This document shows positions 1-35,702 of a stretch of 35,702 bases of DNA, one piece after another. The first letter of the stretch is position 1. Each line of letters begins with the position of its first letter. Source of the stretch: an uncultured Eubacteriales bacterium (GTDB lineage: Bacteria; Bacillota; Clostridia; Lachnospirales; Lachnospiraceae). The stretch covers positions 75,296 through 110,997 of the forward strand of contig CASDTX010000035.1 in NCBI GenBank assembly GCA_949283695.1, read 5' to 3'. The translations under genes and the position numbers were made by a program. The notes under the pieces are model-generated. The model was given only the letters and a program-made list of their open reading frames with translations. It had not been told where the DNA came from and did no database searches.

Positions 1-1
1 G

Positions 2-2401
2 AAAGAGGATATCGAAGGAATCTCCGGCGATATCTGTAATTCCGTGACCATCTCCACCCTCCACGGATGTCCTCCGCAGGAGATTGAGCGGATCGCCATG
101 TACCTGATCACGGAGAAAGGATTCCACACATTCATCAAGTGCAATCCCACACTCCTGGGATACGAATTCGCGAGAAAGACCATGGACGACATGGGATATG
201 ATTATGTGGCGTTCGGCGACTTCCATTTCAAGGATGATCTGCAGTGGGAGGACGCGGTTCCTATGCTGACCAGACTGATGGCAGTCTGCGCAGAGAGAAA
301 TCTGGAATTCGGCGTGAAGATCACAAATACGTTCCCGGTAGATGTGAAGCAGAACGAGCTTCCCAGCGAGGAGATGTACATGTCCGGAAAATCCCTGTAT
401 CCGCTGTCCATTTCCCTGGCTGCGAAACTGGCGAAAGAATTCGGCGGAAAGCTGCGCATTTCCTATTCCGGCGGTGCGGATTACCACAATATCAAAGGCA
501 TTGTAGAGGCCGGCATCTGGCCGGTGACAGTAGCGACTACACTGCTGAAACCGGGCGGATATGACCGTATGGCACAGATGGCAGCATTGCTGGAAAAAGA
601 AAATGATGTATTCACAGGCGTCAGTGTGGAAGGATCCGCGAAGCTTGCAGAAGATGCGAGAACAAATCCGCATCACGTGAAGGCAGTGAAGCCGCTTCCG
701 TCCAGGAAGATGAAGAAACAGGTGCCGCTGCTTGACTGTTTTACAGCACCGTGTAAAGAAGGATGTCCCATCCATCAGGATATCACGGCATATCTGCAGC
801 TCGTGAATGCAGGAAAATATGAGGAAGCACTGGAAGTCATCACAGAGAAGAACCCGCTTCCGTTTATCACGGGAACCATCTGCGCACATGCATGTATGGG
901 CAAATGTACCCGGAATTTCTATGAAGAGCCGGTACATATCCGTGGTATGAAGCTGATCGCGGCAGAGAACGGATACGACGCTTACATGGAGAAACTGACG
1001 GCTCCGGCTGTGACAAGATCAGGCAAAGCGGCAGTCATCGGCGGCGGCCCGGCAGGTATGGCGGCAGCGTACTTCTTAAGAAGAGCAGGTATGGAAGTGA
1101 CACTCTTTGAGAAGAACGACGCTCTCGGCGGTGTGGTACGCCACGTGATCCCGGAGTTCCGTATCCCGGGCGGATCGATCGATAAAGACGCGGCTCTCCT
1201 TGAGAAGATGGGCGTGAACATCTGTCTGAACTCTGAGATCAAAGAGATCAGTATGCTCAAAAATGCAGGATACACGGCAGTGATTGTGGCGGTTGGCGCA
1301 TCCGAACCCGGAGTGCTCCGTCTGGAAAAGGGCGAGCCGGTCAACGCGCTTGCATTCCTTGCGGACTATAAGGCAAATGACGGAGACCTGGATATCGGTA
1401 AGAATGTGGTCATTATCGGCGGCGGCAATACGGCGATGGATACAGCCAGAGCGGCGAAGCGTACCAAAGGCGTGGAACATTCCTACCTGGTATACAGAAG
1501 GACAAAACGCTACATGCCGGCAGACGAAGAAGAACTGGAAATGGCAGTGGAAGACGGCGTAGAGTTCATGGAACTGTTAGCACCGGTGAAGCTGGAAGAC
1601 GGCAGGCTGCTCTGTAAAGTTATGAAGCTGGGCGATTTCGACGCATCCGGCAGAAGAGGCGTTGTAGAGACAGACGAAGAGATAGAGATCCCGGCGGATA
1701 CCGTGATCGCGGCAGTTGGGGAAAGAGTTCCGACAGGCTTCTATGAGGCGAACGGAATCCACGTAAATGAAAGAGGACGTGCGCTTGTCAATGAAGAGAC
1801 CTGCGAGACGAATCTGGCGGGCGTCTACGTAGTGGGAGACGGCCTGGGCGGCCCGGCTACCGTAGTCGAGGGCATCCGTGACGGACGGAAAGCAGCGGAG
1901 GCTGTGATCGGCGAACCGCTGGTGAAAGATATTCCGTCTGCGACTGACGAGGAAAAGATCTACGGCAAACGCGGAAATCTGGCGGACAGGAAGGAAGGCA
2001 GCGAAGAGACAAATCGTTGTCTCGGATGCTCCGGCATCTGCGAGAATTGTGTGGAAGTATGTCCCAACCGGGCAAACATCTCGATCCGGGTTCCGGGTAT
2101 GGAGAAACACCAGATCATCCATGTGGACTACATGTGCAACGAGTGCGGCAACTGCAAGAGCTTCTGTCCGTACGAGAGCGCGCCGTACCTGGATAAGTTT
2201 ACCCTCTTCGCAGATGAAAAGGACATGGAAGACAGCAAGAATCAGGGATTCACAGTTCTTGATCAAGATGCGGTGAAGTGCAAGGTCCGTTTCTTCGGAG
2301 AGACTTACGTATGGACCAAGGGCGAAGAGACAAGGATACCGGAAGGGCTGCTTAAACTGATGGAGACAGTCTGCAGGGACTATCCATATCTGTTGAGATA
2401 A
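2..2401 (+). CDS. ygfK: YgfK-type putative selenate reductase / FAD-Fe-S oxidoreductase subunit (5' partial)
   Basis: The reading frame is open from base 2, so the start lies upstream; 799 residues are visible and YgfK proteins usually have about 1000. The first ~210 visible residues resemble the dihydroorotate-dehydrogenase-like part of the family. A GltD-like NAD(P)H oxidoreductase module follows: an N-terminal cysteine region (CFTAPCKEGCPIHQD), an FAD-binding GGGPAGMAAA motif, a second nucleotide-binding IIGGGNTAMDTA motif and the C-terminal FAD motif VVGDGLGGPATVVEG. Near the C-terminus are two ferredoxin-type cysteine clusters (CLGCSGICENCVEVCP and CNECGNCKSFCP). In this gene neighbourhood YgfK is thought to pass electrons between a pyridine nucleotide and the molybdenum hydroxylase; that role is inferred from context. 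The family name is well supported, the selenate activity is not. Confidence 0.9.
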   Translation, partial: KEDIEGISGDICNSVTISTLHGCPPQEIERIAMYLITEKGFHTFIKCNPTLLGYEFARKTMDDMGYDYVAFGDFHFKDDLQWEDAVPMLTRLMAVCAERNLEFGVKITNTFPVDVKQNELPSEEMYMSGKSLYPLSISLAAKLAKEFGGKLRISYSGGADYHNIKGIVEAGIWPVTVATTLLKPGGYDRMAQMAALLEKENDVFTGVSVEGSAKLAEDARTNPHHVKAVKPLPSRKMKKQVPLLDCFTAPCKEGCPIHQDITAYLQLVNAGKYEEALEVITEKNPLPFITGTICAHACMGKCTRNFYEEPVHIRGMKLIAAENGYDAYMEKLTAPAVTRSGKAAVIGGGPAGMAAAYFLRRAGMEVTLFEKNDALGGVVRHVIPEFRIPGGSIDKDAALLEKMGVNICLNSEIKEISMLKNAGYTAVIVAVGASEPGVLRLEKGEPVNALAFLADYKANDGDLDIGKNVVIIGGGNTAMDTARAAKRTKGVEHSYLVYRRTKRYMPADEEELEMAVEDGVEFMELLAPVKLEDGRLLCKVMKLGDFDASGRRGVVETDEEIEIPADTVIAAVGERVPTGFYEANGIHVNERGRALVNEETCETNLAGVYVVGDGLGGPATVVEGIRDGRKAAEAVIGEPLVKDIPSATDEEKIYGKRGNLADRKEGSEETNRCLGCSGICENCVEVCPNRANISIRVPGMEKHQIIHVDYMCNECGNCKSFCPYESAPYLDKFTLFADEKDMEDSKNQGFTVLDQDAVKCKVRFFGETYVWTKGEETRIPEGLLKLMETVCRDYPYLLR

Positions 2402-2416
2402 AATTTAATGGACATA

Positions 2417-2494
2417 CAGCTCAGCCATGCATACAGCCGCCCGCAGGATCGTGCGAGCACGTCCTGCATCTGCGTCTGATGCATGGCTGAACTG
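2417..2494 (+). promoter_or_regulatory. Nested stem-loop between ygfK and the hydantoinase gene
   Basis: A 16-nt arm at 2417-2432 pairs with 2479-2494 with a single mismatch (core CAGCCATGCAT / ATGCATGGCTG). Inside it, GCAGGATCGTGC (2443-2454) pairs with GCACGTCCTGC (2457-2467). No T-run follows, so it does not look like a simple terminator. It fills most of the 106-bp gap and ends 13 bases before the hydantoinase start codon, where it could mask or expose the ribosome binding site, or act as an mRNA processing or stability element. Function is inferred from position only. Confidence 0.55.
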
Positions 2495-2507
2495 GAAGGA
2501 GGGCATA

Positions 2508-3875
2508 ATGAAGCGATTGTTTAAAGGTGGAACGGTGATCAGCGGTGAGGGAATGAGAAAGGTGGACCTTCTTGTGAAGGGGGAGAAGATTCTTGCAATC
2601 GGCGAGAATCTGGAGTTTCGGGACGCGGAAGTGGTGGATGTGCGGGGGAAGCTTCTTTTCCCCGGATTTATCGATGCGCACACGCACATGGCGCTGGAGG
2701 TGTGCAATACTGTGACTGCGGACGGATTCAACACCGGGACGAAGGCAGAATTGGCCGGCGGAACGACCTGTATCGTGGATTACGCGACCCAGTATCCGGG
2801 TGAGAGCCTGCGGAAGGGGCTCGATAACTGGCATAAAAAGGCAGATGGACAGTCTTCCTGTGACTATGCATTCCACCTGGCAATCACGGATTGGAATGAA
2901 GAGATCAGCCGGGAGCTGGGCGAGATCGCAGCAAAAGAGACAATGTCCTTCAAGCTCTATATGACTTATGACACGATGGTGGATGATGAGACGATGTATG
3001 AGATTCTCTCCAGACTGAAAGAACTGGGGGGGATCGCGGGCGTGCACTGTGAGAACCATGGAATCATCCAGGCTCGCCTGAAACAAGTGGAGAAGAAGAA
3101 AGGGGACCGAAAGGACGTCTCCGATTACCCCTGGACCCGTCCTAAGGAAGCCGAGGCAGAGGCCGTGCACCGCCTGCTCGCCATCGCGAAATGTGTGGAT
3201 ACTCCGGTGATCATCGTTCATTTGAGCACCGCGGCGGGATACCGTGAGATCCTGCGGGCGAGAGAATCCGGGCAGATCGTCTATGTGGAGACATGCCCCC
3301 AGTATCTTGTGATGGATGAGGAGAAATATTCCCTTCCCGCTGAGGAGGCGAGACATTATATGATCGCGCCGCCTCTCCGCAGAAGGAAGAATCAGGACGT
3401 GCTCTGGCAGGCATTGAAAGAAGGCAGGATCCAGACGATCGCCACGGATCACTGCAGCTTTACCAAAGAACAGAAAATGGCAGGGGCAGAAGATTTCTCT
3501 AAGACACCCTGCGGCATGCCCGGCGCGGAAGAACGTCCGGCGCTGATCTGGCAGTTCGGCATCAATGAAGGCCGGATCACTCCGGAGCAGATGTGTGCGT
3601 ATCTGGCCGAAAATCCGGCGAAGCTCTACCACCTCTATCCGTGGAAAGGTGCCTTGATACCCGGAGCGGACGCGGATATTGTGGTCTGGAATCCGGATAC
3701 AGAGTGGACCCTGAGCGCAGAGACACAGCAGTCTGCATGTGATTATTGCCCTATGGAAGGAACGAAGATCCGGGGCAGGGCAGAGCAGGTATATTTAAGA
3801 GGAATTCTGGCCGCTGAAAATGGCAAAGTACTTGTGGAGAATGCCGGAGTTTATGTCCGGCACGGCGCAGAGTAA
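2508..3875 (+). CDS. hydA: Dihydropyrimidinase / D-hydantoinase family amidohydrolase
   Basis: A 455-residue cyclic amidohydrolase that opens hydantoin- or dihydropyrimidine-type rings. The binuclear metal site is visible in order: HxH in DAHTHM (H58, H60), the lysine expected to be carboxylated in SFKLYMTYD (K149), a histidine in GVHCENHG (H180), one in VHLSTAAG (H238) and the aspartate in ATDHCSF (D314). The frame is open further upstream, but ATG 2508 is chosen because GGAGG lies just before it and MKRLFKGGTVISG is the usual family N-terminus. It sits between ygfK and yqeC, the usual place for such an enzyme in selenium-dependent molybdenum hydroxylase clusters, and probably acts in purine or heterocycle breakdown. 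The exact substrate cannot be read from sequence. Confidence 0.9.
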   Translation: MKRLFKGGTVISGEGMRKVDLLVKGEKILAIGENLEFRDAEVVDVRGKLLFPGFIDAHTHMALEVCNTVTADGFNTGTKAELAGGTTCIVDYATQYPGESLRKGLDNWHKKADGQSSCDYAFHLAITDWNEEISRELGEIAAKETMSFKLYMTYDTMVDDETMYEILSRLKELGGIAGVHCENHGIIQARLKQVEKKKGDRKDVSDYPWTRPKEAEAEAVHRLLAIAKCVDTPVIIVHLSTAAGYREILRARESGQIVYVETCPQYLVMDEEKYSLPAEEARHYMIAPPLRRRKNQDVLWQALKEGRIQTIATDHCSFTKEQKMAGAEDFSKTPCGMPGAEERPALIWQFGINEGRITPEQMCAYLAENPAKLYHLYPWKGALIPGADADIVVWNPDTEWTLSAETQQSACDYCPMEGTKIRGRAEQVYLRGILAAENGKVLVENAGVYVRHGAE

Positions 3876-4651
3876 TGATATGGAAGTATAGAGAAGGTGT
3901 CCTGTGCGAAGCGCAGACGCTCAGAGAAACGCTGGAAAAGTCTGCTGGAAAAACTTTGGGGGAGACTTTGGATGCAGGGCGGACAGCGCCTGTCATCTCG
4001 GTTGTAGGAGCGGGAGGCAAGACGACCGTGCTGCACCGGCTGGCAGATGAGTATATCCGCACCGGCAAGAACGTGATTATCACGACGACGACGCATATCG
4101 TGGACGAGAGAGAGGAATACTTTCTTTCAGATCCATCGGTGGAAAAGATCGAACAATATTTAGAACACTTCCGCCAGGTGTGGGCAGGCATGCCCGCTCC
4201 CGGCGGGAAATTAAAAGGGCTTGAAGAAGCTGTGTTCAGGGAAATTCTGAAATGGGGTCTGCCGGTACTCATTGAGGCGGACGGGGCAAGGCGGCTGCCG
4301 CTCAAAGTCCCTGCCGGACATGAGCCTGTGATACCGGAGGAGACGACCCATGTACTGTCCGTATATGGGCTGGATGCGGTCGGCCGTTCCTTGGAGGAAG
4401 TATGTTTCCGAAAGGAGCTGGCATACTCTTTGCTGAACAAGAATGATATTGACACGGTCACGGCGGAGGATCTTGCATTCCTTGCAGCGTCGGAGCAGGG
4501 CGGGAAGAAGAAATGTCCCGAAAGCGCCGCGTACACGGTTATTTTGAATAAAGCAGATGATCCGGTCCGAAGAGAACAGGCTCTTGCGATCTGCAGGATG
4601 CTGGAGGCGAAGGGCATACCGGACGTGATCGTCACCTCTTTTGCGGCGTGA
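3875..4651 (+). CDS. yqeC: Selenium cofactor biosynthesis protein YqeC
   Basis: A 258-residue P-loop protein with the glycine-rich nucleotide-binding motif VVGAGGKTT at residues 43-51, followed by an ITTTTH segment typical of YqeC. The family is required for the selenium-dependent form of molybdenum hydroxylases; its chemical step is not firmly settled. The ATG overlaps the TAA of the upstream hydantoinase gene by one base (TAATG), which implies translational coupling. The next gene begins 40 bases after the stop. The length agrees with the family. Confidence 0.88.
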   Translation: MIWKYREGVLCEAQTLRETLEKSAGKTLGETLDAGRTAPVISVVGAGGKTTVLHRLADEYIRTGKNVIITTTTHIVDEREEYFLSDPSVEKIEQYLEHFRQVWAGMPAPGGKLKGLEEAVFREILKWGLPVLIEADGARRLPLKVPAGHEPVIPEETTHVLSVYGLDAVGRSLEEVCFRKELAYSLLNKNDIDTVTAEDLAFLAASEQGGKKKCPESAAYTVILNKADDPVRREQALAICRMLEAKGIPDVIVTSFAA

Positions 4652-4691
4652 AACCGTACCGCAGGAGGAATCAGGCAGGAAGGACAATGGC

Positions 4692-6086
4692 ATGAAGATA
4701 TTGATCAAAGGTGCGGGGGACCTTGCTACGGGGATTGCTTCCCGGCTCTACGGGGCAGGACATCAGATCCTGATGACCGAAATCAGCGAGCCCCTTACAG
4801 TGAGACGGACAGTGGCTCTGTCGCGGGCTGTCTACGAGAAGGCAGCGAAAGTAGAAGAGATGGGGGCCTTCCGCGCGGATACAAGAGGAGAAGCGGAGCA
4901 TATCCTTATGCGGGGAGAGATCCCGGTGATGGTGGATCCGGAGGCTGCGTGCCGGTGCTGGTACGAACCGGACGTGGTCATCGATGCGATCCTTGCGAAG
5001 AAGAATCTCGGCACAGTGGTCACGGACGCACCCTTTGTCATTGGTGTGGGCCCCGGGTTTACAGCCGGGAAGGACTGTCATTGTGTAATTGAGACTAAGA
5101 GAGGGCATACCCTGGGAAATATCATCTGGAAGGGCAGTGCGATTCCCAATACCGGGGTGCCCGGCAATGTGGGCGGTTATACAACGGAGCGTCTCATACG
5201 TGCGTCTGCCGGCGGCATCATGGAGCCCCGGGTGCAGATCGGCGATCTGGTAGAGAAAGGGCAGGTTGTGGCAGTGACAGGCGGACAGCCGGTGTATGCG
5301 CAGATGCCGGGGGTTGTCAGAGGGATGCTGCAGGAAGGCGTCTTCGTGAAAGAGGGATTAAAGATCGGTGATATTGACGCGCGGGCAGAGATCTCTCATT
5401 GCTATACGATCTCAGATAAGGCGCGGGCGATCGGCGGCGGGGCGCTGGAGGCAGTGATGAGCTTCGAGCGGATGCAGGGCCGATACGCCATCGTCGTACT
5501 GGCCGCGGGCGCGGGCGTGCGGTTTGGCGGAAACAAGCTGCATGCGTTGGCGGACGGGATTCCCCTGTATGAGAAGATGCTGCAGAATGTGCAGGCCTTT
5601 TCTTCCTTCCCATCCTTTCTTGTGACCGGGGATGAGAAGATCGCGGCAGAAGCAAATCAGCGTGGGATCACCGTGGTGCGGAATGACCGGCCGGAAGAAG
5701 GCATCAGCTTATCGCTCCGGTTAGGGCTTGAAGCAGCGCTGCAGAGTACTGCCGGGAACGGCAGGAGTTCTGCTTCCGGTGAGCAGATGCTTCGTGGGAT
5801 CCTCTTTTCCGTATGTGATCAGCCGAGGCTTACGATTTCCACCATGCAGCGGATCTTTCATACAGCTGTGCTTCATCCCGGAAGTATCGTCTGTGCGGGA
5901 CATGACGGCAGAGGCGGCAATCCTGTGCTCTGGGACCGCAGGTATTTCTCAGAGCTGATGGGGCTCTCGGGGGATGTGGGCGGCAGACAGATCATGGATC
6001 GATACAGAGAAAACGTACGTATTGTGGAGACGGATGAAAGAGAATTAAACGACGTGGACTGTCAGGAGGACATGGCGTTGATATAG
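4692..6086 (+). CDS. yqeB: Fusion of YqeB (selenium-dependent Mo hydroxylase system protein) with a MocA/YgfJ-type nucleotidyltransferase
   Basis: A 464-residue protein made of two modules. Residues 1 to about 255 match the YqeB/EF2563 family, starting MKILIKGAGDLATG with a Rossmann-like N-terminus. From about residue 263 comes a MocA-like molybdenum-cofactor nucleotidyltransferase: VVLAAGAGVRFGGNK is the NTP-binding signature, and SVCDQPRLT, GNPVLWD, GDVGGRQIM and DVDCQEDM follow in family order. ATG 4692 is preferred over an upstream in-frame TTG at 4641 because AGGAAGG precedes it and the family N-terminus begins there. Many genomes carry these as two genes. The fusion suggests cytidylylation of molybdopterin and the selenium-related maturation step are physically coupled. 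The N-terminal module's chemistry is unknown. Confidence 0.88.
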   Translation: MKILIKGAGDLATGIASRLYGAGHQILMTEISEPLTVRRTVALSRAVYEKAAKVEEMGAFRADTRGEAEHILMRGEIPVMVDPEAACRCWYEPDVVIDAILAKKNLGTVVTDAPFVIGVGPGFTAGKDCHCVIETKRGHTLGNIIWKGSAIPNTGVPGNVGGYTTERLIRASAGGIMEPRVQIGDLVEKGQVVAVTGGQPVYAQMPGVVRGMLQEGVFVKEGLKIGDIDARAEISHCYTISDKARAIGGGALEAVMSFERMQGRYAIVVLAAGAGVRFGGNKLHALADGIPLYEKMLQNVQAFSSFPSFLVTGDEKIAAEANQRGITVVRNDRPEEGISLSLRLGLEAALQSTAGNGRSSASGEQMLRGILFSVCDQPRLTISTMQRIFHTAVLHPGSIVCAGHDGRGGNPVLWDRRYFSELMGLSGDVGGRQIMDRYRENVRIVETDERELNDVDCQEDMALI

Positions 6087-6167
6087 AAGAGGCAGTGTGC
6101 CTCGCGGGAAAAATAAGAAACGGCAAATGATAAAAAACAGGAAAATATAAGAAAAAGGAGAAGGAAG

Positions 6168-6710
6168 ATGGCTCAGAAACGCAAGAAAAGGGTGGCTGTT
6201 GTGCAGTGCTCGGGCGGAAGCTGCACGCAGACAGAACTTCCGCGGGAATCTTATGGTTCTGACTGTATCCAGGCGGTCAAAGAGCACCCGGAAGGAATCT
6301 TAAAGTGCAGATGGGGATGCATCGGACTCGGAAGCTGTGTGTCGGCATGCAGGCTGGGAGCATTACATATCGGGAGCCGGGGCACGGCTGAGGCGGACTG
6401 GGAGAAGTGTGTCGGCTGCGGGCTGTGTGTGAAGGCCTGTCCCATGCACTTGATCCGCCTCACGGAACCGGAGTACAACATCTATCCCGCCTGTGTGAAT
6501 GAGGATGCAGGAGCGAAGACGCGGAAAGACTGCCAGACGGGATGTATCGGGTGCGGCATCTGTGTGAAAGCCTGCCCGATGCAGGCAATCAGCATTGTGG
6601 ATTATCATGCGGTGATCGACGAAGAAAAGTGTATCGCCTGTGGGATGTGTGCGGTGAAATGTCCCCGGGGCGTGATACGGGATCAGAACGGGATTCTGAC
6701 AGTTTCGTAA
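6168..6710 (+). CDS. 4Fe-4S polyferredoxin (RnfB-like cysteine modules)
   Basis: A 180-residue cysteine-rich protein. An N-terminal segment has scattered cysteines (CSGGSC, CRWGCIGLGSC, CRLGAL). It is followed by three canonical ferredoxin clusters: CVGCGLCVKACP, CIGCGICVKACP and CIACGMCAVKCP. The arrangement resembles the C-terminal part of RnfB without a membrane anchor, so it should be a soluble electron carrier. It starts at an ATG preceded by GGAGAAGGAAG and lies 19 bases upstream of the xanthine dehydrogenase gene, so it is likely its electron acceptor. This partner role is inferred from adjacency and from the missing FAD domain of the dehydrogenase. Confidence 0.88.
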   Translation: MAQKRKKRVAVVQCSGGSCTQTELPRESYGSDCIQAVKEHPEGILKCRWGCIGLGSCVSACRLGALHIGSRGTAEADWEKCVGCGLCVKACPMHLIRLTEPEYNIYPACVNEDAGAKTRKDCQTGCIGCGICVKACPMQAISIVDYHAVIDEEKCIACGMCAVKCPRGVIRDQNGILTVS

Positions 6711-6729
6711 AGGAAAGGCAGGAGAAGAG

Positions 6730-9324
6730 ATGAAAGAGAGCTTTTGTTTTACAGTAAACGGAATAGAACGTGTTACAGATGTGGATAAGCCGCTCCTTCG
6801 CTATCTGCGGGATGATCTTCATCTGCATTCAGTCAAGGACGGCTGCAGTGAGGGCGCCTGCGGGACGTGTACCATCGTGGTGGACGGAAAAGCAGTGAAA
6901 TCCTGTGTCCTGACAACGAAGCGGGCAGTGGGGAAAAATATCCTCACAACGGAAGGGCTCAGTGAGAAAGAGAAAGAAGCCTTTGTCTATGCCTTTGGAT
7001 CTAAGGGGTCCGTGCAGTGCGGATTCTGTATTCCCGGAATGGTGATGGCAGGCAAGGCTCTGATTGACCGGGTGCCGGATCCCACAGAGGAAGAGATCAA
7101 AGTGGCATTGAAAGGAAATATCTGCCGCTGTACCGGATATAAGAAAATCATTGAAGGAATCCAGCTTGCGGCGGCGATCCTGCGGGGGGACGCGCAGATC
7201 GATGAGGAACTTGAGAAAGGCGACAGCTACGGCGTGGGCAAGCGCGCATTCCGCCTGGATGTGCGTGAGAAGGTGCTGGGATACGGAGAGTATCCGGACG
7301 ACGTAGAGATGGAAGGCATGGTCTATGTCTCAGCGGTGCGGTCCAAATATCCACGGGCCCGCATCCTTGATATCCATGCCGAGAAGGCAGAAGCACTCCC
7401 GGGTGTTCTGGCAGTGCTGACTGCGGAGGATGTGCCCAACAACAAGGTGGGACATCTGCAGCAGGACTGGGACGTCATGATCGCCAAGGGTGATATCACG
7501 CGCTGCGTGGGCGACGCGATCTGTCTTGTGGTGGCGGAGACAAGAGAGATTCTGGAGAAAGCGAAGAAGCTGGTCCGCATCGACTATGAGGAGTTGAAGC
7601 CTGTGACTTCGATCAAAGAGGCCATGCAGGAGGATGCGCCTAAGGTGCATTCCAAGGGAAACTTATGCCAGAGCCGGCATGTCACAAGAGGGGACGCCAA
7701 GACCGCGCTGGCAAATTCTAAATATGTAGTGACACAGTCCTACCGTACGCCATTTACAGAGCATGCCTTCCTGGAGCCGGAATGTGCGGTGGCCATGCCA
7801 TATAAGGATGGGGTGAAAGTCTATTCCACAGATCAGGGCGTGTACGATACCCGCCATGAGATCGCCATCATGTTTGGGTGGGATCAGGATCGGATTGTCG
7901 TAGAGAATAAACTGGTGGGCGGCGGTTTCGGCGGCAAGGAGGATGTCTCCACCCAGCATATCGCGGCGCTTGCGGCAGTGAAGCTGCAGAGACCGGTGAA
8001 AGTGACATTTTCCAGACAGGAATCCATCAACTTCCATCCGAAACGTCATGCCATGGAGGGGACATTTACCCTGGGATGTGACGAAAACGGAATCTTCACC
8101 GGACTGGACTGCGAGATCTATTTTGATACGGGGGCGTATGCTTCTCTGTGCGGACCGGTCCTGGAACGGGCGTGTACGCATTCCGTGGGCCCCTACTGTT
8201 ATCAGAATACGGACATCCGCGGTTTCGGATATTATACGAATAATCCGCCGGCGGGAGCGTTCCGCGGGTTCGGCGTGTGCCAGAGCGAGTTTGCCCTGGA
8301 ATCCAACATCAACCTTCTGGCGGAGAAGGTGGGCATCTCTCCATGGGAGATCCGCTACCGCAATGCCATTGAGCCGGGCAAGGTGCTGCCCAACGGGCAG
8401 ATCGCGGACTGCTCCACCGCGCTGAAGGAGACGCTGCTGGCGGTGAAGGATGCCTATGAGAGCAATCCGGGCAGGGCTGGGATCGCCTGTGCCATGAAGA
8501 ACGCGGGAGTCGGCGTGGGGCTTCCGGACAAAGGAAGGGCAAAGATCGTCGTACATAACGGCAAGGTGGAATTATACAGTGCGGCGTCGGATATCGGACA
8601 GGGCTGTGCAACGGTATTTGTACAGATGGTAGCCGAAACCACAGGGCTCGGAAGAGATAAGATCCGCAATATGGGAGCAAACTCTGAGGTGGCTCCGGAC
8701 TCCGGAACCACATCCGGTTCCCGCCAGACGCTGATCACCGGCGAGGCGGTGCGCATGGCGTCTGCTGACCTGGCGGAAGCGCTGAAGGAAGCAGGCGGAG
8801 ATCTGGAGAAGCTGGAGGGATGGGAGACATTCGCGGAATTCTTTGATCCCACGGACAAGCTGGGCGCGGATGTGCCGTATCCCAAGAGTCATGTGGCTTA
8901 TGGATTTGCCACACATGTTGTGATTCTGGATGATGACGGCAGGGTGAAAGAAGTCTATGCAGCTCATGATTCCGGCAAGGTGGTCAACCCCATCTCTATC
9001 CAGGGCCAGATCGAAGGCGGCGTGCTCATGGGACTGGGGTATGCATTGACGGAGGATTTCCCGCTGAAAGACTCTGTGCCCCAGGCAAGATACGGAACTT
9101 TGGGACTGATGCGGTCCACGCAAATCCCGGATATTCATGCCATCTATGTGGAAAAGGAGGAGCTTCTGCCTTTCGCATACGGCGCGAAGGGGATCGGGGA
9201 GATCGCGACGATTCCGACCGCTCCGGCCGCGCAGGGTGCATACTACGCGATGGATCATGTGCTGAGGACCAGGCTTCCGATGGAGGATACCTATTATTCC
9301 AGAAAGCAGAGAGCCGTGAAATAG
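6730..9324 (+). CDS. xdh: Selenium-dependent xanthine dehydrogenase, fused [2Fe-2S] and molybdopterin subunits
   Basis: An 864-residue molybdenum hydroxylase. The N-terminal 160 residues bind two [2Fe-2S] clusters: C39, C44, C47 and C59 in the plant-ferredoxin-like fold, then C97, C100, C132 and C134 in CGFC and CRC. The rest is the molybdopterin domain with GGGFGGKED, AFRGFGVCQSE and, near the C-terminus, GAKGIGE whose glutamate (E824) fits the catalytic base of the xanthine oxidase family. No FAD domain lies between the two, unlike the classical enzyme, so electrons probably leave through the adjacent polyferredoxin and YgfK. The neighbouring yqeB/yqeC genes mark it as the selenium-dependent type, in which labile selenium is a ligand of molybdenum rather than selenocysteine; no in-frame TGA is present. 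Substrate (xanthine, purine or another heterocycle) is uncertain. Confidence 0.92.
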   Translation: MKESFCFTVNGIERVTDVDKPLLRYLRDDLHLHSVKDGCSEGACGTCTIVVDGKAVKSCVLTTKRAVGKNILTTEGLSEKEKEAFVYAFGSKGSVQCGFCIPGMVMAGKALIDRVPDPTEEEIKVALKGNICRCTGYKKIIEGIQLAAAILRGDAQIDEELEKGDSYGVGKRAFRLDVREKVLGYGEYPDDVEMEGMVYVSAVRSKYPRARILDIHAEKAEALPGVLAVLTAEDVPNNKVGHLQQDWDVMIAKGDITRCVGDAICLVVAETREILEKAKKLVRIDYEELKPVTSIKEAMQEDAPKVHSKGNLCQSRHVTRGDAKTALANSKYVVTQSYRTPFTEHAFLEPECAVAMPYKDGVKVYSTDQGVYDTRHEIAIMFGWDQDRIVVENKLVGGGFGGKEDVSTQHIAALAAVKLQRPVKVTFSRQESINFHPKRHAMEGTFTLGCDENGIFTGLDCEIYFDTGAYASLCGPVLERACTHSVGPYCYQNTDIRGFGYYTNNPPAGAFRGFGVCQSEFALESNINLLAEKVGISPWEIRYRNAIEPGKVLPNGQIADCSTALKETLLAVKDAYESNPGRAGIACAMKNAGVGVGLPDKGRAKIVVHNGKVELYSAASDIGQGCATVFVQMVAETTGLGRDKIRNMGANSEVAPDSGTTSGSRQTLITGEAVRMASADLAEALKEAGGDLEKLEGWETFAEFFDPTDKLGADVPYPKSHVAYGFATHVVILDDDGRVKEVYAAHDSGKVVNPISIQGQIEGGVLMGLGYALTEDFPLKDSVPQARYGTLGLMRSTQIPDIHAIYVEKEELLPFAYGAKGIGEIATIPTAPAAQGAYYAMDHVLRTRLPMEDTYYSRKQRAVK

Positions 9325-9350
9325 CCAGACGGCGAAAGCATGTAAATCAT

Positions 9351-9407
9351 ATCCCCGATGCCGGCATACGAGGCATCAAATCAGCGGCGATGCAGGCATC
9401 GGGGGAT
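9351..9407 (+). promoter_or_regulatory. Two-tier hairpin between xdh and the ModE-like gene
   Basis: ATCCCCGATGCC (9351-9362) pairs with GGCATCGGGGGAT (9395-9407) with one bulged G. Inside, GCATC (9373-9377) pairs with GATGC (9389-9393). No T-run follows. It occupies the 154-bp gap after xdh and may be a processing site, an attenuator or a barrier between the catabolic and molybdate-transport halves of the cluster. Confidence 0.5.
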
Positions 9408-9478
9408 CAGATACGCGCGGCAGACCTACATTCCGTTTCGGTCGGTACGCGCTGGAATCAAGAAACGAGGTGAGGCAG

Positions 9479-9862
9479 ATGGAACGGCAGACAGAGGACA
9501 GAACAGACAGCAGCAGGGGAACGGCTTCTTCCATCCGCCCGCGTCTGAAAGTGCAGATCGAGGGAACGGAGCCCTTCTTCGGGCCGGGCGTGCGCAAGCT
9601 TCTTCTGTATATTCAATCCGAGGGATCCGTGCGGGAAGCCTGTGTGAAGATGGGACTGTCCTACAGCAAAGGCAGGAGGCTTCTTGACCGGGCGGAGAGA
9701 GAACTGGGATACCGGATCGTTGAGCGCAGTCCCGGCGGAAAGAACGGCGGAGGCGCCCATGTCAGCGAGGCAGGACTGCAGCTTCTGGAGAAATACGAGA
9801 GACTGGAAAGAGAATTGACAGAGGAGGCGGAGGAGAAGTTCCGGGAGATATTTGAACACTGA
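9479..9862 (+). CDS. ModE N-terminal-type (LysR-like winged-helix) molybdate-responsive regulator, no molbindin domain
   Basis: A 127-residue protein with the ModE/LysR-type winged helix: FFGPGVRKLLLYIQSEGSVREACVKMGLSYSKGRRLLDRAERELG, followed by the wing segment (VERSPGGKNGGGAHVSEAG) and an acidic helix. E. coli ModE has two further molybdate-binding (molbindin/TOBE) domains that are absent here, so either another protein senses molybdate or this short form does so differently. ATG 9479 is used because GAGGTGAGG lies just upstream; an in-frame GTG at 9470 overlaps that site. It is directly upstream of modABC and probably controls it through the palindrome at 9909-9932. Confidence 0.85.
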   Translation: MERQTEDRTDSSRGTASSIRPRLKVQIEGTEPFFGPGVRKLLLYIQSEGSVREACVKMGLSYSKGRRLLDRAERELGYRIVERSPGGKNGGGAHVSEAGLQLLEKYERLERELTEEAEEKFREIFEH

Positions 9863-9908
9863 ACAGGAACATTGCGGATGCTGAATGCATCTGCATTTAT
9901 CAGAAAAG

Positions 9909-9940
9909 CGATTGCTTTTCAAAAAGCAATCGAGTATAAT
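9909..9940 (+). promoter_or_regulatory. modA promoter with a 24-bp operator-like palindrome
   Basis: TTGCTT (9912-9917) and TATAAT (9935-9940) are separated by 17 bases, a near-ideal sigma-A promoter. Perfect 11-bp inverted repeats CGATTGCTTTT (9909-9919) and AAAAGCAATCG (9922-9932), two bases apart, cover the -35 box and nearly all the spacer. A protein bound there would block polymerase. The ModE-like gene ends 46 bases upstream, making it the obvious candidate repressor; that link is inferred. Confidence 0.75.
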
Positions 9941-10006
9941 CTATGGTAGATGCGGCGCCGGCTGCTCATGGTATACCGGCACCGGGCAATAAAGGAGGAC
10001 AAACGT

Positions 10007-10897
10007 ATGAAGAAAAGGTTATTAGCAGCAATTTTAGCAGGAGTGATGGTATTTTCCATGGCAGGATGTTCGGGAGGAAACGACGAGCCGGCAGCGGATG
10101 ATAATACAGATGCTCAGGAGGAAGAAGCAGGTTCTGATGAGGAGGAGACAGAGATTCAGGTGTTTATCGCGGCGAGCCTGAACACGGTTATGACAGAACT
10201 TGCAGAGAAATATAATGAAGAGCACCCGAACGTGAAGATTACCTACAATGCGGACAGTTCAGGAACGCTTCTGACACAGATCCAGGAAGGATATGAGTGT
10301 GATATCTTCTTCTCCGCAGCACAGAAGCAGATGGACGACCTGGAGGCAGACGGTCTCATGGTAGAAGGTACAAGGGCCAATGTAGTCAACAATCAGGTGG
10401 TTGTCGTTACGCTGAAAGACAGCGGGACAGCAGTGACGGGTCTTGAAGATATCGGAAACGCGGAGAGCATCGCTCTGGCAGGCGGCAGTGTTCCGGTAGG
10501 AAAGTACACGAGACAGGCGCTGGTGAATCTGGGAATGCTTCCTGAGACGGACGATGTAGCGGCCATTACAACGCAGGAAATCACAGAAGCACTGGGCGGC
10601 GTAGAGATCAGCGAGCAGGATAACGTGAGCAAGGTGCTTGCGGCAGTTGTAGAGGGCTCCTGTGAAGTAGGAACAACTTACTATTCCGATACATACGGAT
10701 ATGAGGATGATCTGGATATTCTTCAGACGGTAAGCTATGATCTGACAGGAAACGTGATCTACCCGATCGCCCGTGTTGTGAACGAGGAAGCGGATGATGC
10801 GCAGACCGCTGCTGCAGAAGATTTCCTGAAATTTATCCTCTCCGATGAGGCGAAAGAAGTATTTGCTTCCTACTACTTCGATACAAATGTAGAATAA
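10007..10897 (+). CDS. modA: Molybdate ABC transporter substrate-binding lipoprotein ModA
   Basis: A 296-residue periplasmic-type binding protein. A signal peptide (MKKRLLAAILAGVMVFSMAG) ends in a lipobox with cysteine, so the protein is a membrane-anchored lipoprotein. A low-complexity acidic linker follows, then the ModA core: VFIAASLNTVMTELAEKY, YNADSSGTLLTQI, DIFFSAAQKQMDDL, and further on VPVGKYTRQAL and VGTTYYSDTY. ATG 10007 is chosen because AGGAGG (9993-9998) lies eight bases upstream and the signal peptide starts there; the frame is open further upstream. It is the first gene of the modABC unit, driven by the promoter at 9912-9940. Confidence 0.93.
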   Translation: MKKRLLAAILAGVMVFSMAGCSGGNDEPAADDNTDAQEEEAGSDEEETEIQVFIAASLNTVMTELAEKYNEEHPNVKITYNADSSGTLLTQIQEGYECDIFFSAAQKQMDDLEADGLMVEGTRANVVNNQVVVVTLKDSGTAVTGLEDIGNAESIALAGGSVPVGKYTRQALVNLGMLPETDDVAAITTQEITEALGGVEISEQDNVSKVLAAVVEGSCEVGTTYYSDTYGYEDDLDILQTVSYDLTGNVIYPIARVVNEEADDAQTAAAEDFLKFILSDEAKEVFASYYFDTNVE

Positions 10898-10942
10898 GAT
10901 ACAAACGCAGAATAAAGATAAGAGAAATGTAAGGCAGCAGGC

Positions 10943-10980
10943 GGCGGACAAGAGCCAGACTTTTGTCCGCCGTCTCTTTT
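10943..10980 (+). terminator. Weak terminator/attenuator between modA and modB
   Basis: GGCGGACAA (10943-10951) pairs with TTGTCCGCC (10963-10971), followed by GTCTCTTTT. Its position inside an operon suggests partial termination that makes ModA more abundant than the membrane components, as is usual for binding proteins. Confidence 0.6.
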
Positions 10981-11027
10981 GAGAAAAAACAGGATGAGGA
11001 AACCTGATTCAGGAGGAACATTTATTT

Positions 11028-11732
11028 ATGGAAGAGATCATGGAGATTTTAAAAGAGCTGGACTGGAGTCCGCTGTTCATATCCCTCAAAACAGGAGTGG
11101 TGGCGACTTTTGTTTCCTTTTTCCTCGGGATATTCGCGGCGCGTAAGGTGGTGAAAGCTTCCCCGGGGAAGAAGGCGGTGATTGACGGCATCCTCACGCT
11201 GCCGATGGTACTGCCCCCCACAGTAGCAGGTTTCTTCCTGCTCCTTCTGTTCAGCAGGCGCAGGCCGTTCGGAGAATTCCTTTTTGAAGAGTTCGGGTTC
11301 AAGGTGGTGCAGACATGGCTTGGATGTATCATTGCGGCGACGGTGATTGCATTTCCGCTGATGTACCGCAACGCCCGTGCGGCAATGGAGCAGATCGATA
11401 CGAATCTGGTCTATGCAGGGCGCACCCTTGGGATGTCGGATACAATGATTTTCTGGAAGATCATCGTGCCGACTGCGGGACCGGGGATCGCTTCCGGTAC
11501 GATCCTGACATTTGCCAGAGCGCTGGGCGAGTACGGCGCCACGTCCATGCTGGCGGGAAATATCCCCGGCAAGACGGGAACCATCTCTCAGAAGATCGCC
11601 ATGGTCATACAGGACGGCGATTATCTGACGGCCGGGATCTGGGTGGCAGTCGTCATGGTCATTGCTTTCGCTGTCATTTTCCTGATGAATATTATCTCAG
11701 GAAAGAAGATGAAGAACATCGGGAGGTGGTAG
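11028..11732 (+). CDS. modB: Molybdate ABC transporter permease ModB
   Basis: A 234-residue inner-membrane permease with about five to six hydrophobic segments. The binding-protein-dependent transport (EAA-type) loop is visible as MEQIDTNLVYAGRTLGMSDTMIFWKIIVPTAGPGI, and the ModB-typical RALGEYGATSMLAGNIPGKT follows. AGGAGG at 11011-11016 precedes ATG 11028; a second in-frame ATG lies at 11040. The stop is three bases before modC, so the two are coupled. Confidence 0.93.
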   Translation: MEEIMEILKELDWSPLFISLKTGVVATFVSFFLGIFAARKVVKASPGKKAVIDGILTLPMVLPPTVAGFFLLLLFSRRRPFGEFLFEEFGFKVVQTWLGCIIAATVIAFPLMYRNARAAMEQIDTNLVYAGRTLGMSDTMIFWKIIVPTAGPGIASGTILTFARALGEYGATSMLAGNIPGKTGTISQKIAMVIQDGDYLTAGIWVAVVMVIAFAVIFLMNIISGKKMKNIGRW

Positions 11733-11735
11733 GAC

Positions 11736-12827
11736 ATGGCGATCAATGTACAGATCAAGAAGAAGCTGGACAGCTTCCTTCTGGATATCAGTTTTCAGAG
11801 TCAGTCAAAGAGGATCGGGATTCTGGGCGCTTCCGGGTGCGGAAAGAGTATGACGCTGAAGAGCATTGCAGGGATCGAGACACCGGACACGGGGAAGATC
11901 GAAGTAGAAGGACGCACGCTTTTCGACCGGGAGGCAAGAGTAAACCTAAAGCCGCAGAAGCGGAATGTAGGTTATCTGTTTCAGAATTATGCCCTGTTCC
12001 CTACCATGAGCGTGGAGAAGAATATTGCAGCCGGGCTCAAAGGCAGCCGGCAGGAAAATGAAAAGCGTGTGCTGGAGATGGTCGAGAAATTCCAGCTCTC
12101 AGGACTGGAGAAACGGCTTCCCGGCCAGCTGTCGGGCGGACAGCAGCAGAGGGTGGCTCTGGCGCGTATCATGGCCTATGAGCCGGATGTGATCCTTCTT
12201 GACGAGCCGTTCTCGGCTTTGGACATGTACTTGAAGGATCAGCTTCAGCAGGAACTGATCCAGATGCTGGAGGATTATGAGGGGACGGTAATTATGGTGT
12301 CTCACAACCGGGACGAGGTATACCGGTTCAGTGAAGAGCTGCTCATCATCGACCAGGGACGGATCGCTGTTTCCGGCGAGACGAAGGAACTCTTCCGGAA
12401 TCCGGTGAGCAAAGAGGCGGCACGTCTGACCGGGTGTAAGAACTTCTCCCGGGCGAGGAAGATTGACGCACATACATTGGAGGCAGAAGACTGGGGCATC
12501 ACCCTCCATATCCGGGGAGAGATCCCGGGATATACAGAGTGGATCGGATATCGTGCCCATGATTTTGTCCCGGTGTGGGGAGAACGCGGAGAGAATATGC
12601 TCAAAGCAGAGGTAGAGAGCAGCGCGGTCCTTCCGTTTGAGAAGAATTATTATCTCAGGCCGGAAGGGAAGAGACAGAAAGGAGAAGACAGATCTGTCGT
12701 GCCGGGCCAGGGGAGCAGGCAGAACATCTGCTGGTTCGTGCAGAGAGAGAAACTGGAGATGCTGGAAGCGCGTGGGCTTCCGGATTATCTGGAACTAAAA
12801 GAAGAAAGTCTGCTCTTTCTTCGTTAA
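11736..12827 (+). CDS. modC: Molybdate ABC transporter ATP-binding protein ModC
   Basis: A 363-residue ATPase. Walker A GASGCGKS is at residues 31-38, the Q-loop at LFQNYALFP, the ABC signature LSGGQQQ at 132-138, Walker B VILLDEP near 153-158 and the switch histidine in VSHNRDEVYRF. The C-terminal third is a TOBE-like regulatory extension (from about residue 285), as in ModC and other metal-oxyanion importers. The gene follows modB with three intervening bases and GGGAGGTGG overlapping the end of modB. It is the last gene of the molybdenum block. Confidence 0.92.
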   Translation: MAINVQIKKKLDSFLLDISFQSQSKRIGILGASGCGKSMTLKSIAGIETPDTGKIEVEGRTLFDREARVNLKPQKRNVGYLFQNYALFPTMSVEKNIAAGLKGSRQENEKRVLEMVEKFQLSGLEKRLPGQLSGGQQQRVALARIMAYEPDVILLDEPFSALDMYLKDQLQQELIQMLEDYEGTVIMVSHNRDEVYRFSEELLIIDQGRIAVSGETKELFRNPVSKEAARLTGCKNFSRARKIDAHTLEAEDWGITLHIRGEIPGYTEWIGYRAHDFVPVWGERGENMLKAEVESSAVLPFEKNYYLRPEGKRQKGEDRSVVPGQGSRQNICWFVQREKLEMLEARGLPDYLELKEESLLFLR

Positions 12828-12840
12828 AATGAAAAACATA

Positions 12841-12869
12841 TTTACAGATGTGCTGTTGTGTTATATAAT
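12841..12869 (+). promoter_or_regulatory. Promoter for the MATE exporter gene
   Basis: TTTACA (12841-12846), a 17-base spacer, then TATAAT (12864-12869). Transcription should start near 12876, upstream of the hairpin at 12891-12920, so that hairpin would be in the leader of this transcript. Confidence 0.65.
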
Positions 12870-12890
12870 GTGCACTTGTGTCGTGAGTAA

Positions 12891-12930
12891 GAGGATATGT
12901 CTGGACTATGACATATTCTCTTTTATTTTT
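12891..12930 (+). terminator. Rho-independent terminator after modC / in the MATE leader
   Basis: An 11-bp stem (12891-12901 with 12910-12920, one G-U pair) with an 8-base loop is followed by TTTTATTTTT. It would end the modABC transcript, and because a promoter lies upstream of it, it may also attenuate the MATE gene. Confidence 0.8.
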
Positions 12931-12947
12931 ATGAGAGGAGTCCGAAA

Positions 12948-14315
12948 ATGAAAGCAGCACAGAGTGATATGACAAATGGGAGTCCGATGAGGATCATCCT
13001 GGGATTTACATTTCCGATTTTCCTTGGAAATGTGTTTCAGCAGTTTTATAATATGGCGGATGCAGTGATTGTGGGGAAATTCGTCGGGACAAAGGCGCTC
13101 GCGGCAGTTGGAAGTACAGGGACGATTATGTTTCTGATCTACGGATTTGTGGTCGGCATGACAGCGGGCTTTACGGTTCTGACAGCACAGAAGTTCGGAG
13201 CAGGAGATCTGAAGGCGATGCGCAAGACCGTAGCGGGAGCTTCGATCCTGTCTCTGGCGGTGGGGGTAATTCTGACGGCAGGATTTATGCTGTTTATGAA
13301 GCCGTGGCTGACGGTGATGAATACACCGTCTGATATCTTTGCAGATGCCTATGCGTATATTATGATTATCAGCGGGGGGATTCTGGCTCAGATGCTTTAT
13401 AATCTGCTGGCCAGTATTCTGCGGGCGCTGGGCAACAGCAAGGTTCCGCTTTACTTCCTGATTTTGTCCGCGCTGCTCAATATTGTACTGGACCTGGTCT
13501 TTATTATTGGCTTTCACATGGGGGCTGCCGGCGCGGCGGCTGCCACGATCATCGCCCAGGGTGTTTCCGGGATTCTCTGCCTGGGATACATCGTCAAGAA
13601 GGTCCCGGTACTGAGGATGGACAGAGACGACTGGCGGCCTTCCGGGAATCTGCTGAAGATCCAGCTTGGAATCGGTATTCCCATGGCTCTGCAGTACTCG
13701 ATAACGGCAGTCGGCACCATGATGGTTCAGTCAGCGTTAAACATCCTTGGATCGACGCTTGTGGCGGCTTTTACCGCAGCGAGTAAGATCGAGCAGATTG
13801 TCACCCAGGCCTACGTGGCGATGGGAACTACGATGGCTACTTATGGGGCGCAGAATATGGGAGCAGGGGATTTGCCCCGGATCCGCAAAGGATTTCAGGC
13901 CTGTACCATACTGGGGGTGATCTATTCCATTCTTGCCGCGGCGTTTGTCATGACAGCAGGGAAATACCTGACATACTTGTTTGTCTCTGAGAATGTGGAG
14001 TCCATTATGGGATCCGTGGATATTTATCTGAAATGTGCGGGGATTTTCTTCATTCCTCTGGCAATCGTAAATATATATAGAAACGGGATTCAGGGACTTG
14101 GATACGGAATCCTGCCGATGACGGCAGGCGTGGCAGAACTGGCCGGAAGAGGGACGGCCGCGGTGATCGCGGCGGGAAAAGAAAGTTATCTGGGCGTGTG
14201 CCTTGCAAGTCCGGCAGCCTGGGTGCTGGCATCCATACTTTTGATCGGGATGTATTCCTATGTCGTGAAAGTAGATCTCAAAAAAATATTCCGCGGCAAG
14301 AGCCCGGAATCGTAA
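12948..14315 (+). CDS. MATE family multidrug/Na+ antiporter
   Basis: A 455-residue polytopic membrane protein with about twelve hydrophobic segments. The N-terminus PMRIILGFTFPIFLGNVFQQFYNMADAVIVGKFVG is the MATE signature (PxxLGxxFQQxYNxxDxxIVG-like), repeated in degenerate form in the second half (IQLGIGIPMALQYSITAVG). Such proteins export cationic drugs or metabolites using a Na+ or H+ gradient. The start has GAGAGGAG eight bases upstream. It has its own promoter and is not obviously tied to the molybdenum block. Substrate unknown. Confidence 0.92.
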   Translation: MKAAQSDMTNGSPMRIILGFTFPIFLGNVFQQFYNMADAVIVGKFVGTKALAAVGSTGTIMFLIYGFVVGMTAGFTVLTAQKFGAGDLKAMRKTVAGASILSLAVGVILTAGFMLFMKPWLTVMNTPSDIFADAYAYIMIISGGILAQMLYNLLASILRALGNSKVPLYFLILSALLNIVLDLVFIIGFHMGAAGAAAATIIAQGVSGILCLGYIVKKVPVLRMDRDDWRPSGNLLKIQLGIGIPMALQYSITAVGTMMVQSALNILGSTLVAAFTAASKIEQIVTQAYVAMGTTMATYGAQNMGAGDLPRIRKGFQACTILGVIYSILAAAFVMTAGKYLTYLFVSENVESIMGSVDIYLKCAGIFFIPLAIVNIYRNGIQGLGYGILPMTAGVAELAGRGTAAVIAAGKESYLGVCLASPAAWVLASILLIGMYSYVVKVDLKKIFRGKSPES

Positions 14316-14340
14316 GAGTTAAGGAAGTTTAGGCGAAGCC

Positions 14341-14390
14341 CAATGGCCATACGAACAACTCGTGCATACAGCCATTGTCTTCTTGTTTTC
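14341..14390 (+). terminator. Stem-loop after the MATE gene, probable terminator
   Basis: CAATGGC (14341-14347) pairs with GCCATTG (14371-14377), with an inner ACGA/TCGT pair, followed by the T-rich TCTTCTTGTTTTC. The rest of the gap to 14480 is AT-rich and contains only an 8-bp inverted repeat ATTCACAT/ATGTGAAT (14393-14400, 14413-14420) of unknown use; no gene is seen there. Confidence 0.5.
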
Positions 14391-14480
14391 ATATTCACAT
14401 GATATCAGTAAAATGTGAATCGGTTGTGACAATATATGGAAGAAATTTTAAAGATTATTAAAATTAGATAAAGAGAAATC

Positions 14481-14520
14481 GCAGCAGTTCTCCACGCGCC
14501 ATCCGGCGAACTGCACTGCG
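14481..14520 (-). terminator. Terminator-like hairpin downstream of the minus-strand hypothetical gene
   Basis: GCAGTTC (14484-14490) pairs with GAACTGC (14508-14514), extended by an outer CGCA/TGCG pairing. On the minus strand the stem follows the stop codon within a few bases and is followed by a T-rich stretch (ATTTCTCTTTAT). Confidence 0.5.
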
Positions 14521-14523
14521 TGA

Positions 14524-14844
14524 TTATCGTGGCTGCTGCCACTGTTTTACGATATGCATGGTCCCTTTTTCTGCGGTAAGCCAGCGGTCCTTTTCCGACT
14601 CAAATCGCTCGAACAGCCAGGCTTCTGCCTGTTCCATTCCCTCGTCTGACAGGGGGAAAGAAGCGCTCTCGCGATCCGCTTCCGGGGTCTGTTCAAAACA
14701 CCATGGCTCGGGGTAGATGTAGACTGTGAAGGTGGTGCTGCTCTTGCCGTCATCTCCGCGGAAGAGGTAGCGCATGCCGTGGTGGCTTCCGGAAAAAGGT
14801 TCTTTCTTCAGTCCTCCCGGCGGGATCAGTCTTTTGTCAATCAT
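14524..14844 (-). CDS. Hypothetical protein, 106 residues
   Basis: No family recognised. The protein begins MIDKRLIPPGGLKKEPFSGSHHGMRYLFRG, has a central YIYPEPWCFEQTP segment and a C-terminal helix rich in E, W and F. It has no signal peptide or membrane segment, so it is probably a small soluble protein. ATG 14844 is chosen because an AGGGTGAT site lies upstream; an open frame continues to 14904 without a better site. The intact frame, clear ribosome site and downstream hairpin argue that it is real. It is downstream of the interrupted transporter gene on the same strand. Confidence 0.6.
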   Translation of the reverse strand: MIDKRLIPPGGLKKEPFSGSHHGMRYLFRGDDGKSSTTFTVYIYPEPWCFEQTPEADRESASFPLSDEGMEQAEAWLFERFESEKDRWLTAEKGTMHIVKQWQQPR

Positions 14845-14884
14845 AAGGATATCACCCTTTCTCTTATAGTTTCTGTTGCATAAC

Positions 14885-14924
14885 GAGGGGCAGTTCCGGG
14901 CCATGCAGGCCAGAACTGCTCCTC
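14885..14924 (-). terminator. Long hairpin after the substrate-binding-protein gene
   Basis: GAGG-GGCAGTTC (from 14885) pairs with GAACTGCT-CCTC (to 14924), and GGCC/GGCC pairs inside. It directly follows the stop at 14934 on the minus strand. There is no strong T-run, so it may protect the 3' end rather than terminate. Confidence 0.5.
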
Positions 14925-14933
14925 TGCATTATA

Positions 14934-15728
14934 TCACTGCGCAGCCTTTGCTGCAAATTCTGTTGTCACAAGATCATCATAGGGCACCCGCTCTTCCAAT
15001 TCGCCGGCGCTTTCCAGAATATCCTGCAGGAGATCAAAACTGCTTTCCTCAAAGATCAGATTGCTCTTCCAGGTATCCTGATCATAATAACGGGTGACAA
15101 TCGTTGTGATTGTCTGAAGATCTGTCTCCGGGAACTGAGGCTCGATGACGGAAGCGATCTCTTCCGGTGTGTGTGTCTGGACATAATCCATGCCCTTCTG
15201 AAGGGCGTTGGTAAATCCCTGGATGATATCCGGATTCTCATCGATATAGCTCTGTTTCGCGCTGAACGCGGTGTAAGGCACATATCCGCTGTCTTCCCCC
15301 AGAGACGCCACGACATAGCCCTTGCCCTCCGATTCCAGCGTTGTCGCGCCGGGCTCAAACTCCACTGTGAAATCTCCCTGATTCTCCGCAAATGCGGCAG
15401 CGGTGGACCCAAAGTCGATATTCTGATTGATTTCAAGATCTGTCTCAGGATCGATTCCGTTTTCCTTCAAAATATATTCAAAAACCATTTCCGGCATGCC
15501 GCCTTTCCGGCCGCCGAGTACCAGATGACCTTTCAGATCTTCCCATTCAAAGTCCGGCATTTCCTCTCTTGCAACAAGGAAGTTGCCTGCTCTTTGTGTA
15601 AGCTGAGCGAAGTTGACCACATAGTCAGTAGCACCTTCGGCGTAAGTGTAGATGGATGCCTCGGACCCCATGAATCCGATATCCGCCTCGCCGGAGAGCA
15701 CAGCAGTCATTGTTTTGTCGGCTCCAAA
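14934..15728 (-). pseudogene. ABC transporter substrate-binding protein (SsuA/NMT1/THI5-like), C-terminal part of a split gene
   Basis: About 264 codons of an alkanesulfonate/thiamine-precursor-type binding protein, beginning FGADKTMTAVLSGEADIGFMGSEASIYTYAEGA and running to the natural stop at 14934. The N-terminal part (signal peptide, lipobox and first lobe) lies at 19170-19430, beyond the inserted element. Joining base 19170 to base 15728 on the minus strand gives exactly 352 codons including the stop, and reads GFGADKTM without a break. The frame continues into the element at 15729-15794, but those residues are element DNA and unrelated to the family. No permease or ATPase gene is adjacent, so it was an orphan binding protein. 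While the element is inserted this part lacks its start and export signal. Confidence 0.9.
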
Positions 15729-15753
15729 CGGAGTCTGAAGGTCAGGCAGAGAC
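15702..15753. other. attL of the inserted element
   Basis: Left junction. Bases up to 15726 are transporter gene, 15727-15728 (AA) are the inferred crossover dinucleotide, and 15729-15753 are the right half of the reconstructed attP. CGGCTCC at 15719-15725 recurs at 19160-19166. Confidence 0.8.
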
Positions 15754-15771
15754 GTCCTTTGTCCGCCGGCG

Positions 15772-17163
15772 CTAAAGAAAGTCAATAAAATCAATGGTAC
15801 TGTCAGGCTTCAGGTGGATCTGGCGGATTGTATTCCGCCAGAACGCCCGCCGGTTCTCAGGACTGAGCAGGCGGTAGGCGGCACGGAAATTTCCCTGCAG
15901 GGCAGAGATCAGAGCGGAATCATCCGGATCCGGGGCGGCTGTCTCCTCCGGGAGCTGCAGTTTCTCTTGTTCCAGCAAGCGGGATTGCTCGTTATAATAG
16001 TTCCATGTGATCCGGCCTTTCTGAAAGAGAAGATTGAGCCGATCCAGTTCCTGGCTGATCTGGGCTGCCGAACGTGCTGCGGGCTTTTTTTTCTGCACTT
16101 TTTGGATCGTGCTGACATGGAGCCGGCAGGATGGAAATTCTTGTTCAAGAAGGTCAAGCAGATCGTGTTCTATCAGATTCTGGCTCACTTTATGCGTATT
16201 CGTGCAGAGCTGGTCAACGAGTGCGCGGCCGCAGCGGTAGTAGCAGTAATCCCGTTTCTCCTGAGTCTTCCGGTTGATGACGGACTTACAGCCGGTGCCG
16301 GTCAGAAGCCGGCCGCAGGAAGGACAGCGGATCATTCCTGAGAAATAGTAGACACGGCCGGATGGGGTCTGCCGGATATTCTGCCGGCTGATCTGCTGCA
16401 GTCTTGCCCAGCGTTCTTCTGACACATAGGGCGGACAGTAGGGGATCCCCCGGTATGTGCCCTTGTAGAATTCGCTGGACAGCATAGTCCGCAGAACCCC
16501 ATAAGAGAAGCCGGGATCGTAATTGCGCTGGATATAGCGGACGGTTTCCTGCTTGTTCTGGTGGGTTTCAAAATAATCATAAAAGGCGTTTACCAGTTCT
16601 TCCTGATCCGGGTCCTTCACCATACATTTCCTCCCATTTATGATCCCCACTTTATATCCCCGCGGCATGTTGGCGTCTCCGAAGATCACTTTGCCCTGAC
16701 GGACAGAGGCCTCATTGACGAATCGGATTCGCTCCGAAGTGGTGTCTACCTCGTTCTGGCCGATGGACAAGACCACGTTGAGCTGAAGTCTGCCGTCCCG
16801 TGTGTCCATGGTGAGGCCGGGTTCGGATGCCGAGATCCAGGAGACGCCGTACATATCGAGGATGTCCTGAACCTTATAGAAATCCGACATATTGCGGAAC
16901 CAGCGGTCCAGGCGCCAGAAGAGGATCACATCGATCTTCCCGGCTTTCACATCTTCCAGAAGTGCATGGATCGCTTTTCGTTTCTTTAGTTCTTTGCGGG
17001 CAGTCTTTCCTTCGTCGGCATAGACTCCTACCGGGGTCATGCCGTGCTCCTCTGCATAGCATGCAAGATATTCTTTCTGAGCTTCAAGGGATTTGCCGTG
17101 CATCATCTGTTCTGATGTACTTACGCGGATATAGATCGCGCAGCGTTTGCGTTTGTCAGACAT
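15772..17163 (-). CDS. Large serine recombinase (phage-type integrase)
   Basis: A 463-residue serine integrase. The catalytic domain opens CAIYIRVSTSEQ with nucleophile S15, then DVILFWRLDRWFRN with the conserved D-R-x-x-R-type helix. The recombinase domain follows (PRGYKVGIINGRKCMVKDPDQEELV). Next is a zinc ribbon, with CPSCG as its first cysteine pair and YCYYRCG further on, then a coiled-coil-like C-terminal stretch. ATG 17163 is used because GGAG lies eight bases upstream; an in-frame TTG at 17178 is less likely. The stop is 19 bases from the attP half-site at 15729-15753, typical for an integrase next to its own att site. All expected domains are present, so it is probably active. Confidence 0.93.
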   Translation of the reverse strand: MSDKRKRCAIYIRVSTSEQMMHGKSLEAQKEYLACYAEEHGMTPVGVYADEGKTARKELKKRKAIHALLEDVKAGKIDVILFWRLDRWFRNMSDFYKVQDILDMYGVSWISASEPGLTMDTRDGRLQLNVVLSIGQNEVDTTSERIRFVNEASVRQGKVIFGDANMPRGYKVGIINGRKCMVKDPDQEELVNAFYDYFETHQNKQETVRYIQRNYDPGFSYGVLRTMLSSEFYKGTYRGIPYCPPYVSEERWARLQQISRQNIRQTPSGRVYYFSGMIRCPSCGRLLTGTGCKSVINRKTQEKRDYCYYRCGRALVDQLCTNTHKVSQNLIEHDLLDLLEQEFPSCRLHVSTIQKVQKKKPAARSAAQISQELDRLNLLFQKGRITWNYYNEQSRLLEQEKLQLPEETAAPDPDDSALISALQGNFRAAYRLLSPENRRAFWRNTIRQIHLKPDSTIDFIDFL

Positions 17164-17237
17164 CCCATCATCTCCCAAGGCGTTTGTATGAAAAGCAGGG
17201 CGAAAATTGCAGCTCTGCCGATCTGTCTCACCTCCGC

Positions 17238-17324
17238 TTACACGGACTTCTCAATCGTATATTCAATGGTCACTTCTTCCTGTTCTTCCAGAAGCTTGAT
17301 CAAAATGTCCAGGATCGTTTCCAT
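17238..17324 (-). CDS. Possible 28-residue small protein upstream of the integrase
   Basis: ATG at 17324, stop at 17238, encoding a short acidic amphipathic peptide (METILDILIKLLEEQEEVTI...). A GGGGTGAT site lies about twelve bases upstream. It is co-directional with the integrase gene and ends 75 bases before it. No family recognised. A small protein next to a serine integrase could be a directionality factor, but nothing in the sequence proves this, and the ORF is short enough to be chance. Confidence 0.35.
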   Translation of the reverse strand: METILDILIKLLEEQEEVTIEYTIEKSV

Positions 17325-17388
17325 GTTCAAAGAGATCACCCCGTCATATACCTATGCGCTTTGGTTTGTCCGGGTTTCCATTATCCTG

Positions 17389-17422
17389 TGCAGATTTTCC
17401 GGCAATCTGCATATTCTATAAG
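17389..17422. promoter_or_regulatory. Palindrome and possible promoter between integrase and lysis genes
   Basis: Perfect 8-bp arms TGCAGATT (17389-17396) and AATCTGCA (17404-17411) flank a 7-base centre. On the plus strand TATAAG (17417-17422) could be a -10 box with its -35 region inside the palindrome. On the minus strand a GATAAT box lies just beyond it. A repressor bound here could control both directions. The promoters are weak matches. Confidence 0.4.
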
Positions 17423-17492
17423 TAGATCCCTCTCTTTATCAACTGTGTGCCCATGTGAAGAGAGGAGAAGATTTCAGAAAGAGAGTGGAGCA

Positions 17493-17654
17493 ATGCAGAC
17501 AGTGATTGTTGGGGGAATCTCGTTTTTTATCGGAGTATTTGCCGGGATCGTGATTATTTCTCTGATGGCGGCATCCAGAGACCGGGACGATATGGAGCGG
17601 AGAATACACGAGGAGATACGTTCAGCCGGAACGGGAGAGGAGAAGCGCAATTAG
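17493..17654 (+). CDS. Small single-pass membrane protein (DUF3789-like)
   Basis: A 53-residue protein with one N-terminal hydrophobic helix (VGGISFFIGVFAGIVIISLMAA) and a charged tail (SRDRDDMERRIHEEI). The layout of one helix with small residues followed by an R/D/E-rich tail resembles the small DUF3789-type proteins found beside phage holins. ATG 17493 follows a purine-rich GAGAGTGGAGCA. It lies 14 bases upstream of the holin gene and is probably part of the lysis operon, perhaps modulating the holin. The family call is tentative. Confidence 0.6.
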   Translation: MQTVIVGGISFFIGVFAGIVIISLMAASRDRDDMERRIHEEIRSAGTGEEKRN

Positions 17655-17668
17655 ATGGAGGGAGTATC

Positions 17669-17962
17669 ATGGAGCAGATTATGAATTATGTGAAGCCGGA
17701 ACTGATTGCAGTGGCGGCTGTGCTGTATTTCGCAGGAGCCGGGCTGAAAAGGGCACAGGCTGTACAGGATAAATATATACCATTGATACTGGGAGCGGGT
17801 GGGGTTATGATCTGTGCAGTCTGGGTAGTGGCAACGTGCCCGCTGGATTCTGGACAGCATATCGCAATGGCTGTCTTTACCGCGGTTGTACAGGGAATAT
17901 TAGTCGCAGGCCTGAGCACGTACGTGAATCAGATTGTGAAACAGATGCAAAAGAAGGAATAG
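17669..17962 (+). CDS. Phage holin (Phage_holin_5_2-like)
   Basis: A 97-residue protein with three hydrophobic stretches and a short positively charged C-terminus (VKQMQKKE). The N-terminal pattern MNYVKPELIAVAAVLYFAGAGLKRAQAVQDKYIPLILG matches a widespread Clostridial phage holin family. Holins form membrane lesions that release or activate the endolysin. It is preceded by GGAGGGAG and followed by the endolysin gene, the usual phage order. Confidence 0.85.
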   Translation: MEQIMNYVKPELIAVAAVLYFAGAGLKRAQAVQDKYIPLILGAGGVMICAVWVVATCPLDSGQHIAMAVFTAVVQGILVAGLSTYVNQIVKQMQKKE

Positions 17963-17969
17963 TGTTAGC

Positions 17970-18003
17970 GTACAAAGGGCAATACGGCGTGCTGCCCTTG
18001 TAC
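17970..18003 (+). other. Hairpin between holin and endolysin genes
   Basis: GTACAAAGGGCA (17970-17981) pairs with TGCCCTTGTAC (17993-18003) with one bulge. No T-run follows. It may tune endolysin expression or mRNA stability. Confidence 0.45.
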
Positions 18004-18040
18004 ACTGACGTTAGCCAAAATGGCAGAAAGGAGAGTGAGT

Positions 18041-19129
18041 ATGGCAATATTACGAGTGATAGATGCAGCGTCTCATCAAGGAGAGATGAATCAGAGCGCA
18101 ATGGAATTTGACGCGCTGATTGTGAAGGCGACAGAGGGAACAACCTATGTAAATCCCTATTGTGACGGAGAGTTTCAGAAGGCACTGAAGCTAGGGAAGA
18201 AACTGGGCATATATCATTTCGCACGGAATGCAAGCGGAAATACGGCAGATGCGGAGGCGAATTTTTTTATTCAAAATACGCGAGGATATATCGGGAAAGC
18301 GATCCCTGTGCTTGACTGGGAGGACAGCGATCAATCGGATGTGGCCTGGGCGCTTCAATGGCTGCAGCTGGTCGAGAAGGCGTATGGATGCAAACCGCTG
18401 ATCTATATGTCCGAATCCGTGGTCAACAGCTACGACTGGTCAAAGGCGGCGGCAGGCAATTATGGCCTGTGGTGCGCGAAATACGCGGATTACGTGCCGG
18501 ACTATAACTGGGATATGGCTGGGGCGGGTGCCGCTCCGTCAGTAAAATGGTGGTCCACAGTGGCATTATGGCAGTGGACCTCTGTGGGACGGCTGAACGG
18601 CCACAGCGGAAACCTGGATTGTTCTGTATTTTATGGAGATGGAGCCGCCTGGGATAAGTATGTGGGCGGATCCGGACAGCAGGGCGGAACAGCGCCTGTG
18701 CCGTCCAACCCGGCGGCAGACAGCGGGCCGGCCGGATCTGTGTTGGATCTGGTATATCATACGATGAAGGGAACTTACGGTGACGGGGAGACCCGGCGAA
18801 AGAAACTGGGATCTCGGTATGAGGAGGTGCAGGGTGTAATTGATCATATTGCTTCGGCGCCGGTGGAGACACTGGCGGCGGAAACCTTACAGGGGACTTA
18901 TGGAAATGGAACGATCCGAGAGACTGTGCTGGGTTCGAAATACGATGCGGTACAGCGACGAATTAATGACAGCCAGTCCGGCGGAACAGGGTATTATACC
19001 GTGCAGTCCGGGGATACCCTGTCCGGTATCGGTTCGAAACTGGGTGTAAACTGGCAGCGTATCGCTGCGGCGAATGGGATCGGCAGTCCCTACACAATCT
19101 ATCCGGGGCAGAGACTCCGGGTGAAGTAG
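18041..19129 (+). CDS. Phage endolysin: GH25 muramidase with two Cpl-7-type repeats and a LysM domain
   Basis: A 362-residue peptidoglycan hydrolase without a signal peptide, as expected for a holin-dependent lysin. Residues 1 to about 200 form a GH25 lysozyme: VIDAASHQG at the N-terminus, the catalytic D-x-E pair in VLDWED (D92, E94), YGLWCAKYADY and LWQWTSVGRLNGHSGNLDCSVF. Two cell-wall-binding repeats of the CW_7/Cpl-7 type follow (TMKGTYGDGETRRKKLG and TLQGTYGNGTIRETVLG). The last ~45 residues are a LysM domain (YYTVQSGDTLSGIGSKLGV). ATG 18041 has AGGAG seven bases upstream and is preferred to ATG 18020. The stop is 14 bases before the attR arm, so the gene marks the right end of the element. 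Confidence 0.92.
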   Translation: MAILRVIDAASHQGEMNQSAMEFDALIVKATEGTTYVNPYCDGEFQKALKLGKKLGIYHFARNASGNTADAEANFFIQNTRGYIGKAIPVLDWEDSDQSDVAWALQWLQLVEKAYGCKPLIYMSESVVNSYDWSKAAAGNYGLWCAKYADYVPDYNWDMAGAGAAPSVKWWSTVALWQWTSVGRLNGHSGNLDCSVFYGDGAAWDKYVGGSGQQGGTAPVPSNPAADSGPAGSVLDLVYHTMKGTYGDGETRRKKLGSRYEEVQGVIDHIASAPVETLAAETLQGTYGNGTIRETVLGSKYDAVQRRINDSQSGGTGYYTVQSGDTLSGIGSKLGVNWQRIAAANGIGSPYTIYPGQRLRVK

Positions 19130-19142
19130 GAAGCACTGCAGT

Positions 19143-19194
19143 GTCTTTGCCTGGCCTGCCGGCTCCGAATCCGCACACAAGGTCCAGATTAATT
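19143..19194. other. attR of the inserted element
   Basis: Right junction. Bases 19143-19167 are the left half of the reconstructed attP, 19168-19169 (AA) are the inferred crossover dinucleotide, and the transporter gene resumes at 19170. Base G19167 differs from A15726 in attL; with the G, the attP centre reads CTCCG-AA-CGGAG, a perfect palindrome. Confidence 0.8.
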
Positions 19195-19430
19195 CCTTCT
19201 TCCTCGAAGTAACCCTCTTCAATAGCAGCGTACATCGGCGCATAAAATATTGAGTGCGCGACTTCGTTTAATGTGACTTTCACAGGTTCCTTTTCCTCTG
19301 CGGGAGCTGCCTGTTCGATGGCGGTTTCCCCGCTGTCTTTCGATGTGCTCTCAGGATCTGCGGAGCATCCGGCAAGCAGGGAAAGAGAGAACGCGGCACA
19401 GACCAGGCAGGATAAAAAACGCTTTTTCAT
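19170..19430 (-). pseudogene. ABC transporter substrate-binding lipoprotein, N-terminal part of the split gene
   Basis: Begins at ATG 19430 with GGAGGACATT upstream. It encodes a signal peptide MKKRFLSCLVCAAFSLSLLAG with a lipobox cysteine, an acidic linker, and the first lobe start VTLNEVAHSIFYAPMYAAIEEGYFEEEGINLDLVCG. At 19169 the frame passes into element DNA and loses family similarity (RPGKDTAVLPTS...). The natural continuation is at 15728 and below. In the present arrangement a truncated lipoprotein of about 90 native residues plus a foreign tail could still be made. Confidence 0.9.
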
Positions 19431-19463
19431 AATGTCCTCCATGATGGGTTTCAAACTCTTTAT

Positions 19464-19493
19464 ATTATATGCCTGGCAGAAAAACCCGTGAAA
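19464..19493 (-). promoter_or_regulatory. Promoter of the split substrate-binding-protein gene
   Basis: On the minus strand TTTCAC (19493-19488), an 18-base spacer and TATAAT (19469-19464). It should still be active while the element is inserted. Confidence 0.5.
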
Positions 19494-19523
19494 AAAAGAT
19501 GCTGCACAGATCAGGCAGCATCT
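19491..19523 (-). terminator. Rho-independent terminator of the zinc-ribbon membrane protein gene
   Basis: AGATGCTGC (19497-19505) pairs with GCAGCATCT (19515-19523). On the minus strand the stem is followed by a run of seven T. It overlaps the -35 region of the split gene's promoter. Confidence 0.8.
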
Positions 19524-19566
19524 TTCAGAGTGCGATTTACATAATTAAATTTTTCGCCATCCGCTT

Positions 19567-20628
19567 TTAGTCATCCGCGTAATCGTCATCAAAAGCGTCG
19601 TAATCATCATCGTCTTCATAATCACTTCCGCCTCGTGAGGTAATGGCAAGGATGAGCGAGATAACAGCTAGTACAGCGGCCGCAACAGCAGCGATCAGCA
19701 GCTGCAGATCATCGCCCCTCTTCAGGAAAGCGAAAACACTGCTTCCGAGATAGCAAAGCATGGGCAGAAGGAAGGCGAAAACGCTGTTAGACTTCTGCAT
19801 GATCAGATAGAACAATGCGCCTAAGAACATACATCCGCCCAGCACCACATAAACCATTCCGGGAGAAATACCGCTGTCGGCAGAAGCGGAAAGTCCTTCT
19901 GTAAAACCTGTGTACATGCAGTAACCAAAGCCTGCGAGAGAAAGAAGGCCAAGAATAATGCGCATTGCGCGGAATCTTGGTTTGTCCTGGTAGGAATCAT
20001 CCTCGTAATCCTCGTAAACGTCAGCTTTGGCTGCCGGTTTCTTCGCAGCGGCTCTGATCGCTTTCGTATCGTCTTTTTGCTGTCTCTTCTTTCTGCTTTC
20101 GGAGGTGCTGACCGTTCCTGTAGCCAGCATGTCTTCATAGCTCTGGCGGGCGGCTTTTCCGTGTTTGGTGCGGACTTTCTCGGAAGGAATGTTGCTGTAG
20201 CGCTTTTCCTCATCAGAAGAAGATCCGTTCGAAACGGTACGCTTTTTCACAGGTTTCTTCGCAGGCGCAGCGGAAGCGGCGCCTTCCGGGCGGCGTTTCG
20301 GCTTGGAACTGTTCTGCGGGTCCGGTGTTCCCGTACGTTCTGATTTCCTGGAGGCACCGGGATCTTTTGCAGCGGTTTTCTTCACAGGCGCAGATGTCCT
20401 GACTTTCTCAGATTTCGTGCTGGGGTCTGCCTTTTTCCCGGAAGCGGCGTTTGCAGAAGCAGCAGCCTTTTTTGCCGCCATCTTTTTCTCACGCTGTTTA
20501 TCCAGATTCCATTGCTTGCGGCAGTCGCGGCAGATCGCGTATTCGTTAAAGATCGGTTCACCGTTCTCATTGGTGCCAATCTGTTTGTTCTTCAATTCAA
20601 GATCTTTTCCACATATTGGACACTTCAT
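19567..20628 (-). CDS. Zinc-ribbon, lysine/alanine-rich protein with four C-terminal membrane helices
   Basis: A 353-residue protein of unknown function. The N-terminus holds a probable zinc ribbon (CPICG at 3-7 and CRDCRKQW near 33-40). About 160 residues of low-complexity K/A/S/P-rich sequence follow, likely disordered and positively charged. Four hydrophobic helices come next (for example IILGLLSLAGFGYCMYTGF and LLIAAVAAAVLAVISLILAI). The tail is almost entirely D, E and Y. The start at 20628 is preceded by GAGGAGTATGG. Zinc-ribbon plus membrane architecture is common in Lachnospiraceae hypotheticals; no function can be assigned. Confidence 0.75.
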   Translation of the reverse strand: MKCPICGKDLELKNKQIGTNENGEPIFNEYAICRDCRKQWNLDKQREKKMAAKKAAASANAASGKKADPSTKSEKVRTSAPVKKTAAKDPGASRKSERTGTPDPQNSSKPKRRPEGAASAAPAKKPVKKRTVSNGSSSDEEKRYSNIPSEKVRTKHGKAARQSYEDMLATGTVSTSESRKKRQQKDDTKAIRAAAKKPAAKADVYEDYEDDSYQDKPRFRAMRIILGLLSLAGFGYCMYTGFTEGLSASADSGISPGMVYVVLGGCMFLGALFYLIMQKSNSVFAFLLPMLCYLGSSVFAFLKRGDDLQLLIAAVAAAVLAVISLILAITSRGGSDYEDDDDYDAFDDDYADD

Positions 20629-20761
20629 AAATCCATACTCCTCTCTTTTGTTGATACAGAATTTACAACATGTCCATTATAGCATTTTGACGGCGCAAGA
20701 ACAATGAAAAATTGTAATATCCGGACAAATATTGTATCCGCTATCGCTCACACGTATGCTT

Positions 20762-20825
20762 AAGGCGGCTGCTTTATACCTGCATAAGGGCAGACGGCCT
20801 TATCGCAGACGCAGGGGCGCCTTTT
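20762..20825. other. Three-tier nested stem-loop, possible terminator or small RNA
   Basis: Outer stem AAGGCG (20762-20767) with CGCCTT (20818-20823), middle stem CCTGC (20779-20783) with GCAGG (20811-20815), inner stem ATAAGG (20784-20789) with CCTTAT (20798-20803). On the plus strand it ends in TTTT. It lies in the 241-bp gap between two minus-strand genes, about 45 bases after the stop of the 67-residue gene, and may be that gene's 3' structure. Confidence 0.45.
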
Positions 20826-20869
20826 CATGAGCAAAACGGCGGCAGTCACAAGAAGCACACAGTGCGGTT

Positions 20870-21073
20870 TTACGACTTTGAGGACGAATCCGAAGATTTG
20901 TCTGCGGGTTTCTTCTGGTCCGGCGGAAGAAAGTGGTACGTGCTGTTATAAGATTCCAGTTCTGATTCATCCTGAGGGAGAGAAGGAATCAGCCCGGTAC
21001 AGTCTGTAGTGGAAGCAGCGTTGCTCAGATAGTCATAGTTATCAATGATTTGTTTCTGGGAGTTCTTTTTCAA
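20870..21073 (-). CDS. Small hypothetical protein, 67 residues, probable TTG start
   Basis: A short hydrophilic protein containing NYDYLSNAASTTDCTGLIPSLPQDESELESY and a serine/lysine-rich tail. The central segment looks like a conserved small Lachnospiraceae hypothetical, recognised from general familiarity rather than a search. TTG 21073 is chosen because GAGGTGA (21079-21085 on the plus-strand coordinates) lies five bases upstream; the only alternative, GTG 21082, sits inside that ribosome site. No signal peptide or membrane helix. Function unknown. Confidence 0.6.
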   Translation of the reverse strand: MKKNSQKQIIDNYDYLSNAASTTDCTGLIPSLPQDESELESYNSTYHFLPPDQKKPADKSSDSSSKS

Positions 21074-21157
21074 TGTGGTCACCTCAACTAAAAAATGATT
21101 TCCGGCAGACGCAGGGAGCGTCTGTTACATTGAAAGAGTATCTCCAGAATGAAAAAA

Positions 21158-21185
21158 TTGTATTCTGCCGGGAATATGATATAAT
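21158..21185 (+). promoter_or_regulatory. Promoter of the PHP phosphatase gene
   Basis: TTGTAT (21158-21163), a 16-base spacer, then TATAAT (21180-21185) with an extended TG at 21177-21178. A leader hairpin, ATAAGCG (21195-21201) with CGCTTAT (21216-21222), follows before the ribosome site. Confidence 0.7.
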
Positions 21186-21246
21186 TTTTAGCAGATAAGC
21201 GCCGGCGTACACCGACGCTTATAAAAGCAGAACAGAGGTGAAGAAA

Positions 21247-21966
21247 ATGAAATTGATTGCAGATACACATTCTCATACGTTGGCCAGCGGCCATGCATAC
21301 AGCACAATAAAAGAGATGGCTGCGGCCGCAAAGAAGCGGGGACTTAAGGCACTGGCGCTCACAGAACACGCGCCGGAGATGCCGGGAACATGCGGGTTGT
21401 TTTATTTCCAGAATCTGGACGTGGTGCCCCGGGAGGCGGACGGAGTGCGCCTGCTGATGGGAGCGGAAGTGAATATTATGGGACCGGACGGCTCGATCGA
21501 TCTTCCGGAGAGCACGTGCAGGGATCTGGACATTGTTGTGGCAAGTATTCACCCGCCGTGCTACGGCATGAACCATACGGCTGAGGAAAATACAAGAGCA
21601 TATATCGAGGTTATGAAGAAGCCCTATGTTCACATTATCGGGCATCCAGACGACGGCCGGTTCCCCATAGACTATGAAGTGCTGGTGAAGACGGCCAAAG
21701 AAACCGGAACCCTGCTGGAGATCAACAATTCATCTATGCGTCCGCAGAGCAGCAGAAAGGGCACGAGAGAAAATATTCTTACGATGCTGGATTTGTGCAG
21801 ACAATATGAGGTGCCGGTTACGACAGGAAGTGACGCCCATATTGATGTGGACGCCGGAAATTTCACGAATGTCAGAGAAGTGCTGGATTTCTGCAGGTTC
21901 CCGGAAGAGCTGGTAGTGACTGCAGACTGGGAGAAGCTGAGCAAGTATCTGAATCTTCAAGATTAG
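21247..21966 (+). CDS. PHP-domain phosphatase, YcdX-like
   Basis: A 239-residue metal-dependent phosphoesterase. The PHP motifs are visible: DTHSHT at residues 6-11, TEHAPEMPG, VASIHPP, a histidine in HIIGHPDD, and GSDAHI near the C-terminus, which together coordinate a trinuclear metal site. YcdX-type proteins are small stand-alone phosphatases of uncertain natural substrate. ATG 21247 is preceded by AGAGGTGAAGAAA. It has its own promoter. Confidence 0.88.
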   Translation: MKLIADTHSHTLASGHAYSTIKEMAAAAKKRGLKALALTEHAPEMPGTCGLFYFQNLDVVPREADGVRLLMGAEVNIMGPDGSIDLPESTCRDLDIVVASIHPPCYGMNHTAEENTRAYIEVMKKPYVHIIGHPDDGRFPIDYEVLVKTAKETGTLLEINNSSMRPQSSRKGTRENILTMLDLCRQYEVPVTTGSDAHIDVDAGNFTNVREVLDFCRFPEELVVTADWEKLSKYLNLQD

Positions 21967-22007
21967 CATACGTGTGAACTGCAGCATTGTTACAAAATGT
22001 ATTAGTG

Positions 22008-22050
22008 TAGTGTGATAAAGTTGTGGACTTTAAAAGTTTAGTGTGCTAAA
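22008..22050 (+). repeat. Two TAGTGTGnTAAA repeats 31 bp apart, upstream of the YerC gene
   Basis: TAGTGTGATAAA at 22008-22019 and TAGTGTGCTAAA at 22039-22050. The second is embedded in a short palindrome TTTAG-TGTG-CTAAA. Spacing of 31 bp is about three helical turns, fitting two proteins bound on one face. Possible operator for the TrpR-like regulator encoded next. Confidence 0.5.
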
Positions 22051-22136
22051 ATATAGCAATAGCTGAAGCAGCGAAAGGGAAAGCTGCGCTGTTTCGAGCT
22101 GATCATGCCGCGGGCTTGAAAAGGAGACAAGATATT

Positions 22137-22442
22137 ATGAGTAAAAAGATTAGGACGGAGGCAGTGGATTATCTGTTTGAAGCTGTTCTGAGTCTGCAGA
22201 ATAAAGAAGAGTGCTACACATTTTTTGAAGACATCTGTACCATCAATGAACTGCTTTCTTTATCGCAGAGATTTGAAGTCGCCAAGATGCTCAGAGAGCA
22301 AAAGACTTATCTGGAGATCGCGGAGAAGACCGGGGCATCAACCGCCACGATCAGCCGGGTGAATCGTTCTCTGAACTACGGAAATGACGGATATGACATG
22401 GTATTTGAACGGATCGGGCTGAAGGAAGATCAGGAGTCATAA
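22137..22442 (+). CDS. YerC/YecD family TrpR-related DNA-binding protein
   Basis: A 101-residue protein of the Trp repressor superfamily. The all-helical pattern is clear: LFEAVLSLQNKEECYTFFEDICTINELLSLSQRFEVAKML, then the helix-turn-helix TYLEIAEKTGASTATISRVNRSL. ATG 22137 has AAAAGGAGAC upstream. Targets of this family are poorly known; autoregulation through the upstream repeats is an inference. No gene follows on the same strand within the transcript. Confidence 0.9.
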   Translation: MSKKIRTEAVDYLFEAVLSLQNKEECYTFFEDICTINELLSLSQRFEVAKMLREQKTYLEIAEKTGASTATISRVNRSLNYGNDGYDMVFERIGLKEDQES

Positions 22443-22484
22443 TGTGGGCCAGAAGGCAAGTTAGAGCGGGAGAAACATAAAAAG

Positions 22485-22518
22485 CGCCGGAGATCAGCAG
22501 GAGAGCAGATCTTCGGCG
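22485..22518 (-). terminator. Rho-independent terminator of the DUF1836 gene
   Basis: An 11-bp stem (22485-22495 with 22508-22518, one G-U pair). On the minus strand GC and then TTTTTATGTTT follow. It probably also ends the plus-strand yerC transcript. Confidence 0.75.
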
Positions 22519-22600
22519 TATTTGCAGGTGACTTCATCTTTTGTTTCATAAGAGATAAGAAACGAAGTTCATACATGATCCCAAGGAAAGAATCGAGAGG

Positions 22601-23203
22601 TCAGGAATCCTCTCTGGATGCAAGCTTGTCTATGATCTTTTCGATCATGTTTTTCTTCAGATAAACATCAAAGCTCAAACTGCACAGAAAAGCGAAAAGC
22701 TGAAGTTCATCACGGCTGTCGCCTTCGGGAATATCCTGGAAAGCGGACTGAGACTTCTCGTACGCCTCCTGCACGGACGCCTTCATGGGGGCAATCCGGG
22801 ACTTCTCCATCTCGCAGACTTCACTGTAAAGCCGCGAAAGTTCTACGCAGTTCTCGCCTGAGAAGTAATTTTCCTTCAGAGGTTTTAACATGATTTCGAT
22901 ATCCCGGATCGAAAGGATGTTTTTGAAATAATAGATAAAAATAAGAAGGATCATATGCTCCTTGGAGTATTTCTTTTTCACGGATGGAGGAAGCAGATTG
23001 TTCTTCGTATAATTATTAATCATGGTTTTCGTCAGAATCTTATCCTCACTGTACCGTTTCGTGGATGCATAATGGTCATCCATAAAAGTGGTAACCTGAT
23101 CCATATACAAATCAATGTTGGGAATCTCTTCCGGCCGGATATAATCCACCTGATCAAGACTCTTTAAAATGCTGTTCAATATATCATTCATGTCAATTTT
23201 CAT
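22601..23203 (-). CDS. DUF1836 domain protein, MerR-like helix-turn-helix
   Basis: A 200-residue protein. The N-terminal half contains a predicted MerR-like DNA-binding region with ILTKTMINNYTKNNLLPPSVKKKYSKEHMILLIFIYYFKNILSI, a pattern typical of DUF1836. The C-terminal half is helical and acidic. ATG 23203 follows GAGGTGATACT. The gene is divergent from pcrA. The family is common in Firmicutes and is presumed regulatory; no target is known. Confidence 0.88.
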   Translation of the reverse strand: MKIDMNDILNSILKSLDQVDYIRPEEIPNIDLYMDQVTTFMDDHYASTKRYSEDKILTKTMINNYTKNNLLPPSVKKKYSKEHMILLIFIYYFKNILSIRDIEIMLKPLKENYFSGENCVELSRLYSEVCEMEKSRIAPMKASVQEAYEKSQSAFQDIPEGDSRDELQLFAFLCSLSFDVYLKKNMIEKIIDKLASREDS

Positions 23204-23293
23204 AGTATCACCTCAATGTACTTATTATATAGTAATAAAAACCAGATAGCAAGGAAATTTCATAAAAAGCTATATGGTCTTTTTCACTTCAGC

Positions 23294-23322
23294 TTGTCTT
23301 TTTCATGCGCAATTGTTATAGT
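23294..23322 (+). promoter_or_regulatory. Promoter of pcrA
   Basis: TTGTCT (23294-23299), 17-base spacer, TATAGT (23317-23322), leaving a leader of about 80 bases before the start codon at 23411. Confidence 0.65.
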
Positions 23323-23410
23323 TGACTTTGACGAAAAGGTGTTCGATAATAGACAGACATACGATAGACTCTCATACATCGTTCGAGATATTAAGAATAA
23401 GGAGATCCAC

Positions 23411-25765
23411 ATGAGCAGTATATATGATACTTTGAATGAGCCTCAGCGAGAGGCAGTATACCATACAGAAGGCCCTCTTCTGATTCTTGCGGGAGCGGGA
23501 TCGGGAAAGACAAGAGTTCTGACCCACCGCATCGCATATCTGATCCAGGAACTGGGGGTAAATCCATGGAATATTCTTGCGATTACATTTACGAATAAAG
23601 CGGCCGGTGAAATGCGTCAGCGGGTAGATGATCTGGTGGGATTTGGTTCGGAGAGCATCTGGGTGAGCACGTTTCACTCTGCATGCGTGCGGATCCTCAG
23701 ACGGCATATTGATCGTCTTGGCTATGATAACCGTTTTACAATTTATGATACCGACGACCAGAAGACACTGATGAAGGAAGTATGCCGAAAGGTCGGCATC
23801 GATACTAAGCAGTTTAAAGAACGGATGCTTCTGTCGGTTATTTCTTCTGCCAAAAATGAAATGATACTTCCGGATGAATATGAGCTGAATGCAGGGGGCG
23901 ATTTCGTACAGCGCAGAGTGGCACAGGTATACCGGGAGTATGAGGCGCAGCTGAAATCCAACAATGCGCTGGATTTTGACGATCTGCTGGTGAAGACGGT
24001 GCAGCTTCTGGATTCCCAGCCGGATATCCGGGAAAATTACCAGGAAAGATTCCGCTATATTATGGTGGATGAGTATCAGGATACGAATACGGTACAGTTT
24101 AAACTGGTCCGTCTTCTGGCAGGAAAATACAGAAATCTGTGTGTGGTGGGAGATGACGACCAGTCCATCTATAAATTCCGCGGGGCCAATATCCGGAATA
24201 TTCTGGATTATGAAAAAGAATTCCCTGATGCAAGGGTAATTAAACTGGAACAGAATTACCGTTCCACCGGGAATATTCTTAATGCTGCGAATGAAGTGAT
24301 CCGAAACAATAAGGGGCGAAAAGACAAGACCCTCTGGACTGCCAATGGAGAAGGCGAAAAGATCCGGCTCCGCCAGTTTGATACCGGGTATGATGAGGCA
24401 GATTTTATTGCAGAAGATATCCGCAAAAGTGTGGAGAACGGCGCTGCTTACAATGATCATGCGATCCTCTACCGAACGAATGCGCAGTCCCGTCTCTTCG
24501 AGGAGAAATTCGTGGCCATGAGTATTCCTTATAAAATTGTAGGCGGAATTAATTTCTATGCCCGCAGGGAGATTAAGGACATCCTGGCATATTTAAAAAC
24601 TGTGGACAACGGACAGGATGATCTGGCAGTCCGAAGAATTATCAATGTCCCCAAGCGGGGCATCGGCCTTACAACCATTAACCGGATCCAGGAGTCTGCA
24701 TCGGGCCGGGACATCAGCTTTTACGAGGCGGTTCTTGCGCCTGAAATGATACCGGGAATAGGAAGAAGTTCGTCCAAACTGGACTCCTTTGCAGCTTTGA
24801 TCGAATATTTCAAAGGACAGACAAAAAAAGAGAGCCTGACGGATCTGATCAATGAAATCATCGGACAGACAGGATATCTGGACAGTCTGGAAGCGGATGA
24901 TCCTGAAGATGCGGAATCGAGGATCCAGAATATCGATGAACTTGTGAATAAAGCGGCCGCTTATGAGGAGGCGTGTGCGGATCGGAACGAGCCGGCGACC
25001 CTGAGTGGGTTCCTGGAAGAGGTGGCACTTGTGGCAGATATTGACAGTCTGGATGAGAACCAGGATTATGTAGTGCTTATGACACTTCACAGCGCCAAGG
25101 GACTGGAATTCCCCCAGGTTTATCTGGCCGGTATGGAAGACGGGCTGTTCCCAAGCTATCTGACCATTACAGGAGATGATCCTGCGGAACTGGAAGAAGA
25201 GCGAAGACTCTGCTATGTGGGAATTACAAGGGCAGAAGAAGAATTAACACTGACATGCGCACGGAGACGGATGGTCCGGGGAGAGGTGCAGTATAATAAA
25301 CTGTCGCGGTTCGTACGGGAGATCCCCATGGAACTTCTGGATACCGGGAGCAGAAAACGGAATGGGGTCTTCGGCGGAAGTACCAGTGGAATTACGCAAG
25401 AAAACAGCGGAAGCGAAGAAGAAATTGCGTTTGCGGACAAAGGCGCCCAAGCGGCGTATGAGAAAGCAAAACAGGCATTCCATACCCTGCCGTATCAGAT
25501 GCGGGGAAGTATGCAGGATCCGTCCCGGCGTACGGGCAGTCAGCCGTTGTCCGGATTACAGAAAGGCAGCCAGCTCACTGCAGAAAAAGGCGGAAAACTT
25601 TCTTACGGCGTGGGCGACCGGGTGAGCCATGTCAAGTTCGGCGAGGGAACTGTACGGGAGATCAAAGAAGGCGGCCGTGATCATGAAGTGACGGTAGAGT
25701 TCGACTCAGTCGGTATAAGAAAGATGTTTGCGATGTTTGCAAAACTGAAGAAAATCTCACAATAA
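23411..25765 (+). CDS. pcrA: ATP-dependent DNA helicase PcrA (UvrD/Rep family)
   Basis: A 784-residue superfamily 1A helicase that unwinds DNA in repair and replication restart. Motifs appear in order: Q-motif LNEPQREAV, Walker A AGAGSGKT at residues 27-34, AITFTNKAAGEM, VSTFHSA, Walker B VDEYQDTN, QSIYKFRGA, LEQNYRSTGNI, LMTLHSAKGLEFPQVYLAG and RRLCYVGITRAEEELTL. The C-terminal ~60 residues (VGDRVSHVKFGEGTVREI) form the Tudor-like polymerase-interacting domain of PcrA. ATG 23411 follows AAGGAGATCCAC; the frame is open to 23216 but that region holds the promoter. Confidence 0.96.
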   Translation: MSSIYDTLNEPQREAVYHTEGPLLILAGAGSGKTRVLTHRIAYLIQELGVNPWNILAITFTNKAAGEMRQRVDDLVGFGSESIWVSTFHSACVRILRRHIDRLGYDNRFTIYDTDDQKTLMKEVCRKVGIDTKQFKERMLLSVISSAKNEMILPDEYELNAGGDFVQRRVAQVYREYEAQLKSNNALDFDDLLVKTVQLLDSQPDIRENYQERFRYIMVDEYQDTNTVQFKLVRLLAGKYRNLCVVGDDDQSIYKFRGANIRNILDYEKEFPDARVIKLEQNYRSTGNILNAANEVIRNNKGRKDKTLWTANGEGEKIRLRQFDTGYDEADFIAEDIRKSVENGAAYNDHAILYRTNAQSRLFEEKFVAMSIPYKIVGGINFYARREIKDILAYLKTVDNGQDDLAVRRIINVPKRGIGLTTINRIQESASGRDISFYEAVLAPEMIPGIGRSSSKLDSFAALIEYFKGQTKKESLTDLINEIIGQTGYLDSLEADDPEDAESRIQNIDELVNKAAAYEEACADRNEPATLSGFLEEVALVADIDSLDENQDYVVLMTLHSAKGLEFPQVYLAGMEDGLFPSYLTITGDDPAELEEERRLCYVGITRAEEELTLTCARRRMVRGEVQYNKLSRFVREIPMELLDTGSRKRNGVFGGSTSGITQENSGSEEEIAFADKGAQAAYEKAKQAFHTLPYQMRGSMQDPSRRTGSQPLSGLQKGSQLTAEKGGKLSYGVGDRVSHVKFGEGTVREIKEGGRDHEVTVEFDSVGIRKMFAMFAKLKKISQ

Positions 25766-25976
25766 AATCATGACCGGGTTCCTGCTGATAAGTAAAACAG
25801 TGGCGGCAGCCACGGTAAGCACGTTCGCGCGATTTCGCAAATGGTGCGGGCCGAACTGCTATATTCTACTATTTTTGCTTCAATATTTTGAAATAAATTA
25901 GTAGTAATCTGAAAATGTTAGTGGTATAATATCAGAAAGCAAGCACTGTCCCATGGACAGGGAAAGGACGTGTATT

Positions 25977-26216
25977 ATGAACAGAATAGAAGAGCTGATA
26001 GCAGAATCAAAATTGAGTGAGATCCTGAACAGAAATGAGGCGGAGAAACAGAAAAATACGGTAATCTGGGTACTGGCGATCATAGGAGCAGTGGCGGCAG
26101 TTGCCGGAATCGCATATGCAGTATACCGCTTCTTCACACCAGATTATCTGGAAGACTTCGAAGATGATTTTGACGATGACTTCGATGATTACTTCAATGA
26201 AGACGATCAGGTATAA
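25977..26216 (+). CDS. Small membrane protein with acidic tail, 79 residues
   Basis: An N-terminal charged helix (MNRIEELIAESKLSEILNRNEAEKQ), one membrane helix (VIWVLAIIGAVAAVAGIAYAVYRFF) and an extremely acidic D/E/F/Y tail. ATG 25977 has AAAGGACG upstream; a -10-like TATAAT lies at 25925-25930 and a CTGTCC/GGACAG palindrome in the leader. Function unknown. Its acidic tail resembles that of the zinc-ribbon membrane protein at 19567-20628, which may be compositional only. The 211-bp gap before it holds small hairpins but no gene. Confidence 0.7.
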   Translation: MNRIEELIAESKLSEILNRNEAEKQKNTVIWVLAIIGAVAAVAGIAYAVYRFFTPDYLEDFEDDFDDDFDDYFNEDDQV

Positions 26217-26242
26217 TACATCAGGAAAAGGATAAAATGCAT

Positions 26243-26279
26243 ACAGGCAGGATGTGGGAAACTGCACCCTGCCTGTTTT
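26243..26279 (+). terminator. Rho-independent terminator of the small membrane protein gene
   Basis: ACAGGCAGG (26243-26251) pairs with CCTGCCTGT (26268-26276) and is followed by TTTTATG. Confidence 0.85.
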
Positions 26280-26367
26280 ATGTGAAGAAATTGTGAACGG
26301 TGCCGGAGAGTTGTGCAAAGGTGCCTGTCCCCTATGGGGAGAATATTCTGAAAATTCGGAGGAACGG

Positions 26368-27738
26368 ATGAAAAAGGGACAGATTTTTGAAGGGGTTATT
26401 GAACGGGTTGATTTTCCGAATAAAGGTATGGTATATGTTTCGGAGGAGAAGCGTTATGTAATCGTTAAAAACGGGATTCCGGGACAGAGGATCCGGTTTA
26501 TGATACATAAAGTGAAGGGGGGAAACGCTGAGGGGCGGCTTCTGGAAGTGCTGGAGAAGTCTTCTCTGGAAACGAGAAAGCCGGTCTGCAGTATCTTTCC
26601 AGCCTGCGGAGGGTGCATGTATCAGACGATGCCTTATGAAGAGCAGATGAGGATGAAGGAAGGGCAAGTCCGTCGGCTTATGGATGTGGCTGTTAAAGGA
26701 GATTATGTATTTGAGGGGGTAAAAGCCAGTCCGAAAGAATTCGGCTATCGCAATAAGATGGAGTTTTCATTCGGTGATGAGTTTAAAGATGGTCCTCTCT
26801 CTCTTGGACTCCATAAGAAAGGAAGTACCTATGATGTGCTGACTGTTTCGGACTGCCGGCTTGTCCATGAGGACATGAACAAGATTCTTGTATGTGTACT
26901 GGAATACTTCCGTGAACGGAATGTGAGTTATTATAAAAAGATGCAGCATACCGGATATCTGCGCCATCTTCTCTTAAGGAGAGGTGATACTACGGGCGAA
27001 ATCCTGGTCAATCTTGTGACGACTACCCAGGAGGAGCATGATCTTTTCCAGCTGACCGATGAACTTCTGAAATTGAAATTGGATGGGAAAATTGTGGGGA
27101 TTCTGCATATTCTTAATGATGCACTTTCGGATGTGGTTAAAAGTGATGAGACAAGGATTCTGTATGGCCAGGATTTCTTTTACGAGAAACTGCTAGGCTT
27201 AGAGTTTAAGATCACTCCTTTCTCATTTTTCCAGCCAAATACCAGAGGAGCAGAGGCCCTATATGAAACGGTACGGGATTACATCGGTGATATTCATGAT
27301 ATGACTGTGTTCGATCTCTTCAGCGGCACAGGAACGATCAGCCAGGTACTGGCACCAGTGGCCAAAAAAGTGGTTGGCGTGGAGATTGTCGAAGAAGCGG
27401 TTGAGGCTGCACGGGAAAATGCTGCCCGCAATGGAATAACCAACTGCAAATTCATAGCAGGCGATGTATTTCGGGTGCTGGATGAACTGGAAGAAAAGCC
27501 GGACGTGATCGTGCTGGATCCACCCAGGGACGGGATTCATCCAAAAGCACTGCCGAAGATTCTGAAGTACGGCGTGGAGAGGATTGTGTATATTTCATGC
27601 AAAATGACGAGCCTGGCGAGGGATCTGGAAATGATGCAGATCGCGGGGTATCGGGTGGAGAAAATTACGGCTGTGGATCAATTCTGTGAGACGGTGCACG
27701 TAGAGACGGTGGTAGGACTACAAAGGATAGATACCTAG
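26368..27738 (+). CDS. rlmD: 23S rRNA (uracil-5-)-methyltransferase RlmD/RumA family
   Basis: A 456-residue SAM-dependent RNA methyltransferase. An N-terminal TRAM domain (GQIFEGVIERVDFPNKGMVYV) is followed by iron-sulfur cysteines (CSIFPACGGCMYQ). The methyltransferase domain has FDLFSGTGTISQVLAPVAKKVVGVEIV, the motif VLDPPRDG and the nucleophile region YISCKMTSLARDL. ATG 26368 has CGGAGG upstream; the longer open frame to 26254 runs through the previous terminator. Whether it modifies U1939-type or another uridine cannot be read from sequence. The 3' end of rumA/rlmD is a known insertion hotspot for integrative conjugative elements in streptococci, and a mobile region begins just after its stop here. 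Confidence 0.9.
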   Translation: MKKGQIFEGVIERVDFPNKGMVYVSEEKRYVIVKNGIPGQRIRFMIHKVKGGNAEGRLLEVLEKSSLETRKPVCSIFPACGGCMYQTMPYEEQMRMKEGQVRRLMDVAVKGDYVFEGVKASPKEFGYRNKMEFSFGDEFKDGPLSLGLHKKGSTYDVLTVSDCRLVHEDMNKILVCVLEYFRERNVSYYKKMQHTGYLRHLLLRRGDTTGEILVNLVTTTQEEHDLFQLTDELLKLKLDGKIVGILHILNDALSDVVKSDETRILYGQDFFYEKLLGLEFKITPFSFFQPNTRGAEALYETVRDYIGDIHDMTVFDLFSGTGTISQVLAPVAKKVVGVEIVEEAVEAARENAARNGITNCKFIAGDVFRVLDELEEKPDVIVLDPPRDGIHPKALPKILKYGVERIVYISCKMTSLARDLEMMQIAGYRVEKITAVDQFCETVHVETVVGLQRIDT

Positions 27739-27919
27739 AAATCCTTGAATTTACGCACTTTGTTGACTTTTTCAGTTTCAACCGATTAGAGGAAAATCAC
27801 AAAGAAAAGGTGCTTGTAGACAAAGTGATCGTTGTGGTTGCCTTAGACCTCGGTACGGGGAACACAAAAAATCCTGAAATATGAAAGTGAATAATGGACT
27901 ATCAGATCATTGATAGAAG

Positions 27920-27989
27920 ATAGGGATACTTGAAGCAGAGGGTCCCTATTTTTTATATAGGGCATTCCGGTAAAAGGAGTGCCTTTTCT
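27920..27989 (+). terminator. Two consecutive terminator-like hairpins in the leader of the parB-chimera gene
   Basis: ATAGGGA (27920-27926) pairs with TCCCTAT (27943-27949), followed by a T-run. Ten bases later GGCATTCC (27961-27968) pairs with GGAGTGCC (27976-27983, one G-U), followed by TTTTCT. The next gene starts at 28015, so these may insulate the element from rlmD readthrough or attenuate its genes. The 180 bases before them (27739-27919) hold no recognisable gene. Confidence 0.7.
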
Positions 27990-28014
27990 ATTAAAAATTC
28001 AGGAGGAAAAGAAA

Positions 28015-28818
28015 ATGGCAAAGAACACAGCGTTAGGAGCAAAAAAAGAGGAACACAAAATTGTTTTTAAAGACACGGAACACGAAAACTTTTATTATAC
28101 CTATCTTTCAAAATGCCGGTGGCAGGATGTTTACCACAAAGCATTGGTGTACTGTCTTGGATTGTCAGACGATACCCGAAGGAATGTGAACCGGATTTAT
28201 GACTTTAAGACTGGAAGCATAAAACCGGAGTGTCTGCACGAAGGATGGCAGACGAGCGGCAGCGGAAGGATTGTGCGGATTGCATTTAATCTTTACACGA
28301 ATGGAACACCGACTACCTACCGGATGAAATATGAAGCCATGAAACATCAGGGCAGTAAAGGAGACAAGCATACGGCAGATGCTGTGGGTGAAACAGCAGG
28401 AGACAGTGGGCGCACAGTGCAGCGCTATATCCGTCTTGCCAGCCTGATCGATGGATTGCTGGGCGCTGTGGACGATGGGAAGATTGCCATGGTAGCCGGG
28501 GAACGGCTTTCTTATCTCAAGGAAGAAGAACAGACATGGGTATGGGATGCTGTTCAAAATACCGGCATGTATCCATCCCCGAACCAGGCAGGGCAGTTAA
28601 AAGCGATGAGTGAAGGCGGAGAAATGACAGAGGGAAGCGTTTATGCGGCTTTGGTTAAGAAAGAGAGTGGAAACGTCAACGTGACCATTTCCGCAAAGAA
28701 AATCCGTTCTTACTTCCCGCCGGCATATACGAAAACGCAGATTGAGGAAGTGATCTATTCACTTCTGGAACAATGGAAAGAGAAGGAGGGGGAAACAGAT
28801 GCAGGAAATCCGGTTTGA
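28015..28818 (+). CDS. Chimeric protein: DUF6075-like N-terminus joined to a ParB C-terminal half
   Basis: A 267-residue intact frame that appears to be two proteins spliced together. Residues 1 to about 100 match a DUF6075-type protein of integrative elements (IVFKDTEHENFYYTYLS, DVYHKALVYCLGL, IKPECLHEGWQTSG, AFNLYTNGTPT). From about residue 102 it becomes the C-terminal half of an element ParB (YRMKYEAMKHQGSKGD, GDSGRTVQRYIRLASLI, YFPPAYTKTQIEEVIYSLLEQWK). The ParB nuclease domain that should precede this part is missing, as is parA. ATG 28015 has AGGAGG nine bases upstream. Most likely a deletion between two element genes. DNA binding by the retained helix-turn-helix is possible, CTP-dependent clamp function is not. 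Confidence 0.7.
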   Translation: MAKNTALGAKKEEHKIVFKDTEHENFYYTYLSKCRWQDVYHKALVYCLGLSDDTRRNVNRIYDFKTGSIKPECLHEGWQTSGSGRIVRIAFNLYTNGTPTTYRMKYEAMKHQGSKGDKHTADAVGETAGDSGRTVQRYIRLASLIDGLLGAVDDGKIAMVAGERLSYLKEEEQTWVWDAVQNTGMYPSPNQAGQLKAMSEGGEMTEGSVYAALVKKESGNVNVTISAKKIRSYFPPAYTKTQIEEVIYSLLEQWKEKEGETDAGNPV

Positions 28819-29848
28819 TTATTTCCGGGGCATGGAAGCGGAGCAGTACAGCTTTTACCGTGTTCCAAAAGTCCTGTTTACTGCGGAATGTTTTAAATCC
28901 CTCTCCTGCGAAGCAAAGGTTTTATACGGTCTGATGTTAGACCGTATGAGCCTTAGCATCAAGAACCGGTGGTTTGATGAGGAGGACAGGGTATATATCA
29001 TCTTTACGGTAGAGGAAATCATGGAACTTCTTGGATGCGGACGGCAGAAAGCCATCAAAAATATTGCGGAACTGGATACGGACAAGGGGATTGGACTGAT
29101 TGAGAAAAAACGGCTCGGACTTGGAAAACCTAACGTGATCTATGTAAAAAATTTTATGATCCGGGAGTGCCCGGAGCCGCAGGATGAGGAAAAAGTGGGG
29201 GAAAATGCCGAAAATATGCAGAAGTATGAAAATCAAACTTCAAGAAGTATGAATAGCGAACTTCAGGAAGTTCCAGAACCAGATTTCCAGAAGTATGAAA
29301 ATCAAACTTCTGGAAGTATGAAAATCAAAACTCAAGAAGTTCCAAAATCAAACTGTAATAAGACTGATATAAACAAGACTGATTTTAACGATACAGAGTA
29401 TAGTGAGACGGATATAGAGAATCCTATCCCATCTTATCCATCACGAAATATGGGGAATGTGCGCCCGGAACCGGATGGGATGGATGAGATGGAAGTATAC
29501 CGGGAGATTATCCGAAACAACATTGACTACGAATGTTTCTCACAAAGAGACAGCCGGGAGAGGGAGGACGTGGACGAGCTGGTGGAGCTGATGGTGGAGA
29601 CGATGATGCTCCCGGATAACAGCACGGTGCGTATCAGCGGTGTAGATAAGCCTGTGGCAGTAGTAAAGAACCGGTTTATGAAGCTGAATTATTCCCATAT
29701 CGAGTATGTGCTGTTCAGTCTGCAGAGGAATACGTCAAAGGTGGCGAATATCCGCTCTTACCTGCTGACCACGCTTTACAATTCGTCCATGACGATGAGC
29801 CATTATTACCAGGCGGAAGTAAACCATGACTTGTATGGAGGTGGATAA
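28799..29848 (+). CDS. repA: Replication initiator RepA (RepA_N) with C-terminal DUF6017 domain
   Basis: A 349-residue initiator. Residues 1-115 are the RepA_N winged-helix domain (YSFYRVPKVLFTAECFKSLSCEAKVLYGLMLDRMSLS, VEEIMELLGCGRQKAIKNIAEL). The middle is a repetitive, hydrophilic linker rich in Q, N, E, S. The C-terminal ~120 residues (YREIIRNNIDYECFSQRD, VRISGVDKPVAVVKNRFMKL, SYLLTTLYNSSMTMSHYYQAEVNHD) form the DUF6017 domain found in Tn1549-type elements. ATG 28799 has GGAGGGGG upstream and overlaps the end of the previous gene by 20 bases. The linker is encoded by the 23-bp tandem repeats at 29221-29358. Confidence 0.9.
   Translation: MQEIRFDYFRGMEAEQYSFYRVPKVLFTAECFKSLSCEAKVLYGLMLDRMSLSIKNRWFDEEDRVYIIFTVEEIMELLGCGRQKAIKNIAELDTDKGIGLIEKKRLGLGKPNVIYVKNFMIRECPEPQDEEKVGENAENMQKYENQTSRSMNSELQEVPEPDFQKYENQTSGSMKIKTQEVPKSNCNKTDINKTDFNDTEYSETDIENPIPSYPSRNMGNVRPEPDGMDEMEVYREIIRNNIDYECFSQRDSREREDVDELVELMVETMMLPDNSTVRISGVDKPVAVVKNRFMKLNYSHIEYVLFSLQRNTSKVANIRSYLLTTLYNSSMTMSHYYQAEVNHDLYGGG
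29221..29358 (+). repeat. Six tandem 23-bp repeats (iteron-like) inside repA
   Basis: Units start at 29221, 29244, 29267, 29290, 29313 and 29336, each opening with GAAGT. Units 1, 2, 4 and 5 begin GAAGTATGAA, units 3 and 6 begin GAAGTTCCA; most continue as AATCAAACTTC or close variants. The period is 23 bp, not a multiple of three, so the protein repeats only every 69 bp (23 residues). Selection therefore appears to act on DNA. In RepA_N plasmids the origin lies inside the rep gene on such iterons, which makes this the probable replication origin of the element. Confidence 0.8.
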
Positions 29849-29852
29849 AGGG

Positions 29853-30194
29853 ATGAAAGAGTTTGTGAAAAAAGTGGCGGTTCCCGTGGGCGGTGCGGTG
29901 TTCCTGGCGGCGGTATTTTATCCCCTGTGTATGGAAAATGGTCAGTGTGATTATTTAAAACTCTGGATGTTCGTGGGAATCCCCTACGGTATCCACCGGA
30001 TGTTTCTATGGGTTATCCCGAAAGGCTTTGACATCGGGGGAACGGTGGGAGTGCTGGTGCTGAATCTGTTAGTCGGTGGCGTCATTGGCGGCATCATCCT
30101 CACGGTACGGCTTGTTCTGGCCGTCCTTTACCTGGGAAAAATCCTTGTGTCCGGTGTTTTAAGGCCGACCGACCGAAGAAGCATCGGAAGATAA
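29853..30194 (+). CDS. DUF6050-like integral membrane protein
   Basis: A 113-residue protein with three hydrophobic segments (VPVGGAVFLAAVFYPL, LWMFVGIPYGIHRMFLWVI, VGVLVLNLLVGGVIGGIILTVRLVLAVLYLG). Small membrane proteins of this shape follow repA in Tn1549-type elements and are labelled DUF6050. ATG 29853 has GGAGG ten bases upstream, inside the 3' end of repA; the open frame begins earlier at 29826. Function unknown. Confidence 0.7.
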   Translation: MKEFVKKVAVPVGGAVFLAAVFYPLCMENGQCDYLKLWMFVGIPYGIHRMFLWVIPKGFDIGGTVGVLVLNLLVGGVIGGIILTVRLVLAVLYLGKILVSGVLRPTDRRSIGR

Positions 30195-30235
30195 TGCCGG
30201 TTGATTTACAAAAGAAAAATGAATAAAGAATTACG

Positions 30236-30270
30236 AAAGCAGCTTAAAGTGTTTACTTGGCTGCTTTTTT
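30236..30270 (+). terminator. Rho-independent terminator after the DUF6050 gene
   Basis: AAAGCAGC (30236-30243) pairs with GCTGCTTT (30260-30267), continuing into a T-run. The inner TTAAAGTGTTTA can pair further. Confidence 0.8.
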
Positions 30271-30283
30271 CTGTCCAGGGCAG

Positions 30284-30308
30284 ACTTTGCGACACGATGG
30301 CGCAAAGT
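30284..30308. promoter_or_regulatory. Inverted repeat upstream of the XRE regulator gene, probable operator
   Basis: ACTTTGCG (30284-30291) and CGCAAAGT (30301-30308) are perfect 8-bp arms around nine bases, 28 bases before the regulator's start codon. This is the usual spacing of a dimeric helix-turn-helix autorepressor site. Confidence 0.6.
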
Positions 30309-30335
30309 GCGAATCTTTCGTGAAAGGAGGGAGCT

Positions 30336-30695
30336 GTGTTGGGAAGCCGTGCGGGATCGCAAGGGTTGATCGAATTGGGAGAGCGTATCAGACAGCGGAG
30401 ACAGGAAAAAAACATATCTCAGGAAACATTTGCAGAGAAAGCCGGCGTCAGTGTCAACACAGTGAGCCGTATCGAGGGCGGGCAGACGGCTACTTCCATT
30501 GAGATTTTCACAAAGATGGTGGAGGTGCTGGATGCGGATGCCAATGAATTGTTGGGGAGAAAAAGGGATGTACCCTATGGGAAGAATCCAGAGGAAACAA
30601 TGGTTCTCCGTATCCGGAAACTGAAACCAAGGGAGCAGAAGATTGTGATCCAGACAATGACTGCCTTGATGGATGGGATAGAGGCAGGACAGTAA
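30336..30695 (+). CDS. XRE family transcriptional regulator
   Basis: A 119-residue protein whose residues ~13-72 form a Cro/CI helix-turn-helix (LGERIRQRRQEKNISQETFAEKAGVSVNTVSRIEGGQTATSIEIFTKMVEVL). The C-terminal helix (KLKPREQKIVIQTMTALMDGI) probably dimerises. A GTG start is used, with AGGAGG (30325-30330) five bases upstream; TTG 30339 is an alternative. It likely controls element genes and itself through the inverted repeat at 30284-30308. It marks the start of the element's regulatory end. Confidence 0.9.
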   Translation: MLGSRAGSQGLIELGERIRQRRQEKNISQETFAEKAGVSVNTVSRIEGGQTATSIEIFTKMVEVLDADANELLGRKRDVPYGKNPEETMVLRIRKLKPREQKIVIQTMTALMDGIEAGQ

Positions 30696-30702
30696 AAATC
30701 CA

Positions 30703-30741
30703 CAGATATGTGGGGAAAGGGAGAGAAGTTCCCCATATCTG
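30703..30741 (+). other. Hairpin after the XRE gene
   Basis: CAGATAT (30703-30709) and GGGG (30712-30715) pair with CCCC (30731-30734) and ATATCTG (30735-30741), with a two-base bulge. No T-run follows. Confidence 0.5.
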
Positions 30742-30833
30742 CTAAGGGAAAAATACCGCCGTATTGGTACACTGGTTAAAGAAAACATAGGAATCGGGAA
30801 AGGAGTGTGAGTTACTTGACAAGAGAGGAAAAC

Positions 30834-30977
30834 ATGGATTACCGGAGAAACTGTCCTTATGATGCGATGGGCGATTTCTCGGTGTTGATTGACGAGGAAG
30901 ATCGGAAGCAGACGGAAGGAACTGCAAAGCTATCCGAAGCAGCGGTGCCGATACAGCCAATCACGCAGTACCGGTAA
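30834..30977 (+). CDS. Small element protein, 47 residues
   Basis: A short hydrophilic protein beginning MDYRRNCPYDAMGDFSVLIDEEDRKQ and ending PIQPITQYR. AGAGGAAAAC lies just upstream of ATG 30834; a TTG at 30816 with AAAGGAG upstream would add six residues. It is followed by a strong terminator at 31001-31072. Small proteins at this position between the XRE and sigma-like genes are seen in related elements, but no domain is recognised. Confidence 0.6.
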   Translation: MDYRRNCPYDAMGDFSVLIDEEDRKQTEGTAKLSEAAVPIQPITQYR

Positions 30978-31000
30978 CCGGTTCGCAGAAAGATTTTATC

Positions 31001-31072
31001 AGGCGGCAAAAGGAGTTTCTGGCTCCCGTTAAAAAAAACGGGCGTGTCGGAAATCTTTTTTGCTGCCTTTTT
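31001..31072 (+). terminator. Branched terminator before the sigma-like gene
   Basis: An 11-bp outer stem (31001-31011 with 31058-31068, one G-U) encloses a second hairpin CCCGTT (31025-31030) / AACGGG (31037-31042) and is followed by TTTTT. About 30 bases later CCGCCCG/CGGGCGG forms another hairpin close to the next ribosome site. Confidence 0.7.
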
Positions 31073-31133
31073 GGATGGTTCCTGTGTGCCGCCATCCGTC
31101 CGCCCGCAGCCTACGGGCGGAAAGGTGGTCGTT

Positions 31134-31853
31134 ATGCTGACATTACAGGAATTAAAAAAGAGGATAAAAGAACCGGAAGGAAATGGGAAATCTCCTACGG
31201 CTCGGTATCTGATGGAGCATGAAAAAGCTGTTTTGAAGATGGAAATCCGGAAAGAAGCGCAGCTTTTGGTTTTTGGGAGCGGGTATGCCCTTTACAAAGT
31301 GGGAAAGCACACCACAGTGTTTCCTGTTCATGGATGCGGGGATTACTTCTATGAGAGCAACGGCCAGACTGTTTGTGTTGCCGGGGCATTTTTTGAACAG
31401 CAGGAATGGTATGTGCGTCTGCTTCTGGAGGGCGAAGATCGTCTTATGAAGAACCGGGAGACCGTGTGCAGGGAAAAAATGGTTTCCTATCATGCAGTGT
31501 CGGAAGAATGGCTGTTTTTGGCAGATCCGGAGCTTTCCCCGCTGGAGCAGATCGTGCAAAGAGAGAATTTACAGGAGAGGATGCGGCTTTTGACAGAGCG
31601 GCAGCGTGTGGTGGTTATCCAATATTTTTGGCACGAGAAAACCCAGGGGGAAATTGCACGGGAACTTGGGATTGCACAGCCTACGGTTTCGCAGACGATT
31701 TTTACGGCGCTAAAACGGATGAGGAAAGAGACAGAACCTCTTTTCCATGGAACAGTAAGAGAATATCCGATGGCACTGTCCGGGGGAAGGGGGGATGCCT
31801 TATGCGTGGTAAGCGCCCGAAAGAGAGAAAATCCTATGTACTGCGGATGGTAG
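31134..31853 (+). CDS. Sigma-70-like factor of an integrative element (region 4 helix-turn-helix)
   Basis: A 239-residue protein. The N-terminal ~140 residues are unlike ordinary sigma region 2, with KSPTARYLMEHEKAVLKMEIRKEAQLLVFGSGYALYKVGKHTTVFPV. The C-terminal part is a clear sigma-70 region 4: LSPLEQIVQRENLQERMRLLTERQRVVVIQYFWHEKTQGEIARELGIAQPTVSQTIFTALKRM. ATG 31134 follows AAAGGTGG; the frame is open further upstream through the terminator. Such proteins sit near the integrase end of Tn1549-type elements and probably activate element genes. The end overlaps the next gene by 52 bases. Confidence 0.8.
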   Translation: MLTLQELKKRIKEPEGNGKSPTARYLMEHEKAVLKMEIRKEAQLLVFGSGYALYKVGKHTTVFPVHGCGDYFYESNGQTVCVAGAFFEQQEWYVRLLLEGEDRLMKNRETVCREKMVSYHAVSEEWLFLADPELSPLEQIVQRENLQERMRLLTERQRVVVIQYFWHEKTQGEIARELGIAQPTVSQTIFTALKRMRKETEPLFHGTVREYPMALSGGRGDALCVVSARKRENPMYCGW

Positions 31854-32247
31854 ACGGAACCATTGTGGAAGTGACCAGGGAGGTTTATCTGGAATGGTAT
31901 CAGTCCAGACGCAGAGAACGCTATCAGCATGAAAAGAATCAGAAATATGGAGTGTCCAGTCTGGAAAGCCTTGAAGAAAACGGGGTATTTCCAGTTGGCC
32001 TTACGGACAGCCTGGAAGAAATCGTCCTGAAAAAATATGTGTGGAAAAGTTACGGACGGTGGTGCAGGAATTACCGGAGGCGGATGCCTATCTTCTATAT
32101 CTTCTGTTCTTTGAGGAAGTAACCGTGAAAGAAGCGGCGCAGCTTTGTGGGTGCAGCCGAAAAACCATAGCAAACCGGAGAAAGAGGATTTTGCTGGAAC
32201 TGAACAGGAAATTGAAAGAGATGGGAATTATGGGCGGATTCTTTTAA
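31802..32247 (+). pseudogene. Second sigma-like helix-turn-helix gene, broken by a 2-bp frameshift
   Basis: The 5' part starts at ATG 31802 (MRGKRPKERKSYVLRMVDGTIVEV) and reads to EEIVLKKYV. At the run TGTG near 32038-32043 the frame shifts. The original frame ends at 32122 with unrelated residues, while the +2 frame continues as EKLRTVVQELPEADAYLL and then a region-4-like EVTVKEAAQLCGCSRKTIANRRKRIL to the stop at 32247. Removing one TG dinucleotide restores a single ~147-residue protein. The break could be a genuine mutation, a slippage-prone switch in a dinucleotide repeat, or a sequencing error. Confidence 0.75.
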
Positions 32248-32269
32248 AGAGCTCCTGCCAGAAAAAAGT

Positions 32270-32306
32270 ATAGCCACTTTATGACATAGTATCGTAAAGT
32301 GGCTAT
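32270..32306. terminator. Perfect 12-bp stem-loop after the sigma-like genes
   Basis: ATAGCCACTTTA (32270-32281) pairs with TAAAGTGGCTAT (32295-32306) around 13 bases. On the minus strand the stem is followed by ACTTTTTTC, a good terminator; on the plus strand no T-run follows. It lies at the boundary between GC-richer element genes and the AT-rich cargo. Confidence 0.6.
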
Positions 32307-32402
32307 CGCATTATAGAAAGTTCTATGGATAAAATGGGGATGTAATTTTTAGTAATGGGTGTTAGAATTATTTTATTCTACGATATAAGGGGGAACAATT
32401 GC

Positions 32403-34409
32403 ATGATAGACAGAATGAAAAATAGGAAATTAACGGATGATGATATTGTTAATGAAATAATTAATTATGTTGATGAAACTTTATATAACTATGCTGTAAT
32501 GATTGATGGCGAATGGGGATGTGGTAAAACATATTTCATTAAAGAGAGACTATATAAAGAATTAGAGAAATATGAAAATGAACACAGACAGTCCGATCAT
32601 AATTATCAGCAAAGAAAAATTATATATGTTTCTTTGTATGGAGTAAAATCTATAGAAGAAGTAACAAAGAAGTTGCTTATGGAAGCCCTCATAGCAAAAG
32701 CAGGAAAAGGGAAAGGTATGATAAAAAAAGGAACTGAAGTAATCAGTTCAGTGCTTCCAGTAATGTTTGATATTTTGAAAAATAAGGGAATAGAGCTCGA
32801 TGCTAATAATATAACTGAAGCAACGGAAAAATTGGTTTCAATAAAAAATAGTATTTTAATTTTTGATGATTTAGAGCGATGTGATTGCCCGATAAATGAA
32901 ATTTTAGGGTATATTAATTCATTCGTAGAACATGAGAACATGAAAGTTATTATTATTGCTAATCAAAAAGAAATAGGCAAAGGAGTAAGCTCTGCAAATC
33001 AGGAGTTAAAATATTTGGTGGCTGCTCATGATAACATTATATTTGAGAAAGATCAAAAAAGAGAAGTGCTAAGTCAATATTTCAATTCGGGAAGGGAAAA
33101 TGAAAATAAAAATCCTGTGAATATAGAGACTGTAAAAGATAGAGTTCAGAAACTATTTATAGAGGATAATTTATATGACAAAGTAAAAGAAAAATTAATC
33201 GGGGTAACAATCTATTATCGACCAGATTTGCAGACTGTTTTTAAAGAACTTATTATTTCAGCAGAGTTAGATAATAGCCTTAAAGAATACTTATGTGCTG
33301 ATATAGATTTTTTTGAAGAATATATGATAAATGAAGCGCACTCTAATATAAGAACATTCCAGTTTTTTCTGTCGAAAATAAATCAGTTGTATAGAAAAAT
33401 TATACAGATAGAAGACGATGGACGGGAGGCTTTCTTAAAATATATAATTAAATATTCATTTAAAATAAGCGTATCCTTTAGGAATGGAGATTATAAATAC
33501 GAATGGAAAGGCGCAGAAGAATATGCCTTTAAAAGTATAGGAAGTATTGACATTTTTGGAAATCAATTATCGTTTCGATTTGTAGATGATTTTATTACTA
33601 AGAGTATATTAGAAGATGGACGCATAAAAGATATGTTTGAGCTATTTGCAAACGAATATCTTAGAATGGGTAGCCCAGAGAAAGAGGCATTTGCGGAACT
33701 GGATTCTCATTGGTATGAGCTAACAGATATAGTAATTGAGGAAAAAATAGACATAATTTTAAAGGGGTTGGAAAATGGTGCATATGATGTTAAGGAGTAT
33801 CCTCGAATCATTAATCGCTTCCTTGAACTGCAAGAACATGGTTTTCCAAAGGACGATACACTAAAAATGATTGAGAATATGAAAATTAGCTTATCTAAGC
33901 TGTCTCATCATATAGATATTGATAATGGTTATGGAGTAATGTATGAAGGGGATAGAAGAAATAAATATCAGAAGATAGTGACAGAATTACAGAAAGTTAT
34001 TGATCAAAAGTTTCAAAATAATTATACAAATATATTAGATTCATATTTATCTATAAAAGAGGGGTGGGGAGAAAAAATGAAGAATTATGTTTCTCATAAT
34101 AAAAATGAAATTTGTTCATCTGAAGGCTTTCTTGGAAAATTAGATTTTGAAAAATTATGTAAACAAATTGAAGGAGCCACATCAAAAGATTTGCACGCAT
34201 TTAGAAGTTGCATTATATCTTTATATGCAAGAGGTATTTTAGGAAAAGCTTTAGAGGAAGAAAGTATGCTATTATCTGAATTAAGACAATGTGTAGAGAA
34301 TATAAATACAGGCGGATTTGATAGAATTAAGAAAATGCAAATTAAGTTTTTGATTGAAAATTTGAAAACTGGCGAAGAAGTATATTCTGCAAATAAAGTT
34401 AAATTTTGA
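32403..34409 (+). CDS. KAP-type P-loop NTPase, candidate phage-defence protein
   Basis: A 668-residue protein. Walker A is GEWGCGKT at residues 36-43 and Walker B is ILIFDDLERC with acidic residues D155, D156 and E158 followed by R159, the hallmark of KAP NTPases (named after Kidins220/ARMS and PifA). A sensor-like NMKVIIIANQKEI segment follows. The remaining ~480 residues are helical and match nothing I recognise. No membrane helices are evident, unlike many KAP proteins. ATG 32403 has AGGGGG upstream. The coding sequence is visibly AT-rich compared with the genes before it, indicating separate acquisition. KAP proteins include the phage-exclusion protein PifA, so a defence role is plausible but inferred. 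A resolvase-like gene follows 112 bases later. Confidence 0.8.
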   Translation: MIDRMKNRKLTDDDIVNEIINYVDETLYNYAVMIDGEWGCGKTYFIKERLYKELEKYENEHRQSDHNYQQRKIIYVSLYGVKSIEEVTKKLLMEALIAKAGKGKGMIKKGTEVISSVLPVMFDILKNKGIELDANNITEATEKLVSIKNSILIFDDLERCDCPINEILGYINSFVEHENMKVIIIANQKEIGKGVSSANQELKYLVAAHDNIIFEKDQKREVLSQYFNSGRENENKNPVNIETVKDRVQKLFIEDNLYDKVKEKLIGVTIYYRPDLQTVFKELIISAELDNSLKEYLCADIDFFEEYMINEAHSNIRTFQFFLSKINQLYRKIIQIEDDGREAFLKYIIKYSFKISVSFRNGDYKYEWKGAEEYAFKSIGSIDIFGNQLSFRFVDDFITKSILEDGRIKDMFELFANEYLRMGSPEKEAFAELDSHWYELTDIVIEEKIDIILKGLENGAYDVKEYPRIINRFLELQEHGFPKDDTLKMIENMKISLSKLSHHIDIDNGYGVMYEGDRRNKYQKIVTELQKVIDQKFQNNYTNILDSYLSIKEGWGEKMKNYVSHNKNEICSSEGFLGKLDFEKLCKQIEGATSKDLHAFRSCIISLYARGILGKALEEESMLLSELRQCVENINTGGFDRIKKMQIKFLIENLKTGEEVYSANKVKF

Positions 34410-34418
34410 TAGGGTAAA

Positions 34419-34503
34419 TTATGATATATTATGGATTTTTTTTGCACACATATTGTATACTGTAGTTGGAATAGCAATATTAGAAACGTAGAATATATCA
34501 TAA
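34419..34503. repeat. 12-bp inverted repeats bracketing the gap between KAP and resolvase-like genes
   Basis: TTATGATATATT (34419-34430) and AATATATCATAA (34492-34503) are perfect reverse complements 61 bases apart. Between them lies a T-run and a -10-like TATACT (34456-34461). They could be operator half-sites around a promoter for the downstream gene. The right copy ends seven bases before the AGGAG ribosome site. Confidence 0.55.
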
Positions 34504-34521
34504 TAAGTAGGAGAAAGAGTT

Positions 34522-34839
34522 ATGTCAGAAAACAAGAAAGCTGCAGTGTACTGTAGAGTCGGAATTAATGAATCAAAGATTTTGAATGAAGAAGAACAGA
34601 AGAAACAGATTAAAGAATCAACATTGTTTAGTAGTGATGATATACAGGACTACTGTGATAATTGTGGTGAACAAGGAAGGAAAGATGCACAATTTGAAAA
34701 AATGATGAGTGACATTAAACAAAATAAAATCGAAGCCGTTACACTTTTAGAAAGAGAAGAAAGCAGAGAAAAGGAAATAGAGCGGCTGAAAAAGATTACG
34801 ACAGAAGCAAAGATACCCGTTGTATGTTTGCAAGAATAA
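34522..34839 (+). CDS. Short resolvase-fold protein with degenerate active site
   Basis: A 105-residue protein that resembles only the N-terminal catalytic domain of serine recombinases: AAVYCRVGINES at residues 7-18 corresponds to the usual YxRVSTxxQ, and EAVTLLEREESREKEIERLKKI near 71-92 to the helix carrying D-R-x-x-R. The catalytic serine position is G14 and the usual aspartate appears as E77, so cleavage chemistry should be lost. There is no DNA-binding domain. ATG 34522 has AGGAGAAAG upstream. It may be a dimerisation or sensor module working with the KAP NTPase, or a decayed recombinase that kept its frame. Confidence 0.6.
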   Translation: MSENKKAAVYCRVGINESKILNEEEQKKQIKESTLFSSDDIQDYCDNCGEQGRKDAQFEKMMSDIKQNKIEAVTLLEREESREKEIERLKKITTEAKIPVVCLQE

Positions 34840-34922
34840 TGAAGTAAAAAAAGTGGATATATTGTAGGATACAAGCAAAATGCTTGGAATGTATTATCTG
34901 TTTAAAACTGAAAAAGAGTATT

Positions 34923-34958
34923 AAAGACATTGTAACGTCAAACGTGCAGTGTCTTTTT
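34923..34958 (+). terminator. Rho-independent terminator after the resolvase-like gene
   Basis: AAAGACATTG (34923-34932) pairs with CAGTGTCTTT (34947-34956) with one mismatch, with ACG/CGT pairing inside, followed by TTTTT at 34954-34958. Confidence 0.75.
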
Positions 34959-35563
34959 GGTAGTGTAAAAAACTTTGTGGCTTTGGTAAAAAGTGGCTCC
35001 TTTTTGGTAAGAATTACAGATATGACAATTCTTATCGAAAAGGAGTTTATTTATGGCAGTAGCAAAAGACCAAATCCGACAGATTATTACAGAAAACAAC
35101 ATTACCAGTGTAGCTGATGTTTATTCTCTTCTTAAAGACAGCTTCAAAGATATCCTACAGGAACTTCTGGAAGCTGAAATGGATGCAACTCTGGGCTATG
35201 AAAAAAATTGTAAAGTTGATTTCAAAAACGGGAATAAAAGAAATGGGCATTCCTCTAAAACACTTAAGAGCCAGTATGGGGAATTTCAGATTGATGTGCC
35301 CCGTGACCGTAATGGTGAGTTTGAGCCAAAACTGATTCCGAAATATCAGCGGGACATTTCCGGGATTGAGGAAAAGGTGATCTCGCTTTATGCCCGTGGA
35401 ATGAGCACAAGGGATATCCATGACCAGCTCCAGGAACTTTATGGCATTGAACTTTCCGCTGAAATGGTCAGTAAGATCACGGACAAGATCCTCCCGGAGG
35501 TAAAAGAGTGGCAGTCACGTCCCCTGAATCCGATCTATCCGTTTGTTTTTATGGACTGCATCC
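34959..35563 (+). mobile_element. IS256-family insertion sequence, left part only
   Basis: The element probably starts just after the terminator, around GGTAGTGTAAAA at 34959, and contains about 95 bases of left-end leader before the transposase ATG. It is cut at about 35563, where the transposase sequence stops matching the family. The exact left terminal repeat cannot be set without the right end. Confidence 0.6.
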
Positions 35564-35577
35564 TAGTGGTAGTATAA
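35053..35577 (+). pseudogene. IS256-family transposase, truncated after the first catalytic aspartate
   Basis: The frame starts MAVAKDQIRQIITENNITS with AAGGAG upstream and matches the N-terminal ~170 residues of IS256-type transposases: LLEAEMDATLGYEKN, GHSSKTLKSQYGEFQIDVPRDRNGEFEPKLIPKYQRDISGIEEKV, LYARGMSTRDIHDQL. It reaches PFVFMDCI, where D is the first residue of the DDE triad, then ends LVVV and stop. A full transposase has about 400 residues, so more than half is missing. Non-functional. The break coincides with the start of another element. Confidence 0.88.
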
Positions 35578-35656
35578 AAATAGTACAAAGTAAAGATGCC
35601 ATGTAGACCTAAATCATGTATGATAAGAAAGAGGATGAGAAGGAGGAAGTACAGAC

Positions 35657-35702
35657 ATGGCAAAGGGGACTAAATACGATCAACAGTTTAAAGAGAATGC
35701 AG
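35657..35702 (+). CDS. Probable IS3-family transposase OrfA, first codons only
   Basis: AGGAGGAAGTACAGAC precedes an ATG encoding MAKGTKYDQQFKENA, which resembles the start of the helix-turn-helix OrfA of IS3-type elements. Only 15 codons lie inside the window. The ~90 bases between the IS256 break (about 35564) and this ATG would be the left end of the inserting element. Confidence 0.55.
   Translation, partial: MAKGTKYDQQFKENA

What the first reader, a model, noticed from the sequence alone, without database searches (positions are those of the whole stretch)
14934..19430. A 3.44-kb element splits a transporter gene and its removal restores the frame exactly
The N-terminal part (19430 down to 19170) and C-terminal part (15728 down to 14934) of one SsuA/NMT1-like lipoprotein flank a serine-integrase element. 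Joined, they give 352 codons including the stop, reading GFGADKTM across the junction. The host gene therefore can be switched between an off (inserted) and on (excised) state with no scar, as in active lysogeny (comK prophages, the skin element). The promoter and signal peptide stay on the far side of the element.
Basis: partly seen in the sequence, partly recalled or inferred. Interest (0 to 1): 0.8.

Follow-up and report, generated by a model that had tools for sequence, protein, structure and literature searches.

The report
Shrunken prophage splitting a transporter gene
A 3.4-kb leftover of a bacterial virus sits inside a transporter gene of a gut bacterium and still carries its cutting enzyme and cutting sites, so it may still be able to jump out and repair the gene, but this has not been shown.

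Summary
A 3,441-bp element splits a solute-binding lipoprotein gene of a Mediterraneibacter (gut Lachnospiraceae). Closing the gap gives an open 351-residue protein, and I read the gene as intact in 36 of 58 same-genus genomes. The element is an internally deleted, rearranged prophage. It keeps a serine integrase, both attachment sites, a tiny early phage gene ("SMALL", 28 aa) and a holin-endolysin cassette. Full-size prophages with this integrase family use the same site; one (G017) resembles RG-TP1, a phage recorded as antibiotic-induced. The gene is a hot spot: 17 of 58 genus genomes are split, at three positions. A second mini-element (2.97 kb, Candidatus Dorea gallistercoris) has the same int-SMALL-holin-endolysin content with unrelated lysis genes. 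SMALL is my candidate excision factor: of 26 viral contigs with SMALL, 19 hold this integrase family, one holds a tyrosine integrase instead, and six showed neither. That the element is a reversible on/off switch (active lysogeny) is possible but not shown: no empty site is in the assembly, and selection evidence is mixed.

The parts
19170..19430 (-). N-terminal part of the split solute-binding lipoprotein gene (signal peptide and lipobox by eye, first 87 codons)
   Evidence: PF09084; orthologues
14934..15728 (-). C-terminal part of the same gene, 264 codons plus stop, open
   Evidence: PF09084/PF13379; 81-96% identical to nine relatives
19144..19193 (-). attL (host N-part arm + phage arm), inferred crossover TT at 19169-19168
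15703..15752 (-). attR (phage arm + host C-part arm), inferred crossover TT at 15728-15727; the two phage arms form an imperfect inverted repeat, 17 of 22 positions
15772..17163 (-). large serine integrase, 463 aa, intact frame
   Evidence: PF00239 3e-27, PF13408 1e-7, PHROG 95 2e-95; 61-76% identical to the integrases next to the same gene in relatives
17191..17233 (.). first rearrangement junction: homology to the int end of relatives stops at about 17190, homology to an early-region piece (inverted relative to int) starts at 17234
17238..17324 (-). SMALL, 28-aa acidic ORF (ATG start; TTG at 17330 also possible); homologue of RG-TP1 gp52; candidate recombination directionality factor
17413..17442 (-). 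promoter-like TTGATA-18-TAGAAT ahead of SMALL and int (consensus match only)
   Evidence: 2 sites found in the stretch, shuffles mean 0.8, sd 0.8
17379..17644 (.). second rearrangement junction region, between early-region and lysis-module homology
17493..17654 (+). 53-aa ORF, hydrophobic near its start by eye, no confident family
   Evidence: no Pfam hit; PHROG hits weak, best E 0.0047
17669..17962 (+). holin, 97 aa
   Evidence: PF16079 3e-27, PHROG 1129; 82% identical to the holin at the N-part end of the G019 and G069 elements
18020..19129 (+). endolysin, 369 aa: GH25 + CW_7 repeats + LysM, intact frame
   Evidence: PF01183 5e-34, PF08230, PF01476, PHROG 291

Best explanation
The element is a shrunken, rearranged prophage. 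Its ancestor was a temperate phage that used a large serine integrase to insert into a conserved attB inside a solute-binding protein gene, as a family of Lachnospiraceae phages does (shown by comparison). The phage interior was lost, leaving the integrase end, one inverted early-region piece carrying SMALL, and the lysis end (shown by comparison; order of events inferred). In the inserted state the gene is off: the N-part runs into phage sequence and the C-part lacks promoter and signal peptide (read from sequence). Integrase and both attachment sites look intact, so attL x attR excision would restore the gene precisely if a directionality factor is made. SMALL, an early gene mostly found with this integrase family and retained beside int here, is the likeliest such factor (inferred). 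I put present excision competence at a little under even, and see no demonstrated regulatory role. The confidence below is for the shrunken-prophage account.
For: Relatives with 61-76% identical integrases hold large elements at the same site: G017 35.0 kb, G019 18.3 kb. G017's element carries a terminase (PF03237, 47.5 bits) and 22.7 kb of the 39 kb stretch aligns to RG-TP1 at 72-10,039-base pieces of 80-95% identity. Window 17234-17378 is 72-78% identical to an early-region piece about 3-4 kb from int in G018, G019 and L183; 17645-17952 is 78% identical to the lysis end of G019 and G069. RG-TP1, recorded as antibiotic-induced from M. gnavus, has a 61% identical integrase, SMALL as gp52, and a joined attP whose left arm equals the attR phage arm of G017 over the 32 bases printed. 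Window attP symmetry 17 of 22. No PF03237 match in the window's assembly; the search rang in 6 of 14 control genomes.
Against: The assembly is a 79%-complete draft, so other phage genes could be missing and a chimeric join cannot be excluded. It holds one copy of the site and no empty copy. Excision competence and the role of SMALL are untested. SMALL is not exclusive to this integrase family: one of 26 SMALL contigs carries a tyrosine integrase and no match to this integrase. At 28 aa it would be very small for such a factor (recalled). In the window SMALL points towards int, unlike in the phages; constant co-expression of a true excision factor should eject and lose the element.
Confidence: 0.82

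Rival explanations
1. Active lysogeny or a domesticated switch: the mini-element is kept because programmed excision turns the transporter gene back on, with int as recombinase and SMALL as trigger.
For: Integrase, SMALL, holin, endolysin and both gene halves are open; attachment sites are well formed. Low terminal dN/dS of the window's C-part (S 60, N 11, 0.053). A second mini-element in another genus has int + SMALL + holin + endolysin with unrelated lysis genes. Int and SMALL are also about 0.2 kb apart in G075, whose contig ends soon after.
Against: No excised form seen. The split group has higher dN/dS (0.123 against 0.080; 57 of 5,000 shuffles). G654 is interrupted a second time. Other elements break the same gene at two more positions, so its loss seems tolerated. 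Nothing links excision to a condition.
Confidence: 0.13
2. Dead remnant: same phage origin, but excision no longer happens and the transporter gene is a pseudogene whose halves have not had time to decay. (Shares the origin of the best explanation; differs on present competence.)
For: Most of the phage is gone and at least two joins and an inversion have occurred. Other collapsed copies include a 1.9-kb one in G654 with a shortened integrase ORF. Group-level relaxation of split genes.
Against: Every ORF of the element and both gene halves are open, and the attP arms are symmetric.
Confidence: 0.42
3. Assembly chimera: a normal prophage whose pieces were wrongly joined in a draft assembly.
For: 66-contig draft; the early piece is inverted relative to int, as a misjoin could give.
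Against: A similar mini-element with unrelated lysis genes exists in an independent draft genome; no terminase found in the rest of the assembly, with a model that does detect G017's terminase.
Confidence: 0.08

Closest known systems
Ruminococcus phage RG-TP1 (PQ571303) and related site-1 prophages of Lachnospiraceae
   Same: Integrase family (61% to RG-TP1, up to 76% to prophages), attP type with central TT, SMALL gene, lysis genes at the end next to attP; same attB position for the prophages
   Different: The window element has lost replication, regulation, packaging, head and tail genes; SMALL is inverted and next to int. RG-TP1's own attB was not in the record
dusA-associated genomic islands (PMC4482086; outline and abstract seen)
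   Same: Diverse elements share one conserved protein-coding gene as target; the integrase is the common feature
   Different: Those use tyrosine-family integrases at the 5' end of dusA; here serine integrases split a transporter gene at three positions
skin(Cd) element in sigK of Clostridioides difficile (PMC5025042; passages seen)
   Same: Prophage-like serine-recombinase element inside a gene whose excision restores it; a separate acidic protein is the directionality factor there
   Different: Other host gene; programmed excision is shown there and not here; SMALL is only a candidate
comK prophages of Listeria (active lysogeny; recalled, no paper on it opened)
   Same: Prophage in a coding gene with precise restoration
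   Different: Here almost no phage genes remain and no reversible excision is known
fdxN element recombinase XisF (NCBIfam NF041201)
   Same: Best NCBIfam hit of the integrase (108.6 bits)
   Different: Far below the curated cut-off of 375 bits

Membership tests
Site-1 (RG-TP1-like) serine-integrase prophage | Large serine integrase of PHROG 95 type with resolvase and zinc-ribbon domains | tested here: met
   the Recombinase domain PF07508 scored 20.2 bits, just under its cut-off of 21.1
Site-1 (RG-TP1-like) serine-integrase prophage | Attachment at the same attB with symmetric attP arms around TT | tested here: met
Site-1 (RG-TP1-like) serine-integrase prophage | Packaging and structural genes | tested here: not met
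   none among the element's ORFs scanned; no PF03237 in the assembly. It is a remnant, not a complete prophage
Active lysogeny / phage regulatory switch | Insertion inside a host gene with precise restoration on excision | tested here: met
   in silico only
Active lysogeny / phage regulatory switch | Reversible or programmed excision in living cells | not testable with these tools
   no reads or cultures; no empty-site copy in the assembly
Active lysogeny / phage regulatory switch | Host gene kept under selection although split | tested here: inconclusive
   window 0.053, split group 0.123, comparison set 0.080
skin / sigK intervening element | Insertion in sigK | tested here: not met
   host gene is an NMT1/SsuA-like binding protein (SsuA_fam 77.7 bits, under its cut-off of 163.5)
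skin / sigK intervening element | Dedicated directionality factor | tested here: inconclusive
   SMALL is a candidate by association only, and not exclusive to this integrase family
Phage satellite (PICI-like) | Replication, packaging-interference or terminase small-subunit genes (features recalled) | tested here: not met
   only int, SMALL, a 53-aa ORF, holin and endolysin recognised
XisF-type developmental recombinase | Score over the NCBIfam NF041201 cut-off | tested here: not met
   108.6 against 375 bits

The most novel reading that the evidence does not exclude
Lachnospiraceae repeatedly domesticate phages at one transporter gene into mini-elements made of an integrase, a 28-49-aa excision factor (among the smallest for a serine integrase; recalled) and a lysis cassette, which excise to switch the transporter gene on.
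Probability: 0.1. Interest if true: 0.82.

Novelty: new member of a known kind. Interest (0 to 1): 0.5.

Why it matters
It names a single conserved gene as a shared docking site for at least three serine-integrase types in a major gut family. It supplies matched integrase, attP and attB sequences, and points to a very small conserved phage gene as a testable excision factor. If the mini-elements still excise, they would be a minimal model for phage-derived gene switches in gut commensals.

Tried and rejected
Taking the 7-bp GGAGCCG repeat as crossover core: rejected, because in G019 and G017 the attL/attR shared runs are only GTTTGG and ATTTGG, and attP symmetry centres on TT. Phage satellite and skin membership: rejected (membership table). 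fdxN-type recombinase: rejected on score. Source of the endolysin: the IMG/VR scan matched none of the patterns used; in the genus the nearest (72-73%) lie in G010 and G067 beside a ClpB-like gene, away from any phage-like neighbour by eye, so its source is open. Pfam or PHROG family for SMALL: none in the copies scanned. dN/dS: species-level branches are long, so recent loss of function cannot be told from continued use. Literature: seven searches listed no paper that I recognised as describing this gene as an integration site. Of the listed papers four were opened (PMC10072058, PMC3783163, PMC5025042: passages; PMC4482086: outline and abstract). PMC10072058 describes other R. gnavus temperate phages with a tyrosine integrase and, for the clone described, an intergenic attB. 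The open-licence library excludes most subscription journals, so absence is weak evidence.
Full report
WHAT IS THERE. The window lies in contig C35 of a 2.9-Mb, 66-contig, 79%-complete draft genome. Named relatives place it with Mediterraneibacter, family Lachnospiraceae; no call named the species of the window itself. A binding-protein gene is cut in two: codons 1-87 at 19430..19170 and 264 codons plus stop at 15728..14934, both on the - strand. Between them a 3,441-bp element carries an intact 463-aa serine integrase (-), a 28-aa ORF here called SMALL (-), a 53-aa ORF (+), a holin (+) and a GH25/CW_7/LysM endolysin (+). Closing the gap gives 351 residues plus a stop.

IS IT ONE GENE. In 58 same-genus genomes searched with an intact orthologue I read 36 as intact (G066 counted here although it also has a second, split copy), 17 as split, and 5 as undecided or without a match (G008, G011, G015, G021, G076: contig ends, a probable frameshift, or no hit). 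Split at site 1, as in the window: 10 (G000, G017, G018, G019, G022, G023, G036, G063, G069, G075). Site 2, near residue 163: 4 (G001, G034, G064, G073). Site 3, near residue 207: 3 (G010, G030, G031). G073 is broken at both site 2 and site 3. Among 80 named loci, 9 of 79 classifiable ones are split at site 1, with titles including Mediterraneibacter, Dorea, Sellimonas, Lachnospiraceae and unclassified Clostridia (L172 starts at a contig end and was dropped).

WHAT OCCUPIES SITE 1. I resolved both ends of six elements; sizes between crossover points: window 3,441; L130, Candidatus Dorea gallistercoris, 2,969; G584 4,445; G654 1,900; G019 18,255; G017 35,048. Others run off contigs or fetched stretches. 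G017's element has a Terminase_6N match, and 22.7 kb of its 39-kb stretch aligns to phage RG-TP1 in pieces of 80-95% identity. In G019 and G069 the holin, 82% identical to the window's, lies at the N-part end, as in the window. In G683, G530, G584 and L186 the integrase lies on the N-part side instead. The integrase was found at E <= 1e-100 in 8 of 58 genus genomes, 11 of 397 family genomes and 2 of 392 order genomes, the window's included each time. A pattern scan of IMG/VR found it in eight contigs, and more came with the SMALL scan. Not every site-1 break has its integrase in hand: G036 shows only the N-part end, and G023's contig stops 31 residues into the integrase.

A PHAGE THAT MOVES. 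RG-TP1 (PQ571303, 36,030 bp) is recorded with source 'antibiotic induction', host M. gnavus. Its integrase is 61% identical to the window's, its gp52 is a SMALL homologue, and beside the integrase it has a joined attP, GCCCCA-tt-TGGAGC, whose left arm equals the attR phage arm of G017 over the 32 bases printed. This is the best evidence here that the integrase family excises precisely at this point. The record does not show RG-TP1's own attB.

ATTACHMENT SITES. With the crossover at TT, the window's attP arms agree at 17 of 22 positions, RG-TP1's at 16 of 22; 20,000 random window positions had a mean of 5.5 and a maximum of 15. The attB arms scored only 5 of 22 in the same ungapped test. Serine integrase sites are 40-50 bp long around a central dinucleotide, and excision needs a directionality factor (PMC3783163, passages).

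HOW IT SHRANK. Window DNA up to 17190 matches the integrase end of site-1 elements. 17234-17378 matches a piece of their early region about 3-4 kb from int, and is inverted in the window. 17645-17952 matches the lysis end. So at least two joins and one inversion separate the window from its relatives. No PF03237 terminase is found in the assembly; the model rang in 6 of 14 control genomes and detects G017's terminase. The missing fifth of the genome limits this.

A SECOND MINI-ELEMENT. L130 holds, within 2,969 bp, an Amidase_3 endolysin, an r1t-type holin, SMALL and the integrase. Its lysis genes belong to other families than the window's and its SMALL points the other way relative to int, so the two probably shrank separately; exchange of lysis genes after one shrinkage is not excluded. 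The two ends of a phage survive any single interior deletion, so int and lysis genes are expected. SMALL is not at an end; its survival in both is the notable part. In G075 SMALL lies 0.2 kb from int, but the contig ends soon after. G584 keeps int, a repressor-like gene, an Ltp-type lipoprotein, DUF2442 (just under cut-off), DUF4160 and SMALL; no lysis gene was recognised among the ORFs scanned. G654 keeps a 418-aa integrase ORF and no SMALL match.

SMALL. A pattern scan of IMG/VR found 26 contigs with SMALL. In 19 this integrase family lies in the fetched DNA: 18 at about 60% identity or more (two as fragments), L234 at 35%. Whole-record searches of the other seven found no match to this integrase; one (L217's record, 44 kb) has a tyrosine integrase, and six showed neither type. 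IMG/VR records may be fragments: in L210, L211, L215, L217 and L225 SMALL lies within about 3 kb of a record end, in L224 and L228 3.4 and 6.3 kb. So of 20 contigs with an integrase found, 19 have this family; the pairing is strong but not exclusive. The site-2 and site-3 stretches examined (L007, L009, L096-L101) gave no SMALL match. Among 50,697 phage records only RG-TP1 and one 4.8-kb fragment matched gp52. SMALL is acidic in five of six copies computed (pI 4.05-4.56; G584 7.94); CD1234 and SprB, both directionality factors, are described as acidic (PMC5025042, passages). This makes SMALL a reasonable candidate, no more. A promoter-like site lies ahead of SMALL-int; the same scan found none on the + strand between 17180 and 17700, so the lysis genes may be silent.

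SELECTION. On a tree of 101 C-part sequences (17 split at site 1; 84 others, which include the unclassified L172 and the undecided G008), all 17 split copies are open. By parsimony the window's terminal branch has S 60, N 11, ratio 0.053. Split copies together give 0.123, the others 0.080; 57 of 5,000 label shuffles reach the split value. The highest values are G720 0.321, G584 0.243 and G017 0.197; lineage and branch length are not controlled for. For the window this fits a recent insertion or continued use; for the group it speaks, weakly, against general upkeep of the split gene.

OTHER SITES. Site 2 in G001 and G034 holds elements with a 649-aa large serine recombinase (PF00239, PF07508, PF13408) beside the C-part and mostly non-phage cargo by eye. 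Site 3 in G010 holds a roughly 39-kb insert with a 466-aa serine integrase, 36% identical to the window's. One gene thus receives at least three integrase types.

VERDICT. The best account is a shrunken prophage with working-looking recombination parts. The hot spot and the two mini-elements with matching content are the interesting findings; the on/off switch remains a hypothesis.

Noticed in passing
G001, G034, G064, G073 (site 2) and G010, G030, G031, G066, G073 (site 3); loci L092-L101: The same transporter gene is interrupted at two further positions; where examined (G001, G034, G010) by other serine-recombinase elements. G073 is broken at both.
   Followed up: partly
L130:7031-10000: A 2.97-kb mini-element in Candidatus Dorea gallistercoris with the same kind of gene content as the window's but unrelated holin and endolysin.
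   Followed up: yes
L207:241-4686: A 4.4-kb site-1 element with integrase on the N-part side, an Ltp-type surface lipoprotein (PF07553), DUF2442, DUF4160 and a repressor-like gene: possible phage-exclusion or toxin-antitoxin cargo.
   Followed up: partly
L244:6969-7925 and L245:6362-7303: GH25 lysozyme genes about 72% identical to the element's endolysin, at the same place in two relatives near a ClpB-like gene and no phage-like neighbour by eye; the frame stops before the LysM part.
   Followed up: partly
L183:5651-5878, L214:22-249, L209:1022-1261: In three site-1 elements the downstream gene part ends near the site-2 position, hinting at double insertions (contig end in L214).
   Followed up: no
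record of L217 (IMG/VR 2600255140_000005): A 44-kb phage record with a SMALL homologue but a tyrosine integrase, the one clear exception to the SMALL-serine integrase pairing.
   Followed up: partly
G014, G026, G066: Two copies of the transporter gene in one draft genome; strain mixture or real duplication.
   Followed up: no
window 6730-12827: Molybdopterin oxidoreductase (xanthine dehydrogenase type) followed by an ABC transporter with an SBP_bac_11 binding protein, perhaps for molybdate; ordinary.
   Followed up: no
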